This document shows positions 1 through 64,000 of a stretch of DNA of 64,000 nt, in pieces (position 1 is the stretch's first letter; each line of letters opens with the position of its first letter). The notes under the pieces are model-generated. The model was not told the origin of the DNA. It saw nothing but the letters and a program-made list of their open reading frames with translations, and ran no database searches. The DNA is from Betaproteobacteria bacterium HGW-Betaproteobacteria-11 (lineage in GTDB: Bacteria > Pseudomonadota > Gammaproteobacteria > Burkholderiales > Rhodocyclaceae), in NCBI GenBank assembly GCA_002842395.1, contig PHCV01000013.1:1-64000 (forward strand). Reading direction: 5' to 3'. The position numbers were made by a program, and so were the translations under genes.

Positions 1-217
1 CGCCGAGCGCGCGCGGCAGACGCAGGCCGCGGATCACCTCCACGGCCAGCGCGCCGCCGCCCCCGTCCTGTCCCGCCGTTGCTCGTCCGCTGACCGCCGC
101 CAGCACGTCGCGCCACCCCACCGGCAGGCTGCCGGCCATCAGCGCAACGGCGAGACTCGCCAGCGCCAGGGCAAAGAGCAGGATCAGAACCAGCAGGGCG
201 CGGCGGCGGATGGGCAT
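1..217 (-). CDS. btuC: BtuC-type vitamin B12 ABC transporter permease, N-terminal part
   Basis: This is the first 72 codons of a FecCD/BtuC-family inner-membrane permease that runs off the window edge. The visible start is a short Arg-rich leader (MPIRRR), then a long hydrophobic helix (residues about 7-29), then the family pattern GSLPVGWRDVLAAVSG and further on VIRGLRLPRALG. That resembles the conserved R-x-P-R segment before the second helix of BtuC/FhuB/FecCD proteins. The ATG is 3 nt downstream of the btuB stop, so both are probably translated from the same riboswitch-controlled transcript. In the family, two permeases and two ATPases (BtuD) move corrinoid from the periplasm. A siderophore permease cannot be excluded from this fragment alone, but the BtuB neighbour and cobalamin riboswitch favour B12. 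Confidence 0.8.
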   Translation of the reverse strand, partial: MPIRRRALLVLILLFALALASLAVALMAGSLPVGWRDVLAAVSGRATAGQDGGGGALAVEVIRGLRLPRALG

Positions 218-220
218 GGG

Positions 221-2137
221 CTACTTGAGAGTGAAACGCGCTCCGACGAATACGGTGGTACCGAGCGCGGCATAGTCGGTACTCGAACTGGTGACGAGTT
301 GATACTGTTTGTCGAAAAGGTTGTCCACCCGCGCGAAGACCGACCAGCCGTGATCAAGCTGGTATTCGCCGTGCAGATTGACCACGCCATAGCCGCCCAT
401 TTTCTTCGTATTTTTCCTGGTAAAGAAATCCGGGGCATCGTACCGTGGTCCGGAACCCTGAATTTCGCCGCCCCACGACCAGCGCCCGGAGTCATGGCCG
501 AGAGACAGGGTAGCGAATTTTTTCGCCCGCCGTATCAGGTATTCACCGGTGTCCATGTCTTTGGGATTTTGTACCGTGAGATGGCCGCCCACTGTCCACC
601 CGGCAAGACGAGTCGATGCGGCGGCTGTCCAGCCAGTGATGCGCGCCTGTCCCACATTGCGTGGCGTATAGAAGAACGAGCCGGGAGGTGATTCTTCCCA
701 TTGAATCAGGTTGTGAATGGTATTGCGGAATGCGGTGAGCGAGGCCTGGGAATCGCCTTCTTCGTAGTGCAGGGCGAGTTCATTGCTGCGACCTGTTTCA
801 GGTTGCAGGGCCGGGTTGCCGACGCCGACAAAAGGCGTGTTGGGGAAATACAGGTCATTGAAGGTTGGCGCCTTGAAAGATGTTCCCGTGTTGGCCGCCA
901 CGCGCCAGAGTGGCGTCAGTCGATAGCCATAACCTAGCGTTTCGGTAGTCTTGCCACCGAACTGGGAATTGTCGTCGTGACGGACGGCAAGCTGCCAGAA
1001 ATGCGCGCCGGCACTGCCGTTCCAGCCAAGAACGAGTGAATCGGTGGTGCGTTGGGTGCCCGTATAAATATTGGTCGAGGCAATTTTCTCGCGGAGCGTT
1101 TCCACGGCAACCAGGGCCTGGCCGAGCGGCAGATGAATGTCGTTCTGCCAGACGAACTGATCCTGTCGGGTTTTGAAACGGTCATTCGCCTGGCCGAGAG
1201 TGAACGAGGGAGTCGAAACGCTATCGTCTTCACTGCGTCCGGCGCGGAACGTGCTGCTCCAGTCGTCCGTGAGTTTTGTCTTCGCATGCGCCGAGTAGCT
1301 GGTGATTTTGTGGCGTGTTTGCCAGTCGGAACTGGCGGGAGGTCCGAAAGGCGGGAATCCATCGGCGTCAAAGCGGTTCATGCCATCGGTCTCGAACCAT
1401 TGAGCGCCGATTTCGGTTTTTTCATTCGGGCGCCAAGTGGCATGCAGGGCCGTTGTCCTGCGCCAGGAACCATCCTTGTCGGGGTTATAGGCGGAGCTGG
1501 AGGGATTGGTGATCATGCTGACTCCGCGATTCCGCGAGTCGCTGACCCTCAATCCATAATCCAGTTGTCCGAAGTGGCCGCTATGCGCCAGGGAGGCTTC
1601 CTGCGCACCGCGGCTCCCCGCACCCAGGCTGACGTCGAGGCGCGGGCTCTCGGTGGCAGGCCGGGTGGTGATGCGAATGACGCCGCCGATGGCGTCAGAG
1701 CCGTAGAGCGCGGAGGCCGCGCCACGCAGGATTTCGATGCGTTCGATTTGCGTCAGGGGAAGCGATTCGATCGCCGTTGCGCCCAAAGTGGCTGAACCGA
1801 CCCGAAGACCGTCGACCAGTACCAGGGTGTGTCCCGTGTTGGCGCCACGAATGAAAATGCCTTCGGGCGCCCCGCGGCTCCCTTGACGGGAAAGTTCGAC
1901 ACCGGGAACCCGTGTCAGCAGATCACCGAGCGTGGCGTTGGGCCCGGCTTCCTCGATCGTTGTCCGGTCGAGCAGGGTGATGTCGGTGGTCAGCGCGCTG
2001 ATGCGGCTTGGCTGGCGGGTGGCGATCACCACCACGGCTTCGTTGCCGGTTGAAGGCTCGGCGGCGGCGGACAGGGATGCGGAAAAGATGGAAACGACAG
2101 CCGCCGCAACGGCGGTAATGCGAGATGGATGGTTCAT
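221..2137 (-). CDS. btuB: TonB-dependent outer-membrane cobalamin receptor BtuB
   Basis: A 638-residue TonB-dependent barrel. The ATG at 2137 gives a clean signal peptide (hydrophobic run ending near residue 24, AAA-EPS). It is followed by a plug domain with VVVIATRQPSR (TonB-box region), a plug core with LVLVDGLRVGS and IERIEILRGAASALYGSDAIGGVI, and a barrel that ends in Phe-Thr-Leu-Lys, near the expected aromatic C-terminus. Reading further upstream would add 77 residues encoded by the riboswitch leader, so that start is rejected. Length and motifs fit BtuB (about 600-640 residues). The assignment to corrinoid rather than siderophore comes from the AdoCbl riboswitch immediately upstream and from btuC immediately downstream. 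Expression should fall when adenosylcobalamin is plentiful. Confidence 0.9.
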   Translation of the reverse strand: MNHPSRITAVAAAVVSIFSASLSAAAEPSTGNEAVVVIATRQPSRISALTTDITLLDRTTIEEAGPNATLGDLLTRVPGVELSRQGSRGAPEGIFIRGANTGHTLVLVDGLRVGSATLGATAIESLPLTQIERIEILRGAASALYGSDAIGGVIRITTRPATESPRLDVSLGAGSRGAQEASLAHSGHFGQLDYGLRVSDSRNRGVSMITNPSSSAYNPDKDGSWRRTTALHATWRPNEKTEIGAQWFETDGMNRFDADGFPPFGPPASSDWQTRHKITSYSAHAKTKLTDDWSSTFRAGRSEDDSVSTPSFTLGQANDRFKTRQDQFVWQNDIHLPLGQALVAVETLREKIASTNIYTGTQRTTDSLVLGWNGSAGAHFWQLAVRHDDNSQFGGKTTETLGYGYRLTPLWRVAANTGTSFKAPTFNDLYFPNTPFVGVGNPALQPETGRSNELALHYEEGDSQASLTAFRNTIHNLIQWEESPPGSFFYTPRNVGQARITGWTAAASTRLAGWTVGGHLTVQNPKDMDTGEYLIRRAKKFATLSLGHDSGRWSWGGEIQGSGPRYDAPDFFTRKNTKKMGGYGVVNLHGEYQLDHGWSVFARVDNLFDKQYQLVTSSSTDYAALGTTVFVGARFTLK

Positions 2138-2282
2138 CGATGGACTCCCAAAGGTCGGCCTGCGTCCCCGCAAGCCGATGACTCGAACATCAGCGACGGC
2201 GAGGGGAAGGGAGTTCGGGGAGTGTGTTCCGGCGAAACGCGCGCGAGGAGCAACCCATCCGACGCCGCCACCCCGCAGCCTC

Positions 2283-2466
2283 TGATACGGATGTTCCTGG
2301 CCGGTCTCCGGGCTCGGACGTCTTGCCGCTTCGCCTTCCCGGATCGCGTGTTGCGAATCCAGTGGCATCGAGAAGTGGCCGCACGTCCTTACCGTTGCGG
2401 GGGCAGCGCCGGAATTGAGAGTCTTGTGGGAGTTCTCGCACCGGCTTCCCGTTTAATCCGGCATGA
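2283..2466 (-). promoter_or_regulatory. Cobalamin (AdoCbl) riboswitch upstream of btuB
   Basis: Read on the minus strand, the leader contains the hallmarks of the AdoCbl aptamer in order: GGGAAGCCGGTGCGA, then GCTGCCCCCGCAACGGTAA (about 2393-2411), then GCCACTGG and GGGAAGG, then the B12 box GCCCGGAGACCGGCC (about 2299-2313). About 150 nt separate it from the btuB ATG. No obvious Rho-independent terminator lies in that stretch, so control of translation initiation is likely but not shown. Confidence 0.93.
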
Positions 2467-2538
2467 AGACTCATGCGCGGACACCACGAACGACGCGCAG
2501 TATAGCAGGGGGTGGGAGGCAGAATGATGGGGGAGAAA

Positions 2539-2640
2539 CGTCATTCCGGGCTTGTCCCGGAATCCAGGGATGACCCTTAGTACTTTGTGGTGCCCTCTGC
2601 CTGGATTCCGGATCGACGCTACGCGCCGTCCGGAATGACG
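2539..2640. repeat. REP-like palindromic repeat pair
   Basis: Outer arms CGTCATTCCGG (2539-2549) and CCGGAATGACG (2630-2640) are exact inverted repeats. Inside are two more palindromic blocks, ATTCCGGGCTTGTCCCGGAAT on the left and CTGGATTCCGGATC on the right. The layout is that of a paired REP/BIME-type element. The right half forms the 3' end and stop codon of the neighbouring MBL-fold gene. Confidence 0.75.
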
Positions 2641-3677
2641 GGGCGGAATGCGCCGTGGCTGGCCGCCCACAGGGCCAGGCCCTGGGCATTGAGCTCGATG
2701 TCCATGGCCAGTGCCTCGCACAGTGCCGCGTCGGCGAGGTGCACGCCGTGCGTGCGCGCTTCGGCGAGAAGGTACGCCTTGAGCGGTGGCACGATGGCCG
2801 AATGCAGGGCATCGGTCGCCGTGTCGCCATCCGCTACGGCGAGGAGAGCGTTTCTTGCTCGACCGCCTTGTAGCGCAGTTGCTTCATCAGCGCCGAGTTT
2901 TTGGGCTGCGGTTGTGGCGATGTCGACGAAGGCGTCCAGCCGCCGCAGGAGCGCCGGAATCAGGGCGCACGGATCGAGCAGCTGGCCGAAATGCGTGAGA
3001 TAGGCCGCGCGCGGGACGAGTGCGCGAATGCGTTCGATCGAGGCGGCGAGCGCCTCCGGATCGAATTGTGAAGGCGTGGTGGTGGGAAACAGAAACGGCC
3101 GGCCGTCGGCGTACAGCTCGCGATAGGCGATGCCGAGAGTGTCGCCGGTGAACACGCCGCGGCTTTGCTCATCGTGAATGACGATGTGATGGCGGGCATG
3201 GCCGGGCGTGTCGAGGCAGACCAGCGCGCGGCCGGCGAGGGAGATCGTCGTGCCCTCGGGCGCCTCGATGATGCGCTCGGCGGCGACGGGCTTGAGCACG
3301 CCGTAGAGGTCGCGTGCGCGTTCCTTGCCATACACCGCTTCGACGCTTGCCATCAGCTTCGAGGGCTCGACCATGTGCCGCGCGCCGCGCGGATGGACGA
3401 CCAGCCGGGCCCGCGGAAAGGCGGCCATCATCGCTCCGGCGCCGCCGGCGTGGTCGAGATGGATATGGGTGAGGATGACGTAATCGACAGCCTCCGCCTC
3501 GAGGCCGCGCGCCGCGAGCGCGGCCAGCGCGCGCGGCAGGGTGGCGTTGGTGCCGGTATCGATGAAGGCGGCGCGGCCCTCATGCACGAGCAGGTGGACG
3601 GCGACCAGTTGCGGTCGTTGATAACCGGCATCGAAGGCATGGATGCCGGAGCCGTAGTCGAGGAGTTCGTTGGTCAT
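2619..3677 (-). CDS. MBL-fold metallo-hydrolase
   Basis: A 352-residue metallo-beta-lactamase-fold enzyme. The metal site THIHLDHAGG (HxHxDH) is near residue 70, followed by a second-shell PGHARHH and TGDTLGIAYRE (the Asp bridging ligand) and YLTHFGQLLDP (last His). The domain occupies about residues 1-230; the remainder is an alpha-helical C-terminal tail seen in many hydrolases of this group. The substrate cannot be read from the sequence; glyoxalase II-like thioester hydrolysis or lactonase activity are possibilities. The last eight residues and the stop codon lie inside a REP-like palindrome, so the original C-terminus may have been slightly replaced. It is a stand-alone gene with 63 bp to the next minus-strand gene. 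Confidence 0.8.
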   Translation of the reverse strand: MTNELLDYGSGIHAFDAGYQRPQLVAVHLLVHEGRAAFIDTGTNATLPRALAALAARGLEAEAVDYVILTHIHLDHAGGAGAMMAAFPRARLVVHPRGARHMVEPSKLMASVEAVYGKERARDLYGVLKPVAAERIIEAPEGTTISLAGRALVCLDTPGHARHHIVIHDEQSRGVFTGDTLGIAYRELYADGRPFLFPTTTPSQFDPEALAASIERIRALVPRAAYLTHFGQLLDPCALIPALLRRLDAFVDIATTAAQKLGADEATALQGGRARNALLAVADGDTATDALHSAIVPPLKAYLLAEARTHGVHLADAALCEALAMDIELNAQGLALWAASHGAFRPVIPDGA

Positions 3678-3740
3678 GATGGGCAGCCCGCGATGGATGG
3701 GCGAGCGTTGCTTCGGGTGGGTGTATTTTGCCAGCGAAAA

Positions 3741-4370
3741 CTACAGGCGCGGCCACCATCCGGGCGTACTCCGCATGTAGTTGCGGTAGTCATCCCCAAA
3801 GCTGGCCATGGTTTGCTGTTCCTCGCGCCGGGCCAAGCGGACGTAGGTCATTACCAGGATCGGGAACAGGGTCAGGGTGATCAAGGTCGGCCATTGCAGC
3901 AGAAATCCGCTCATCACCAGAATGAAAGCCGCATATTGCGGATGGCGAATCCGCGCGTAGGGGCCGGTGCAGGCGAGCTTTCCCTCTTTCTGCGCCCGAT
4001 ACAATACAGGCCACGCCTTTGCAAGGAGCCAGAACCCGCCGAGGATGAAAGCGTTCGACAGCAGGTGGAACGGGCCGAAATGCGGATTTCCCTTCCAGCC
4101 AAACAGCATTTCCGGCAAATGCCCGGCATCGTGGGATAACCAGTTGACGCCTGGAAAACGTTCGGTCAACCATCCTGACAGCAGGTAGATCGTGAGGGGG
4201 AAGCCATACATTTCGGTGAACAGGGCCACCACGAAGGCCGAAAACATGCCGAGGGTCCGCCAGTCCTGCCCGGACCGTGGCTTGAAAAAGCTGGCGGCGA
4301 ACAGGATAAAGAAGACCGAGTTGATGATGACCAGGAACCACAGCCCGTAGTCCCCGTCTGCAGGGCTCAT
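3741..4370 (-). CDS. Isoprenylcysteine carboxyl methyltransferase-like membrane protein
   Basis: A 209-residue integral membrane protein with about five hydrophobic segments. The C-terminal signature GPYARIRHPQYAAFILVMSG, followed by RREEQQTMASFGDDYRNYM, is the cofactor-binding region of the ICMT/PEMT-like (NnrU-related) methyltransferase superfamily. The substrate is unknown in bacteria. It overlaps the upstream DUF2933 gene by 4 nt (ATGA) and sits in a set with a Cu-type P1B ATPase and a cytochrome. That pairing suggests a metal-stress role, but this is inference from context only. Confidence 0.75.
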   Translation of the reverse strand: MSPADGDYGLWFLVIINSVFFILFAASFFKPRSGQDWRTLGMFSAFVVALFTEMYGFPLTIYLLSGWLTERFPGVNWLSHDAGHLPEMLFGWKGNPHFGPFHLLSNAFILGGFWLLAKAWPVLYRAQKEGKLACTGPYARIRHPQYAAFILVMSGFLLQWPTLITLTLFPILVMTYVRLARREEQQTMASFGDDYRNYMRSTPGWWPRL

Positions 4371-4624
4371 TTTTCGTTCTCCCCGTTTTCGCCTTTGTCA
4401 CGAGGCCCGTGCCCGCCGTGCCGCCGGTGCATGAAGAAATGCATGAAGGGGCAGGCCAGCAGCAAGAGGTAAGGCAATATTCCGAACAGATGGGCTTGAT
4501 GGTCCGCCAGCAGGTAGAACAGTGCGACCGCCGCAAAGAACCACCAGCCCCGGGCGAGTCGCCGCACATGGCGCTGATCGTGCGCTTGTTCCGTGGAGGG
4601 CTTGCTCGTGAAATCATCGGCCAT
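4367..4624 (-). CDS. DUF2933 small membrane protein
   Basis: An 85-residue protein with two hydrophobic stretches (WWFFAAVALFYLLA and LLACPFMHFFMH). Its tail MHRRHGGHG is rich in His and Gly, which matches the DUF2933 pattern. The family has no established function. It overlaps the membrane methyltransferase downstream by 4 nt, so translation is probably coupled. The His/Met-rich motif and the copper-ATPase neighbourhood make metal binding plausible but unproven. Confidence 0.75.
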   Translation of the reverse strand: MADDFTSKPSTEQAHDQRHVRRLARGWWFFAAVALFYLLADHQAHLFGILPYLLLLACPFMHFFMHRRHGGHGPRDKGENGENEK

Positions 4625-4788
4625 GATCGATGTCCTTGGTGAAGTTGACGTTCAGCGAATCGGCCTCCGTTGCCCGTGCTGCGAAAGCGACCTGATACAA
4701 GTGGATGCGACTATCTGCATCGTGGTTCACGCGAAGCTGCGACACCGCCGGCATGCGAGGGAGTCGCAAGCCGGCGGAACGGGGACGC

Positions 4789-4938
4789 TTACTTGCTGTC
4801 GCGGGGATGGAAGTGTTTGGACTTGTCCTTGTCGGCCGTTGGCGCCGGGGTCTTTTCAGCGTCCGCGGCGTAGGCGCCGACGGACAGGGCCGAGACGGCG
4901 GCAAACAGGATGACGGGAAGCATGGCTTGCAGTTTCAT
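4789..4938 (-). CDS. Small exported protein (49 aa)
   Basis: A 49-residue product with a clear signal peptide (MKLQ followed by a hydrophobic core ending in AYAA). The mature part is short, Lys/Asp/Pro-rich and ends in KHFHPRDSK. A GGAG-type ribosome site lies just upstream (gagaacccccATG when read on the minus strand). A longer in-frame start exists at 5019 but would place about 27 unlikely residues before the signal sequence. No family is recognised. The position between the DUF2933 pair and the copper ATPase suggests a periplasmic accessory protein. Confidence 0.6.
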   Translation of the reverse strand: MKLQAMLPVILFAAVSALSVGAYAADAEKTPAPTADKDKSKHFHPRDSK

Positions 4939-5067
4939 GGGGGTTCTCCTGACAGGTGGATTATGGAACTTGAATCCGGCCCGGTCTTTCCGGACAGCAT
5001 GAAGTCTGCGCCTTCGCAACTGTCAAGTAAATGATCGCCGGATTACTTTTCTGCAAGCTTTCGCTGT

Positions 5068-7329
<2,262 letters not shown>

Positions 7330-7383
7330 GATGAGAGGTTGATCCGGGGAGCTGAATTTACGTTATTTCCAGAATGGGACGCG

Positions 7384-7992
7384 TCAATGTGGCTGAGCGT
7401 CGTGACCGGTTCCGGTTTCCGGAACCGGGTGAGAATGCACCACCATGCCGCGATGGGAATGCCCCTCGCTGGAGGCGACCCGATGTCGATATTGTTCCAT
7501 GGACAATCCCGGAAGGATTTTCAGGAAGGCGATCAAATCCCATATGTCTTCATCCTCCATGCCCGCTTTGGCCCAGGCGGGCATGGCCGAGGCCTTGATG
7601 CCGTGCTTGATGACCCAGAACCGGCGCGCGTCCGCCCGCCCGGATTCCCCCGCGCCGGCCGTGGAGAGGGAAAGGTCCGGTGGTTGCGGGTAGAGGCCTT
7701 TGCGGATCTCCGAATCGCCGGCGCCGGGCGAAAGATGGCAGCCCGCGCACATGGCATCGTAGTTGCCCGCGCCACGACGGATTCGCGCGGCAGCGGACAA
7801 GTCGGCGGGCGGGATGATGCCACGGGAATGATGGTCGATGGAGCGTTCCCGCACCCATTCGATCAGCCGGTATACGAGCGGACTGTGAGGTGTATCGGCG
7901 GATACGTCGATCCTCCCGGCCAAGAGCAGTCCGCTGCCCGCTACCGCGCCGAAAATCAGAAGGCTCAAAGCGCCGATCAGTGCTTTTCCCAT
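7384..7992 (-). CDS. Membrane-anchored c-type cytochrome
   Basis: A 202-residue protein with an N-terminal hydrophobic helix (residues 5-26) that can serve as signal or anchor. One haem c site, CAGCH, lies near residue 82, and AMPAWAKAGM, including the probable Met axial ligand, near residue 137. The C-terminus is His-rich (GHSHRGMVVHSHPVP ... GHDAQPH). It fits mono-haem class I cytochromes associated with copper-resistance genes. It lies upstream of the P1B ATPase on the same strand. The His-rich tail could bind metal; this is inference. Confidence 0.8.
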   Translation of the reverse strand: MGKALIGALSLLIFGAVAGSGLLLAGRIDVSADTPHSPLVYRLIEWVRERSIDHHSRGIIPPADLSAAARIRRGAGNYDAMCAGCHLSPGAGDSEIRKGLYPQPPDLSLSTAGAGESGRADARRFWVIKHGIKASAMPAWAKAGMEDEDIWDLIAFLKILPGLSMEQYRHRVASSEGHSHRGMVVHSHPVPETGTGHDAQPH

Positions 7993-8145
7993 GGTGACTT
8001 TCTGCGGATTGTTCTCGGGGAATGGTTTTCCGATATCCCGCTTGGCATCAACATGACTCCGTGATCAACAGTTCCGTACTCTTTATGAAGTCTTTCCTCT
8101 TCCGGAGCAGAATCGCCGGAAGAAATCTTTCCCGGGAGTGCAATC

Positions 8146-8448
8146 ATGAAAATCCTCGCCGTGGAAGATGAATCGAGAACCGAAGATTACCTCAAACAGA
8201 GACGGACGGAAGCCGGTTTCGTCATCGCTCTTGCGTGGGACGGCCTTCGGGCCAAGGTGGACGGCGGCCGGTCTGGCTGCGTTTCTAAGCGGTTTCCTCG
8301 GCTGGCCCGCGGCCCGCCGCTGACATCGCTCAAGGAAATGAAACAAGTGATGGCGGATATGCGTCCCATCCTGCGTGCGCATGGAAAAAATGTTTCCGTA
8401 CGATCCGCAGATGGCGGTACGGTGTTCGAACTTCGACCCCCTGTCTGA
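8146..8448 (+). pseudogene. Collapsed metal-responsive two-component pair (regulator 5' end joined to sensor 3' end)
   Basis: The 100-residue reading frame starts as an OmpR-type response regulator (MKILAVEDESRTEDYL ... EAGFVIALAWDG), the receiver start typical of CusR/CopR-like proteins. It loses all similarity after about residue 35. The last 25 residues (RAHGKNVSVRSADGGTVFELRPP) instead look like the extreme C-terminus of a heavy-metal sensor histidine kinase (HGG-x-VSV-S-x-GTxFxLxFP). The simplest reading is one internal deletion that fused the start of the regulator gene to the end of the kinase gene. It is divergent from the copper ATPase/cytochrome genes, where a copRS/cusRS pair would be expected. 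It cannot act as a regulator: most of the receiver and all of the DNA-binding domain are missing. Confidence 0.65.
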
Positions 8449-8581
8449 TGCCGCCGCCGGGGAGCGAAACACGTGTTGTGTCGGCCAACGCCCGAGATTC
8501 CAGTCGTTCGCGCGGACGAAAAATATTCCCCGATTTCTTGCACGCTGCGGCAGGCTGTGGCAGAATGCGCGCCTTCCGCAC

Positions 8582-8658
8582 GGAGCGGTAGTTCAGTTGG
8601 TTAGAATACCGGCCTGTCACGCCGGGGGTCGCGAGTTCGAGTCTCGTCCGCTCCGCCA
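8582..8658 (+). tRNA. tRNA-Asp (GTC)
   Basis: A 77-nt cloverleaf. The acceptor arms are GGAGCGG / CCGCTCC with G73 and encoded CCA, the T arm contains GTTCGAGTC, and the anticodon stem CCGGC/GCCGG encloses loop CTGTCAC with anticodon GTC. A strong terminator follows 12 nt later. The gene marks the left border of the cobalamin block. Confidence 0.97.
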
Positions 8659-8669
8659 AGTACCTAAGC

Positions 8670-8696
8670 AAAAACGGCCCTTTTGGGCCGTTTTTG
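8670..8696 (+). terminator. Rho-independent terminator of tRNA-Asp
   Basis: A perfect 11-bp stem (AAAAACGGCCC / GGGCCGTTTTT) with a TTTT loop, running into a T-rich tail, 12 nt after the tRNA. Confidence 0.93.
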
Positions 8697-8775
8697 CTTT
8701 CTACCCATCGTTTCGGCTGATATGTAGTGGCATTCAGTGAGTTACAGGGTTGCGCTAAACACCGCTCGTCACTAT

Positions 8776-9060
8776 CTACTCGTTCGCTACCTCACTGACC
8801 GCGTGACCTGCAGGCCTTGCCTGTGCTGCCAATTGGCAAAGCCAGGTTTGGTCACCGAAGAAGAAGTTAGGTCGGATATGCAAAAATCGCCAAGGCTGCA
8901 TATAGTCTGCCGAAGGTGCGAGGTACGCGGCCTCGATCAATCGTTTCAATAGCCCATCCGGCAAGACACCGGAAACAAAGTGGCGAACATCGCGACGTTC
9001 GCGCAAAGCGCGCCACAGCGCGGCGATTTCCGCATCGCTGTGGGCATGGGCGCCGTTCAT
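8776..9060 (-). pseudogene. bluB: Truncated 5,6-dimethylbenzimidazole synthase (BluB) N-terminus
   Basis: The first 63 or so residues match BluB (ALWRALRERRDVRHF, LLKRLIEAAYLAPSADYMQPWRF), the flavin-dependent enzyme that converts FMNH2 to the lower ligand DMB. After WRFLHI the sequence becomes unrelated and stops at residue 94, whereas BluB is normally about 210-230 residues, so the catalytic core is gone. It overlaps the cbiA remnant by 4 nt (ATGA), as expected of a former cbiA-bluB operon. The break lies between here and tRNA-Asp, which suggests that the deletion or recombination involved the tRNA flank. Confidence 0.8.
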
Positions 9061-9776
9061 GTTGTGAACAATGCCGCTACTGCTTGCGGGTTCGAGGGAA
9101 AGTAGAAATGTACGTAAGAGGCGGTGAGACGGTTGCGACGATAAATTGCTTCACCTTCTTTTCCATCGAGTTTTCTCGCACGCACGAGCGGTGTGAGCGA
9201 CGTCTCACTTTTCGAATAATGGAAGGTGTGCTCCTTTATTTTGCCCTCGGGCAATTGCGTGATTTGTGTACCGAGTGCCGATTTCCGCCGCCTGTAATAA
9301 GCCGAGGTGCCGTTCCGGCAGCGCTGTTTCGGCATCGCGCGGCAATGCGCCGTACCAGACCATGTCAACCGAAAATTCGCCAGACCATGAGCCACGGCAC
9401 CAAACGTTTGTGCCATCGCCGATGCATCGATCAGACCGAGTACCGGGATGTTAAAGCGGCAGGCGACATCGGCTGCAGAAGGCTTGCCGTCGAACAGCCC
9501 CATTACGCCCTCGACCAGAATCAAGTTGGCGTTTGCGGCAGCATCTGCCAAACGCAGTGCCGCATCCTCTGCGCCGCACATGCCGAGGTCGAGGTTGTAC
9601 ACCGGGCTGCCGCTTGCCACCGAGAGGATTTGCGGATCGAGAAAGTCCGGCCCGCACTTGAACACGCGCACGCGTTTGCCTTGCCGTGCATGTAGACGCG
9701 CCAATGCAGCGGTGACGGTGGTTTTGCCTTGGCCCGAAGCGGGTGCAGCAATCAGCAGTGCAGGACAGTTCGTCAT
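9057..9776 (-). pseudogene. cbiA: Cobyrinate a,c-diamide synthase with internal deletions
   Basis: CbiA/CobB amidates the a and c side chains of cobyrinate. The N-terminal ATPase half is intact up to about residue 141: PASGQGKTTVTAAL Walker A, FKCGPDFLDP, VEGVMGLFDG. Near 9361-9380 the frame breaks. A short stretch in another frame reads WYGALPRDAETALPERHLGLLQ, which is a later CbiA segment. Near 9240-9275 the sequence jumps again to the true C-terminus (LPEGKIKEHTFHYSKSE, TASYVHFYFPSNP). Roughly 200 residues, including most of the glutamine amidotransferase domain with its nucleophilic Cys, are missing. The open frame of about 240 residues, against the usual 430-460, is therefore an accident of two deletions. 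It diverges from the riboswitch-cbtB operon. Confidence 0.85.
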
Positions 9777-9918
9777 GGGAAGTCTCAATACGTGTAACGC
9801 ATGCCAATGCGAACGGGGGCGGACTTTACCACGTCAACTTGTCAGTTTCCGGACCAGCGCATAAACTGCGCTCTGTAGCAATGCCTTAGGTAATTCAAGG
9901 GCTGTTGTCCTTGAAATT

Positions 9919-10085
9919 AAACGGGAAGTTCGGTGTGCTCTTTTTTTGAGTGAGCCCGACGCTGCCCCCGCAACGGTAAACGCGTGAAAGCCAGCAGTAC
10001 GCCACTGTGCATCGCATGGGAAGGCGCTGGTGATAGGACAGGGATTGTTCTGGCGTGTGAGCCCGGAGACCGGCCTGAAGCAACG
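9919..10085 (+). promoter_or_regulatory. Cobalamin (AdoCbl) riboswitch upstream of cbtB
   Basis: The conserved elements occur in order: ACGGGAAGTTCGGTG (9921-9935), GCTGCCCCCGCAACGGTAA (9961-9979), GCCACTGTGC and GGGAAGGCGC (10011-10026), and the B12 box GCCCGGAGACCGGCC (10060-10074). The cbtB ATG is about 130 nt further on. The riboswitch probably gates cobalt import and the whole downstream biosynthetic operon. Confidence 0.95.
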
Positions 10086-10216
10086 AGTACGAGTTGAGCA
10101 CCAATTGGGCTTGTGTCGCGGAGGGCGACCTAGATGGCTTGCGATTGCACTCCATCCAGTTTTCCTCCCTGATCAGCCTCCAAAGGCAACGCAGCACTTT
10201 CAGGAAGGGATATCGC

Positions 10217-10414
10217 ATGTCGCTAATTCAGAGTTTGTCCGCCAACGCAGCTTCACAGCCCCATTCGCCTGCTTTGCAGGGCAAGCTGTTACCTGCTTTG
10301 CTTGCCGCCGGTCTCGGTTTGGTGTTGCTGTACGCCGCAGGGTTTGCCGAAATGCCGCAACTGCACAATGCCGCGCATGATGGACGACATTCCGCCGCTT
10401 TCCCGTGCCACTAA
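10217..10414 (+). CDS. cbtB: CbtB-type cobalt transporter subunit
   Basis: A 65-residue protein with one transmembrane helix (LLPALLAAGLGLVLLYAAGF). Its C-terminal metal motif HNAAHDGRHSAAFPCH is the diagnostic tail of CbtB. The family works with CbtA in cobalt uptake and is characteristically under cobalamin-riboswitch control, as here. The ATG at 10217 follows a GGAAGGG ribosome site. It overlaps cbtA by 10 nt. Confidence 0.92.
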   Translation: MSLIQSLSANAASQPHSPALQGKLLPALLAAGLGLVLLYAAGFAEMPQLHNAAHDGRHSAAFPCH

Positions 10415-11163
10415 AGGGTCTGGCCGGGGTATTCAACTTGGCATTGTTCAAGCGGATCGTTGCTGCTGCTGCGTTTTCCGGTGCATTGAGCGGATTGCTG
10501 CTGACGCTGGTTCAGCAAGTGCAGGTGATTCCACTCATTCACCAGGCAGAGGTTTATGAGGATGCCGCCAACGAAGCAGCGGAGTCAGTTGAGCATGCGC
10601 ACTTGCATGCCTTGGCAACGCAAGACGCTGAGCATGAGCGCGAACATCATTACGATGCCGACGCATGGCAACCCGCCAATGGTATTGAGCGCACCTTGTT
10701 TACCACTGGTGCGAACATCGTCATCGGCCTAGGTTTTGCGCTGCTGCTGAGTGCTGTTTTCGCCATCACTGGCGTAAAAGTGGATGGGCGTATTGGCTTG
10801 TTGTGGGGCTTGGCGGGTTACGTCATTTTCTTTGTTGCACCATCGTTAAGTTTGCCGCCGGAAGTCCCTGGTACTGAATCCGCGCGATTGGTCGATCGAC
10901 AGGTATGGTGGCTGATAACCGCGTTATGTACAACGATCGGCTTGTCTCTGCTGGTATTTGCCAAGCCTTGGTGGTTCAAGTTGCCGGGCGCGCTGTTGCT
11001 GAGCGTGCCTCATTTCATCGGTGCGCCGCAACCGGAAGTCTATGGTTCCGCTGCACCTGCCGAATTGGTGCATGCCTTCATCTATGCCGGTTTTCTCGCC
11101 AATGCCGTTTTCTGGCTATCCCTTGGCGCGCTGCTGGGATTTTTTTACAAAAAGCTGGCCTAG
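10405..11163 (+). CDS. cbtA: CbtA-type cobalt transporter subunit
   Basis: A 252-residue inner-membrane protein with about five to six hydrophobic segments. Between the first and second lies a His/Glu-rich loop (EHAHLHALATQDAEHEREHHYD), consistent with metal capture. The signatures PLIHQAEVYEDAA and the conserved LPPEVPGTESARLVDRQVWW region fit CbtA. Translation probably starts at GTG 10405, inside the end of cbtB. Together with CbtB it should import Co2+ for the downstream cobaltochelatases. Confidence 0.9.
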   Translation: MPLKGLAGVFNLALFKRIVAAAAFSGALSGLLLTLVQQVQVIPLIHQAEVYEDAANEAAESVEHAHLHALATQDAEHEREHHYDADAWQPANGIERTLFTTGANIVIGLGFALLLSAVFAITGVKVDGRIGLLWGLAGYVIFFVAPSLSLPPEVPGTESARLVDRQVWWLITALCTTIGLSLLVFAKPWWFKLPGALLLSVPHFIGAPQPEVYGSAAPAELVHAFIYAGFLANAVFWLSLGALLGFFYKKLA

Positions 11164-11173
11164 TTATTTTGCC

Positions 11174-11197
11174 TGCGCACCCCAACTGGGGTGCGCA
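11174..11197. repeat. Perfect intergenic hairpin between cbtA and the 2Fe-2S gene
   Basis: TGCGCACCCC and GGGGTGCGCA form an exact 10-bp stem around an AACT loop. Neither side has a T-tract, so it is not a standard Rho-independent terminator. An mRNA processing or stabilising hairpin between the transporter and biosynthesis parts of the operon is possible. Confidence 0.7.
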
Positions 11198-11215
11198 AAG
11201 AATGCGGTAACGCTC

Positions 11216-11578
11216 ATGAGAACCCATACCCGACATGTGTTGATGTGCACAGGCCCGCGTTGCACGGAAGACGGTGTGGTGGCCCAGGCCATGTTCGAGC
11301 TGATGGGCGGCAAGATCGATGCTCGTCCGCACCTGCGTATCAAGCGTACCAGAACTCACTGCATGGTCGCTTGCCAGTTCAAAGGCCCGATCCTGCTCGT
11401 CTACCCCGAGGGGGTCTGGTATCGCTGTATCAATGAGACGACGCTTGACCGGATCGTGACCGAACACCTTGAAGGCGGGCGCGAAGTGACCGAACACATT
11501 ATTCATAGGCTCGGTACCGGGGATATTGAAGGTGCTTGCCCCCTAGGTGAAGCAGGTTGTGATAACGAAGATGACTGA
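11216..11578 (+). CDS. (2Fe-2S) thioredoxin-like ferredoxin of the cobalamin cluster
   Basis: A 120-residue protein. Cysteines near residues 11 and 16 (MCTGPRCTEDG) and 49 and 53 (HCMVACQFKGP), with the following LLVYPEGVWY, match thioredoxin-like [2Fe-2S] ferredoxins often found next to cobN. The C-terminal CPLGEAGCDNEDD adds two more cysteines. The role is unproven; electron supply to a corrin step or metal handling are options. The ATG is at 11216, 50 nt after cbtA and just after the hairpin. The end overlaps the cobN start by 8 nt, which suggests translational coupling. Confidence 0.8.
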   Translation: MRTHTRHVLMCTGPRCTEDGVVAQAMFELMGGKIDARPHLRIKRTRTHCMVACQFKGPILLVYPEGVWYRCINETTLDRIVTEHLEGGREVTEHIIHRLGTGDIEGACPLGEAGCDNEDD

Positions 11579-14500
11579 TACAAGGATACCTGCCCGCATC
11601 GCGCTGCTGACGCACTCGCCGAACGATCTGGTGGTGTTGCATCGCGCCCTGATGCAAATGCCGCAGGATTTTCCGGCGGTCGTTGGTATTGATTTGCAAA
11701 CTCTGGAAGGAGAGGCGCAAATGGCGACGCTACTGACGCAGCAGCTCGCCGCCGCGGAAATCATCGTGTTGCGTATACTTGGGTGCCTGGGCAGCGTGCC
11801 CGGCGTTGCCGATCTGGTGCGTCACGCCCGCAACAGCAGCCTGCATCTGATCGTGGTCAACGGCATCGGCGAACCCGATCCTGAACTGGCAGCGGCTTCC
11901 ACGTTGCCGCCGGACATATTGCACGAAGCACAGGTCTATTTTCAGGCCGGCGGTAATGCCAACGTTGCTCAACTGCTGCGCTATTTGTCCGATCATTTAT
12001 TGCTGACTGGCTTCGGTTACGAGCCCGCCGTGGCGCTGCCCGAACACGGGATTTATCACCCCGACCTGGCGGAGGATGCCGAAATCGACGACTGGCGCGC
12101 ATTGCGTAAGCCGGAGCAGCCCAGCGTCGGCATCGTTTTTTATCGCGCGCACTGGATGAGCGGAAACACGCGTTTCGTCGATGCGCTGGTACAGGCGCTG
12201 GAAAAACGCGGCATGAATGTGCTCCCGGTGTTCACCGCATCGTTGCGGGTAGGGGGAACCAGCGGCGATGACGGCACGCAGTTGCCCACCGCACTGCGTT
12301 ATTTCCGCAACGATCAAGGGTCGCTGGTCGACGTGCTGATCAACACTACCTCGTTCGCGATGGGCGAGATTACGCCGGGCGGCGCGACCCCCGCAGGCTG
12401 GTCGGTATCGGTGCTCGAACAGCTCGATCTGCCCGTGCTCCAGGCCATCACCAGCGGCATGATGTATGGCTCGTGGGAACAATCCGCGCGCGGCCTCAAC
12501 CCGCTCGATGCGGCAATGAACGTAGTGCTGCCCGAGTTCGATGGCCGCATCGTTACCGTACCGCTGTCGTTCAAGGCGCGTGCCGCCGGCCTTCCCGATG
12601 AGCTGGTCGAATATCAACCGCTGCCGGATCGCGCCGAGCGCATTGCCGGTTTGGCACAACGTTTTGCGCATCTCAAGCGCCTGCCCAATACGCAAAAGCG
12701 TATCGCCTTCGTGTTTACCAACTCCAACAGCAAGGCATCGCAAATCGGCAATGCGGTCGGGCTGGATGCACCGGCATCGCTGATGAATATTCTGAGTGCG
12801 ATGCAAGGCGCGGGTTATCACGTCGGTGAATTGCCCGCGAGCGGTACCGCGCTGATCCACGACCTGATCGACCGCTGCAGCTACGATAACACCTATCTCA
12901 GCACCGAACAGTTGAAGCACGCCGTTGGCCGCGTGCCAGCGGCGAAATATGAAAAATGGTTTTCAGACCTGTCGCCGACGTTGCAGCAAAAGATGGCAGC
13001 GCAATGGGGGCCGGCACCGGGTGAAGCCTATGTCCATGACAAACATCTGGTGCTCGCCGGCATCGAACTGGGCAATACCTTCGTCGCGCTGCAACCGCCG
13101 CGCGGCTATAGCATGGACCCGGATGCGATCTATCACCAGCCCGATCTGCCACCGACGCATCACTACTACGCGCTGTATCGCTGGCTGCGCGACGAGTGGC
13201 GCGCCGACGCCATCGTCCACGTCGGCAAACACGGCACGCTCGAATGGCTGCCGGGCAAGGGCGTCGGCCTGTCGGAGAGCTGCTTCCCCGATGCGCTACT
13301 CGCCGACATGCCGTTGTTTTATCCTTTCATCATCAACGATCCGGGTGAAGGGTCGCAGGCGAAACGGCGTGCGCATGCGGTGGTGGTCGATCACCTGACG
13401 CCGCCGATGACAACCGCCGACACCTATGGCGCGCTGGCGCAATTAACGCAACTGGTCGATGAGTACTACCAGGTCGAAGTGCTCGACCCGGCCAAGCTAC
13501 CATTGTTACAGCAGCAGATTTGGGAACTGGTGAAACAAACCAACCTGGATGCCGATCTGCAAGCCAGACTGCTGCACCATGACCATGACCACGGGCATGA
13601 GCATGGACACGATCATCACGGGCACCATGGTCATTCGCATCACGAAGAACACGCGCATCATCACGACCACGAACATGATCATCACGATCATGGCCACGAT
13701 CACCATCATCACGATGACGAGCTTCCCGAAGCGCTTACTGCCATGGGAGGTTCCGACGTTGCGCATCTGATCGAGGATCTCGACGGTTATTTGTGCGAAC
13801 TGGGTTCGGCGCAGATTCGCGACGGCCTGCATATCCTGGGTCAGGCGCCGCAGGACGAGGCGCTGGTGGACATGCTGGTGTCGCTCACCCGTTTGCCGAA
13901 TCAGGATGTTCCCGGTCTGCAGGAAGAAATGGCCCGCCTGTTTGGCCTCAAGCTCGACATGCTGCTGGAAGACAAGGGACATCGAGTCAATGCCGGCCCG
14001 TCGCTGGCGCGTCTTGCCGGGCGCGCCATCGTTACGCGTGCCGATGCACTGGAAGCGATAGAAGCGCTCAGTCGCAAAATGTTTGCCGAGCTGCAGTTGC
14101 AGCGCTACGCGACGGAAAGCATAGATGCGGTACTGGGTTCGGTATTCAATGGGCTTGATGCCGCCGCAGCAGCGAAGCCACTAATGCAACCCGCTGCTCG
14201 TTCGCGCAGCATGTCGTTTGCTTCGTCGATAAAGGTTGCGCCGAAAGCGATCACGGAAAAAGCCAGGCCCGTGCTGCAATCGACAAGTTTGTCACCGACC
14301 GATCGCCTGGAAGCGCTGCGACGCGTACTCGACTTCGCCTGCCGAGAGCTGGCGCCGAACCTCGTTCGCACCACGGACGAGATCGATAACCTGCTGCATG
14401 GCTTGCAAGGTGGCTATGTGCCCGCTGGCCCGAGCGGTTCGCCGACTCGCGGCATGGGGCACATTTTGCCGACGGGACGCAATTTCTATTCGATCGATCC

Positions 14501-15713
14501 GCGCAGCGTGCCGTCGCAATCGGCCTGGCGTATCGGCCGGCAACTGGCGCATGAGGTGCTGATGCGCCATCGGCGCGAAAGCGGCGATTATCCGGAAAGT
14601 GTTGCTATCAGCATCTGGGGCACCAGTGCGATGCGCACCCACGGCGACGATGTGGCGCAGATACTCGCGCTGCTTGGCGTGCGCCCGGTGTGGCGCGCGG
14701 AGAACCGGCAATTGACTGGCGTCGAAGTGATTCCGATCGACGAGTTGAAGCGTCCGCGCATCGACGTTACTACCCGCATCAGCGGTTTCTTCCGCGATGC
14801 TTTTCCGCAACTGATCGATTTGATCGATGACGCCGTCAACGCCGTGATCGCACTGGACGAACCGTTGACGCAGAACTTCGTGCGCAAGCACTATCTCGCC
14901 GAGTTGGGCGAATGGATCGGCAAAGGGCTGTCGCAAGCCGAAGCCGCGCGCCGCGCCGGTTATCGCGTGTTCGGCGCCAAGCCCGGCAGTTATGGCGCTG
15001 GCATTCTGCCCTTGATCCAGCAAAAAAACTGGGAGAACGATGCCGACTTCGCCGAGGCCTATGTCAATTGGGGCGGCTACGCCTACACACGCGGCGAACA
15101 AGGCAGGGCTGGCAAGGACGAGCGCGATGCGTTTCGTGTGCGATTGTCCGGCGTGCAGGTCGCGCTGCACAACCAGGACAATCGCGAACACGACATTTTC
15201 GACAGCGACGACTACCTGCAATTCCACGGCGGCATGATCGCCACCATCCGCGCCTTGAGCGGCCAGCAGCCGCGCCATTATTTCGGCGACAGCCACGACC
15301 CGGCGCGCGCCCAGGTGCGCGATCTGAAGGAAGAAACGCTGCGTGTGTTCCGCTCGCGCGTGGTGAACCCCAAGTGGCTGGCAAGCATCCAGCGCCATGG
15401 CTACAAGGGCGGACTGGAACTTACGGCGACGGTGGATTACCTATTCGGCTACGATGCCACTGCGCAAGTGATGGATGACTGGATGTACGAGCAAGTCGCC
15501 GAGACCTATGCTTTCGACCCGGAGATGCAGCGCTTCCTGCAGGAAGCCAATCCCTGGGCACAAAATGCCATTGCCGAACGCTTGCTTGAAGCTGCGACAC
15601 GCGGCATGTGGACCGAACCGAAACAACAGACACTGGAGTCGTTGCGCGAACTCTATTTGCACAGCGAGACCTTGCTCGAAGCGCGTGGCGAAACGGCGCG
15701 GAGCCGAGGATGA
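11571..15713 (+). CDS. cobN: Cobaltochelatase CobN-type subunit with a large His-rich insert
   Basis: A 1380-residue homologue of CobN/BchH, the large subunit that binds the tetrapyrrole during ATP-dependent metal insertion. Family landmarks include DAIVHVGKHGTLEWLPGKG, the segment DPGEGSQAKRRAHAVVVDHLTPP and, near the C-terminus, GGYAYTRGEQG. Residues 669-717 (13575-13721) form an in-frame insert with 28 His among 49 residues, mixed with Asp, Glu and Gly. It lies between two conserved blocks and looks like a cobalt-storage or cobalt-loading loop. The ATG at 11571 was chosen over GTG 11547 because it gives the usual short overlap with the upstream gene. The stop overlaps the next start (ATGA). 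The partner subunits here are of the ChlI/ChlD type, not CobS/CobT. Confidence 0.93.
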   Translation: MTDTRIPARIALLTHSPNDLVVLHRALMQMPQDFPAVVGIDLQTLEGEAQMATLLTQQLAAAEIIVLRILGCLGSVPGVADLVRHARNSSLHLIVVNGIGEPDPELAAASTLPPDILHEAQVYFQAGGNANVAQLLRYLSDHLLLTGFGYEPAVALPEHGIYHPDLAEDAEIDDWRALRKPEQPSVGIVFYRAHWMSGNTRFVDALVQALEKRGMNVLPVFTASLRVGGTSGDDGTQLPTALRYFRNDQGSLVDVLINTTSFAMGEITPGGATPAGWSVSVLEQLDLPVLQAITSGMMYGSWEQSARGLNPLDAAMNVVLPEFDGRIVTVPLSFKARAAGLPDELVEYQPLPDRAERIAGLAQRFAHLKRLPNTQKRIAFVFTNSNSKASQIGNAVGLDAPASLMNILSAMQGAGYHVGELPASGTALIHDLIDRCSYDNTYLSTEQLKHAVGRVPAAKYEKWFSDLSPTLQQKMAAQWGPAPGEAYVHDKHLVLAGIELGNTFVALQPPRGYSMDPDAIYHQPDLPPTHHYYALYRWLRDEWRADAIVHVGKHGTLEWLPGKGVGLSESCFPDALLADMPLFYPFIINDPGEGSQAKRRAHAVVVDHLTPPMTTADTYGALAQLTQLVDEYYQVEVLDPAKLPLLQQQIWELVKQTNLDADLQARLLHHDHDHGHEHGHDHHGHHGHSHHEEHAHHHDHEHDHHDHGHDHHHHDDELPEALTAMGGSDVAHLIEDLDGYLCELGSAQIRDGLHILGQAPQDEALVDMLVSLTRLPNQDVPGLQEEMARLFGLKLDMLLEDKGHRVNAGPSLARLAGRAIVTRADALEAIEALSRKMFAELQLQRYATESIDAVLGSVFNGLDAAAAAKPLMQPAARSRSMSFASSIKVAPKAITEKARPVLQSTSLSPTDRLEALRRVLDFACRELAPNLVRTTDEIDNLLHGLQGGYVPAGPSGSPTRGMGHILPTGRNFYSIDPRSVPSQSAWRIGRQLAHEVLMRHRRESGDYPESVAISIWGTSAMRTHGDDVAQILALLGVRPVWRAENRQLTGVEVIPIDELKRPRIDVTTRISGFFRDAFPQLIDLIDDAVNAVIALDEPLTQNFVRKHYLAELGEWIGKGLSQAEAARRAGYRVFGAKPGSYGAGILPLIQQKNWENDADFAEAYVNWGGYAYTRGEQGRAGKDERDAFRVRLSGVQVALHNQDNREHDIFDSDDYLQFHGGMIATIRALSGQQPRHYFGDSHDPARAQVRDLKEETLRVFRSRVVNPKWLASIQRHGYKGGLELTATVDYLFGYDATAQVMDDWMYEQVAETYAFDPEMQRFLQEANPWAQNAIAERLLEAATRGMWTEPKQQTLESLRELYLHSETLLEARGETARSRG

Positions 15714-17650
15714 GTGCGCATAACTTCCCCTTCTCGGCCATCGTCGACCAGCCGCAATTGAAGATGGCGCTGTTGCTGTGCGCAGTCGATCCCACGCTGG
15801 GCGGCGTATTGATTCGCGGCGACAAGGGCACCGCCAAAAGCACGGCGGCGCGAGCATTGACCGACATCCTGCCGCCGATTGAACGCGTCACGGGTTGTGC
15901 CTTTAACTGCTTGCCCGAAGTGGTTTGTGAGCACTGTGAAGTTTGCAATGGCGCTGACGCTGTTGCTCCCTCGACGGTCGATCTCTCCAGCGTACCTTTC
16001 ATTACGCTGCCGCTCGGCGCGAGCGAAGATCGCGTTATCGGCACGCTGGATCTCGAGCGCGCATTGAAAAGCGCCAAACGCGCCTTCCAGCCCGGCCTGC
16101 TGGCGGCGGCACACCGCGGCATTCTCTACATCGACGAAGTCAATCTGTTGCCTGATCATCTGGTCGATGTCTTACTCGATGCCGCGGCAATGGGCGTCAA
16201 TTCGGTACAGCGCGAAGGCTTGTCGATTGTGCACCCGGCGCGCTTCACCCTGATTGGGACGATGAATCTGGAAGAAGGCGATCTGCGTCCGCAACTGCTC
16301 GATCGTTTCGGTTTGATGGTCGAAGTTACCGCTCCGCGCGAGCAAGCCATGCGTTCCGAGGTAGTGCGGCGACGTATCGCCTTCGAGGCTGACCCGGAGA
16401 GCTACGTAACACAGTGGGCCGAGCAGCAGGAGGCCTTGCGCCAGCAGCTTGCCACTGCGCAGTGCTTGCGTTCCGATGTGGTTCTGGATGACGATCTGCT
16501 CGACTTGATCAGTTGCCTGTGTTGCGAATTTGACGTGGCCAGCCTGCGCGCGGACATTGTGATGCACAAAGCGGCACGAGCGCTTGCGGCCCTTGCCGGG
16601 CGTGCGCGGGTAACGGCTGATGATGTACGTGCCGCTGCCGGGCTGGTGCTGCCACATCGGCGCCGGCGCAAGCCGTTCGAGCAGCCGGGGCTGGATCAAG
16701 AGCGCCTTGATGACCTGATGCGGCAAGCCTGTCAGCAGCCACAACAAAATGATGAATCCGCAGCAGGCAATTCCGAAGGTAGTACCCCGCAGAGCAGTGA
16801 ACAGCGAGGCCGGCAGGAGCAGCAGGAAAAACAGCAGCAACAGGTATTCGCCGCCGCCCCGAGTACAACCATGCGCCGCATCGCCGTCGATAACATCGCT
16901 ACGCCTACTGCTCGCATGGCAGCGGGCCGTCGCAGTGAAGTGGCGGACGCGCCGCGCGGTCGCGTGGTACGTACCGTCCTGGATGAAGCCCCGACCAGCC
17001 TTGCCGTCGGCGCGACACTGCGCAGCGCAGCGCTACGCAATGCCTCAAAATTCAGCGTCAACAAAAGTGATCTGCATCAACAGGTGCGTAGCGGGAAAGG
17101 TGCCAATCTGATTTTGTTCGTGGTTGATGCTTCCGGCTCAATGGCAGCGCAACAGCGTATGGAAGCGGTCAAGGGCGCGGTGCTGGCATTACTGACCGAC
17201 GCCTATCAGCGTCGCGACGAAGTGGCGGTGATTGCCTTTCGCGGCGATTCGGCACAACTGCTGCTCGCTCCCACGCGCAGCGTCGAACGCGCCGAGCAGG
17301 GCCTGCGCGAACTGCCCACCGGTGGGCGCACACCCTTGCCGCAGGCATTACAACTGACGCTGGAGACATTGCAACAAGCCAGTAGTAGTACGCCACCTTT
17401 GCTGGTGCTGCTCAGCGACGGCAAAGCCAATGTGGCATTGAATTCAGATGGGGACCCTTGGCGCGAGACCCTGACGCTGGCAGCTTTGCTGGCAGAACGG
17501 AGCATACCCGCCTTGGTGCTCGATACCGAAACCGGTTATCTCCGTCTCGGCCGTGCCGGCCAACTGGCGCAAGCGCTGGGCGCGGAATGTTTAACGCTGG
17601 AAGAGTTGTCAGCCGACAGTTTGGTATTGACTATCCGCGGCTGCATATAA
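15710..17650 (+). CDS. ChlI/ChlD-like AAA+ and VWA fusion subunit of the cobaltochelatase
   Basis: A 646-residue protein that carries both motor and integrin-like parts. Residues about 1-340 are a BchI-type AAA+ ATPase (Walker A GDKGTAKST, a Cys-rich loop CLPEVVCEHCEVC, Walker B GILYIDEVNLLPD, and LEEGDLRPQLLDRFG). An acidic/Gln-rich linker (about 345-415) leads to a VWA domain with the MIDAS site VVDASGSMAAQQRM and TPLPQAL, ending in CLTLEELSADSLV. In magnesium chelatase these are separate I and D subunits; fused forms accompany CobN in many bacteria and are thought to replace CobS/CobT. It overlaps cobN by 4 nt. The target is inferred to be cobalt from the neighbourhood; magnesium chelatase activity is unlikely because no bacteriochlorophyll genes are present. 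Confidence 0.88.
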   Translation: MSAHNFPFSAIVDQPQLKMALLLCAVDPTLGGVLIRGDKGTAKSTAARALTDILPPIERVTGCAFNCLPEVVCEHCEVCNGADAVAPSTVDLSSVPFITLPLGASEDRVIGTLDLERALKSAKRAFQPGLLAAAHRGILYIDEVNLLPDHLVDVLLDAAAMGVNSVQREGLSIVHPARFTLIGTMNLEEGDLRPQLLDRFGLMVEVTAPREQAMRSEVVRRRIAFEADPESYVTQWAEQQEALRQQLATAQCLRSDVVLDDDLLDLISCLCCEFDVASLRADIVMHKAARALAALAGRARVTADDVRAAAGLVLPHRRRRKPFEQPGLDQERLDDLMRQACQQPQQNDESAAGNSEGSTPQSSEQRGRQEQQEKQQQQVFAAAPSTTMRRIAVDNIATPTARMAAGRRSEVADAPRGRVVRTVLDEAPTSLAVGATLRSAALRNASKFSVNKSDLHQQVRSGKGANLILFVVDASGSMAAQQRMEAVKGAVLALLTDAYQRRDEVAVIAFRGDSAQLLLAPTRSVERAEQGLRELPTGGRTPLPQALQLTLETLQQASSSTPPLLVLLSDGKANVALNSDGDPWRETLTLAALLAERSIPALVLDTETGYLRLGRAGQLAQALGAECLTLEELSADSLVLTIRGCI

Positions 17651-17655
17651 AAGAC

Positions 17656-18444
17656 ATGAATGAAATTCAACAAGGCAAGGTGTATTTGATCGGTGCCGGT
17701 TCCGGCGACGTCGAGTTGATGACGCTCAGGGCCGTGCGTCTGCTTGGCGAAGCCGATGTGGTGCTGCTTGACGATCTGGTCAATCGTGAGGTGCTGCGTT
17801 TTGTACGTGCCAAGGCCGAGGTGATTGAAGTCGGCAAGCGCGGCGGCTGCAAATCGACGCCGCAATTGTCGATACACGAACAAATGCTGGTGCACGCTCG
17901 GGTGGGCAAAATCGTGGCGCGACTGAAAGGCGGCGACCCTTTCGTCTTCGGTTGCGGCGGCGAAGAAATGCGGTGCCTGCTGGCGGCCGGTGTCCCGGTC
18001 GAAGTCGTCAGCGGCGTCACTGCCGGTGTCGCCGTTCCGGCAGCGCTGGGGATTCCGGTCACGCATCGCGACTATGCCCGCAGCGTGACCTTTGTTACCG
18101 GCCACACCTGCAACGAGCGCCCCGTCGACTGGTACGGACTTGCCGCGGCGGGCGGTACGCTGGTGATTTACATGGGCATCACCCATCTCTCGCAAATCAT
18201 TGCCGAGCTGCTGACCGCGGGCTTGTCGCCGACGCTGCCTGCCGCTGCCATCCAGCATGGCACCTTGCCGCGGCAGCGTAGCGCGTTCGCCACGCTGGCG
18301 ACATTACCTTTGGCGGTGCGGAACGAGGCGATCGGCAGTCCATCAATTGTGATTGTCGGCGAGGTCGTGGGACTCGCGTCGGATTTGCTTCCGGACACAG
18401 TCAACACAAAAGGTAAGCCGGAAATGCTTGAGGAGCAGTCATGA
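17656..18444 (+). CDS. cobA: Uroporphyrinogen-III C-methyltransferase (SUMT)
   Basis: A 262-residue SAM-dependent methyltransferase that makes precorrin-2 from uroporphyrinogen III by methylating C2 and C7. Visible signatures: [18 protein letters not shown] at the start, [26 protein letters not shown] (canonical [13 protein letters not shown]), [23 protein letters not shown] and [11 protein letters not shown]. Length is typical of stand-alone SUMT. It starts 5 nt after the chelatase gene and overlaps cbiE by 4 nt. Confidence 0.93.
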
Positions 18445-19145
18445 TTATTTGTATCGGTGCCGGGCCTGGCGATGTTGGCTACCTCACCCAACGCGGGGTG
18501 GATCTGATTCGCAATGCCGACGTGGTGGCCGGGTTTGAAGCGGTGCTCAATGTGGTGCGCAGCGTGGTTCCGGCTACGGCAGAAGTGGTGACCATGGGCT
18601 ATCGCGACCAGATCGAAAAGCTGGAGCAAGTAGCGGCCGCGCATCATGCGGGCAAGCGCTGCGTGGTGGTGTTCATGGGCGATATCCACTTCAGCGGTTT
18701 TCAGTATCTGGAGCGCGTCGAACGTGCCTGCGGCCATCCAGTCGAGACGCTTCCCGGCATTTCATCAGCGCAAATTCTCGCTTCACGCGCCAAAGTGTGC
18801 TTTGACGAAACTAGTTTCATTACCTTCCATCGCCGTGGCGATCTCACCCCTTTCAAGCGCCATCTGGTGCACGTACTCAATGACGGCCGTAATGCGATCG
18901 TGATTCCCTGCCCTTGGGATGCAGCGCGTTCCTTCATGCCGCCGCACATCGCCACTTATCTTCTGGAAAACGGCATACCGCCCGAGCACCCGACCGAGGT
19001 ATGGGAAAACCTGACCCGCAACGAAGCCGAGTGGCATGGCACGTTGGCCGAATGTGCGCACAAGGAGTTTTCCGACATGAGCATCATGCTGATTCGCACG
19101 CTGAGGCCGATGTCGAGCCAAATCGAGCCGGCGGAGGCGAAGTGA
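18441..19145 (+). CDS. cbiE: Cobalt-precorrin-7 (C5)-methyltransferase CbiE
   Basis: A 234-residue member of the SAM-dependent tetrapyrrole methylase family. It begins [19 protein letters not shown], has the GDIHFSGF region in place of the usual GDP-x-F-Y-G, and [15 protein letters not shown] as in CbiE/CobL N-terminal domains. CbiE methylates C5. The partner CbiT (C15 methylation and decarboxylation) is neither fused to it nor visible elsewhere in the cluster. Start and stop overlap the neighbours by 4 nt. Assignment to CbiE rather than another methylase of the family rests on LPGISSAQ and the order of genes. Confidence 0.82.
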
Positions 19146-20746
19146 CATCTACTGATGCCGGCGAACAGTTCGGCATCGTGATTGCCGGCCATGGCAGTCG
19201 CGATCCGGACGGCGTGCGCGAGTTCGAGGCGCTGGTGGAATTGGTTTGCACGCGCGCACCGGGGCATGCCGTTACTTACGGCTATCTTGAGTTCTCCAGT
19301 CCCACCATCGAAGCGGCGGTCAAGGCCAATCTGGCTGCCGGTTCGCGCCAGGTGTCCGTGGTGCCGGGCGTGTTGTTGGCGGCACGTCATGCCAAGAACG
19401 ACATGCCCAGTGAGCTGCAAGTGCTGGCACGGACGCATACTGATATCGACTTTCACTTCGGCGCACCGCTTAATCTGCATCCGCAACTGTTGCAGTTGGC
19501 GCAGCAGCGCATCATCGCCGCAGAGTCCACGTCGTCGCATACGGCGCGTCGTGCCGAGACCTGCCTGGTGCTGGTCGGGCGCGGGACCTCGGATCCGGAC
19601 GCCAATAGCGAAATTTCAAAGTTAGCGCGCATGCTCGAAGAGGGAATGGGTTTCGGCGGCGTCTACGTTTGTTATTCCGGCACAGCCAAGCCACTGGTCG
19701 CCGACGGTTTGCGTACGGCGGCACGGATGGGTTTTCCGCGGCTGGTCGTCATGCCGTATTTTTTGTTCGATGGTGTACTGGTCAAGCGCATTTATGCGGC
19801 GGCGGATGCGCTGCAAGAGCGCGAGCCACAGCTTGAGGTTATCAAGGCCGGCTATCTCGGCGTGCATCCGCATGTCGCCGACGTGTTGATCGAACGCGCG
19901 CGCGAAGCCATTGCCGGCCGTGCGGCAATGAATTGCTCGCTCTGCAAGTACCGTGTGCAGATCGTCGGTTTTGAAGAACAGGTCGGTGAGCCGCAGCGCG
20001 CGCATCATCTGCAGGTACGCGGCCTGTTGACGAAAGAAGAGAGCCTTGTGAGCGACTCCATGCCCGTTCCAGTACAACCGGACTTTCTCCCGTATGTGCC
20101 GCATCCGATAGAGACCGAGAGTTTCGAGATCATCGCTGCCGGCCGCGACTGGTCGGGTTTCCCGCCTGCGCACCTCACGGCCTTGCAGCGTCTGGTTCAC
20201 ACCAGTGGCGATTTCGACATCGCGGACGACATTTATTTTTCGCCGGGCGCGATCGACGCGGGTATTCGCGCGCTGCTGCGTTGCAAACGCGTAGTGGCGG
20301 ATGTCACGATGGTGACCAGTGGCTTGAAACGCGCGCTGCTCGAACAGCTCGGCATCGACACTTGGTGCGGTGTGCATGATCGCGAAGCGCATCTGCTCTC
20401 CGCATCGCAAGGCATCACGCGTTCGGCCGCCAGCATTCGCCGTGCTTGGGAAAAATTCGGCAATGATCAGGTCGTGGCGATCGGCGATGCGCCTACCGCG
20501 ATCACGGAAGCTACACGCCTGATCCGCGATCACGGCTGGCGTCCGCAACTGGTGATTGGCCTGCCGGTGGGTTTTGTCGGTACGCGCGAAGCCAAGGACG
20601 ATCTCAAGCGTTGCCTGCAGGTACCGCGCATTACCAACAGCGGCACGCGTGGCGGTTCGCCCTGGGCGGCAAGCGTGGTCAATGCGCTGATGATCGATGC
20701 GATCAACCATCTGGCCGGGTGTGAGCGAGCGAGTGGTGGGGAATGA
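19142..20746 (+). CDS. cbiXC: CbiX-CbiC fusion: sirohydrochlorin cobaltochelatase and cobalt-precorrin-8 methylmutase
   Basis: A 534-residue two-domain protein. Residues 1-300 are Cbi[20 protein letters not shown] (first His of the chelatase site), [17 protein letters not shown], and a second half [16 protein letters not shown]. It ends in MNCSLCKYR (residues 263-268), the MxCxxC signature of the iron-sulfur-containing long CbiX. Residues about 310-534 are CbiC/Cob[62 protein letters not shown]. The GTG at 19142 overlaps the cbiE stop. One chain therefore holds an early step (Co insertion) and a late step (C11 to C12 methyl migration). No internal stop or start suggests separate products. Confidence 0.9.
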
Positions 20747-21881
20747 GCGCTCCGAATTCGATCTCAGTGTGCCGGCTCCCAATGGCCTGCGGCGTGGCCG
20801 CACGACGGGCAGTTGCGCCACGGCGGCCGTCAAGGCCGCGCTGTATTTGCTGCTGCACGACCGGTGTTGCGAAAGCGTGGAGGTGATGTTGCCCGATGGC
20901 GCGCGTTATCTCGTGGTGCCGGTCCAGCATGTGCAGCGGCTGGATGAACGCACGGTGCGCGCCGAAGTGTTGAAGGATGGCGGCGACGATCCGGACAACA
21001 CGCACGGTGCGACCATCTTCGCCGAGGTGCGGTGCAACGATCGCGGGCAGATTCGTTTTCTCGCCGGGCGCGGTGTCGGCACGGCGACGCGGCCCGGCTT
21101 GCGCGTCGCGGTAGGCGAGCCTGCGATCAACCCGGTGCCGCGCGAGATGATACGGCAGGCGGTGGCGGATGTGCTGATGGCGGACTCGGAGACAAACAGC
21201 GATGCCGGCTTCGACCTCATCATCGGTTGCGAGAATGGCGAAGAGATCGCCAGGAAAACATTCAATCCGCGGCTCGGCATAGTCGGCGGCATTTCGATTC
21301 TGGGCACTTCGGGCATCGTCGAGCCGATGTCACTGGCATCGTGGATCGCGTCGATCGAAGTGTATGTCCGCGTTGCTCTCGGCGGCAATGCGCCAAGCAT
21401 CGCCTACCTGCCCGGAAAAATAGGTCGTTGTTATGCGCGCAAAGTGCTTGGCCTGCCCGACCAACGCGTCGTACAGATCGCCAATTTTATCGGCGAGACA
21501 CTCGATTTTACGGAGCAGGCACTGGTGGAAGAAGGACGCCGTCTGCCGCTGCTGTGGCTGCTCGGCCACCCCGGTAAGCTGTCCAAGGTGCTCGATGGCG
21601 TGTGGGACACGCATTCGAGCAAGAGCGGCATGGCAATGGCTAGTGTGGCACGGGTGGCGGAAGAATGCGGATTCGCTCCGAAACTGGTGGAAGAAATGAG
21701 AAAGGCCAATACAGTGGAAGCGGCAATGCAACGCATCAAGAACGAACCCGGCGCGACAGCGCTGTGGTCGAAAATCGAACGTCGCATTGCAGAGCAGGTA
21801 CACCGGCGCGTGCCGCAGGTGGATCGGGTGGAAGTCCGCCTATTCGACTTGCATGCCAGTGTCCTTGGGCAGGACGCATGA
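20697..21881 (+). CDS. cbiD: Cobalt-precorrin-5B (C1)-methyltransferase CbiD
   Basis: About 394 residues, with the family signature LRRGRTTGSCATAAVKAAL near the N-terminus and NTHGATIFAEV, GRGVGTATRPGL, ILGTSGIVEPMS, PGKIGRCYARKVLG and LLGHPGKLSKV. CbiD methylates C1 in the anaerobic pathway and, with CbiG, marks this cluster as early-cobalt type. The start is uncertain: ATG 20697 is the longest option, and GTG 20721 or GTG 20736 would shorten the overlap with the upstream gene. The stop overlaps the next start. Confidence 0.92.
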   Translation: MRSTIWPGVSERVVGNERSEFDLSVPAPNGLRRGRTTGSCATAAVKAALYLLLHDRCCESVEVMLPDGARYLVVPVQHVQRLDERTVRAEVLKDGGDDPDNTHGATIFAEVRCNDRGQIRFLAGRGVGTATRPGLRVAVGEPAINPVPREMIRQAVADVLMADSETNSDAGFDLIIGCENGEEIARKTFNPRLGIVGGISILGTSGIVEPMSLASWIASIEVYVRVALGGNAPSIAYLPGKIGRCYARKVLGLPDQRVVQIANFIGETLDFTEQALVEEGRRLPLLWLLGHPGKLSKVLDGVWDTHSSKSGMAMASVARVAEECGFAPKLVEEMRKANTVEAAMQRIKNEPGATALWSKIERRIAEQVHRRVPQVDRVEVRLFDLHASVLGQDA

Positions 21882-22645
21882 TGGATAGCCAGAACAAGCT
21901 CGGCACTTTATGGGGTATCGGCGTTGGCCCTGGCCCGGCGGGTTATCTGCCGGTCGCGGCGCTGGTTGCGTTGCAGCAGGCCGACGTCGTATTCGCGCCA
22001 CGCGCACGCAGTGCCGACACGTCGGTCGCACTACAATGCTTGGCCGGTATCGAGATTCCACCGCAGCGTCTGCGCGACATCGAGTTCAATATGGATCCGG
22101 ATCGCAGCGTATTAAGCGAGCACTATTCGCAGTTGGCCGAGACCATTGCCCTGGAACTGCGTGCCGGACGCAATGTCGCCTATCTGACCATTGGCGACTC
22201 GCTGACCTACTCCACTTACGGCTATATGCTGATGGCCTTGCGCGATTTGCTGCCGGGTTTGCCGCATCGCACTTTCCCCGGCATCACCAGTTATGCCGCC
22301 GCTGCGGCGGCCTTGGGCTGGCTGCTGGGCGAAGGGAAGGAGCGCACGTTGATCCTGCCCTGCCCGGATGACGTCGTCGCATTGCGCAGCGACATTGAAA
22401 CGCACGACATCGTGGTGTTGATGAAAGTCGGCGCGCGCCTGCCCTGGGTGCTCGATCTGCTGCGCGAAATGGGCATCACCGACAACTGCGCATTCGCGCA
22501 CCGCATCGGTCTGCCCGGTGAGTTGCTGGCCGGTGCTACAAGCGGCGCGGGCAACGGTGTCGGCCAACTGGTGGCTACCGAGGCAATGGGTTATCTCGCC
22601 ACGCTTCTGATTCGCAAAACACCGAGAGAAAGGCGACATTCATGA
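21878..22645 (+). CDS. cbiL: Precorrin-2 / cobalt-factor-2 C20-methyltransferase CbiL
   Basis: A 255-residue tetrapyrrole methylase. Family signs: LWGIGVGPGPAGYLPVAAL, VVFAPRARSADTSVAL, NVAYLTIGDSLTYSTYGYM (the CobI/CbiL form of the G-D-P/S loop) and FPGITSYAAAAAALGWLL. It methylates C20 after SUMT and chelation. It starts at a tandem ATGATG that overlaps the cbiD stop and overlaps cbiF by 4 nt. Confidence 0.92.
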   Translation: MMDSQNKLGTLWGIGVGPGPAGYLPVAALVALQQADVVFAPRARSADTSVALQCLAGIEIPPQRLRDIEFNMDPDRSVLSEHYSQLAETIALELRAGRNVAYLTIGDSLTYSTYGYMLMALRDLLPGLPHRTFPGITSYAAAAAALGWLLGEGKERTLILPCPDDVVALRSDIETHDIVVLMKVGARLPWVLDLLREMGITDNCAFAHRIGLPGELLAGATSGAGNGVGQLVATEAMGYLATLLIRKTPRERRHS

Positions 22646-23427
22646 AAGTTTATTTTATCGGTGCCGGTCCCGGCGCCGCCGATCTGATCACGCTGCGCGG
22701 CGCCAAACTGCTGGGCAGCGTGGGCATGGTGATGTACGCCGGTTCGTTGGTGCCGACCGACATGCTGCAACACTGTCGCGGCGATGCCGAGATATTCGAC
22801 ACCGCCGCGCTTGATCTCGAACAGCAGGAGGCCTGCTATCGCCGTGCCCAGTTGGCGGATTGCAACGTCGCGCGTTTGCACTCCGGCGACCCGGCCATCT
22901 ATGGCGCGACGGCGGAACAGATGCGGCGGCTCGATGCGCTGGGCATCGAATACGAAGTCGTGCCGGGCGTCTCGTCGTTCTCTGCCGCCGCCGCTTCGGT
23001 GAATGCGGAGTTGACCAAGCCCGCTGTTTCGCAGACCGTTATCCTCACCCGCGTTTCCGGTCGCGCCTCTGCGGTGCCGGAGGCGGAAGCGATCGCCAAG
23101 CTGGCCGAGCACCAGGCCACGATGTGCATTTTCCTTTCCGGCCCACACCTGAAAAAAATCGTCGCCGACCTGCGTCTGCATTACCCGGCGGAAACGCCGG
23201 TGACGCTGGTCTATCGCGCCACCTGGCCGGAGCAGCGCATTTACCAGGGCACGCTGGCAACCGTGCTCAAGCAAACCAAGCGCACCGAGTGGAACCTCAC
23301 CACCATGATGCTGGTGGGCGCCGCGCTGGGCAAGGAGCTGTCGCTGGAGTCGAGTCTGTATTCCAAGGACTACACGCATATTTTCCGCGTCGTGAAAAAA
23401 GCGAAAAAGGTCAAGGTGGCGGCGTGA
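22642..23427 (+). CDS. cbiF: Cobalt-precorrin-4 / precorrin-4 C11-methyltransferase CbiF
   Basis: A 261-residue tetrapyrrole methylase with the CbiF/CobM pattern: KVYFIGAGPGAADLITLRGAK, YAGSLVP, VARLHSGDPAIYGATAEQM, VPGVSSFSAAAASVNAELT and VSQTVILTR, then VYRATWPEQ. The C-terminal 30 residues are Lys-rich. Both ends overlap neighbours by 4 nt. Confidence 0.94.
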   Translation: MKVYFIGAGPGAADLITLRGAKLLGSVGMVMYAGSLVPTDMLQHCRGDAEIFDTAALDLEQQEACYRRAQLADCNVARLHSGDPAIYGATAEQMRRLDALGIEYEVVPGVSSFSAAAASVNAELTKPAVSQTVILTRVSGRASAVPEAEAIAKLAEHQATMCIFLSGPHLKKIVADLRLHYPAETPVTLVYRATWPEQRIYQGTLATVLKQTKRTEWNLTTMMLVGAALGKELSLESSLYSKDYTHIFRVVKKAKKVKVAA

Positions 23428-24176
23428 GTGAATTTGGCGAACTCGGCATCTGGTTGGTAAGACAGGAGAGCGAAAGCCTGGGTACAACCCTGCAAACGCA
23501 TCTCGGTGGCGAGCTCTACCGGCCGTGGCTAAACGCGCCTTTGCCGCAGAAGGAACAGTTCGCGGCGGTCTATCGGCAGTATGCTAAATGGGTAATGGTC
23601 ACCGCGAGCGGCATCGCGGTGCGTTTCCTCGATGGCTTGCCGCAAGACAAGCATAGCGACCCGGCCGTGGTGGTGGTGGATGAAGCAGGTCGTTACGCCG
23701 TCTCGCTGCTGGCCGGCCATGAAGGCGGCGCAAATGGCCTGGCCTATCGCGTCGCCAGTGCGGTTGGCGCAGTGCCGGTCGTCACGACGGCGACCGAAGC
23801 ATTGAAGCCGCTGGTGGTCGGCATCGGTTGCCGCAAAGGTGCGACGGTCGAGCAGATCGAAACCGCGGTCAAACAAGCATTGGGCGAGCGCAGCGTGCAT
23901 GAAGTGCGCGAAGTCGCCACGATCGACCTGAAGGCGAACGAACCCGGCCTGCTCGAATTTTGCGAACGCCACGGTCTTGCGTTGCGCGTGTTCGCGCGCG
24001 ACACCGTGGCGGCGCGGTCGTGGGTGAGCAAGCCCTCCGACTGGGTGAAACAGAATGTGGGTGTGGATGGCGTGTGCGAACCCTGTGCACTCCTGGCCTT
24101 CCCCCGTGGGCATCTTTTGGTGCCGAAGATGGTATGCGATGGCGTGGCAGTTGCCATCCTCGAGGACAAGGTATGA
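23424..24176 (+). CDS. cbiG: Cobalt-precorrin-5A hydrolase CbiG (short form)
   Basis: A 250-residue protein. The central part has VMVTASGIAVRFLDGL and AGRYAVSLLAGHEGGANGLAYRVA, and the C-terminal domain begins VVGIGCRKGATVEQIETAVKQAL, as in CbiG. The family opens the delta-lactone of cobalt-precorrin-5A and releases acetaldehyde, a reaction specific to the anaerobic pathway. At 250 residues it is shorter than many CbiG proteins (about 330-350), mainly through a compact N-terminal region. The GTG at 23424 overlaps the cbiF stop. Confidence 0.88.
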   Translation: MSEFGELGIWLVRQESESLGTTLQTHLGGELYRPWLNAPLPQKEQFAAVYRQYAKWVMVTASGIAVRFLDGLPQDKHSDPAVVVVDEAGRYAVSLLAGHEGGANGLAYRVASAVGAVPVVTTATEALKPLVVGIGCRKGATVEQIETAVKQALGERSVHEVREVATIDLKANEPGLLEFCERHGLALRVFARDTVAARSWVSKPSDWVKQNVGVDGVCEPCALLAFPRGHLLVPKMVCDGVAVAILEDKV

Positions 24177-25771
24177 ATGGAAAATTGAACATGGTCTCGG
24201 TCGGCCCCGGCACGGCCGACCTGATCGCGCCGCTGGCACGACAAGCACTGGAAGAAAGCGACGTCATCGTCGGCTATGAGCTGTATCTGCGCTGGATCGA
24301 GCCGTGGATCAAGGGCAAGGAAATCCATTCGCCGCCGCTGACGCAGGAACGCGCGCGCGCGCAACTGGCGCTCGATCTGGCGCGTAGCGGACGTACTGTA
24401 GCGCTGATATCGAGCGGCGACATCGGCGTGTATGCGATGGCGACTCTGGCCTTCGAGGACATGCGCGAGGACGATGCCTTTGAGGTGCGCGTGGTGCCGG
24501 GCATCACCTCAGCCAATGCCTGCGCTTCGCTACTCGGCGCGCCGTTGTCGCACGACTTCGCCACGTTGAGCTTGTCCGATCTGCTGTGCCCGTGGGAGTG
24601 GATTGAAACGCGGGCGCGGCATATCGCGCAGGCCGATCTGGCCGCCGTGTTCTACAACGTGCAGAGCAAGGGACGGCCTGAAGGCGTGTATCGCATCCTG
24701 CGCATCATGCTCGAACACAAACGCGCCGACACGCTGTGCGGCATCGTGCGCAATGCCTACCGTCCGGGGCAGTCGGTCGATATCTGCACGCTGGAAGAGT
24801 TGCCCGGCCGCCGTTTCGACATGCTGACGTCGCTGGTGATCGGTAATCGCTACACGCAGCGCAGGCGTGGCTGGATCTTTACGCCGCGCGGCTATGGCGA
24901 CTGGGATCAGTCGCGGGTCACTGGCACCGGTGCCGTCAGTGAAAATGCCGACGAACCAATTGCGGCAGTGGCAGACGAACTGCCGCTCAATGCGGCATGG
25001 GTCTTCTCCGGTACCAGCGACGGCAATGCGCTGGCGCGCGAGATTGCCGGTCGTGGCACGCCGGTCGTGCTCTCGGCGGCGACAACTTACGGCGGCGAGG
25101 TTGCCAAAAGGGTGGCGCAGCAAAGCTTCTCCGGCATTCATGTGTTGGCCGGGCGGCGTGGCATCGAGATGCGCCGTCAGGACTTGCGTCGCAGCGAGGC
25201 AAAAGTCATCGTCGATGCAACACATCCCTATGCCGAAGAAATGTCTCGCCAGTTGATGGCGCTGGCGCAGGAATTGGCCTTGCCTTATCTGCGCTTCGAG
25301 CGCCCCGGCAATCTGACAGCGCAGTCGGCGCAAGGCACTGAGGTTTGCGACAGCATGGATACGGCTGCACGTCTTGCGATCAAACGCAGCAAACGTATTT
25401 TCCTCGCCACCGGATCGAAGGATCTCGCCACCTTCCTCAATACCGAAGGCGCGAGCGAGTGCGAGTGGTTTGTGCGCATCACCCCAGAGCCTGATTTCCT
25501 GCGTCAAGCACTGAGCCTGGGCATGCCGGCCAGCCATATCTGTTCCATGCAAGGCCCATTCTCATCGGCCTTCAATGAAGCACTGTGGCGTGATTGGGGT
25601 ATCGATTGCGTCGTTACCAAAGACTCGGGCGAGGCCGGTGGTTACGGTGCAAAATCCGCCGCCGCCGCCGCCCTCGGCATCCCCTTGCTGGTGGTACGGC
25701 GACCGCAGATCAACTATCCGCTGATTGCAGCGGATGTTGCAGGTGTGCTTGAGTTGATGGCAGGTATTTAG
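24173..25771 (+). CDS. cbiHJ: CbiH-CbiJ fusion: precorrin-3B C17-methyltransferase and precorrin-6A reductase
   Basis: A 532-residue bifunctional protein. Residues 1-245 are the C17-methyltransferase (NMVSVGPGTADLIAPLARQAL, LISSGDIGVYAMA, VVPGITSANACASLLGAPLSHDF, VFYNVQSKGR). A 30-residue linker joins it to residues about 285-532, the reductase (WVFSGTSDGNALAREIAG, VDATHPYAEEMS, LRFERPG, IFLATGSKDLATF, VVTKDSGEAGGYGAKSAAA). CbiH performs ring contraction; CbiJ reduces the C18-C19 double bond with NADH. Such fusions are known in other bacteria. It overlaps cbiG by 4 nt. Confidence 0.93.
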   Translation: MNGKLNMVSVGPGTADLIAPLARQALEESDVIVGYELYLRWIEPWIKGKEIHSPPLTQERARAQLALDLARSGRTVALISSGDIGVYAMATLAFEDMREDDAFEVRVVPGITSANACASLLGAPLSHDFATLSLSDLLCPWEWIETRARHIAQADLAAVFYNVQSKGRPEGVYRILRIMLEHKRADTLCGIVRNAYRPGQSVDICTLEELPGRRFDMLTSLVIGNRYTQRRRGWIFTPRGYGDWDQSRVTGTGAVSENADEPIAAVADELPLNAAWVFSGTSDGNALAREIAGRGTPVVLSAATTYGGEVAKRVAQQSFSGIHVLAGRRGIEMRRQDLRRSEAKVIVDATHPYAEEMSRQLMALAQELALPYLRFERPGNLTAQSAQGTEVCDSMDTAARLAIKRSKRIFLATGSKDLATFLNTEGASECEWFVRITPEPDFLRQALSLGMPASHICSMQGPFSSAFNEALWRDWGIDCVVTKDSGEAGGYGAKSAAAAALGIPLLVVRRPQINYPLIAADVAGVLELMAGI

Positions 25772-25781
25772 GAGTCGTGCA

Positions 25782-26927
25782 GTGATTTCCGCGACAGCTT
25801 CGCTCATTCCCGTCACCATCGTTACCGGCTTTCTCGGCTCTGGCAAGACAACCTTGTTGTCCAACCTGCTCAAGGGTAGCGATTTGCGCCGGCTGGCGAT
25901 TCTGGTGAACGAGTTCGGCGAAGTGTCGATTGATGGCGCGTTGTTGCGAACGGATGACGCTCGCGAAAATGACAGAAATGATCGGCACGTTGAGATACAT
26001 GAGCTAAACAACGGCCTCGTGGCTTATGGCGAGGACGATCAATTTTTTCCGGCGATGTTGGCGATTCGTGCGCGGCGCAATCACATCGACCATGTGCTGA
26101 TCGAAACTTCGGGCCTGGCCCTGCCGACGGCAGTGATGGCAGCGCTGCAAAGCCCGGCGTTGTGCGGCGATTTTGTGCTGGATGCGACACTGGCCGTGGT
26201 GGATACGCCGCTGCTGCTATCCGGCGGCTTTGCGGCTGCACAAGGCGAATCGGTTGCCGTGCTGTTTGAACGTCAGCTTGAGTATGCTGATATTGTCGTG
26301 CTCAACAAGATCGATGATCTGGATGAGCCCGTGCTTTTGCAAGCCGAGACACAAGTGCGGAATATTGCGCCGGACGTGCGGTTTCTGGAGTTGGCATGGG
26401 GTGCGAAGCTGGATGTACGTTTGACGCTGGGCCTGCGCCTGCACTCGGCGAGCGCGGGTACGCGCGATCCGCATCACGGCCCTGTGCGTTATACCCCGAC
26501 GGGCGATAGTCAGCCGCCGGCGAACCAGATGCGTTTTGATGGCCATTCGCATTTTGGCCAGCCGGCCCATGTGCATGGCCTCGCCACGCATAAGCATTTT
26601 CATGAACACGATCCGGGCTGGCAGTCGTTCGTACTGCGCAGCGGCGAGCCGCAGCAGGCGGACAAGCTGCGGTTAGCCTTGCAACAAGTTGTGCAGTGCG
26701 AGCCAATCCTGCGCTTGAAGGGTTTTGCGACAGCCAATGGAGAACAATTGAGTAAGTCTCAGCACCTGTTGGTGCAGGGTGTGCGGTCTCGCATCAAAGT
26801 GGGCTGCTTGACGGGAGCAGGAGCGGAGGCCAACCCGAAAGCCGAACTGGTTTTTATTGGTTACCATCCGAGTCGCTCCCGTATTGTCGAATTGCTCGAC
26901 AGAATGACGGGCACAAGGTGGCGTTGA
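25782..26927 (+). CDS. cobW: CobW-family P-loop GTPase lacking the usual CxCC motif
   Basis: A 381-residue G3E-family metallochaperone. Walker A GFLGSGKTT lies at residues 16-24, followed by VNEFGEV, LIETSGLALP (Walker B/ESxGxxxP-like) and VLNKIDDLD (the guanine-specificity NKxD). The C-terminal CobW domain is preceded by a His-rich loop (FDGHSHFGQPAHVHG ... HKHFHEHD). The expected metal site G-C-x-C-C after the E-L-x-N motif is replaced: residues 74-82 read ELNNGLVAY. Translation starts at GTG 25782 behind AGGAG. CobW is thought to help load cobalt for CobN or related chelatases. With the Cys site gone, metal delivery here would have to rely on His ligands, or the protein has changed role. 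Confidence 0.9.
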   Translation: MISATASLIPVTIVTGFLGSGKTTLLSNLLKGSDLRRLAILVNEFGEVSIDGALLRTDDARENDRNDRHVEIHELNNGLVAYGEDDQFFPAMLAIRARRNHIDHVLIETSGLALPTAVMAALQSPALCGDFVLDATLAVVDTPLLLSGGFAAAQGESVAVLFERQLEYADIVVLNKIDDLDEPVLLQAETQVRNIAPDVRFLELAWGAKLDVRLTLGLRLHSASAGTRDPHHGPVRYTPTGDSQPPANQMRFDGHSHFGQPAHVHGLATHKHFHEHDPGWQSFVLRSGEPQQADKLRLALQQVVQCEPILRLKGFATANGEQLSKSQHLLVQGVRSRIKVGCLTGAGAEANPKAELVFIGYHPSRSRIVELLDRMTGTRWR

Positions 26928-26964
26928 AGGTACGAACACTGAGGTTAAACGCTAGGAGTAAACG

Positions 26965-27774
26965 ATGGAAATCTTGCCGAATAGCTGGTTCGCGCTAATG
27001 CTGCTGGTATTGGTTCTGGGGCTGAAACATGGCCTCGATGCCGACCATCTGGCGATGATCGATGGCTTGACCCGCTTCAATATCCGCAACAACAGACGCG
27101 TCGCGCGCTGGTGCGGTTTTCTCTTCTCGTTGGGTCACGGTACTGTGGTTGTTGTCGTTTCTGTCGTGGCAGGCATGGTGGCAATACATTGGGCATTACC
27201 ACAATGGGTGGATGATCTGGGCGCTTGGATTTCCATTTTCTTTCTTACCCTGATAGGCGTGATCAACTTGCGTGCCGTGTTGATCGCTCCCGCGCACAAA
27301 GTCGTACGAACCATCGGTATCAAAGGACGTTTTTTGGGCCGCTTGCAGGAAGCCGGCAACCCCCTGCTGATCGCCGCCATCGGCGCCTTGTTTGCACTGT
27401 CGTTCGATACCCTGAGTCAGGCCACTTTGTATGCGCTCACAGCCACTCAGTTCGGTAGCTGGCAGCACGCTCTGGTGCTCGGCATGGTATTCGCGCTCGG
27501 TATGATGACCAGCGATAGCATCAACAGCCTGTGGATATCGCGTCTGTTGCGCCGTTCCGATCAGATGGCGCGTTTCGCTTCGCGCATCATGGGCCTGATG
27601 ATCGCGGGCATGAGCCTGTCGGTTGCCGCTTTCGGTGTGGCCCGCTATTTTTCACAAGACGTTACTGCGTGGAGCGCGGGCAAGGAGCTGTATTTCGGTA
27701 TTGGCGTCATCGCCATGATCGCCGCCAGTTATTTTGTCGCCCGCCATCTTGTGCGCGAAGCTGCGGCGCTATAA
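26965..27774 (+). CDS. NiCoT-family nickel/cobalt permease (short)
   Basis: A 269-residue inner-membrane protein with about seven hydrophobic segments. The signature GLKHGLDADHLAMIDGLTR contains HX4DH, the metal-selectivity motif in the second helix. Further family marks are FSLGHGTVVVVVS and LGMVFALGMMTSDSINSLW. It is shorter than classical HoxN/NixA proteins (330-370 residues) because loops are reduced. The ATG at 26965 follows TAGGAG. Its place at the end of the cobalamin operon argues for Co2+; selectivity for Ni2+ cannot be excluded. It is a second cobalt importer beside CbtAB. Confidence 0.9.
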   Translation: MEILPNSWFALMLLVLVLGLKHGLDADHLAMIDGLTRFNIRNNRRVARWCGFLFSLGHGTVVVVVSVVAGMVAIHWALPQWVDDLGAWISIFFLTLIGVINLRAVLIAPAHKVVRTIGIKGRFLGRLQEAGNPLLIAAIGALFALSFDTLSQATLYALTATQFGSWQHALVLGMVFALGMMTSDSINSLWISRLLRRSDQMARFASRIMGLMIAGMSLSVAAFGVARYFSQDVTAWSAGKELYFGIGVIAMIAASYFVARHLVREAAAL

Positions 27775-27809
27775 GCAAACCACAGTTACTGAATCTAAAA
27801 TCGCCTGAT

Positions 27810-28115
27810 TCAATACTCCATACCGGCATCGCTTTGACCCCGACTTTGAAAGCGTGCTTGATCAGGCCGACTTCACTTACCGTATCGGCAGCGTCAATCA
27901 ATGCTTGCGGAGCACCCCGACCGGTTATCACCAGATGTTGATGGCAGGGTCGTGATTTTGTCGCGGCGATGACTTCATCAATAGCGAGCCGGCCGTACTT
28001 GAAGGCATAGGTAAGTTCATCGAGCACCACAAGGCCGCAAGCCCCGGGTCGGCGAGGAAGCGTTTGGCAATTTCCCGTGCGGCTTGAGCGGCTTTGGTGT
28101 CACGATCTCTATTCT
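27810..28115 (-). pseudogene. cobO: 5'-truncated, frameshifted corrinoid adenosyltransferase
   Basis: Pieces of CobO/BtuR occur in three reading frames: QNRDRDTKAAQAAREIAKRFLADPGL, then VVLDELTYAFKYGRLAIDEV and HLVITGRGAPQALIDAADTVSEVGLIKHAFK, then a likely original end AGMEY followed by TGA at 27810-27812. The N-terminal third with the P-loop is absent. The sequence stops exactly where the ISL3-like terminal repeat begins. At least two single-base shifts, near 28030 and 27835, also break the frame. It lies convergent to the NiCoT gene. The cell must adenosylate corrinoids with another enzyme or another cobO copy. Confidence 0.85.
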
Positions 28116-28352
28116 GCCTCTCTTGAATTTCGAGTGGGTAACTGTGCATGACGAAGGCAGCCCGAGGCTAGGGATCAGGGGCGGGCGAAGCCCGGCGGAG
28201 CGAACCCTTGACGCCTGGAACCGGGCGATGCGCTGGTCTATGGCTGGAGGCGGCGCTGTTACGCATCCGGCCATAGAGACCCAAGCGGCGATTGGAAGGA
28301 AGGCGAGGCAGGTAGGATACGCGCCCGACCGAACGAGAGTGACAGGACAGAC

Positions 28353-29892
28353 ATGAGCGCGAAGTTGTTTGAAGCCGCGCTGGGCATTGCCGATCCATGG
28401 TTCATCAACGGGGTTGATTTCGACGCTGGGAAGAAGGAACTGACCATCGCCGTGGATTTTGTCACCGGTAGCCGCTTCGCTGTTCCCGACATGGACGGCA
28501 TTCATCCCGTCCACGACACCGTGACCAAGCGTTACCGGCACCTGAACTTCTTCCAGCACGAGTGTCGGTTGGCGGTGCGTGTGCCGCGAGTCAAGTTGCC
28601 TGATGGTGGTGTTCGCCAGGTCGAGCCGAGGTGGGCGGGAAAGCTCGCCGGCTTCACCCTGCTTTTTGAGGCACTGGTTCTGACGCTGTGTCGCGAGATG
28701 ATCTTCACAGCAGTCTCCCGCTTGGTGAATTTCTCCTGGCATCAGGTGACGGCCATCTGCAAGCGTTACGTCGACCTGAGTCTGGTGCAGGTCAGACTTC
28801 TCTGAAGTGACGCGGCTGGCGGTCGAATCCATCTCCATCGACATGTCGCCCGCCTTTATCGGTGGCGTATCGAAGCATCTGCCCAACGCTCAGATCACCT
28901 TCGACAAGTTCCACGTCATCGCTTATGCCAACGCCGCTGTCGACAAGATCCGTCGCATTGAACAGCGCACCGATCCAAGCCTCAAGGGATTGCGCTGGAA
29001 GCTGCTGCATGACCGGGCGAATCTGGCAGCGGATGCTCGCAACGATCTGGATGTCTTGGTGGCCCAGGCAACCACCAAGCGAACCGTCCGGTGCTGGTTC
29101 TGCAAGGAGGAACAGTTGCGAGAAATTCTCGAACGCAAGCAGGTCAATGTCGTGCGCGGTATGTTGCTGCAATGGGCGACCAACGTGATGCGCTCGAAGG
29201 TCGAGCCAATGAAGGAGGTGGCTAAGGAAACGCTGAACAAGCCACCGCCGAGCGCGACGACAGGTTCAAACTGAGGGCGAATTGTGAAACGAGTCGAAAT
29301 TTCATCGATGGCTGCCCGGTTATGGCGGTGAAAGCGGGGAATTCCCCGGTCTTCCGCTCATGCCGGGCGCACCTCTCCCGTCAGCGGTCGTCCCCATTTG
29401 ACGACATTCAGCATCGCCAGCATGGCAAAGGCCCGGTTGGCATTCTTCGTCAGACCGCGATAGCGTACCCTGGCGAAGCCCCACAGCCGCTTGAGGGTCA
29501 GGAACGGATGCTCGACCTTGGAGCGGATGCTGGACTTGCGGCGGTTGGTCTCCCGGTCTGCATCGGTCAGCGGCGCGTTCCGGTAAGCCCGCTTGTTGGT
29601 GAAATCCTTCGCCTGCGGCGCGATTTCCTTGAGCCGCTCCCGTTGCGCCTTGCCCCGGTAGGCGCTGTCGCCGTAAAAGCGGGTTTCCTCGGATGATTCG
29701 CTCTCATGTGGAGGGCATCGTCGCCTGGACGCAGACCCGACAGACCAATGGCTTCCTCGAAGCCATCAACGGGCTGTTCCGGCCGCCAAGCGCAAGGCGC
29801 GTGGCTATAGCAGCTTTTCAACCATTTGCGCCGTCGTCTTTCCCATTGCCGGCAAGCTCGATTTCTCGAAAATCAACCCTCATGCCGCTTAA
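28353..29892 (+). pseudogene. Broken ISL3-family transposase
   Basis: Three disjoint pieces match an ISL3-type DDE transposase. 28353-28805 is the N-terminal part (MSAKLFEAALGIADPWF ... WHQVTAICKRYVDLS). From about 28800 the reading moves to another frame and jumps from SEVTRLAV straight to ESISIDMSPAFIGGV, deleting about 60 residues that should contain the first catalytic Asp. The frame then runs to KVEPMKEVAK (about 29226). The C-terminal part resumes at 29691 (MIRSHVEGIVAWTQTRQTNGFLEAINGLF), shifts frame once more and ends KLDFSKINPHAA. An IS5-like fragment sits between the last two pieces. Confidence 0.82.
29358..29689 (-). mobile_element. IS5-family-like transposase C-terminal remnant
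   Basis: Reading the minus strand from 29689 gives ETRFYGDSAYRGKAQRERLK, then KRAYRNAPL, then the conserved SIRSKVEHPFLTLKRLWG and VRYRGLTKNANRAFAMLAM, ending at a TGA (29358-29360). This is the last roughly 110 residues of an IS5-group DDE transposase; the N-terminal part is missing. It interrupts the ISL3-like transposase, so it arrived later. Confidence 0.8.
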
Positions 29893-30148
29893 CCCACTTG
29901 AAATTCAACAGAGCCAAAAAAGTAGAAACGAAGCCTTCCACAGCGAGTGTGGAGGAGGCGACAGTTTGCTGAACCGCAGAAATTTGTCGTCTTCGCCATA
30001 ATTTTTAACCCCCCGTTTTGATCCCAAGATTCGACTGGGATTTTGTGGGATTCAGTGAGTCGTCGTGAAATAATAAGTTTTTCGGGAAGCCGCACCAGCT
30101 ATGGGTTTGTGGCACGTTGTGGAATGCTATGACAACATTGTGGAACGG

Positions 30149-30164
30149 TCGTCCGCTCAGCCAA
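30149..30164. repeat. Near copy of tRNA-Asp 3' end
   Basis: TCGTCCGCTCAGCCAA matches the tRNA-Asp terminus TCGTCCGCTCCGCCAA (8644-8659) at 15 of 16 positions, in the same orientation. It lies just beyond the IS remnant at the other end of the cobalamin block, where an attachment-site copy would be expected. Confidence 0.4.
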
Positions 30165-30241
30165 CGTTGCAAAACACACAGCCCGCTCCGGTGGGCTGTA
30201 TGTTCTTCTGGCCCGCTGCTGATCTCCGGCCTATTCCGGAT

Positions 30242-30265
30242 CGCCGTATCGTCAGCGCCGACTTT
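30242..30265 (-). repeat. Dispersed 24-bp repeat, copy 1
   Basis: Minus strand reads AAAGTCGGCGCTGACGAT then ACGGCG; 22 of 24 match copy 7 (49180-49203). Noncoding location. Confidence 0.8.
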
Positions 30266-30297
30266 CCTCCGGCCATGAAAGCTGGCATTCTTCCGGC

Positions 30298-31242
30298 ATG
30301 GCTTGCCAACCTCGTCTGCTGCAATTCTCCGCGCCCGACCCTCGGGGTGTGCATACGGTGGCCTATACCGAATGGGGGCGGGTGGATGCGGCCCGGCGCG
30401 TGGTCTGCGTGCATGGGCTGACGCGCAACGGCCGCGATTTCGATGCGCTGGCGGCGGCCTTGTCCGCGGCCTGCCGGGTTGCCTGCATGGATGTCGTCGG
30501 TCGTGGCCGCAGCGATTGGCTGGAGCACAAGGAAGACTACGGCTTCGCCCTCTACCAGTCGGATGCGATGGAACTGATCGCGCGGCTGACGGCATCCGCG
30601 CCACGCCGCTTCTGGTCACGCTGGTTTTCCCGCCGCGCCGAGCCGCGGGTGGCGCAGGTCGATTGGGTGGGCACTTCGATGGGCGGATTGATCGGCATGA
30701 TGCTGGCGGCGCGGCCGGACGCGCCGATCCGCCGGCTGGTGCTCAACGACGTCGGCCCGCAGGTGTCCTGGCGGGCGTTGTTGCGGCTGAAGGGAATGCA
30801 TGGCAACGGTTATCCGCACTTCGATGATCTGGCGGCGGCCGAAGCCTATCTGCGCGAGGCTTGTGCCGGCTTCGGTCCGCTCGACGACGCACGGTGGCGA
30901 GAAGTTACCCGGCATAGCATCGCACCGGTCGCGACCGGCGGCTTTCGCCTCGGCTGGGATCCCGACATCATGCGCAGCCTGCCCCGGCACGGCATGAGCG
31001 GCGTGGAGTTCGAGATCGACCTGCTATTCGGCCTCGATCTGTGGTCGCTCTGGGCGCGCGTGCGTTGCCCGGTGCTGGTGCTGCGCGGCGCGGATTCCGA
31101 CCTGCTGACGGCGGAGACGGTGCGGCGCATGCAGGCGTCGGGGCCGCCGGTCGAGGTGGTGGAATTCCACGGCGTCGGTCATGCGCCCTGGCTGATGAGT
31201 GAGGAACAGATCGCCATGGTGCGCGATTTTTTGCTGGAGTGA
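30298..31242 (+). CDS. Alpha/beta-hydrolase
   Basis: A 314-residue alpha/beta-hydrolase-fold protein. VVCVHGLTRNGRDFD carries the oxyanion HG motif, DVVGRGRSDW follows, and DWVGTSMGGLIGM is the nucleophile elbow (G-x-S-x-G). VLVLRGADSDLL supplies the acid and HGVGHAPWL the catalytic His. The reaction is unknown; esterase or C-C hydrolase are both possible. It is followed 10 nt later by the secretin-like gene, so they may be co-transcribed. Confidence 0.8.
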   Translation: MACQPRLLQFSAPDPRGVHTVAYTEWGRVDAARRVVCVHGLTRNGRDFDALAAALSAACRVACMDVVGRGRSDWLEHKEDYGFALYQSDAMELIARLTASAPRRFWSRWFSRRAEPRVAQVDWVGTSMGGLIGMMLAARPDAPIRRLVLNDVGPQVSWRALLRLKGMHGNGYPHFDDLAAAEAYLREACAGFGPLDDARWREVTRHSIAPVATGGFRLGWDPDIMRSLPRHGMSGVEFEIDLLFGLDLWSLWARVRCPVLVLRGADSDLLTAETVRRMQASGPPVEVVEFHGVGHAPWLMSEEQIAMVRDFLLE

Positions 31243-31252
31243 GGAGGGCATC

Positions 31253-32038
31253 ATGCGCTGGCTACTGCTGTTGATCCTGTGGACGGCGACGGCGCTGGCC
31301 CAGCCGCTGGAGATCATCCCGCTGCAACATCGCCAGGCCAGTCAGTTGCTGCCGCAACTTGCGCCGTTCGTCGAGCCGGGAGGGACATTGAGTGGCGTCG
31401 GCGACAAGCTGTTCTTGCGCGCTTCGCCGCGCAACCGGGAGGAGATCGGCCGGCTTGTCGCTACGCTCGATACCCCGCCTCGCCGGCTGCTGATCCGCCT
31501 GCGCCTTTCCGGCGCGGAGGACGCGGGCCGGACGGAGGCCGATCTCGCCGGCCGTGTCGTACTCGGCAGCGGCCGCCCCGTGGTGCAAGGCACGGCGCGC
31601 CTCGGGCAAGCCACGCGCAGCGAGCGGCGCACGACGCTACAGGAGGTGCAGACCCTTGAGGATGCCCCGGCCTCGATCATGGCCGGTCAATCCCTGGTGC
31701 TACCCATGCGTCAGGTGGTGCTGACGCCGGTTGGCGTGGTGGTTGCGGATAGTCTGGTGCAGCGCGATCTGGGCAGCGGCTTCATCGCCGTGCCGCATCT
31801 TGCCGGCGAGCAGGTGACGCTGACCATCCGCCCAGTGGAGGCCAGCGCCGGGTCACTGCCCGGCACGGTAAACACGTTCGAGCTGTTCACCACGGTCAGC
31901 GGACGGCTCGGCGAGTGGCTTGAACTGGGCGGGGCGAGCGGTGAGACGAGGGCTGAGACGACGCAAATCGCCGGGCAGGGCACGAATTCGGCGTCTCGCC
32001 AAATCCGAGTTTTCGTGCAGGTCGAAGAGCTGCGCTGA
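31253..32038 (+). CDS. Secretin-like periplasmic protein
   Basis: A 261-residue exported protein with an N-terminal signal (RWLLLLILWTATALAQ). Residues 18-80 resemble a secretin short N domain (LEIIPLQHRQASQLLPQLAPFVEPGGTLSG ... LFLRASPRNREEIGRLVATLD). The remainder is beta-rich (SLVLPMRQVVLTPVG, EQVTLTIRPVEA), as in the amyloid-like secretin core, but too short to form a full pore subunit. The ATG at 31253 follows GAGGAGG. The function is not established; a type IV pilus or type II secretion accessory is possible, yet no such genes are nearby. Confidence 0.55.
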   Translation: MRWLLLLILWTATALAQPLEIIPLQHRQASQLLPQLAPFVEPGGTLSGVGDKLFLRASPRNREEIGRLVATLDTPPRRLLIRLRLSGAEDAGRTEADLAGRVVLGSGRPVVQGTARLGQATRSERRTTLQEVQTLEDAPASIMAGQSLVLPMRQVVLTPVGVVVADSLVQRDLGSGFIAVPHLAGEQVTLTIRPVEASAGSLPGTVNTFELFTTVSGRLGEWLELGGASGETRAETTQIAGQGTNSASRQIRVFVQVEELR

Positions 32039-32077
32039 AACGGGCATCAGGCCGCGTGCTACCATGCCGCGCCCGCC

Positions 32078-34096
32078 ATGACTGCCCCGGATTTCTCCAT
32101 CGACCTCGACCGCCTCTTTGCTCCCGACGGGCCGCTTGCCGCGTCGATTGCCGGTTTTCGGCCGCGTCCGCAGCAGGTCGAGATGGCGTGCCGCATCGCC
32201 GAGGCGTTGCGCGAAAATTCCGCGCTGGTGGTCGAAGCCGGCACCGGCACCGGCAAGACCTTTGCCTATCTGGTCCCGGCGCTGCTCTCGGGCGGCAAGG
32301 TCATCGTCTCCACCGGCACCAAGAACCTGCAGGATCAGCTCTTCGATCGCGATCTGCCGACGGTGCGCGCCGCGCTCAAGGTCGGCGCCTCGATCGCGCT
32401 GCTCAAGGGGCGCGCCAACTACGTCTGTCCCTATCACCTCGAACGCGCGCTCACCGCCGGGCGGCTGGCGACGCGCGAAGAGGCGGCGCATCTGCGCAAG
32501 ATCGCGCGCTTTGCCGAGCGCACGAAAACCGGCGATCGGGCCGAATGCGACGACGTGCCCGAGGATTCGCCGGCCTGGAACGTGGCGACCTCGACCCGCG
32601 AGAACTGTCTCGGCCAGGAATGTCCGCAGGTCAAGGGCTGCTTCGTGCTCACCGCGCGGCAGAATGCGCAGCTGGCCGACGTGGTGGTGGTCAATCATCA
32701 CCTGTTCTTTGCCGATGTCATGCTCAAGGACGAGGGCCTGGGCGAACTGCTGCCGGCCTGCAACGCGGTGATCTTCGACGAGGCGCACCAGTTGCCCGAA
32801 GTGGCCGGCCTGTTCTTCGGCGAGAGCCTGTCCACCGCGCAGCTGATCGAGCTGGCGCGCGATGCGCGCGCCGAGGGGCTCGCCGCCTGCAAGGACTATG
32901 CGCCGCTGCAGGAGGCGAGCGCCCGGCTCGACAAGGCGGCGCGCGATCTGCGGCTGGCGGTCAAGGGCGAGAACCTGCGTCTGGCCGCCGCCCAGGTCGA
33001 AGGCGAAGCCGGCTTCGTCGCGGCACTGGCCGAGGTCGCCGCAGCCTTGCAGGAACTCGCGCGGCATCTCGATGCCCAGGCCGAGCGCAGCGAGGGGCTG
33101 GGCAATGCGCGCGGGCGCGCGCAGGAGCTGCTCACGGGCCTGGCCCACTGGCGCGAGGGCGGCGTGCCCGCGGCGAAAAATGTGGCGGAAAACACGGCGG
33201 AGGCGGTTGAAAAGGGCGCCGCGGTGAAGTGGCTGGAGGTCTATTCGCATGCCCTGGTGCTCAATCTCACCCCGCTCGATGTGGCGCCGATCTTCCGCCG
33301 GCAGATGGCCGGCCATCCGCGGGCCTGGATTTTCACCTCCGCCACGCTCGCCGTCGGCAACGATTTTTCCCACTACTGCACGGCCCTCGGGCTGACCGAG
33401 GCGGCCACCGCGCTGTGGGGCAGTCCCTTCGACTATGCCGGGAACGCCTTGCTCTACGCCCCCGCTGCGATGCCCGATCCGAACAGCGCGCACTACGTCG
33501 AGGCCGTCGCCGAGGCCGCCTGGCCGGTGATCCGCGCGGCCGGTGGGCGGGCCTTCGTGCTGTGCACCAGCCTGCGGGCAATGCGCCGGGTGCGCGAGCT
33601 GTTGCAGGAAAAGCTCGAGCGGGAAGGACTCGCGTTGCCGCTGCTGATGCAGGGCGAGGGCAGCAAGCGCGAACTGCTCGAACGTTTTCGCCGGCTCGGC
33701 AATGCGATCCTGGTCGCCAGCCAGAGTTTCTGGGAAGGTGTCGATGTGCGCGGCGAGGCGCTCTCGCTGGTGGTGATCGACAAGCTGCCCTTCGCGCCGC
33801 CCGACGATCCGGTGCTTGCCGCGCGCATCGAGAGCCTGCGCCAGGCGGGGCGCAATCCGTTTCTGGAGTACCAGTTGCCACGCACCGTGATCAACATGAA
33901 GCAGGGCGCCGGCCGGCTGATCCGCGACGAAGCCGATCGCGGCGTGCTGATGATTTGCGACCCGCGCCTCATCTCCAAACCCTACGGCCGGCGGGTCTGG
34001 CAGTCGCTGCCGCCGATGCGGCGGACGCGCGAGCTGGCCGAGGTGGAGGCGTTCTTCGGCAGCACGGTAAGTCAAGTAGAATTCGCCGATGAATGA
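32078..34096 (+). CDS. dinG: DinG/YoaA-like ATP-dependent DNA helicase
   Basis: A 672-residue SF2 helicase of the XPD/DinG type. Motif I is EAGTGTGKTFAYLVP, motif II IFDEAHQLPEV, motif VI about VINMKQGAGRLIRDEADRG. Between motifs I and II lie four Cys (ANYVCPYH, AECDD, NCLGQECPQVKGC) expected to hold a [4Fe-4S] cluster. WIFTSATL and SFWEGVDVRG are also typical. In related bacteria it resolves R-loops and damaged replication intermediates. The start at 32078 agrees with family length (about 640-700). It overlaps the next gene by 8 nt. Confidence 0.9.
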   Translation: MTAPDFSIDLDRLFAPDGPLAASIAGFRPRPQQVEMACRIAEALRENSALVVEAGTGTGKTFAYLVPALLSGGKVIVSTGTKNLQDQLFDRDLPTVRAALKVGASIALLKGRANYVCPYHLERALTAGRLATREEAAHLRKIARFAERTKTGDRAECDDVPEDSPAWNVATSTRENCLGQECPQVKGCFVLTARQNAQLADVVVVNHHLFFADVMLKDEGLGELLPACNAVIFDEAHQLPEVAGLFFGESLSTAQLIELARDARAEGLAACKDYAPLQEASARLDKAARDLRLAVKGENLRLAAAQVEGEAGFVAALAEVAAALQELARHLDAQAERSEGLGNARGRAQELLTGLAHWREGGVPAAKNVAENTAEAVEKGAAVKWLEVYSHALVLNLTPLDVAPIFRRQMAGHPRAWIFTSATLAVGNDFSHYCTALGLTEAATALWGSPFDYAGNALLYAPAAMPDPNSAHYVEAVAEAAWPVIRAAGGRAFVLCTSLRAMRRVRELLQEKLEREGLALPLLMQGEGSKRELLERFRRLGNAILVASQSFWEGVDVRGEALSLVVIDKLPFAPPDDPVLAARIESLRQAGRNPFLEYQLPRTVINMKQGAGRLIRDEADRGVLMICDPRLISKPYGRRVWQSLPPMRRTRELAEVEAFFGSTVSQVEFADE

Positions 34097-35447
34097 TCTG
34101 GACTGCGTTACCCGGGCGCGGGCGTTGAACGATGCCTGCGCCTGCGCCCTGACCGCTCCCTCGCCGCTGGCTTCCCGCCTGACGGCGCTCGAGCCGGAAC
34201 TGGCCGCGGCCTTGCTCGCCGAGCGGCCGCATCTATTCTCCGAATCGATGGTGTTCATCAGCGAAGCCGAAGCCCGGCGCATCGCGGAAGTGATTGCCGC
34301 CGTCGAGGCGGTGGTGGCACGGCCGGCTTACCCGTCGCAGGTGCTCGAACAGGCGCCGGCGGTCGCGCGGCAGGTGGTGGCCAATCGTGGCGCCTTTCTC
34401 GGTTTCGACTTCCATCTCGGCCCGCAGGGGCCACAGCTCATCGAAATCAACACCAATCCCGGTGGCGGTCTGCTGATTGCCCTGCTCGACGCGGCACAAC
34501 AGGCCTGTTGCGCCGACATCGCGCAGCTCGTCTCCGGTTCGCCGGGCCGCGCGGCGTTCGAGGTCGCGCTGATCGCCATGTTCCGCGCCGAATGGGAACA
34601 GGCTCGCCGTCCCGCCAACGCCGACTTTCCGCGCACGGTGGCGATCGTCGATGAAACGCCCGAGAGTCAGTATCTTTATCCCGAGTTCCAGCTTTTCCAG
34701 CGACTGTTCGCCGCGGCGGGCAGCACCGCGCTGATCGTGCCTCCCGAGGCGCTGGTCTTTCGTCGGGGCGCGCTCTGGCACGGTGAGCAGCGCATCGATC
34801 TGGTCTATAACCGGCTGACCGATTTTTATTTCGAGGCCGCAAACGCCGCCGCCCTGCGCGAGGCGTATCTTGCCGATGCCGTGGTCATCACGCCGCAGCC
34901 GCGGGCGCATGCGCTGTATGCCGACAAGCGCAATCTGGTGCTGTTTTCCGATCCGGCCGCGCTCGCCGCGCTGGGCGTGGAGGACGCGAGCCGTGATCTG
35001 CTCGTCCGGCATGTGCCGCGTACCCGGATCGTTCGTCCGGAGGATGCCGATGTCCTGTGGGCAGAGCGCCGCCAGTTGTTTTTCAAGCCGGTCGCCGGCT
35101 TCGGCTCGAAAGCCGCCTATCGCGGCGACAAGCTCACCCGCCGGGTGTTTGACGAGATCCTCGCCGCCGACTATGTCGCCCAGGCGCTGGTGCCGCCTTC
35201 GCTGCGCACCCTGCGCACCGCCGCCGGAGAAACTGCCACGGCGCCGCTCAAGCTCGATTTGCGCGCCTTCGCCTATGCCGGCAAGGTGCAGCTGTTCGCG
35301 GCGCGGCTGTGGCAGGGACAGACCACCAATTTCCGTACCCCCGGCGGCGGCTTCGCGGCGGTGCGCATCGTGCCGTGCACCGACGAGCGGAAGGAACAGA
35401 ACAAGGAGCAGGCCAAGGAGCAGAACAAGGAGCTGGAAGCGGGATGA
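34089..35447 (+). CDS. Putative ATP-grasp-fold protein of unknown function
   Basis: A 452-residue protein I do not assign to a characterised family. Features suggest an ATP-grasp-like ligase: DFHLGPQGPQLIEINTNPGGG (Glu/Asn metal-site style), VDETPESQYLYPEF, LFFKPVAGFGSKAAYRGDKL (glycine-rich ATP loop) and LKLDLRAFAYAG near the end. The order, metal-ligand motif before the loop, could mean a permuted fold. The C-terminus is a Lys/Glu/Gln repeat tail (RKEQNKEQAKEQNKELEAG) encoded by near-identical AAGGAGCAG units. It overlaps dinG by 8 nt and mobB by 4 nt, so expression is coupled to both. A role near molybdenum cofactor synthesis is only a neighbourhood guess. Confidence 0.55.
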   Translation: MNDLDCVTRARALNDACACALTAPSPLASRLTALEPELAAALLAERPHLFSESMVFISEAEARRIAEVIAAVEAVVARPAYPSQVLEQAPAVARQVVANRGAFLGFDFHLGPQGPQLIEINTNPGGGLLIALLDAAQQACCADIAQLVSGSPGRAAFEVALIAMFRAEWEQARRPANADFPRTVAIVDETPESQYLYPEFQLFQRLFAAAGSTALIVPPEALVFRRGALWHGEQRIDLVYNRLTDFYFEAANAAALREAYLADAVVITPQPRAHALYADKRNLVLFSDPAALAALGVEDASRDLLVRHVPRTRIVRPEDADVLWAERRQLFFKPVAGFGSKAAYRGDKLTRRVFDEILAADYVAQALVPPSLRTLRTAAGETATAPLKLDLRAFAYAGKVQLFAARLWQGQTTNFRTPGGGFAAVRIVPCTDERKEQNKEQAKEQNKELEAG

Positions 35448-35953
35448 AAGTGTTCGGTCTGGCGGGCTATTCCGGTGCGGGCAAGACGACCCTGCTCGAA
35501 GCCCTGATCCCGCGTTTTGTCGGCCGTCGGCTCAAGGTCTCGCTGATCAAGCACGCCCATCACCATTTCGACATCGACCATCCGGGCAAGGATTCCTTTC
35601 GCCTGCGCGAAGCCGGATGCAGCGAGGTTCTGCTGATGTCCGATCAGCGCTGGGTGCTGATGCACGAATTGCGCGGCGCGCCGGAGCCCTCGCTCGATGA
35701 ACAGCTGGCGCGCTTTTCCGACTGCGATCTGGTGCTGGTCGAAGGCTTCAAGCACGTGGCGATCCCCAAGCTGGTGGTGCATCGGGTGGCGCTGGGCAAA
35801 CCCCTGATCCAGGCCAGCATGGTGGAGACCCTGGTCGGCGTGGCCACCGACGAGGTCGATATTCTCGGCCGGGAAACCGATTTGCCGGTACTGAGTCTCA
35901 ACGACCATGACGCGATTTTCGAGTTCATTCTTCGCCACGAGGGTTTGCAATGA
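35444..35953 (+). CDS. mobB: Molybdopterin-guanine dinucleotide biosynthesis adaptor MobB
   Basis: A 169-residue P-loop GTPase. Walker A GYSGAGKTTL is at residues 8-17, followed by LIKHAHHHFDIDHPGKDSFRLREAGC (the MobB signature K-H-x-H with D-P-G-K-D-S-x-R) and DLVLVEGFKHVAIPKLVVHR. It assists MobA in attaching GMP to molybdopterin. The ATG at 35444 overlaps the upstream stop, and the end overlaps moeA by 4 nt. No mobA is in this window. Confidence 0.93.
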   Translation: MKVFGLAGYSGAGKTTLLEALIPRFVGRRLKVSLIKHAHHHFDIDHPGKDSFRLREAGCSEVLLMSDQRWVLMHELRGAPEPSLDEQLARFSDCDLVLVEGFKHVAIPKLVVHRVALGKPLIQASMVETLVGVATDEVDILGRETDLPVLSLNDHDAIFEFILRHEGLQ

Positions 35954-37182
35954 GTCTGTTGAGTTTTGAAGAGGCGCGCGAGCGGCTGCTGGCCAAAGTC
36001 CTGCCGGTCACGGCGAGCGAGCGGGTGTCGACCTTCCTCGCCCACGGCCGGGTGCTGGCCACGGCGCTGGTCTCGCCGATCGACGTGCCGCCGCTGGACA
36101 ACAGTTCGATGGACGGCTATGCGCTGCGCGCGGCCGATGTGCCGGCTGCCGGCGCCCGGCTGGTGGTCGAGCAGCGCATCCCGGCCGGCGGTCTCGGCCA
36201 TACGCTGGCGCCCGGCACGGCGGCGCGAATTTTCACCGGCGCGCCGGTGCCTGCCGGTGCCGATGCGGTGGTCATGCAGGAGCGCTGCGCGCGCGAGGGC
36301 GACACGGTGATCGTCGAGCATCTGCCGCGAGCTGGCGAATGGATCCGCCGCCGGGGCGAGGACATCGCCGCCGGCAGCCGCGTGCTGGCGGCGGGCTGCC
36401 TGCTCGGCCCGGCGCAGCTGGGGTTGGCCGCCTCGGTCGGCGCGGCGGAACTGGAAGTCTTGCGCCGCCTGCGCGTCGCGCTGTTTTCCACCGGCGACGA
36501 GCTGGCGATGCCCGGCGAGCCGCTCAAGCCCGGCGGCATCTACAACTCGAACCGCTACACGCTGCGCGCCCTGCTGGAAAACCTCGGCTGCACGGTGGCC
36601 GACCTCGACATCGTGCCGGACAACCTGGCGGCGACGCGGGCCGCCCTGCGTGCGGCGGCGGCGGAGAACGACCTGATCCTGACCAGCGGCGGTGTCTCGG
36701 TCGGCGAGGAGGATCACGTCAAGCCAGCGGTAGAGGCCGAAGGCAGCCTTGCTCTGTGGCAGATCGCGATCAAGCCGGGTAAGCCGCTAGCCTTTGGTCA
36801 GGTGAAAAAATCAGGGAACCCAAAACTCGACGCCGGCGAGACGGCGACGGTGCCCTTCATCGGCCTGCCCGGCAACCCGGTGTCGAGCTTCGTCACCTTC
36901 GTCATGCTGGTGCGGCCCCTGATCCGCAAGCTGCAAGGCGCCAGCGAGCATGCGCCGCGGGCCGTCGCGGCGCGCGCCGGCTTCGACTGGGCGGGCGATG
37001 CGCGCCGCGAATTCCTGCGTGCCCGGCTGGACGAAGACGGCAGCGTGAGCCTGTTCCCGAACCAGAGCGCCGGCGTGCTGACCTCCTGCGCCTGGGCCGA
37101 TGGCCTGCTCGACAATCCGCCGCGCCAGGCGATCCGCCGCGGTGATACAGTGCGCTTCCTGCCGTTTTCCGAACTGTTGTGA
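35950..37182 (+). CDS. moeA: Molybdopterin molybdenumtransferase MoeA (paralogue 1)
   Basis: A 410-residue enzyme that inserts molybdate into adenylylated molybdopterin. Seen: PPLDNSSMDGYALRAADV, IFTGAPVPAGADAVVMQE, LFSTGDEL, IYNSNRYTLRALL, LTSGGVSVGEEDHVKPAVE, FIGLPGNPVSSFVTF, and the C-terminal domain ending VRFLPFSELL. A stretch of about 15 residues (VKKSGNPKLDAGETATVP) sits just before FIGLPGNPVS, where many homologues have a short turn. Its DNA contains a copy of the dispersed repeat. A second moeA lies 2 kb away on the other strand. Confidence 0.93.
   Translation: MSLLSFEEARERLLAKVLPVTASERVSTFLAHGRVLATALVSPIDVPPLDNSSMDGYALRAADVPAAGARLVVEQRIPAGGLGHTLAPGTAARIFTGAPVPAGADAVVMQERCAREGDTVIVEHLPRAGEWIRRRGEDIAAGSRVLAAGCLLGPAQLGLAASVGAAELEVLRRLRVALFSTGDELAMPGEPLKPGGIYNSNRYTLRALLENLGCTVADLDIVPDNLAATRAALRAAAAENDLILTSGGVSVGEEDHVKPAVEAEGSLALWQIAIKPGKPLAFGQVKKSGNPKLDAGETATVPFIGLPGNPVSSFVTFVMLVRPLIRKLQGASEHAPRAVAARAGFDWAGDARREFLRARLDEDGSVSLFPNQSAGVLTSCAWADGLLDNPPRQAIRRGDTVRFLPFSELL
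36824..36847 (+). repeat. Dispersed 24-bp repeat, copy 2
   Basis: AAACTCGACGCCGGCGAG then ACGGCG; 21 of 24 match copy 7. Inside moeA paralogue 1, in the apparent loop insertion. Confidence 0.75.
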
Positions 37183-37199
37183 AAGGAAGTGAGCCGCTG

Positions 37200-37454
37200 A
37201 TGAAGGTGAAGGTTCTGTTTTTTGCCGGCCTGCGCGAGGCGCTGGGCGTGGCTGCCGAAGCGGTCGACGTGCCGGCGGGGATCGTCCAGGTCGGCGCTCT
37301 GCGTGACTGGCTGGCGGCCCGTGGCGAGCCGTGGCCGGCGCTGGCGACGGCGAAAAACCTGCGGGTGGCGGTCAATCAGCACATGGTCGGCCTCGATGCG
37401 CCGCTCAACAGCGGCGACGAGATCGCCTTCTTTCCGCCGGTGACCGGAGGCTGA
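37200..37454 (+). CDS. moaD: Molybdopterin synthase sulfur-carrier subunit MoaD
   Basis: An 84-residue ubiquitin-like protein. It starts MKVKVLFFAGLREALG, contains LRVAVNQHMVGLDAPLNSGDEIAFFPPVTGG and ends in the required Gly-Gly whose thiocarboxylate donates sulfur to MPT. The ATG at 37200 follows GAAAGGAAGTGAG. It is 17 nt after moeA and 2 nt before moaE. Confidence 0.94.
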   Translation: MKVKVLFFAGLREALGVAAEAVDVPAGIVQVGALRDWLAARGEPWPALATAKNLRVAVNQHMVGLDAPLNSGDEIAFFPPVTGG

Positions 37455-37456
37455 TC

Positions 37457-37936
37457 ATGCAGGATGGATTTTCGGTGAGCGTGCAGGAAGCCGACTTCGA
37501 TGCCGGTGCCGAGATCGCGCGGCTGGTTGCCGGGCGCGAGGACATCGGCGCGACGGCCAGCTTCATCGGCTATGTGCGGGCCGACAAGGTGCATGCCGCC
37601 GCGGCGGAAAAAGTCGTGGCGATGACGCTGGAACACTATCCGGGGATGACCGAGCAGGCGCTGACGGACATCGTCGAAGCGGCGCAAGGCCGCTGGCCGC
37701 TCGTAGCGGTGCGGGTGATCCATCGCGTCGGCCGGCTCGAACCGGGCGCGCAGATCGTCTTCGTCGCCGTCGCCGCGGCGCATCGCGGCGAGGCGTTCGC
37801 CGCCTGCGAATTCATCATGGATTATCTGAAAACCCGCGCCCCGTTCTGGAAGAAGGAAGAAACCCCGGCCGGCGGCCACTGGGTCGAGGCACGCGAAAGC
37901 GACGATCAGGCGACGGCCCGCTGGGCAGGACGGTAA
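37457..37936 (+). CDS. moaE: Molybdopterin synthase catalytic subunit MoaE
   Basis: A 159-residue subunit that pairs with MoaD. Motifs: ATASFIGYVR, MTLEHYPGMTEQAL, IHRVGRLEPG, VAVAAAHRGEAFAACEFIMDYLKTRAPFWKKEE. The last contains the active-site Lys pair. Length is normal (about 150). It ends 17 nt before the convergent second moeA. Confidence 0.95.
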   Translation: MQDGFSVSVQEADFDAGAEIARLVAGREDIGATASFIGYVRADKVHAAAAEKVVAMTLEHYPGMTEQALTDIVEAAQGRWPLVAVRVIHRVGRLEPGAQIVFVAVAAAHRGEAFAACEFIMDYLKTRAPFWKKEETPAGGHWVEARESDDQATARWAGR

Positions 37937-37953
37937 ATCGCTCGCCGGTCGGG

Positions 37954-39234
37954 CTATACCAACCCGTTCATCAGCTGCACATTCACCGTCTCGCCAACGC
38001 CGACTTTTTCGCGGCCGGGCTCGAGTACGATGAAGCAGTCGGCCGCGGACATCGAGCGCAGGATGCCCGAGCCTTGCGCGCCGGTCGGCCGTACCCACCA
38101 CTGGCCTTCCTGTTCGAACAGCACGCCGCGGTAGAACTCGGTGCGTTCGCGCCCCTTTCGTAGCGGTTCGGCGAGCCGCGCGGGCAGGGCCGGGAAGGGC
38201 GGCAGCGGATCGACTCCGGCCAGCTTGAGCAGCGCCGGACGGACGAACTGGTAGAAGGTCACCATCACCGCCACCGGATTGCCGGGCAGGCCGAACAGCC
38301 AGGCGGCGGGACCGGCCTTGCCCTCGGGCTGGAGGCGACCGAAAGCCATCGGCCGGCCGGGCTTCATGGCGATTTTCCAGAAGGCGACTTCGCCCAGTTG
38401 CTGCATCAGTTGCTTGATGAAGTCGGCTTCGCCGACGGAGACGCCGCCGCTGGTGATGATCGCGTCGCACGAGGCCGCCGCTGTGCGCATCGCCGCTTCG
38501 AGCGCGGCGGGTTCGTCGCGGATCACGCCCATGTCGAGCACCTCGCAGCCGAGGCGGGTGAGCATGCCCCACAGCGTATAGCGGTTGCTGTCGTAGATCA
38601 TGCCCGCGGCGAGCGGCTCGCCCAGCGAGCGCAGTTCGTCGCCGGTGGAAAACAGCGCCACGCGCACCCGGCGGCGCACGCTGACTTCGGCCAGTCCCAG
38701 CGAGGCGATCAGGCCGAGTTCGGCCGGACGCAGCCGCTTGCCGGCGGTGATCGCCGGGCTGCCGGTGCGCAAGTCCTCTCCGGCGCGGCGCACGTTCTGC
38801 TCGCGGCGCTGGCCGGGCGGAATGATCACGGCATCGCCTTCGCTGCGCGCCACTTCCTGCACCACCACGACATCGGCGCCGGGAGGCAGCACGGCGCCGG
38901 TCATGATCCGCACCGCTTCGCCGGCGCCGAGTTTTCCCTCGAAGGCGCGGCCGGCGAAGGCGGTGCCGACGATCTTCAGCCGCGTCTCGCCGTCGGCGGC
39001 GAGATCGGCGTGGCGCACTGCCCAGCCGTCCATCGCCGAGTTGTCGTGCGCCGGCACGTCGAGCGGCGAAATCACGTCGGCGGCAAGCACGCGGTCGAGC
39101 GCCTGGCGGACAAACAGCCGCTCGACGCCGGTAACGGGCGCGAGGTGATCGAGCATCAGGCGGCGCGCCTGTTCGACGGACAGGCCTTCGGGGCCGCTGG
39201 TGGCGGGCATCAGGGAATCGAGAAGCGAGGTCAT
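37954..39234 (-). CDS. moeA: Molybdopterin molybdenumtransferase MoeA (paralogue 2)
   Basis: A 426-residue MoeA. Motifs: VPAHDNSAMDGWAVRHADL, VRIMTGAVLPPGADVVVVQE, ALFSTGDEL, IYDSNRYTLWGMLTRLG, ITSGGVSVGEADFIK, WLFGLPGNPVAVMVTF, and a C-terminal domain ending with EKVGVGETVNVQLM. It differs clearly from the plus-strand paralogue. Two MoeA copies are often interpreted as specialised for molybdenum versus tungsten or for separate cofactor branches; which applies here cannot be read. Two copies of the dispersed repeat lie inside this gene (37985-38008 and 38911-38934). It is 52 bp upstream of moaA in transcription order reversed: moaA, then this gene. Confidence 0.93.
   Translation of the reverse strand: MTSLLDSLMPATSGPEGLSVEQARRLMLDHLAPVTGVERLFVRQALDRVLAADVISPLDVPAHDNSAMDGWAVRHADLAADGETRLKIVGTAFAGRAFEGKLGAGEAVRIMTGAVLPPGADVVVVQEVARSEGDAVIIPPGQRREQNVRRAGEDLRTGSPAITAGKRLRPAELGLIASLGLAEVSVRRRVRVALFSTGDELRSLGEPLAAGMIYDSNRYTLWGMLTRLGCEVLDMGVIRDEPAALEAAMRTAAASCDAIITSGGVSVGEADFIKQLMQQLGEVAFWKIAMKPGRPMAFGRLQPEGKAGPAAWLFGLPGNPVAVMVTFYQFVRPALLKLAGVDPLPPFPALPARLAEPLRKGRERTEFYRGVLFEQEGQWWVRPTGAQGSGILRSMSAADCFIVLEPGREKVGVGETVNVQLMNGLV
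37985..38008 (-). repeat. Dispersed 24-bp repeat, copy 3
   Basis: Minus strand reads AAAGTCGGCGTTGGCGAG then ACGGTG; 22 of 24 match copy 7. Inside moeA paralogue 2. Confidence 0.78.
38911..38934 (-). repeat. Dispersed 24-bp repeat, copy 4 (divergent)
   Basis: Minus strand reads AAACTCGGCGCCGGCGAA then GCGGTG; 19 of 24 match copy 7. It codes KLGAGEAV, also a natural MoeA motif, so this copy is the weakest. Confidence 0.5.
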
Positions 39235-39286
39235 GGTAGTGAAAGCCTGTCGAAGTTAAACCGCGGCGTGAAGCGCAGGCCGCAGT

Positions 39287-40369
39287 TTACCCGCCGATGT
39301 AGGACATTTCGATCTTGCGCCGCGGGGCCGTGGCGGCGGTGCGGATTTCCGAGTAGCGATCCGCGCGCGCGCGCCAGATGCCGGCGATGGCGCGGCTCAG
39401 TTGCTCGTCGTTCGAGCCGCCGCGCAGGAGGTCGCGCAGATCGTGCCCGCCCTGGGCGAAGAGGCAGGTGTAGAGCTTGCCCTCGGTCGACAGCCGCAGG
39501 CGGGTACAGGTGCTGCAAAAGGCCTGGGTGACCGAGGAGATGACGCCGATCTCGCCGCCGCCATCGCGATAACGCCAGCGTTCGGCCACTTCGCCGGGAT
39601 AGTTCGGGTCGATGGCTTCGAGCGGAAACTCGCGGTCGATGCGGGCGATGACCTCGGTGGAGGAGAGAACTTCGTCCATCTTCCAGCCGTTCGAGCTGCC
39701 GACGTCCATGTATTCGATGAAACGCAGGATCTGGCCGCTGCCACGGAAGTGGCGGGCCAGCGGCAGTATCTGATCGTCATTGGTGCCGCGCTTGACCACG
39801 CAATTCACCTTGACCGGCGCGAGGCCCGCGGCCGCCGCCGCGTCGATGCCGGCCAGCACGTCTTCGACCGCGTAATTGACATCGCTCATCCGCTGGAAGA
39901 CGAGCGGATCGAGGGCATCGAGGCTGACGGTGACGCGGTTGAGTCCGGCCGCTTTCAGGGCGTGCGCCTGAGCGGCCAGCAGCGAGCCGTTGGTGGTCAG
40001 CGTGAGCTCGACCGGTAGTTCGGCCAGTTGCTCGATCAGGCGTTCGAGTCCATGGCGCAGCAACGGCTCGCCGCCGGTGATGCGGATTTTCTCGACGCCC
40101 TGGACGACGAACAGGCGGGCCAGCCGGGTGATTTCCTCGAAGGAGAGCAGTTGTTCGCGCGGCAGGAAGGGATAGTCGCGGCCGAACACGGTCTTCGGCA
40201 TGCAATACACGCAGCGGAAATTGCAGCGGTCGGTGACCGAAATGCGCAGGTCGCGCAACGCCCGTCCGCGCGTGTCGCGCAGGGGTTCGCCAGGTGCGGC
40301 CGGAGCCGCCGAGGGAAAACTCGGCGCTGGCGCGACGGCGATGGGAATGATGCGGTCGTTGGCGTTCAT
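39287..40369 (-). CDS. moaA: GTP 3',8-cyclase MoaA
   Basis: A 360-residue radical-SAM enzyme that begins molybdopterin synthesis. The N-terminal cluster is [13 protein letters not shown] (CxxxCxxC) and the C-terminal cluster [18 protein letters not shown] (CxxC-x13-C). [11 protein letters not shown] is the SAM-binding GGE motif, and the protein ends in Gly-Gly, needed for catalysis. The ATG at 40369 gives about 35 residues before the core, rich in Ala/Pro ([17 protein letters not shown]). Part of that segment is encoded by a copy of the dispersed repeat, so it may be a late N-terminal addition. Frames further upstream lack similarity. Confidence 0.95.
40317..40340 (+). repeat. Dispersed 24-bp repeat, copy 5
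   Basis: AAACTCGGCGCTGGCGCG then ACGGCG; 22 of 24 match copy 7. Identical to copy 6 over 27 bases. Antisense to the first codons of moaA. Confidence 0.82.
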
Positions 40370-40623
40370 GAGGGGGCAAACTATATGCCGGAGCGTGCAT
40401 ATAGACAAGGGGTTGGCCTGGGTTTTTGCCCCTGCCTGAAACATGGAATTACAACTTCGCGGCGTGTGAAATAGTTTGGGGCGAACCGCTGCGGCATCAT
40501 GTCGTCGAGGATGCCTTGATCTCTCCACCGTCCTCGAACGCTGGTGGGACATGGATTCGGGAAGTGCGTGGCGGCCGCTTTGCGCCACCGGATTTCGTTG
40601 TTTGATCCTGAAAGGAGAATCAC

Positions 40624-41091
40624 ATGAACAAGCTGCTTGCCGCATTGTTGCTGGTTGCCGGTGTTTCCCTCGCCCATGCCGAACCGCCGTCGGCCCAGGC
40701 TGCGCCTGATGCCGGGCCACGGCATGCAATGCGCGAGGAAATGCAGAAGCGCTGTGCCGAGAACCCCGAGAAATGCGCCGAAATGAAGGAGCGCATGCGC
40801 AAGGAACACGAGGAAGTTCGCGCTGCCTGCGAAAAGGATCCCGCACACTGCAAGGACATCCGCCGCGAGCATCGCGAAAAAATGCACGAACGGATGTGCG
40901 CCGAGCATCCGCAAAAATGCGAGGAAATGAAGGCGCGGCGCGAGGAAATGAAGAAACGCTGCGAGGCTGACCCCAAGGCGTGCGAAGCGAAGAAGGCGGA
41001 GTTCCGGGAAAAGATGCAGCAGCGGCGCGAGGAAAGACGCGAACAGCGGCGCCAGCCGTCGCCGGACGCGGCACCCGCCACTGTCAACTGA
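40624..41091 (+). CDS. Exported helical protein with four CX6C hairpin motifs
   Basis: A 155-residue protein with a clear signal peptide (residues 1-19, cleavage after AHA) and a AAAGGAG ribosome site. The mature part is almost all charged helix with four regularly spaced motifs: [24 protein letters not shown] and CEADPKAC, each C-x3-P-x2-C, about 22-28 residues apart. Pairs of Cys six residues apart at helix turns could form disulfides or bind metal. It superficially recalls periplasmic helical stress proteins such as Spy/CpxP, but those lack this Cys pattern. I do not recognise the family. It stands alone, convergent with the FAD reductase. Confidence 0.75.
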
Positions 41092-42281
41092 GCAAGGTGT
41101 TCAGCGCGAAGCCGCTATCGGCCGCCTGCTCCGGAGTGGGCGAGATGCCCTGCTCGAACAGCCGGCGGCCGGCCATGTGCTCGGCCGGCTGATTGATCGA
41201 GTCGATCGCCAGCAGGCGGCCCGCGCGGTAGTAGAAGAGCGAGAATTTGTGCGCCTCGGGCGAGCCGCGGAGGACGGTTTGATCGTACCCCGCGGTCAGT
41301 CCGATCATTTGCAGCTTGACGTCATACTGGTCGGACCAGAACCACGGTGCACCGGCGAACGGCCGCGCCTTGCCGAGCAGGGCAAAGGCAGCCGACTTGC
41401 CCTGTTCGGTGGCGTTCTGCACCGATTCGAGACGCAGCAGGCTGCCATCGGCCAGCCGGCGCACGGTGCAGTCGCCGGCGGCGACGATCGCCGGGTCCGC
41501 TGTGCGGCTTTCGCCATCGACCACGATGCCGCCCGCAACCTCGAGCCCCGCCGCCTGCGCCAGTTCGGCATTGGGGATGACGCCGATGCCCACCAGTACC
41601 AGATCGGCGGGGAATTCGCGGTCCGGTAATCCGGTTGTCATGACCGACGAGTCCCGCCACCATCGCGCCGAGCACGATGTCAACGCCATGGCCGCGGTGC
41701 AGGTCGAGGTAGAACTGCGAAATCCGCGGGCTGACGACGCGCGCCATCAGGCGCTCGGCCGCTTCCAGCACGGTGACCTGCTTGCCCAGCTTGCGCGCGC
41801 AGGCGGCGACTTCGAGGCCGATGAAACCGCCGCCGATGACCACCAGGCTCTGCGCCGACGCCAGCTCCGCCGCGATGGCTTTCGCGTCGTCGAGCGTGCG
41901 CAGGCCATGCACGCCCCGCCAGTCGCTGCCTGGTAGCGGCAGGGGGCGCAGGCGCGAGCCGGTGCATAGCGCAAGGCCATCGTAGGCCAGCGTCGAGCCG
42001 TCGGTGAGGGTCAGGGTGCGTGCGGCACGGTCGATCGCCGTCGCGCCAGCGCCGAGTTTTTGCGTGATGCCTTTCTTCGCCAGCAGCTCGGGCGCGCGCA
42101 TCCAGAGTTGGGCTTCGTGGGTTTGTCCGAGCAGGAAGCCCTTGGACAGGGGCGGCCGGTGGTAGGGCGGATAGGGTTCCTCGCCCAGCAGCGTGATCGC
42201 GCCGGCGAAGCCCTCGGCATGCAAGGTTTCGGCTACGGTCAGACCGGCCAGGCCGGCCCCGATGATGACGATGTGATCCAT
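41084..42281 (-). pseudogene. Ferredoxin reductase-like FAD/NAD oxidoreductase with a frameshift
   Basis: Two frames together give one reductase of about 400 residues. From 42281: HIVIIGAGLAGLTVAETL (FAD site), PYPPYHRPPLSKGFLLG, YDGLALCTGSRLRPLPLPG, SLVVIGGGFIGLEVAA (NAD site), ending in sense near VLGAMVAGLVGHDN. The rest continues in another frame from about 41640: REFPADLVLVGIGVIPNAELAQAAGL, IVAAGDCTV, APWFWSDQYDVKLQMIG. This is the rhodocoxin/putidaredoxin reductase type. The break lies between about 41630 and 41650, and a short stretch there also looks shortened. It may be a real inactivation or an assembly error. It contains one copy of the dispersed repeat (42037-42060). Confidence 0.8.
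42037..42060 (-). repeat. Dispersed 24-bp repeat, copy 6
   Basis: Minus strand reads AAACTCGGCGCTGGCGCG then ACGGCG; 22 of 24 match copy 7. Inside the FAD reductase gene, coding KLGAGATA. Confidence 0.82.
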
Positions 42282-42675
42282 GTGCACACTCCCCCAAACG
42301 CATCCTGCCTTCGATTATAGGGCACCTCTAAAAATCGTCATTCCCGCGAAAGCGGGAATCTATAGTGCATTGAAAAACCTGGATTCCCGCTTTCGCGGGA
42401 ATGACGAAATCTCGATTTTTAGAGGTGCCCTTTATAGGGTGGAGAGCGCGCATCTTTCCGCCTGAAACCGGGAGCTGTGAAAACCCGGCCGCGCCCGACT
42501 TTAGCGTATTCGTATTTCATTCTCCGTAGCTGACAACTCGCGGCCATGGGCGTTAAGATGGACGCCCCACACAACCGTGAGAATACTCGGGGGCCGGATG
42601 CCAGCCTCTACTCCGGCCGCCGGAAATTCGCCACCTGATGCCCAGTTGTCATCGCCCGAAAGGCCGCGCACCTTG
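42282..42675. other. Intergenic region upstream of the MFS gene
   Basis: Apart from the palindromic element, nothing clear is seen. Possible upstream in-frame starts for the transporter at 42577 (GTG) and 42598 (ATG) fall here, but the region before 42676 codes for a Pro/Ser-rich stretch without similarity. Confidence 0.5.
42319..42431. mobile_element. MITE-like palindromic element with 19-bp terminal inverted repeats
   Basis: Exact terminal repeats AGGGCACCTCTAAAAATCG (42319-42337) and its complement (42413-42431) enclose two internal palindromes, each ATTCCCGC-loop-GCGGGAAT (42341-42360 and about 42384-42403). Flanking TTAT on both sides (42315-42318 and 42432-42435) looks like a 4-bp target duplication. 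At 113 bp and without coding it resembles a MITE. The inner units resemble the ATTCCC-N8-GGGAAT repeats described in Neisseria. Confidence 0.75.
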
Positions 42676-44022
42676 ATGACCCCGCCAACTTCAGGCCTTG
42701 CCGATCGCAACCGAAAGCGCTTCATCGCCTTTCGCGTGCTGTTCAACGCGCGCTTTTACTACCCGGTATTGGCCGTACTGTTCCTCGACCTGGGACTTTC
42801 GGCCACGCAATACACGCTGCTTAATTTTGCCTGGGCGATTGTCATTGTCTTGGCCGAAGTGCCGTCCGGCGCGCTTGCCGACCGTGTCGGACGGCGTCCG
42901 CTGATCGTCGCGGCGGCGATCTGCATGGTGCTGGAGATGGTGGTGCTGCTCGTCGCACCGCTCAACGGGGGCGTGGTCCTGTTGCTGTTCTGCCTGGCCA
43001 ACCGCATCCTCAGCGGCCTCGCGGAGGCCTTGGCCAGCGGCGCAGACGAATCCCTGGCCTACGATTCCCTGGCGGCGGAAGCCCGTGCCGCCGAGTGGCC
43101 GGACGTACTCGCCGATGTCATGCACTGGCAGTCGTTTGGTATGCTGCTGGCCATGCTGGTCGGTGCCGCCGTGTATGACCCACACCTGCTGAACAGGATC
43201 ATGGATGTGCTCGGCAGCGATCTGCGCATCGATCAGGGTCTGGCACTGCGCTTTCCGATTGCGCTCAATCTGATCAGCGCGATGCTCGTGCTATGGCTTG
43301 CGCTTGGCATGCGCGAGCCGCCCGCCGTTGGCGCAACGCCCCAGGCGAAAAGTCATCCGGCCAGCAGTTGGCACGGCATCGTGGCTGCCGGTGCCTGGAT
43401 TCTGCACACGCCGGTGGCACTCTTCGTCATCCTCGGTGGCGTGCTGATCGACAGCGTGATTCGCCTGTTCCTGACCTTTGGTAGCGTGTTCTTCCGCCTG
43501 ATCGATCTGCCGGAGGCCAGTTTCGGGCTGATCGGCGCCGGCATGGCCGGACTGGGAATGCTGGTCTCGCCGGTTGCCAGAACGCTGGCCCGTACCAGTT
43601 CATTGCTGCGCAATTTCATGATTCTCGCGGCGTTGACGCTGGCCGGGCTGGTCGGGGTGGCGTTCAAAATTCCGTTCTGGGGCGTGTTGTTCGCCATTCC
43701 CCTGGCTGCAGCGATGACCGCGCTGGGCTTGATCGTTTCGAACACGCTGAATGCCCGGGTTGACGCCGCGCACCGCGCCACCGTTCTTTCCTTCAAGGGG
43801 CTGGTGTTCAATCTTGGCTACGGTTTTGCCAGTCTGCTGTTTGCGCTTGCCTTGCGCGCGATGCGAAACGACGGTTCCGCGGAACAGGCATTTGCCCGTG
43901 CCATTGAAGTGCTGCCGCTGTGGCTGTTGTTTACCCTGGCGCTGCTTGCGCTGGCGTTCCGCCTTCACCACGCCGAGTTGGACGCCAAAGCGGCTGACCC
44001 GGAACGGCCCCAACGAACTTGA
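42676..44022 (+). CDS. MFS transporter
   Basis: About 448 residues from ATG 42676. The sequence has about eleven to twelve hydrophobic segments, and the MFS loop 2-3 motif EVPSGALADRVGRRPLIVAA is clear. A second half (AFKIPFWGVLFAIPLAAAMTALGLIVSNTLNARV, then RATVLSFKGLVFNLGYGFASL) completes a 12-helix layout. The substrate is unknown; no cytoplasmic enzyme neighbours help. It ends 190 bp before the left border of the tRNA-Asn cassette. Confidence 0.82.
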   Translation: MTPPTSGLADRNRKRFIAFRVLFNARFYYPVLAVLFLDLGLSATQYTLLNFAWAIVIVLAEVPSGALADRVGRRPLIVAAAICMVLEMVVLLVAPLNGGVVLLLFCLANRILSGLAEALASGADESLAYDSLAAEARAAEWPDVLADVMHWQSFGMLLAMLVGAAVYDPHLLNRIMDVLGSDLRIDQGLALRFPIALNLISAMLVLWLALGMREPPAVGATPQAKSHPASSWHGIVAAGAWILHTPVALFVILGGVLIDSVIRLFLTFGSVFFRLIDLPEASFGLIGAGMAGLGMLVSPVARTLARTSSLLRNFMILAALTLAGLVGVAFKIPFWGVLFAIPLAAAMTALGLIVSNTLNARVDAAHRATVLSFKGLVFNLGYGFASLLFALALRAMRNDGSAEQAFARAIEVLPLWLLFTLALLALAFRLHHAELDAKAADPERPQRT

Positions 44023-44211
44023 AGAAAAGCAGACCAATGCCTTCCAGAAATTCCCCAGCTATTTTTGGGGCCGGCTCCTGCGGATGATCGAAGCGGCGGT
44101 GGTTCTGTCGGTGGTGGATCGGCACACTGGCCTACACAGCCTGGCTCGGCCGGCGGCAGGACAGCGAAGCCCTGCGCGTCGCGTGGGCGGCCTCAAAAAT
44201 GGCACCATCTT

Positions 44212-44260
44212 TGGCTCCTCGATCTGGGCTCGAACCAGGGACCTACGGATTAACAGTTCG
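44212..44260. repeat. attL-like copy of tRNA-Asn 3' part
   Basis: Forty-seven of 49 bases are identical to 47801-47849, the 3' end of the tRNA-Asn gene from CCA through the anticodon stem, in the same orientation. Sequence similarity ends abruptly on both sides. This is the classical product of site-specific integration into a tRNA gene. Confidence 0.92.
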
Positions 44261-44415
44261 ATAAATGTATAGTTAAATCAACGTATTGATTCGCCCTCAA
44301 ACGCCAATACTCACCAGACAAAGTTTCAATATCTACGTTGCTGTTGGCACTCACGTGATACGGTGCGGTAGTAGAATCCGTTTGTCATTCGCGATAAGGC
44401 AAACGAGGGGGCAAA

Positions 44416-46206
44416 GTGGCAACGCTGATTCCGAGCTACGGTACATGCGCATCGCGCATGACCCCCGGCGAGCGCCGTTTCGCGCAGAGGCTCGAAGTCA
44501 AACTTGAAGATGACTACCTTTGCTGGTTTGATGTTCCCGTTGGTCCAACGAACAGCCACCCCGATTTCATCGTCTTGCATCCTCGCCGAGGACTGTTGAT
44601 CCTCGAAGTAAAGGACTGGAAGCCTGAGACGATCCAGTCGATAACGAAATCGGATGTCGCGATCCTGACTCCCAAGGGGCTCAAGCATGTTCCCAATCCA
44701 CTGGAGCAGGCTCGCCAATACGCCCATTCAGTCATTGGCGTACTAGAGCGCGACAGGCAGCTGACCTTCTCTAGTGGCCGTTTTGTGGGGCGGTTGATGT
44801 TCCCGTGGACCTATGGGGTTGTGCTGACAAACATCTCCCGCTGTATCTTCGACAGCTCCGGTCTGTCGGAAGTCATCGAGCCGCATCGCGTGATCTGTCA
44901 GGACGAAATGACTGAGTCAGTGGATGGCGAAGCCTTTCAGCAACGGCTGTGGGAAATGTTCTCCATTCGCTTTCAGGGCGGGCTGTCATTGCCCCAACTC
45001 GACCGCATCCGCTGGCACTTGTTCCCGGAAATTCGTCTGCCTGATCCTCAAGATGGGCTCTTTAGCGTAAAAGAACTTGAACCCGTGGAAATCCCCGATT
45101 TGATGCGGGTGATGGACCTACAGCAAGAACAACTGGCGCGTAGCCTCGGCGAAGGGCATCGCGTCATCCACGGTGTGGCAGGCTCGGGTAAGACCCTCAT
45201 CCTCGGCTACCGTGCCGAGCAGCTTGCTAAGGTCTGCGTAAAGCCTATCCTCGTTCTTTGCTACAACAAGACGCTGGCGGGACGGCTCATGCACTGGATG
45301 TCTAGCAAAGGCGTGGCCGACAAGGTACATGTGCGTACCTTCCACAGCTGGTGCTATAGCCAATTGAATGCCTACAACGTCAGCTTCAACAAGACGAAGG
45401 GCGACAAAGCTGCGGACATGGCCGAAATGGTCCAAGCTGTTATCCGCAGCGTTGATCGCGGTCAGATACCCGTCGCCCAATATGAAGCCGTGATGATCGA
45501 CGAAGGTCACGACTTCAAACCAGAGTGGCTGAAGCTTGTTGTCCAGATGGTCGATCCGCGCACTAATTCGCTGCTGGTGCTATACGACGACGCACAGTCG
45601 ATATACGAAGCGGGGCGGCAGAAGAACTTCAGCTTCAAGAGCGTAGGCATTCAGGCGCAGGGCCGCACCACCGTCTTGAAAGTGAATTACCGCAACACTC
45701 AGGAGATTCTGGAGTTCACCACGCAATTCGCTAGTGAGTTGCTCAAACCTGCCGAGGCTGAAGAAGATGGTATTCCGCGCCTCGCGCCCATTTCGGCAGG
45801 TCGCCACGGCAAGGTGCCAGTGGTGGTTAAACTGCCGACACTACAGTCCGAAGGCGCATGGATCGCAGAGCGATTGAAGGAAGAACATACGAATGGAATT
45901 GCTTGGCGCGACATGGCGATCCTGTATCGCCATTACGATCCGGTTTGCAAAGTTGTTCGGGCGGAATTGCGCAAGGCTGGCATTCCCAGTACATGGAAAG
46001 ACGAGGTGACTTTCGGCGAGAGCCAAGAGACCGTCAAACTACTGCCGTTTCATAGTAGTAAAGGCCTTGAGTATCGAATTATCGTAATTCCTGGCGCAGG
46101 GCTGCTTCCGACACCGGATAGGGCGACAGATGAAGATGCGCGCCTGCTTTATGTCGCAATGACTCGGGCAACGTCACAGCTAATCGTTACTGGAGCAGAT
46201 CAATAA
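44416..46206 (+). CDS. NERD-domain nuclease / UvrD-like SF1 helicase
   Basis: A 596-residue protein. The N-terminal NERD domain (about residues 15-125) carries a PD-(D/E)xK-like site: PDFIVLHPRRGLLILEVKDW, with D50, E64 and K66. The helicase has Walker A GVAGSGKT (about 253-260), motif Ia LCYNKTLAGRL, motif II AVMIDEGHDFK (DEGH in place of DExx), YDDAQSIYE (motif III), VNYRNTQEILEF (IV), SSKGLEYRIIVIPGAG (V) and LLYVAMTRATSQLIVTG (VI). GTG 44416 follows GAGGGGG. Family members with this layout occur in mobile islands and are suspected antiviral or plasmid-restriction factors, but the activity of this protein is not established. Confidence 0.88.
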   Translation: MATLIPSYGTCASRMTPGERRFAQRLEVKLEDDYLCWFDVPVGPTNSHPDFIVLHPRRGLLILEVKDWKPETIQSITKSDVAILTPKGLKHVPNPLEQARQYAHSVIGVLERDRQLTFSSGRFVGRLMFPWTYGVVLTNISRCIFDSSGLSEVIEPHRVICQDEMTESVDGEAFQQRLWEMFSIRFQGGLSLPQLDRIRWHLFPEIRLPDPQDGLFSVKELEPVEIPDLMRVMDLQQEQLARSLGEGHRVIHGVAGSGKTLILGYRAEQLAKVCVKPILVLCYNKTLAGRLMHWMSSKGVADKVHVRTFHSWCYSQLNAYNVSFNKTKGDKAADMAEMVQAVIRSVDRGQIPVAQYEAVMIDEGHDFKPEWLKLVVQMVDPRTNSLLVLYDDAQSIYEAGRQKNFSFKSVGIQAQGRTTVLKVNYRNTQEILEFTTQFASELLKPAEAEEDGIPRLAPISAGRHGKVPVVVKLPTLQSEGAWIAERLKEEHTNGIAWRDMAILYRHYDPVCKVVRAELRKAGIPSTWKDEVTFGESQETVKLLPFHSSKGLEYRIIVIPGAGLLPTPDRATDEDARLLYVAMTRATSQLIVTGADQ

Positions 46207-46349
46207 GGACTGATGAAAGCCAGCAATCTCACCAGGATGGCGCGAATACTGTTTGCGGTACTCCAGGGGGCACCGCAATGAGGGTTGGGATGTACCGCCA
46301 GGCGCCTACCAGCGGCAGCCGCCACAGTAGCGAGAACCTCGAACCGTCG

Positions 46350-47438
46350 TCAATTGTTCATCCACCTCCCAACCAAAAACTTCATTGCTTTGGCCATGTC
46401 GTTACCATATTCATGGTCTACCATCTGTTCATCGCTCATGAAGTGCCAGAATGGGCCAAGGTATGTCTCCTGCAAGTCCTCATAGCTCTCGAATTCAAGC
46501 GGGAAGTGCTTGTCGTCGCAGACATCCTCGATGGCATTCAGCAGGGCGACGGAATCCTCATAGTCCTCGAACTTCAATATCTCCCGCCGCTCCATCACCC
46601 ACTTTTTAAATGACTTGCTCCATCCGGCCAGCATCTGGCTGACGGGGGTCTTGGGCTGCCAAAGAATCAGGGACGTCTTGCCCGGATACCACCAGCTCCA
46701 ATCATGGTGGAACGTCACCCACATGCCAATCTCCTTGGCGTGGTTGAAAACCTCCTTCTCCGCGTCGCCCCTCAATGCCTCCATGTAAGGCATCGACACT
46801 TCGGCGGTGCATACGGCGACGGAGCGCCCGCTGGACAGTTTCAGCAAATGAAAGAAATTCCAGCAATGGTCGCTATGCGGATGCGAGAGAACCGAAGTGA
46901 CGGCCTTTTTCAACAAATCTGATTCAGATGGCTTGGCCGAATGGTTCAAATCGACGCGGGGATATTCACGGGCCAGCAGGTCCTTCGGCAGGTTGTGGAG
47001 CGGAATGCCCAGTCTGAACTCCTTGGCGAACATCTCGGCGAAACGCTCTTTGAGCGGCAGCGAATTCTCGCGTTTCTCGACAGCCGCGAGAATCTTGCCA
47101 AGCAGTTCGTTGGCCTCCAATGTCAGATTGACTCCGTGCAGGGACGGCATTGCGTCTGATGCCGCGGAGGAGATTTCCAGCAGGGAGCGCACGAACCTGT
47201 CCATCTCCTCGGCGGAAACGGAGAACCACTCCTTTCCCTGCCCGGCAATCTTGTCCTTGAATGCCTGCTTGATGAACAGCTCGATTCTGTGTGCCTGCTC
47301 CGCCGAGCACGGGTAGGTCCTGAAAACCTCGTGGTTGGGGTTGTGCGTCTTGTAGGCCGGAAGCCTCCTTTCCAGATTGGAGCTCTTGCCAATCTTGGCT
47401 TTGTCTCCATCCTTGATGATGTAGATGTGAGCGGTCAT
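46350..47438 (-). CDS. GIY-YIG (T5orf172-like) N-terminal domain protein with unknown C-terminal region
   Basis: A 362-residue protein. Residues 1-90 fit a GIY-YIG-type nuclease fold: HIYIIKDGDKAKIGKSSNLERRL (Y..K-I-G and Arg), EQAHRIELFIKQAF (the metal-binding Glu), then GKEWFSVSAEEMDRFV. The remaining 270 residues, including SVLSHPHSDHCWNFFHLLKL and a Trp-rich block (VTFHHDWSWWYPGKTSLILW), resemble nothing I recognise. The ATG at 47438 follows AGAGGG; the longer upstream frame lacks a ribosome site and would add 73 unlike residues. It converges on the NERD helicase. Both could form a two-gene defence or anti-plasmid module; that is inference from position and domain type. Confidence 0.75.
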   Translation of the reverse strand: MTAHIYIIKDGDKAKIGKSSNLERRLPAYKTHNPNHEVFRTYPCSAEQAHRIELFIKQAFKDKIAGQGKEWFSVSAEEMDRFVRSLLEISSAASDAMPSLHGVNLTLEANELLGKILAAVEKRENSLPLKERFAEMFAKEFRLGIPLHNLPKDLLAREYPRVDLNHSAKPSESDLLKKAVTSVLSHPHSDHCWNFFHLLKLSSGRSVAVCTAEVSMPYMEALRGDAEKEVFNHAKEIGMWVTFHHDWSWWYPGKTSLILWQPKTPVSQMLAGWSKSFKKWVMERREILKFEDYEDSVALLNAIEDVCDDKHFPLEFESYEDLQETYLGPFWHFMSDEQMVDHEYGNDMAKAMKFLVGRWMNN

Positions 47439-47759
47439 GTTTTCCCTCTGTGGCCTGTCCCGATTGTATGCCAAGCAGGACCGCCGTTCAGCGTCATTCT
47501 TTGACATTGGCATCGTCAGAGTTATAAATGCTTCTTTCAAAGAGTTTGAGTTTGATGGCATCGGCAGGCGGGAACGTCCTGCGACGAGCTGAAGGACTTG
47601 GGCGGATGGAAGTCGCGTTAGATGGTAGGTCGATACGCAAAGTATGCAACCAAGCATCTAGCGGTGGCGGCAGCGCGAATCGAGAGCTGTGCGGATGCAG
47701 GTGGGAAGGATGGCGGCGGGAACGCAGTTTTGTTTCCTGCGTTTCCCTACGTTCAGAAA
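47439..47759. other. Upstream noncoding end of the tRNA-Asn cassette
   Basis: No convincing gene is present; short open frames here lack similarity, ribosome sites and codon bias. It should hold the promoter of the GIY-YIG gene. A terminator for tRNA-Asn follows at 47760-47790. Confidence 0.5.
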
Positions 47760-47790
47760 GACAAAGGGCCTAGCCTTTTGGGCTAGACCC
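47760..47790 (-). terminator. Rho-independent terminator of tRNA-Asn
   Basis: On the minus strand GGGTCTAGCCC-AAAA-GGCTAGGCCC forms a stem with one mismatch, followed by TTTGTCTTTC. It sits 10 nt after the tRNA 3' end, just inside the cassette. Confidence 0.8.
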
Positions 47791-47800
47791 TTACGTATTC

Positions 47801-47876
47801 TGGCTCCTCGACCTGGGCTCGAACCAGGGACCTACGGATTAACAGTCCGGCGCTCTACCAACTGAGCTATCGAGGA
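47801..47876 (-). tRNA. tRNA-Asn (GTT)
   Basis: A 76-nt cloverleaf on the minus strand: TCCTCGATAGCTCAGTTGG at the 5' end, anticodon loop CTGTTAA with anticodon GTT, GGTTCGAGCCC T arm, and GTCGAGGA-GCCA at the 3' end with encoded CCA. It is intact although its 3' part serves as the integration site; the partial copy is at 44212-44260. Confidence 0.97.
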
Positions 47877-47946
47877 ATTGCATTGCTGCAAGAGGCGCGC
47901 ATTATAACCGGGCGACTTGGGGCTCGCAATAGTCTTGTCGCGGGTT

Positions 47947-49152
47947 TTACTGCTTCAGCACGCTGGCGATGGCCTCGGCGACGTAGTCGATGTTCTTGCT
48001 GTTGAGGGCGGCGAGGCAGATGCGGCCGGTGCCGACGGCGTAGATGCCGAAGCCGGTTTTCAGCTGCTCGACCTGGGCGGCGGTGAGCCCGGTGTAGGAG
48101 AACATGCCGCGCTGCTTGATGACGAAGGAGAAGTCCTGGGCGACGCCCTGGGCCTTGAGTTGTTCGACCAGGGCCAGACGCATGGCGCGGATGCGCTCGC
48201 GCATGGTGGCGAGCTCGGTTTCCCATTGCTGGCGCAGTTCCGGATTGGCGAGGATGGCGGCGACGAGGGCGCCACCGTGGGTGGGTGGATTGGAGTAGTT
48301 GGTGCGGATCACGCGTTTGACTTGCGAGAGGACGCGGGCGGCTTCGTCCTTGTCGGCGGTGACCAGGGTCAGGGCGCCGACCCGTTCGCCGTAGAGCGAG
48401 AAGGATTTGGAGAAGCTGCTGGAGATGAAGAATTGCAGGCCGGAAGCGGCGAACAGGCGAGGGGCGATGGCATCTTCCTCGATGCTGTCGGCGAAGCCCT
48501 GATAGGCCATGTCGATGAAGGCGATCAGGCCGCGGCGGCGCATGAGGTCGACGACTTCCTGCCATTGCGCGGCGTCGAGATCGGCTCCGGTCGGGTTGTG
48601 GCAGCAGGCGTGGAGGACGATGATGGAGCGGGCGGGCAGGTTTTCGAGGCAAGCCTTCATGCCGGCGAAGTTAACGCCGCGGTTGGCGGCGTCGTAGTAG
48701 GGGTAGGTGCCGACGTCGAAGCCGGCGGCTTCGAACAGGGCGCGGTGGTTTTCCCAACTCGGGTCGCTGATGTAGAGTTTGGCGTCGGGGTAGAGGCGCT
48801 TGAGGAAGTCGGCGCCGACCTTGAGCGCGCCGGTGCCGCCCAGGGCCTGGATGGTAAGGGTGCGGCCTTCGGCGAGCAGGGCCGAGTCCTTGCCGAAAAC
48901 CAGTGTCTGCACCGCCTGGTTGTAGGCCGCGGAACCTTCGATGGGCTGGTAGCCGCGTGGCGGGGCGGCTTCGATACGCAATTTTTCGGCGGTCTTCACG
49001 GCGCCGAGCAGCGGGAGTTTTCCGTTGTCGTCGTAATAAACGCCAACGCCGAGGTTGACCTTGGTGGTGCGGCTGTCGGCGTTGAAGGCTTCGGTCAGGC
49101 CGAGGATCGGGTCGCGCGGGGCCAGTTCAACGGCGGAGAAAATCGAACTCAT
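47947..49152 (-). CDS. tyrB: Aspartate/aromatic aminotransferase
   Basis: A 401-residue class I aminotransferase of the AspC/TyrB type. Motifs: VNLGVGVYYDDNGKLPLL, GGTGALKVGADFL, SDPSWENHRALFEAAGF, LHACCHNPTGADLD, MAYQGFADS, and the PLP site SSSFSKSFSLYGERVGAL (Lys in SFSKS). AspC versus TyrB substrate preference cannot be decided by eye. It is divergent from uvrB with about 170 bp between, including one copy of the dispersed repeat. Confidence 0.92.
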   Translation of the reverse strand: MSSIFSAVELAPRDPILGLTEAFNADSRTTKVNLGVGVYYDDNGKLPLLGAVKTAEKLRIEAAPPRGYQPIEGSAAYNQAVQTLVFGKDSALLAEGRTLTIQALGGTGALKVGADFLKRLYPDAKLYISDPSWENHRALFEAAGFDVGTYPYYDAANRGVNFAGMKACLENLPARSIIVLHACCHNPTGADLDAAQWQEVVDLMRRRGLIAFIDMAYQGFADSIEEDAIAPRLFAASGLQFFISSSFSKSFSLYGERVGALTLVTADKDEAARVLSQVKRVIRTNYSNPPTHGGALVAAILANPELRQQWETELATMRERIRAMRLALVEQLKAQGVAQDFSFVIKQRGMFSYTGLTAAQVEQLKTGFGIYAVGTGRICLAALNSKNIDYVAEAIASVLKQ

Positions 49153-49179
49153 GGGGAAACTCCAGGGATGGATGGTGAA

Positions 49180-49203
49180 AAAGTCGGCGCTGGCGAGACG
49201 GCG
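49180..49203 (+). repeat. Dispersed 24-bp repeat, copy 7 (reference)
   Basis: AAAGTCGGCGCTGGCGAG then ACGGCG. Noncoding, in the divergent promoter region between the aminotransferase gene and uvrB. This copy equals the consensus. Confidence 0.85.
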
Positions 49204-49321
49204 CTCGGTGCTAGCGACAAAGCGCGTAATAATACCCGATTGGGTGATCGGTTTCGATCGGTGAAGGCTGGTGCGGGATGATCGAATCGTGACGAATGGA
49301 ACGGGGTCTGGCGTGGGTGAA

Positions 49322-51382
<2,061 letters not shown>

Positions 51383-51389
51383 GCGGCGG

Positions 51390-52361
51390 CTACAACCAGC
51401 CGGCGCGTTTGAAGCGGCGATAGAGAATGCCGCAGGTGGTGGCGATCAGCGCCAGCGCCATCGGGTAGCCGTAGGGCCAGTCCAGTTCGGGCATGGCCTT
51501 GAAGTTCATGCCCCAGATGCCGGCGAACGCGGTGGCCACGGCGAAGATCCCGGCCCAGGCGGCGAGTCGCTTATTCACTTCGCTTTCCTCGATGGCGACC
51601 ATCGACAGGTTGACCTGGATGGCGGTGCCGATGGTGTCGCGAATCGCGTCGATCGAGGTATTGACGCGGCTGAGATGGTCGGCGACGTCGCGGAAGTAGT
51701 GCCGGGTTTTGGCGCAGACCACCGGCACACGGCCGCTGTAGAGCTTGCCGCTGGCTTCCATCAGCGGCGCCACGGCATGCTTGAGGCGCATCACCTGGCG
51801 CTTCAGTTCGTAGAGTCTTTCTATATTGGAACGGGTGGTGCCCTTGGCAAAAATCTTTTCTTCGATCAGTTCCAACTCCGATTCGAGGCGGTCGATAACC
51901 GGGAAATAGCGATCGACGACCGCGTCCATCAGGGCGTAAAACACGAAGCCGGCGCCCAGGGTGAGCAAATGGGGTTCCTGTTCGCAACGGCTGCGTACCC
52001 CAAGAAAATTTTGCTGGCTGCCGGTGCGTACCGAGAGAATGTAGTTGTGGCCGACGAAGATGGCCAGCTCGCCGAAGCTGGGTTCTTCCTGCTCGCCACC
52101 GGCTTCGATCAGGTGCATCACGGCGAAAATCGAATCGTCGTATTCCTCGATTTTTGGCCGCTGATGCCCGTGGTGTGCATCTTCGACGGCCAGCGGATGG
52201 AGATTGAACTCCTGCTGCATTTCGGCCAGTTCGTCGACGGTGGCATCGCGCAGCGCCACCCAGACGAAACATTCCGGTTGCTCCAGGTAGTCGCTGATCG
52301 CGGCGACCGGAATGTCGGCCAGTTTTTTACCCTTCTGGTAGGCGACGCAATTGATCAGCAT
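51390..52361 (-). CDS. corA: CorA-type magnesium/cobalt transporter
   Basis: A 323-residue channel. The N-terminal cytoplasmic part includes FVWVALRDATVDELAEMQQEFNLHPLAVEDAHHGHQRPKIEEYDD. Two C-terminal helices follow, with the pore motif GMNFKAMPEL and a final cluster of Lys/Arg (RRFKRAGW). The family conducts Mg2+ and also Co2+/Ni2+. Convergent with uvrB (7-nt gap). Confidence 0.95.
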   Translation of the reverse strand: MLINCVAYQKGKKLADIPVAAISDYLEQPECFVWVALRDATVDELAEMQQEFNLHPLAVEDAHHGHQRPKIEEYDDSIFAVMHLIEAGGEQEEPSFGELAIFVGHNYILSVRTGSQQNFLGVRSRCEQEPHLLTLGAGFVFYALMDAVVDRYFPVIDRLESELELIEEKIFAKGTTRSNIERLYELKRQVMRLKHAVAPLMEASGKLYSGRVPVVCAKTRHYFRDVADHLSRVNTSIDAIRDTIGTAIQVNLSMVAIEESEVNKRLAAWAGIFAVATAFAGIWGMNFKAMPELDWPYGYPMALALIATTCGILYRRFKRAGWL

Positions 52362-52465
52362 GAGCGTACGGAGAATTTTGCGGATGCCTCATGGTATCCG
52401 TCGGCGGCAGAACCACTGCCTCGAAAAGGGAAGGGGTGTCGGCCCACTTTTCCGTTTTCGACAGG

Positions 52466-52503
52466 CAAAAAAAGCGGGGTCATGCACTGCATGCACCCGC
52501 TTC
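52466..52503 (-). terminator. Rho-independent terminator of rne
   Basis: On the minus strand AAGCGGGTGCATGCAG then TGCATGACCCCGCTT forms a strong hairpin with outer arms AAGCGGG/CCCGCTT, followed by TTTTTGCC. It lies 30 nt after the rne stop. Confidence 0.82.
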
Positions 52504-52531
52504 CGGTGCGTCCTGAGGCAGGGTTACCGCT

Positions 52532-55228
52532 TTACTGGTCGTGGTGGGTCTCCACCATCTGCAGCGGTTCCGCGGCGATCACCGGCGCAGGCCTGGGTTT
52601 GCGTCCAAGCGGTTGGCCGGGGGTGCTGGCCACGGTTGGCGCCGGCGTGCCGGTGGTCGTTTGAATCATCACCAGACCCGCTTGCTGCAACGTGGCACCC
52701 ATGTCTTCAAGCGCCGGCCGTGGCGTAGCGACGGCGACTGGCGGCACGGGAGCTGGCGCGAAAACAGGCTCGATCGGCGCCGCGGCCACCGGCACCGCGG
52801 CCGGCAGCGGTTGCGGCGCCGCGAACGTCGCGGGTTCAGCGACGCCGGATGCCGTTGGCGTCGCCCGGGTTTCGCTCACCGACACGGCGGCGGGCGGAAC
52901 GACAGGCAGCGACGTGATGGATTCCACGGGTGGCAACGGCTGTTGTTCCGTGGCAGAAACCAGGGTGGGTTCGGCAGGGGTGACTTCAAGCGGTGTCACC
53001 GTGGGGGCGTTGTCGTCCTGCAGCGTCGCCGGGCTGTCTTCACGACGCTCGCCACGGCCACGGCCACGGCCGCCGCGGTTGCGGCGGCCGCTGCGGGCTT
53101 CGCCGTCCGCGCCGCGAGCCGGGTTGGCCTCTTCGCCAAAAGTCGGCGCTGGTGACACGGCGATCGGGGCGGCGTCAGCGGTAGCAACGGCGGCTTCAGC
53201 ACGCGGCGGGCGCGGCGGACGCGGCTGCCGGGGCGGCCGTGGCTCGCGCGGTTCGGTCGTTTCCCTGGCCTCGCGTGGCTCGCCCGGCTTGCTGCGCGAG
53301 CGACGGCTGTTGTCCTCGCCGAGGCCTTCTTCGCGGGCGCCTGATGAGCGCGACTCGGGCCGTGATTCCGGCCGCTCCTTGCGTTCGCTGCCGTCACGGC
53401 GTCCATTCCGCTCGCGACCACGGGAGGCATCGCGGTTCCGCTCGCGGCCATCGCGGCGGGGGCGGGGCTTGTCGCTGGTTTCCTGCACGGCAAGCGGAGG
53501 TTCCGCTTTCTTTTCGCCAAGGAAGAAGCCGACGATCTTGCCGAACAGTCCGCCGCTGTCGGCGGGTGTCGGCGCGGCCGGTGCTTCGGCTCTCGCTTCG
53601 ACGATCGGCGCCGGGTGGTCGGGGGTGATGCCGCGTACCGCGGCTTCGACCTTGATCGCCTTGCCCTCGGCCTGTGCCGAAGGTGTCTGATACGTTTCGG
53701 TAGCCGGTGCCGTGGCCATCTGGTAGCTGGCAAGCGTGGAGGTGCCTTCGCTGTTAAGTTGCTCGTGGCGGACCCGGGTGATTTCGTGCGCCGGCGTTTC
53801 CAGATGACGATTGGGAATGATGATCAGACTGACGCGGTGGCGGCTTTCGATATGCGAGATATCCACCCGTTTTTCATTCAACAGGAAGGTGCCGACATCG
53901 ACCGGAACCTGGCAGTGCAGGGCGCCGGTATTTTCCTTCATCGACTCTTCTTCGAGAATGCGCAGGATGTGCAGCGCTGCCGATTCGGTGCTGCGGATGT
54001 GGCCGGTGCCGGTACAGCGCGGACAGGTGATGTAGCTGGTCTCGGCCAGTGCCGGACGCAGACGCTGGCGGGAAAGCTCGAGTAGGCCGAAGCGGCTGAT
54101 CTTGCCGGTCTGCACGCGGGCCCGGTCATGATGCAGGGCGTCCCTCAGGCGATTTTCGACTTCGCGCTGGTTCTTGGCCGATTCCATGTCGATGAAGTCG
54201 ATCACGATCAGCCCGCCCAGGTCGCGCAGACGCAGTTGGCGGGCGATTTCGTCGGCGGCTTCGCAGTTGGTGCGGAAGGCCGTTTCCTCGATGTCGCTGC
54301 CCTTGGTGGCGCGGCCGGAGTTGACGTCGACCGAGACCAGTGCTTCGGTGTGGTCGATGACGATGGCGCCGCCGGAAGGCAGGTTGACCTGGCGCGAATA
54401 GGCCGACTCGATCTGGTGTTCGATCTGGAAGCGCGAGAACAGCGGCACGTCGTCCTGATAGCGCTTGACGCGAGAGACATAGGCGGGCATGACGTGAGCC
54501 ATGAACTGCTGCGCCTGCTCGAAGACGTCGTCGGTATCGATCAGGATTTCGCCGATTTCGGCGTGGAAGTAATCGCGGATGGCGCGAATCACCAGGCTGG
54601 ATTCCTGGTAGATCAGGAAGGCGCCGCTTTGCGCCTTGGCGGCGCCGTCGATGGCCTCCCACAATTGCGCCAGGTAATTCAGATCCCACTGCAGTTCTTC
54701 CGCCGAGCGGCCGATGCCGGCGGTGCGGGCGATCAGGCTGGCACCGGCGGGAACCTCGAGCTGATCCATGACTTCGCGCAGTTCCTGGCGATCTTCGCCT
54801 TCGATGCGGCGCGAAACGCCACCGCCACGCGGATTGTTCGGCATCAGCACCAGGTAGCGCCCGGCCAGCGAGATATAGGTGGTGAGCGCGGCGCCCTTGT
54901 TGCCGCGTTCGTCCTTTTCGACCTGGATGATGAGTTCCTGGCCGACGGAGAGCGCATCCTGGATGCGGGCCTTGCTGACTTCGACGCCAGCTTTGAAGTA
55001 ACTGCGGGAAACTTCCTTGAACGGCAAAAAGCCGTGACGCTCGGTGCCGTAATCGACGAAGGCCGCTTCGAGGCTGGGCTCGATACGGGTGATGACGGCC
55101 TTGTAGATGTTGCTCTTGCGTTGTTCTTTCGAGGCCGATTCGATGTCGAGATCGACCAGTTTCTGGCCATCGACAATCGCGACGCGGAGTTCTTCGGCTT
55201 GCGTCGCATTGAAAAGCATGCGTTTCAT
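52532..55228 (-). CDS. rne: Ribonuclease E
   Basis: An 898-residue endonuclease. Start MKRMLFNATQ at 55228, then the S1 domain (SNIYKAVITRIEPSLEAAFVDYG...HGFLPF), the 5' sensor/DNase I-like core with VSVDVNSGRATKG and GLIVIDFIDMES (the catalytic Asp pair), and the Zn-link CPRCTGTGHIRS. The last about 400 residues are low complexity, rich in Pro, Arg, Glu and Ala, as in the degradosome scaffold. A copy of the dispersed repeat (53138-53161) lies in that tail, antisense. It is divergent from rluC with a 485-bp shared leader region. Confidence 0.96.
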   Translation of the reverse strand: MKRMLFNATQAEELRVAIVDGQKLVDLDIESASKEQRKSNIYKAVITRIEPSLEAAFVDYGTERHGFLPFKEVSRSYFKAGVEVSKARIQDALSVGQELIIQVEKDERGNKGAALTTYISLAGRYLVLMPNNPRGGGVSRRIEGEDRQELREVMDQLEVPAGASLIARTAGIGRSAEELQWDLNYLAQLWEAIDGAAKAQSGAFLIYQESSLVIRAIRDYFHAEIGEILIDTDDVFEQAQQFMAHVMPAYVSRVKRYQDDVPLFSRFQIEHQIESAYSRQVNLPSGGAIVIDHTEALVSVDVNSGRATKGSDIEETAFRTNCEAADEIARQLRLRDLGGLIVIDFIDMESAKNQREVENRLRDALHHDRARVQTGKISRFGLLELSRQRLRPALAETSYITCPRCTGTGHIRSTESAALHILRILEEESMKENTGALHCQVPVDVGTFLLNEKRVDISHIESRHRVSLIIIPNRHLETPAHEITRVRHEQLNSEGTSTLASYQMATAPATETYQTPSAQAEGKAIKVEAAVRGITPDHPAPIVEARAEAPAAPTPADSGGLFGKIVGFFLGEKKAEPPLAVQETSDKPRPRRDGRERNRDASRGRERNGRRDGSERKERPESRPESRSSGAREEGLGEDNSRRSRSKPGEPREARETTEPREPRPPRQPRPPRPPRAEAAVATADAAPIAVSPAPTFGEEANPARGADGEARSGRRNRGGRGRGRGERREDSPATLQDDNAPTVTPLEVTPAEPTLVSATEQQPLPPVESITSLPVVPPAAVSVSETRATPTASGVAEPATFAAPQPLPAAVPVAAAPIEPVFAPAPVPPVAVATPRPALEDMGATLQQAGLVMIQTTTGTPAPTVASTPGQPLGRKPRPAPVIAAEPLQMVETHHDQ
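53138..53161 (+). repeat. Dispersed 24-bp repeat, copy 8
   Basis: AAAGTCGGCGCTGGTGAC then ACGGCG; 22 of 24 match copy 7. Antisense inside the low-complexity tail of rne. Confidence 0.8.
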
Positions 55229-55713
55229 CTGTGTTCTCCTACGCGCAGTGCTGGCAGGAGGGCACGACAAGTCAGCGAGCGGGGTGTCAGGACACGGCGC
55301 TCACGGAATAATTTTTACCGGATGTGCAACTGGGGTAGCAGGTTCATGGCGCCCAAAAGTGCTGCTGGCAAATTAACTGGATGGCTTGTCATTCAAAAAC
55401 GGGCGCCGATAAATCGTATCAGCGTCCGAAAATCTGTGCCCGACTGTGTAGCAAGTACGCGCAATCAAGTAGTATCCGCTCCTTCTTTCGGGCGAGCGAA
55501 AACCCCGTGGTCGGCTGAAGTCGCACCTTTGCCAGAGAAACCGGCTGTGCTGCACTCCCTCTCCGCTTGCGGCTGCTCACCGGGTAAACGATGGATACGA
55601 TCAATCGTTGCGAGCTGCGGTGCAAACGGCAACGTCACGTAAACTGCGCCTCTGATACCGCTTCGGGCTATCAGGCACGCCGTTCAAGGACGGCTAACCA
55701 GGGGATCAGTATA
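55229..55713. other. Long divergent leader between rne and rluC
   Basis: 485 bp without a gene. In Escherichia coli the rne leader is about 360 nt and mediates feedback on RNase E, so a structured leader is expected here; the sequence alone does not show its fold. The start of the rluC transcript must also lie here. Confidence 0.55.
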
Positions 55714-56673
55714 TTGCAAATTAATGACTTGAGCAAAGATGCAGCGACTTGGCTTGAGGTCGAGGACGATGCCGAGGGGCAACGGATCGACAATTTCCTG
55801 TTGCGTATTGCCAAGGGCGTGCCACAGAGCCACATCTACCGAATTCTTCGCAGTGGCGAGGTGCGCGTGAATAAAGGGCGGGTGAGCGCCGAGTATCGGC
55901 TCAAGCTTGGCGATCGGGTGCGCGTGCCGCCGATTCGCACCGCCGAGCGCTCGGCCCAGGCCGCCGCACCGGCGCGTGAATTTGCCCTCGTCTTCGAGGA
56001 TGAGGCGCTGCTGGTGGTCGACAAACCGGCGGGCGTGGCCGTGCATGGCGGCAGCGGAGTCAGTTTCGGGGTGATTGAGCAGTTGCGTCGCGCCCGGCCA
56101 CAGGCGAAATTCCTCGAGCTGGCCCATCGGCTCGACCGTGAGACTTCCGGCCTGCTGATCGTGGCGAAGAAGCGCGCGGCGCTGACCCGGTTGCACGACC
56201 AGTTTCGCGACGGGGTCATCGAGAAGCGCTATCTCGCTCTGGTCAAGGGCCGCTGGCGGAACGAATTGCAGCATGTGCGCCTGCCGCTACTGAAATACCT
56301 GACGGCGGCGGGCGAGCGGCGGGTGAATGTGGACGCCGGTGGCAAGGCAGCGCATTCGATCGTTCGCCTGGTGTCCCGCTGGCAGAATTTCAGCCTGGTC
56401 GAGGTCGAGCTGAAGACCGGCCGGACGCATCAGATTCGGGTACATCTGGCGCATCTCGGCTTCCCCATCGCCGGCGACGACAAATACGGCGATTTTTCGC
56501 TCAACCGCGAGTTGCAAAAGGCCGGCCTGCGCCGCATGTTCCTGCATTCCGCCCGGCTTCGCTTGCCTCACCCGCTGAGCGCCGCGCCGCTGGCGCTGGA
56601 ATCCCCCCTGTCCGGCGAGTTGCAGGACTTCCTTGCACGGCTGGATGCCCACGAAAGACGTGATTTTGGATGA
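55714..56673 (+). CDS. rluC: Ribosomal large-subunit pseudouridine synthase RluC
   Basis: A 319-residue enzyme from TTG 55714, preceded by AGGGGA. The S4 domain (QSHIYRILRSGEVRVNKGRVSAEYRLKLGDRVRVPP) is followed by VFEDEALLVVDKPAGVAVHGGSG and FLELAHRLDRETSGLLIVAKKR, with the catalytic Asp in HRLDRETSG, and KTGRTHQIRVHLAHLGFPIAGDDKYG. A longer reading from 55591 would add 41 unlike residues. Homologues modify U955, U2504 and U2580 of 23S rRNA. The adjacency of rluC to rne is common in proteobacteria. Confidence 0.93.
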   Translation: MQINDLSKDAATWLEVEDDAEGQRIDNFLLRIAKGVPQSHIYRILRSGEVRVNKGRVSAEYRLKLGDRVRVPPIRTAERSAQAAAPAREFALVFEDEALLVVDKPAGVAVHGGSGVSFGVIEQLRRARPQAKFLELAHRLDRETSGLLIVAKKRAALTRLHDQFRDGVIEKRYLALVKGRWRNELQHVRLPLLKYLTAAGERRVNVDAGGKAAHSIVRLVSRWQNFSLVEVELKTGRTHQIRVHLAHLGFPIAGDDKYGDFSLNRELQKAGLRRMFLHSARLRLPHPLSAAPLALESPLSGELQDFLARLDAHERRDFG

Positions 56674-56680
56674 ATAGACC

Positions 56681-57334
56681 ATGACGTATTTCGACCTCAT
56701 TGTTTTCGACTGGGACGGTACCTTGATGGACTCCACCGGGATGATCGCCGCCTCGGTCCAGGCGGCGGCGCGCGATCTCGGCATTGCGCCGCCTTCCCTC
56801 GATCAGGCCCGGCAGATCATCGGCCTGGGCCTGGATGATGCGTTGCGTCAGGCGCTGCCCGATTTGCCGGCATCACGTTATGCGGAACTGGCCGAGCGCT
56901 ACCGGTTTCACTATCTGGCCCGCGATCATGAACTGCTGCTCTTCGATGGCGTGCACGAACTGCTGGCAGAGTTGTCCGCCGCCGGCTATCGGCTCGGTAT
57001 CGCCACCGGCAAGTCGCGTCACGGGCTGGATCGGGCCCTCTCCGGCAGCGGGTTGGGCAAGCACTTTCACGCCACGCGTTGCGCGGACGAGTGCCCTTCC
57101 AAACCGCATCCGCAGATGCTGGATGAGTTGATGGCCGAATTCGGCGTTTCACCAGCGACGACCTTGATGATCGGCGACACCACGCATGACCTGCACATGG
57201 CCCGCAATGCCGGGGTGACCGGCGTCGCCGTGGCTTATGGGGCACATCTGAAGTCGATGCTCGAGGCCGAGGCGCCGGCGTTCTGCGCCGACGACGTGCG
57301 GGCGCTACAGGCATGGCTGCGCACGAACGCCTGA
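56681..57334 (+). CDS. HAD-family phosphatase (phosphoglycolate phosphatase-like)
   Basis: A 217-residue HAD hydrolase: FDWDGTLMDST (DxDGT nucleophile), GIATGKSRHGLDRAL (motif II), KPHPQMLDELMAEFGV (motif III Lys), MIGDTTHDLHMARNAG (motif IV). A helical cap lies between residues 15 and 85. Substrate uncertain; the type resembles Gph. It overlaps the Rieske gene by 22 nt. Confidence 0.85.
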   Translation: MTYFDLIVFDWDGTLMDSTGMIAASVQAAARDLGIAPPSLDQARQIIGLGLDDALRQALPDLPASRYAELAERYRFHYLARDHELLLFDGVHELLAELSAAGYRLGIATGKSRHGLDRALSGSGLGKHFHATRCADECPSKPHPQMLDELMAEFGVSPATTLMIGDTTHDLHMARNAGVTGVAVAYGAHLKSMLEAEAPAFCADDVRALQAWLRTNA

Positions 57335-57693
57335 TCTGCGCCGCGGCCGATCTGGCCGATGGCGGCAGCGGACTGAGATTCACCGTTACCCGTCACGGTG
57401 CGGACCAGCCGGCATTCGCGATTCGTTTCCGCGGCCGGGCGTATGCCTATCTCAACCGCTGCGCGCATGTGCCGATCGAAATCGACTGGGAACACGGGAA
57501 GTTCTTCGATCATTCCGGCTTATACTTGATCTGCGCGACGCATGGCGCGCTCTACGAGCCGGAATCGGGACGCTGTGCCTTGGGGCGCTGCGATGGCCGG
57601 GGATTGATTCCACTGCGGATCGAAGAACGTGATGGGCATGTTTATCTGATTGAGGAAGGTGTCGAAGGTGGCCGAGAACAACGATCCAAATGA
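57313..57693 (+). CDS. Rieske [2Fe-2S] domain protein
   Basis: A 126-residue ferredoxin-like protein: NRCAHVPIEIDW (Cys-x-His box) and LICATHGALYEPESGRC (Cys-x2-His box) bind a Rieske cluster. Small cytoplasmic Rieske proteins of this type occur between the phosphatase and sppA genes in other betaproteobacteria. The electron partner is unknown. It overlaps both neighbours (22 and 26 nt), indicating coupled translation. Confidence 0.87.
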   Translation: MAAHERLICAAADLADGGSGLRFTVTRHGADQPAFAIRFRGRAYAYLNRCAHVPIEIDWEHGKFFDHSGLYLICATHGALYEPESGRCALGRCDGRGLIPLRIEERDGHVYLIEEGVEGGREQRSK

Positions 57694-58618
57694 CGCGCGC
57701 TGGGAACGCAAGGTGCTTGAGAAGGTTGCGCTGGAGGCGATCGCCGAGCAGCGGCGCGGTCGTCGCTGGGGCATTTTCTTCAAGCTGCTCGGCTTTTCCT
57801 ATCTGCTGGTGATTCTCGGCACGATGGTGAACTGGGGTGGCGAGAAGTTTGCCGAAGGCCAGAAAATCACCGCGCTGGTCAGTCTGGCGGGCGTCATCCA
57901 GGCCAAGGGCGACGTTAATGCCGAGAACGTGGTCAGCGCGTTGCAGGATGCCTTCGACGACAAGCATACGGCCGGGGTCATTTTGCGGATCAACAGTCCG
58001 GGGGGCAGCCCGGTTCAGGCCGGGATGATCAACGACGAAATCCGTCGTCTGCGCGCCCTGCATCCGGCCATTCCGATCCATGTGGTGATCGAGGACGTCT
58101 GTGCCTCGGGCGGTTATTACATTGCCGTGGCGGCGGACAAGATCTTCGTCGACAAGGCCAGCATCGTCGGTTCGATCGGTGTGCTCATGGACGGTTTCGG
58201 CTTTACCGGCACGATGGATAAACTCGGTGTCGAGCGGCGCCTGCTGACCGCCGGCGGAAACAAAGGGTTCCTGGATCCCTTCTCGCCGCAGAACGAACGC
58301 CACAAGGCACATGCCCAACTGATGCTGGACGAAATTCACCAGCAATTCATCGAGGTGGTGCGCAAGGGCCGCGGCAAGCGTTTGAAAGAAACGCCGGAGA
58401 TGTTCTCCGGGCTGATGTGGAGCGGGGCGAAGAGTATCGAGATGGGGCTGGCCGACGGCTATGGCACGGTGGAAAGCGTGGCTCGCGACGTGATCAAGGC
58501 GGAAGACGTTCGCGACTTCACCGTGAAGCCGAATTTCGCCGAAAAATTCGCGCAGAAGTTCGGCGCCGACATGGCCGAAGGCGTGGTCAACGCGTTCGCC
58601 CGCATCACGTTGCGCTGA
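57668..58618 (+). CDS. sppA: Signal peptide peptidase SppA-like S49 protease
   Basis: A 316-residue membrane protease from GTG 57668, behind AGGAAGG. One transmembrane helix (FFKLLGFSYLLVILGTMV). Catalytic Ser in VIEDVCASGGYYIAVAADKI and Lys in DKASIVGSIGVLMDGFGF. GVILRINSPGGSPVQA is the substrate-strand motif. It degrades leftover signal peptides in the membrane. Its last 14 bases overlap the convergent ppk gene. Confidence 0.92.
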   Translation: MAENNDPNDARWERKVLEKVALEAIAEQRRGRRWGIFFKLLGFSYLLVILGTMVNWGGEKFAEGQKITALVSLAGVIQAKGDVNAENVVSALQDAFDDKHTAGVILRINSPGGSPVQAGMINDEIRRLRALHPAIPIHVVIEDVCASGGYYIAVAADKIFVDKASIVGSIGVLMDGFGFTGTMDKLGVERRLLTAGGNKGFLDPFSPQNERHKAHAQLMLDEIHQQFIEVVRKGRGKRLKETPEMFSGLMWSGAKSIEMGLADGYGTVESVARDVIKAEDVRDFTVKPNFAEKFAQKFGADMAEGVVNAFARITLR

Positions 58619-60689
58619 CCGGTGTCGCCTGCATTGCCACCAGCAGACGCTCCTGGGCGCAAAAGCGGGCACGCCGGGTCGGCTTGATGGCGTAGCTGCC
58701 GCTACCGTCCATTTGCCAGGCCTGGGTGTTGTCCGCGAGATAGGGTTGCAGACCCTCCTTGAGCACCCGACGCTTGAGCTTGGGGTCGAGAAGCGGAAAA
58801 CAGGTTTCGATGCGCCGGAAAAAATTGCGTTCCATCCAGTCGGCGCTCGAAAGGTAGATGTTTTGCGCGCCCTCGGCATGAAAGTAGAAAATCCGGTGAT
58901 GTTCGAGAAAGCGGCCGATCACCGAGCGCACCCGAATGTTGTCCGACAGGCCCTTGACCCCGGGACGCAACGAACAGGCACCGCGTACGATCAGGTCGAT
59001 GCTGACACCGGCGCCGCTGGCCTCGTACAACGCTTCGACGATTTCGGGCTCGAGCAGGGAGTTCATCTTGGCGATGATGCGCGCCGGCCGGCCGGCACGC
59101 GCCGCGCCGGTTTCGGCGCGGATGGCGGCGAGCATATTGGCATGCAGGGTGAACGGCGCCTGCCAGAGATGTTTCAACGCGCTGGCCTTGCCCAGGCCGG
59201 TCAGTTGCTTGAACACTTCATTGACGTCGTTGCCGATCTCCGGGTTGCAGGTGAGGAGACCGAAGTCGGTGTAGAAGCGGGTGGTTTTCGGATGATAGTT
59301 GCCGCTGCCCAGATGGACATACCGGCGATAGCCATCGTCCTCCCGGCGCAATACCATCAGCATCTTGGCATGGGTCTTGAAGCCGACGACGCCATACACC
59401 ACATGGGCGCCGACTTCTTCCAGGCGCGAGGCGATGGAGAGATTCACCTCTTCGTCGAAGCGCGCCATCAGTTCCACCACCACGGTGACTTCCTTGCCCT
59501 TCTGTGCGGCACGCAACAGATGCTCCATCAATACCGAGTCGGTGCCGGTGCGATACACCGTCATCTTGATCGCCACCACCAAGGGATCGTCCGCCGCCTG
59601 GCGCAGGAAATCGATCACCGGCGTGAAGGACTGATAGGGATGGTGCAGCAGGATGTCCTGTTTGGCGATGCTGGCGAAGATATCCGCGCGCTTGGTCAAT
59701 GATTTCGGCAGCCCCGGCTGGGATGGCGGATATTTGAGGTCGGGACGATCGACTTCGTCGGGGATCGACATCAGTCGCACCAGATTGACGATGCCGGGCA
59801 CGCGGTAGAGGTCGCTGTGCTCCAGCTCGAACTGGTGCAGCAGGAAGTCGGTCATCACCGGAGAACAGTTATCGGCCACTTCCAGCCGCACGGCATCGCC
59901 GAACTGGCGTTGCGGCAGTTCGCCCTGCAAGGCGATGCGCAGGTTCTTCACTTCTTCGTCATCGACGAAGAGATCGGAATTGCGGGTGACACGAAACTGG
60001 TAACAACCCAGCACGCGCATTCCGGCGAAGAGTTCGCCGACGTGCTCGTGCAGGACGGAAGAGAGGAAAACGAAGCTGTGATCCGCGCCACCGAGTTCTT
60101 CCGGCAGGCGGATGACTCGCGGTAGCGCGCGTGGCGCCTGGACGATGGCCGCGCCTGAATTGCGGCCGAAGGCATCGGTGCCCTCCAGCTCGACGGCGAA
60201 GTTGAGGCTTTTGTTCAGCACGCGGGGAAAGGGATGCGAGGGGTCAAGGCCGATCGGCGTCAGCACCGGCATGACCTCGACATGGAAAAAGTCGCGGATC
60301 CATGCACGCTGCGCTTCCGTCCATAGGCTGCGGCGGATGAAGGTGATGCCTGCGATGGCCAGTTCCGGAAGAATGGCGTCGTTGAGCAGGGCGTATTGCT
60401 CGGCGACGAGTTGATGCGCTTCGGCCGTTACCCGTCGATACACGATCTGTGGCGGCAGGCCATCGGCTCCGGCAGCCTGGCTGCCGAGTTTCATCTGCGC
60501 CCGCAGGCCGGCGACGCGAATCTCGAAAAACTCGTCCAGGTTGGACGACAGGATGCACAGGAAGCGCAGACGTTCGAGCAGGGGAATGCGGATATCGACC
60601 GCCTGGGCCAGGACGCGGCGGTTGAACGCCAGCAGCGAAAGTTCGCGGTTGAGGAAATGGCTTTCGGGAAAGCGATGCGTCAGCGGCAT
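58605..60689 (-). CDS. ppk: Polyphosphate kinase 1
   Basis: A 694-residue enzyme that polymerises the gamma-phosphate of ATP. It begins NRELSLLAFNRRVLAQA and has FLCILSSNLDEFFEIRVAGL. The catalytic His lies in VYGVVGFKTHAKMLMVLRRE, and later come ARIIAKMNSLLEPEIVEALYEAS and YLSSADWMERNFFRRIE. The end overlaps sppA by 14 bp. It is divergent from ppx, with 102 bp between, which may contain PhoB-type control; I see no convincing pho box. Confidence 0.96.
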   Translation of the reverse strand: MPLTHRFPESHFLNRELSLLAFNRRVLAQAVDIRIPLLERLRFLCILSSNLDEFFEIRVAGLRAQMKLGSQAAGADGLPPQIVYRRVTAEAHQLVAEQYALLNDAILPELAIAGITFIRRSLWTEAQRAWIRDFFHVEVMPVLTPIGLDPSHPFPRVLNKSLNFAVELEGTDAFGRNSGAAIVQAPRALPRVIRLPEELGGADHSFVFLSSVLHEHVGELFAGMRVLGCYQFRVTRNSDLFVDDEEVKNLRIALQGELPQRQFGDAVRLEVADNCSPVMTDFLLHQFELEHSDLYRVPGIVNLVRLMSIPDEVDRPDLKYPPSQPGLPKSLTKRADIFASIAKQDILLHHPYQSFTPVIDFLRQAADDPLVVAIKMTVYRTGTDSVLMEHLLRAAQKGKEVTVVVELMARFDEEVNLSIASRLEEVGAHVVYGVVGFKTHAKMLMVLRREDDGYRRYVHLGSGNYHPKTTRFYTDFGLLTCNPEIGNDVNEVFKQLTGLGKASALKHLWQAPFTLHANMLAAIRAETGAARAGRPARIIAKMNSLLEPEIVEALYEASGAGVSIDLIVRGACSLRPGVKGLSDNIRVRSVIGRFLEHHRIFYFHAEGAQNIYLSSADWMERNFFRRIETCFPLLDPKLKRRVLKEGLQPYLADNTQAWQMDGSGSYAIKPTRRARFCAQERLLVAMQATPVSAT

Positions 60690-60791
60690 GATCGGTCGGC
60701 AGGGTATCCGGACAATTTTCTATTATGTGTCATTATCGTTGCAGTTGTGCGGCAGGAAAGCCGGGAGTGCGGCAGCGGTTAGAATCGTGCC

Positions 60792-62276
60792 ATGAATTAC
60801 GCTCTTGCCGCCGCCGTCGATCTTGGTTCCAACAGTTTCCGCCTGCAGATCGGACGCATCGTCGACAACCAGATTTACCCGCTCGACGGGTTGAAGGAGA
60901 CGGTGCGCCTGGCGGCCGGCCTGACAGCGGACAAGCAACTGGATCTTGCCGCGCAAAAACGCGGACTGGTGGCGCTGGCGCGTTTCGCCGAGCGCCTGCG
61001 CGGTTTCGAACCGGGGGCCGTGCGTGCCGTGGCGACCAATACCTTGCGTGTCGCCAAGAATGCGGCGGCATTTTTGCAGCAGGCGGAACGGGTACTCGGC
61101 TTTCCGATCGAGGTCATCGCCGGGCGTGAGGAAGCGCGACTGATCTATCTGGGCGTAGCCCACAGCCTGGCCAACCCCGGGCAGCGTCAACTGGTTGTCG
61201 ATATCGGAGGCGGGTCGACCGAGTTCGTAATTGGCGAGGATTTCACGCCACTGCAACTCGAATCGCTGTACATGGGCTGCGTCAGCTACAGCCTGCGCTT
61301 TTTCCCCAACGGACGGGTCGATAAAAATGCCCTGTTTGCAGCCGAAATGGCGGCACGACGCGAACTGCAAGGCATTGTTCACGCCTATCGCGAAAGCGGC
61401 TGGGATCAGGCTTACGGTTCCTCGGGCACGGCCAAGTCGATCGTCGATCTGCTGGAACAGAACGGGTTCTCGGAGCAGGGCATCACGCGCGACGGGCTGG
61501 AGCGACTGTGCGCCGAACTGCTGCGGGCCGGATCGGTCACCCGGTTGCGGCTGCGTGGCTTGCGGGACGAGCGCAGGCCCGTGCTGGCCGGCGGTGTGGC
61601 GATCATGTCGGCCCTGTTCAAGGAATTCGATCTGCAGCACATGGAGTTTTCCGACGGGGCACTGCGCCTCGGCGTGCTTTACGACCAGCTCGGCCGTTAT
61701 CACCACGAGGACATGCGGACGGCGACGGTGAAGCGGTTCATGCAGCGCTACGAGGTCGATCGCCGTCAGGCGACACGAGTGGCGCAGATGGCGTTGTCCC
61801 TGCTGCATCGGCTGGCGCCGACGACGACGGAAGAGGATCATCCCGACGCGCAATTCCTGCTCTGGGCGGCGCAACTGCATGAAATCGGCATTTCGGTGGC
61901 GCATTCGAGCTACCACAAGCATAGTGCCTACATCCTGGCCAACGCCGACATGCCGGGTTTTTCGCGTCGCGACCAGCTTCGTCTGTCGCGGCTGGTGCTG
62001 GGCCATCGCGGCAAGCTGGAACGCGCCCAGCCGCTGGACAAAACCGCGACGGAGTGGACGCTGCTGTTTTGCCTGCGGATTGCCGCGCTGCTCTGCCGGG
62101 CGCGCGATGACCAGCCCCTGCCGGCGCTCGCCGTCGGCTTTACGCGCAACGGGTTTCGTCTCGACATGGGCGCGGACGAACTGAAGGCATTACCGCTGAC
62201 TGCGGCGGCGCTGGAAGACGAATCCCGGCAGTGGGCGGCGGTGGGTGGCGAGTTGCGGCTTTGTACGGAAGGGTAA
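60792..62276 (+). CDS. ppx: Exopolyphosphatase (Ppx/GppA)
   Basis: A 494-residue phosphatase: AAVDLGSNSFRLQIGR (phosphate-1 loop), AVATNTLRVAKN, EVIAGREEARLIYLGVAHSL, LVVDIGGGSTEFVIGE (phosphate-2), YGSSGTAKSI and a C-terminal HD-like domain (FLLWAAQLHEIGISVAHSSYHKHSAYI). It removes terminal phosphate from polyphosphate and may also act on pppGpp. Divergent pairing with ppk is common. Confidence 0.95.
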   Translation: MNYALAAAVDLGSNSFRLQIGRIVDNQIYPLDGLKETVRLAAGLTADKQLDLAAQKRGLVALARFAERLRGFEPGAVRAVATNTLRVAKNAAAFLQQAERVLGFPIEVIAGREEARLIYLGVAHSLANPGQRQLVVDIGGGSTEFVIGEDFTPLQLESLYMGCVSYSLRFFPNGRVDKNALFAAEMAARRELQGIVHAYRESGWDQAYGSSGTAKSIVDLLEQNGFSEQGITRDGLERLCAELLRAGSVTRLRLRGLRDERRPVLAGGVAIMSALFKEFDLQHMEFSDGALRLGVLYDQLGRYHHEDMRTATVKRFMQRYEVDRRQATRVAQMALSLLHRLAPTTTEEDHPDAQFLLWAAQLHEIGISVAHSSYHKHSAYILANADMPGFSRRDQLRLSRLVLGHRGKLERAQPLDKTATEWTLLFCLRIAALLCRARDDQPLPALAVGFTRNGFRLDMGADELKALPLTAAALEDESRQWAAVGGELRLCTEG

Positions 62277-62348
62277 ACTGTCGCGAGTGAATACCCCGGG
62301 ACGACTGGCGACGTCCTTTTTTGCCGAACCGAGATCGAGAGGAACAAA

Positions 62349-63986
62349 ATGAGCCATCCCTACAACATCGGCCTGGAAAAGAATCCGGCCAACTATGTCC
62401 CGCTGACGCCGCTGACCTTCCTCGAACGGTCGGCGATGGTGTATCCCGATTATCCGGCGGTGATTCACGGTCGCCGCCGCTATACCTGGCGGCAGGTCTA
62501 TGATCGCAGCCGGCGCCTGGCCTCGGCGTTGATGCAGCAAAAAGTCGGCGCTGGCGATACGGTGGCGGTGATGCTCAACAACACGCCGGAGATGATCGAA
62601 TGTCATTTCGGCGTGCCGATGACGGGCGCCGTGCTCAACACCCTGAATACCCGGCTCGATGCCGAGACGCTGGCCTTCATGCTCGGCCATGGCGAGGCGA
62701 AACTGCTCATCACCGACCGGGAATATTCGGCGACGACGAAGCAGGCGCTGACCCTGCTTGGCCGCGAGCTGCGGGTGATCGATGTCGATGACCCGGAATA
62801 CACGGGCCCCGGCGAGTGCCTCGGCGGTCTCGATTACGAGACTTTTCTGGCCAGCGGTTCGCCCGATCATGCCTGGCAGGGCCCGGCCGACGAGTGGCAG
62901 GCGATTTCGCTCAACTACACTTCGGGCACCACCGGCGATCCGAAAGGCGTCGTCTATCACCACCGCGGCGCCTACCTCAATGCGCTCTCCAACATCGTTT
63001 CCTGGGGCATGCCGCCGCAGGCGGTATATCTGTGGACGCTGCCGATGTTCCATTGCAACGGCTGGTGTTTCCCGTGGACCATGGCGGCCAATTCCGGCAC
63101 CAATGTCTGTCTGCGCCGGGTCGAGGCGAAGGCCATTCTCAACGCGATTCGCGAGCACCGGGTAACTCACTATTGCGGTGCGCCGATCATCCATTCGATG
63201 ATCATCAACGCGCCAGCCGAGTTGCGCGAAGGCATCGAGCACAAGGTGTCCGCCCTGGTCGCCGCGGCGCCGCCGCCGGCCGCGATGATCGCCGGCATGG
63301 CGCGGATCGGTTTCGATCTCACCCATGTCTATGGCCTGACCGAAACCTATGGTCCGGCCTCGGTGTGCGCCAAACACGCGGCTTGGGACGACTTGCCGCT
63401 CGACGATCAGGTGCGGCTCAATGGTCGCCAGGGCGTGCGCTACCACGCCCAGGAGGGCCTTACCGTGATGGATGCCGAGACCATGCGGGAGGTGCCGCGC
63501 GATGGCCAGACCATGGGCGAAATCATGTTTCGCGGCAACCTGGTGATGAAGGGTTATCTGAAAAATCCCAAGGCCACGGCGGAAGCCTTTCATGGCGGCT
63601 GGTATCACACCGGTGATCTGGCGGTGCTGCAGCCCGACGGCTACGTCAAGATCAAGGATCGCGGCAAGGACATCATCATTTCCGGTGGCGAGAACATTTC
63701 CTCGATCGAGGTCGAGGATGCGCTCTGCCGTCACCCGGCGGTCGCGGCGGCGGCGGTGGTGGCGGCGCCGGACAAGACCTGGGGCGAGATTCCCTGTGCC
63801 TTCATCGAATTGCGCGAGGGGATGACAGTCAGCCAGAAGGAGTTGCGCGAGTTTTGCCGCCAGCACCTGGCGCGCTACAAGGTACCGCGCGCCTTTGTCT
63901 TCGAGCCCCTGCCGCGCACCTCGACCGGAAAGATCCGCAAGAACGTGCTGCGCGAGCAAATCGGCTCGCGCTCGGCCATCGAATGA
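62349..63986 (+). CDS. AMP-forming acyl-CoA synthetase
   Basis: A 545-residue ANL-family ligase. Phosphate loop YTSGTTGDPKGVVYHHRG, then LPMFHCNGWCFPWT, VYGLTETYGPA, YHTGDLAVLQPDGYVKIKDRGKDIIISGGENISSIEVE, and the C-terminal Lys in PRTSTGKIRKNVLRE. The type is the medium-chain acyl-CoA or DMSP-CoA ligase-like group (AcsA/DmdB related); substrate unknown. The N-terminal part encodes MQQKVGAGDTVAVML, where a copy of the dispersed repeat lies. Confidence 0.9.
   Translation: MSHPYNIGLEKNPANYVPLTPLTFLERSAMVYPDYPAVIHGRRRYTWRQVYDRSRRLASALMQQKVGAGDTVAVMLNNTPEMIECHFGVPMTGAVLNTLNTRLDAETLAFMLGHGEAKLLITDREYSATTKQALTLLGRELRVIDVDDPEYTGPGECLGGLDYETFLASGSPDHAWQGPADEWQAISLNYTSGTTGDPKGVVYHHRGAYLNALSNIVSWGMPPQAVYLWTLPMFHCNGWCFPWTMAANSGTNVCLRRVEAKAILNAIREHRVTHYCGAPIIHSMIINAPAELREGIEHKVSALVAAAPPPAAMIAGMARIGFDLTHVYGLTETYGPASVCAKHAAWDDLPLDDQVRLNGRQGVRYHAQEGLTVMDAETMREVPRDGQTMGEIMFRGNLVMKGYLKNPKATAEAFHGGWYHTGDLAVLQPDGYVKIKDRGKDIIISGGENISSIEVEDALCRHPAVAAAAVVAAPDKTWGEIPCAFIELREGMTVSQKELREFCRQHLARYKVPRAFVFEPLPRTSTGKIRKNVLREQIGSRSAIE
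62541..62564 (+). repeat. Dispersed 24-bp repeat, copy 9
   Basis: AAAGTCGGCGCTGGCGAT then ACGGTG; 22 of 24 match copy 7. In the acyl-CoA synthetase gene, coding KVGAGDTV, a motif natural to this family. Confidence 0.65.
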
Positions 63987-64000
63987 GGATGTGACCGTGC

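What the first reader, a model, noticed from the sequence alone, without database searches (positions are those of the whole stretch)
44212..47849. Minimal tRNA-Asn-integrated cassette carrying a NERD helicase and a GIY-YIG protein
A 49-bp direct repeat (47 identical) of the tRNA-Asn 3' part encloses 3.6 kb with only two large genes, convergently oriented. Both are nucleic-acid enzymes: a NERD nuclease-like domain fused to an SF1 helicase, and a GIY-YIG-type protein with a large unrecognised region. tRNA-bounded, integrase-less cassettes of this size are typical hiding places for phage- or plasmid-defence modules and satellites. The two-gene combination is not one I can name as a described system. 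Repeat and domains are seen directly; the defence role is inference.
Basis: partly seen in the sequence, partly recalled or inferred. Interest (0 to 1): 0.78.

Follow-up and report, generated by a model that had tools for sequence, protein, structure and literature searches.

The report
Two unrelated nuclease genes beside tRNA-Asn
A short stretch of probably foreign DNA next to a tRNA gene carries one member of an already catalogued family of probable virus-defence enzymes and one rare orphan nuclease; the two were not found together elsewhere, so this looks like an ordinary gene-exchange spot rather than a new two-gene defence system.

Summary
In detail: a 49-bp copy (47 identical) of the tRNA-Asn 3' part at 44212-44260, the intact tRNA at 47801-47876, two large convergent genes between. 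Gene 1 (44416-46206) is a full-length member of a catalogued family, PADLOC C3a187 "NERD+UvrD" (E 5e-178), with conserved catalytic motifs: 0 of 8 congeners, 21 of 149 other relatives, relatives in 605 of 5,426 E. coli genomes (>=80% of the query covered), and beside a type III-B cas operon on a Nostoc plasmid. Gene 2 (46350-47438) is a T5orf172/GIY-YIG protein with an orphan C-terminal part; a pattern-based scan of 84,980 species genomes found one relative, beside ribosomal genes and without gene 1. tblastn found no gene-2 relative in 46 gene-1 loci. So the pair is not a recurring module. The tRNA-Asn is an insertion site used more than once: a congener carries a 9.1-kb element with integrase and capsid genes there. 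But in the window the terminator sits beside the intact tRNA, the reverse of that element, which argues against a clean one-step insertion. Most likely gene 1 is a stand-alone Nhi-like nuclease-helicase and gene 2 an independent single-gene nuclease.

The parts
44212..44260 (-). distal 49-bp copy of the tRNA-Asn 3' part (tRNA position 28 to the encoded CCA)
44261..44370 (.). AT-rich filler without a recognised feature (GC 0.43 over 44261-44415)
44371..44415 (+). upstream stretch of gene 1 that still aligns with the close homologue of G009; possible 5' control region (no consensus promoter found there)
44416..46206 (+). gene 1: NERD nuclease domain fused to an SF1 UvrD-type helicase, PADLOC C3a187 family
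46350..47438 (-). gene 2: T5orf172/GIY-YIG domain (residues 4-85) with an orphan C-terminal region (about 90-362)
47764..47792 (-). 12-pair terminator-like hairpin directly after the tRNA-Asn gene, similar to that of congener G001
47801..47876 (-). intact tRNA-Asn (GTT); its 3' 49 bp (47801-47849) is the proximal copy of the repeat

Best explanation
The 3.6-kb segment is probably foreign DNA at a tRNA-Asn insertion site and holds two independent single-gene cargoes. Gene 1 is most likely a stand-alone immune nuclease-helicase: the SF1 motor loads on single-stranded or branched replication intermediates of incoming DNA, uses ATP to move, and the fused PD-(D/E)XK-type NERD domain cuts, much as is described for Nhi. 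Gene 2 is a separate GIY-YIG nuclease that moves as a bare coding sequence, homing-endonuclease-like or a second defence or mobile-element nuclease. They share the site, not a pathway. Shown here: family membership, conserved catalytic motifs, purifying selection on both genes, patchy distribution, occurrence of each gene without the other, use of the same tRNA by another element. Inferred: substrate, trigger, defence role, and how the segment arrived.
For: Gene 1 matches PADLOC C3a187 over its whole length (E 5e-178); a Nostoc plasmid protein downstream of cas10-cmr3-cmr4-cmr6 (one hypothetical gene between) matches the same model at 5e-293 and an E. coli plasmid homologue at 4e-138. D50, E64 and K66 of NERD and the GxAGSGKT, DExHD and TR motifs are kept in at least 97% of 34 aligned members. 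pN/pS 0.135 for gene 1 against G009; dN/dS 0.12 for gene 2 against its one relative. Patchy: 0 of 8 congeners and 21 of 149 other relatives (the congeners among them) at E<=1e-40, three of the 21 being fragments; 21 of 369 genomes of the class, this genome and G105 included. Gene-1 neighbourhoods differ: gyrB (named by eye), T6SS genes, viperin, plasmids. No gene-2 hit in 46 gene-1 loci by tblastn at E<=1; gene 2's relative stands beside the S10 operon and the similarity ends at its coding sequence. Same site: G003 has integrase, RadC, Toprim primase and a capsid/protease protein between two tRNA-Asn 3' copies; G029, another genus, has two copies 7.4 kb apart. Nhi as a nuclease-helicase activated by phage SSB: PMC10732053 (passages read).
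Against: Neighbours of gene 1 are not clearly richer in PADLOC families than control genes (98 neighbours, 47 families; 91 controls, 62 families), so the defence role rests on the family label, the Nostoc loci and the protein's make-up. No Cmr2/Cas10 in 34 gene-1 genomes, so the label's CRISPR link does not hold there. Similarity to the Nhi model is weak and partial (E 4.8e-7, residues 343-440). UvrB is as similar to G009 (85%) as gene 1 is (84%), so sequence identity alone does not prove transfer; the case for it is the absence from congeners and the GC. Neither structure prediction was usable (mean pLDDT 39.9 and 43.1). Gene 2's homing reading rests on one relative.
Confidence: 0.62

Rival explanations
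1. Genes 1 and 2 form one two-gene defence system in which two nucleases act on the same invader.
For: They are the two large convergent genes between the repeats and both are under purifying selection. A Nostoc plasmid also has a GIY-YIG gene about 1 kb from a gene-1 homologue, opposite strand.
Against: No gene-2 hit in 46 gene-1 loci; gene 2's only relative found lacks gene 1 in its 13.9-kb locus. The Nostoc GIY-YIG protein shows no similarity to gene 2 (best E 3.8). The genes are convergent, not an operon. A defence-like neighbour that does recur near gene 1 is an HNH endonuclease, 3 of 25 loci.
Confidence: 0.05
2. The segment is the remnant of an integrase-driven island or satellite that inserted once into tRNA-Asn and lost its integrase, with the repeat as attL/attR.
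For: The repeat ends at the CCA as in G003, where an integrase gene lies next to the intact tRNA. Low GC.
Against: In G003 and G029 a strong hairpin terminator lies beside the distal copy (15 and 14 pairs) and none was found beside the intact copy, as a clean insertion requires; the G003 distal flank also matches the flanks of G004 and G005. In the window it is the reverse: a 12-pair hairpin beside the intact tRNA, similar to that of the single-copy site of G001 (alignment score 82, shuffle maximum 58), and none near the distal copy, whose flank resembles none of eight congener flanks tested. An element could have carried a host-like terminator. No PF00589 match on this contig.
Confidence: 0.3
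3. The distal 49 bp is the stub of a former tandem tRNA-Asn copy, with DNA later inserted between the copies.
For: Pairs or runs of tRNA-Asn-like matches about 100-200 bp apart occur in several genomes of the order (G028, G034, G056, G103, G116, G121).
Against: No tandem copy in the congeners read; the stub ends at the same place as the G003 distal copy.
Confidence: 0.15
4. Gene 1 is a repair or CRISPR-accessory enzyme, not a stand-alone defence protein.
For: UvrD-like motor. On a Nostoc plasmid it follows a type III-B cas operon.
Against: Patchy, partly plasmid-borne distribution; 0 of 34 gene-1 genomes have a Cmr2/Cas10 match (the III-A Csm1 model was not searched).
Confidence: 0.2

Closest known systems
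PADLOC C3a187 'NERD+UvrD' (PDLC01087)
   Same: Whole-length match, same domain order, same conserved motifs
   Different: The Nostoc PCC 7524 member sits with a type III-B cas operon; here no cas gene was seen between the repeats and no Cmr2 in the genome
Nhi (nuclease-helicase immunity) and AbiO, PADLOC models
   Same: Single protein with a nuclease part and a helicase part; phage SSB reported as activator of Nhi (PMC10732053, passages)
   Different: Only partial, weak similarity in the motor (E 4.8e-7 and 3.9e-9); that NERD occurs in 'Nhi-like' is quoted from a review table (PMC10952713, passages)
Gabija GajB and RT-associated NERD-helicases (PADLOC RTasNERD-Hel)
   Same: UvrD-type motor; RTasNERD-Hel by its name also joins NERD and helicase
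   Different: No GajA or reverse transcriptase gene between the repeats; much lower scores
T5orf172 GIY-YIG proteins such as ICP1 Gp88 (Odn) and putative phage homing endonucleases
   Same: T5orf172 catalytic domain joined to another region (PMC8263062, passages)
   Different: Gene 2 has the domain at the N-terminus and an orphan C-terminal region; no relative in the phage or IMG/VR searches
Satellite-like element at tRNA-Asn in congener G003 (L038)
   Same: Same tRNA, same kind of 3' repeat
   Different: Has integrase, primase and capsid genes and the usual att polarity

Membership tests
PADLOC C3a187 NERD+UvrD | whole-length match to the profile | tested here: met
   E 5.1e-178, residues 1-594 on profile 1-544/559
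PADLOC C3a187 NERD+UvrD | catalytic residues of NERD and SF1 motor present | tested here: met
   D50, E64, K66, GxAGSGKT, DExHD, TR in at least 97% of 34 sequences; residue roles recalled
Type III CRISPR accessory gene | type III cas operon next to the gene or at least in the genome | tested here: not met
   no TIGR02577 (Cmr2/Cas10) match in the own genome or in 33 other gene-1 genomes; III-A Csm1 model not searched
Nhi / AbiO | whole-length similarity to the Nhi or AbiO model | tested here: not met
   partial matches only, best stretch about residues 343-440
Nhi / AbiO | phage protection triggered by replication intermediates or phage SSB | not testable with these tools
   needs experiment
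tRNA-integrated island | direct repeat of the tRNA 3' part at both ends | tested here: met
tRNA-integrated island | host flank (terminator) displaced to the distal copy | tested here: not met
   12-pair hairpin beside the intact tRNA, none near the distal copy; opposite in G003 and G029
tRNA-integrated island | integrase gene | tested here: not met
   no PF00589 match on this contig, four elsewhere in the genome; other recombinase types not searched
tRNA-integrated island | empty site in close relatives | tested here: met
   single copy in 5 of 8 congeners within the stretch read; 1 with another element, 1 broken, 1 unresolved
Recurring two-gene defence system | the gene pair recurs in unrelated genomes | tested here: not met
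   0 of 46 gene-1 loci by tblastn; 0 of 1 gene-2 relative
Free-standing homing endonuclease (gene 2) | T5orf172/GIY-YIG domain in a gene that moves alone | tested here: inconclusive
   domain met; similarity to L016 stops at the coding sequence, but only one relative
Free-standing homing endonuclease (gene 2) | cuts an allele lacking the gene and is copied into it | not testable with these tools
   needs experiment

The most novel reading that the evidence does not exclude
Gene 1 represents an untested single-gene immune system: a solitary NERD-SF1 nuclease-helicase, spread from cyanobacterial plasmids to about 600 complete E. coli genomes, that acts alone on replicating foreign DNA, and that type III CRISPR loci of cyanobacteria took up as an accessory. 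Gene 2 would add an orphan GIY-YIG effector family with an undescribed C-terminal domain.
Probability: 0.4. Interest if true: 0.5.

Novelty: new member of a known kind. Interest (0 to 1): 0.27.

Why it matters
As a two-gene system it would have been a new defence module; the evidence is against that. What remains useful is that a catalogued nuclease-helicase family, for which I found no functional paper, occurs alone, outside CRISPR loci, and is common in E. coli, where a phage test is easy. The tRNA-Asn locus is also a site where a satellite-like element and single genes can be compared across congeners.

Tried and rejected
Two-gene system: rejected for lack of recurrence. Metallo-beta-lactamase fold in gene 2, suggested by an HPHSDH string and weak Pfam hits (0.11 and 0.25): rejected, because the relative reads HPHSNH and does not hit those models. 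Type III-B CRISPR accessory role in this genome: rejected. Structures of gene 2 and gene 1: models too poor to use, so no fold search was run. Defence-island enrichment of gene-1 neighbours: inconclusive. I gave 98 neighbours (nearest two a side where present, 25 of 26 loci; L090 left out, contig end and weak match) out of 149 called, and 91 control genes (19 of 20 control loci; L111 left out, 3.3 kb) out of 156 called; the tool tallies by family and lists 25 families, so no rate per protein can be stated. Genes were called by my own ORF picker, so some neighbours may be spurious. Relatives of gene 2 in IMG/VR, phages and plasmids: none found. Gene 1 in the phage collection: none at E<=1e-20; five IMG/VR contigs carry a 40-44% identical relative. 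Consensus promoter and terminator scan of the segment: no more sites than in shuffles (1 against 1.6; 2 against 3.8), so only the hairpin next to the tRNA, which G001 shares, is used here. Literature: I found no paper that tests this NERD+UvrD family (searches; listings, and passages of a few); the library is open-access only. The meaning of the label 'C3a' as 'type III CRISPR accessory' is recalled, supported here only by the Nostoc PCC 7524 locus.
Full report
Observation. The 49-bp repeat, the intact tRNA-Asn and the two convergent genes are as described. The right-hand gene starts at the ATG at 47438, not at 47657: its only relative aligns from exactly that codon. The two genes have 0.55 GC against 0.62 for the window, and the stretch next to the distal repeat has 0.43, which fits foreign origin.

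Gene 1. It matches PADLOC PDLC01087, 'C3a187, NERD+UvrD', over its whole length at 5e-178. The same model is hit at 5e-293 by a Nostoc PCC 7524 plasmid protein that follows a type III-B cas operon with one hypothetical gene between, and at 4e-138 by an E. coli plasmid protein. The catalytic positions of NERD (D50, E64, K66) and the SF1 motifs are kept in at least 97% of 34 aligned members (residue roles recalled). Against the homologue of G009 pN/pS is 0.135, so the gene is maintained by selection. Its distribution is patchy: 0 of 8 congeners and 21 of 149 other relatives (the congeners among them) at E<=1e-40, three of the 21 being fragments; 21 of 369 genomes of the class at E<=1e-80, this genome and G105 included, and 0 of 14 control genomes; 23 of 72,556 plasmid records at E<=1e-30. 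DNA of the E. coli family member is found in 1,036 of 5,426 E. coli genomes, in 605 with at least 80% of the query covered; 1,064 of 1,079 places are chromosomal. In records of O157:H7 and some other serotypes the match stops at an IS66 transposase. Transfer is suggested by absence from the congeners and by GC; identity alone does not prove it, because UvrB is as similar to G009 (85%) as gene 1 is (84%).

Context of gene 1 elsewhere. It sits beside gyrB (named by eye, L046), inside a T6SS cluster in Pantoea, beside viperin on a Nostoc plasmid, and among unrelated chromosomal genes in many genomes. Defence-like neighbours that recur among 98 neighbours of 25 loci are an HNH_2 endonuclease downstream on the same strand in 3 loci (L045, L046, L091, among them the two closest homologues) and, in 2 loci (L049, L075), a putAbiC plus Fic pair, assigned by me from the tallies and the sequences; one locus (L081) has a type I methyltransferase-like gene (same basis). 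Other recurring families are not defence-like, such as EamA and GGDEF/PAS (3 members each), or are ambiguous, such as PIN (2). PADLOC tallies of neighbours and controls do not separate. None of 34 gene-1 genomes has a Cmr2/Cas10 match. So in Pseudomonadota it mostly looks like a solitary gene. The type III link holds for 1 of the 6 cyanobacterial plasmid loci I opened; a second, Euhalothece, has cas1-cas2 some 6 kb away.

Gene 2. Residues 4-85 are a T5orf172/MUG113 (GIY-YIG superfamily) domain. The rest matches nothing in Pfam, NCBIfam, PADLOC, PHROGs or the PDB beyond noise. Relatives: 0 of 149 other related genomes, none found in plasmids or phages or IMG/VR, and one in the collection of 84,980 species genomes: a betaproteobacterial groundwater MAG, 80% identical, where it lies between the S10 ribosomal operon (named by eye) and a PIN gene with no gene 1 in 13.9 kb. 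That scan works by short peptide patterns and may miss distant relatives. DNA similarity ends at the coding sequence. dN/dS is 0.12 overall, 0.056 in the first 90 residues. The protein is maintained and occurs alone, which suggests a homing-type or other single-gene nuclease, but one relative cannot settle it.

The pair. tblastn of gene 2 against 46 gene-1 loci (some near-duplicates, one with a broken gene-1 copy) gives no hit at E<=1. The one other case seen of a GIY-YIG gene close to gene 1, in Nostoc PCC 7524, is unrelated in sequence. The pair is therefore best read as a local coincidence at an insertion site.

The tRNA locus. Among the 8 congeners, G001, G005, G006, G007 and G008 have one copy in the stretch read; G003 has a 9.1-kb element between two copies, with an integrase next to the tRNA, RadC, Toprim primase, a weak HTH match (below its cut-off) and a capsid/prohead-protease protein; G004 is split across contigs with a copy at each end; G002 was not resolved. 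G029, another genus, has copies 7.4 kb apart. In G003 and G029 a strong hairpin lies beside the distal copy (15 and 14 pairs; in G003 the T-run criterion is met on the strand opposite to the tRNA) and none was found beside the intact copy. The G003 distal flank matches those of G004 (119, shuffle maximum 54) and G005 (53 against 46), and its intact flank does not. That is what insertion into the tRNA 3' end predicts. In the window it is the other way round. The hairpin beside the intact tRNA has 12 pairs and resembles that of single-copy G001 (11 pairs; score 82, shuffle maximum 58; beyond the hairpin 38 against 49, not significant). Of the eight congener flanks compared, G001's is the only one that the window's intact flank resembles; the distal flank resembles none and has no terminator within 280 bp. 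Either an element carried a host-like terminator, or the distal stub arrived with the left part of the segment by another route, or later rearrangement obscured the event; the genes left of the segment are rearranged against G001.

Mechanism. Shown: domains, motifs, selection, patchiness. Inferred: gene 1 loads on ssDNA or forks of invading DNA and cuts with NERD. The nearest tested analogue is Nhi, reported to respond to phage SSB or replication complexes (PMC10732053, passages only). NERD is listed for Mokosh type I and 'Nhi-like' in a review table (PMC10952713, passages only). A figure legend in PMC10910872 explains the labels NERD and UvrD among CRISPR-association results (passages only). 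PMC9519451 mentions a GIY-YIG nuclease among E. coli defence hits (passage only). In membership terms gene 1 is a C3a187 protein; it is not shown to be an Nhi protein, and it is not a type III-B accessory here.

Verdict. Real observation, partly right interpretation, ordinary as a system. Interest comes from the untested single-gene defence family, not from the cassette.

Noticed in passing
window 30242, 34605, 36826, 37984, 40320, 42036, 49183, 53142, 57142, 62544 (starts): A dispersed, non-palindromic motif with core GTCGGCGCTGGYGANACGGCG, often preceded by AAAA: 10 copies in the window (<=3 mismatches, 0.03 expected), 345 in the own genome and 229-349 in each of the 8 other genus genomes (<=2 mismatches; reversed-pattern control 0-1 a genome). 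In the loci looked at it lies between genes and inside long open frames, on both strands, like a DNA-uptake or other chromosome-wide site.
   Followed up: partly
L038:4494-13690 (G003): A 9.1-kb element at the same tRNA-Asn in a congener: tyrosine integrase, RadC, Toprim primase and one protein with prohead-protease and capsid parts; looks like a capsid-encoding phage satellite or a prophage remnant.
   Followed up: partly
L045:10975-11889, L046:7817-8791, L091:7205-7675: An HNH_2 endonuclease lies downstream of gene-1 homologues on the same strand in 3 of 25 loci, among them the two closest homologues; the L045 protein also matches a type IV restriction model. A better partner candidate than gene 2.
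   Followed up: partly
L070 (E. coli O157:H7) and similar records: The E. coli family member is cut short at an IS66 transposase in listed O157:H7, O111 and O121 records; in the one opened it lies near an integrase gene and tRNA-Phe.
   Followed up: no
window 41322-42287: The FAD-dependent oxidoreductase ORF looks frameshifted: normal N-terminal part, then an Arg/Gly-rich tail that looks out of frame. Sequencing error or pseudogene.
   Followed up: no
window 42577-44022: The best match of the MFS gene in the closest congener G001 lies on another contig, and the fad block that flanks tRNA-Asn in G001 lies on contig C12 here: the region left of tRNA-Asn is rearranged.
   Followed up: partly
L128:3573-11101 (G029): Another genus of the family has an intact tRNA-Asn and a distal 3' copy 7.4 kb apart, with a 14-pair terminator beside the distal copy; contents not examined.
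   Followed up: no
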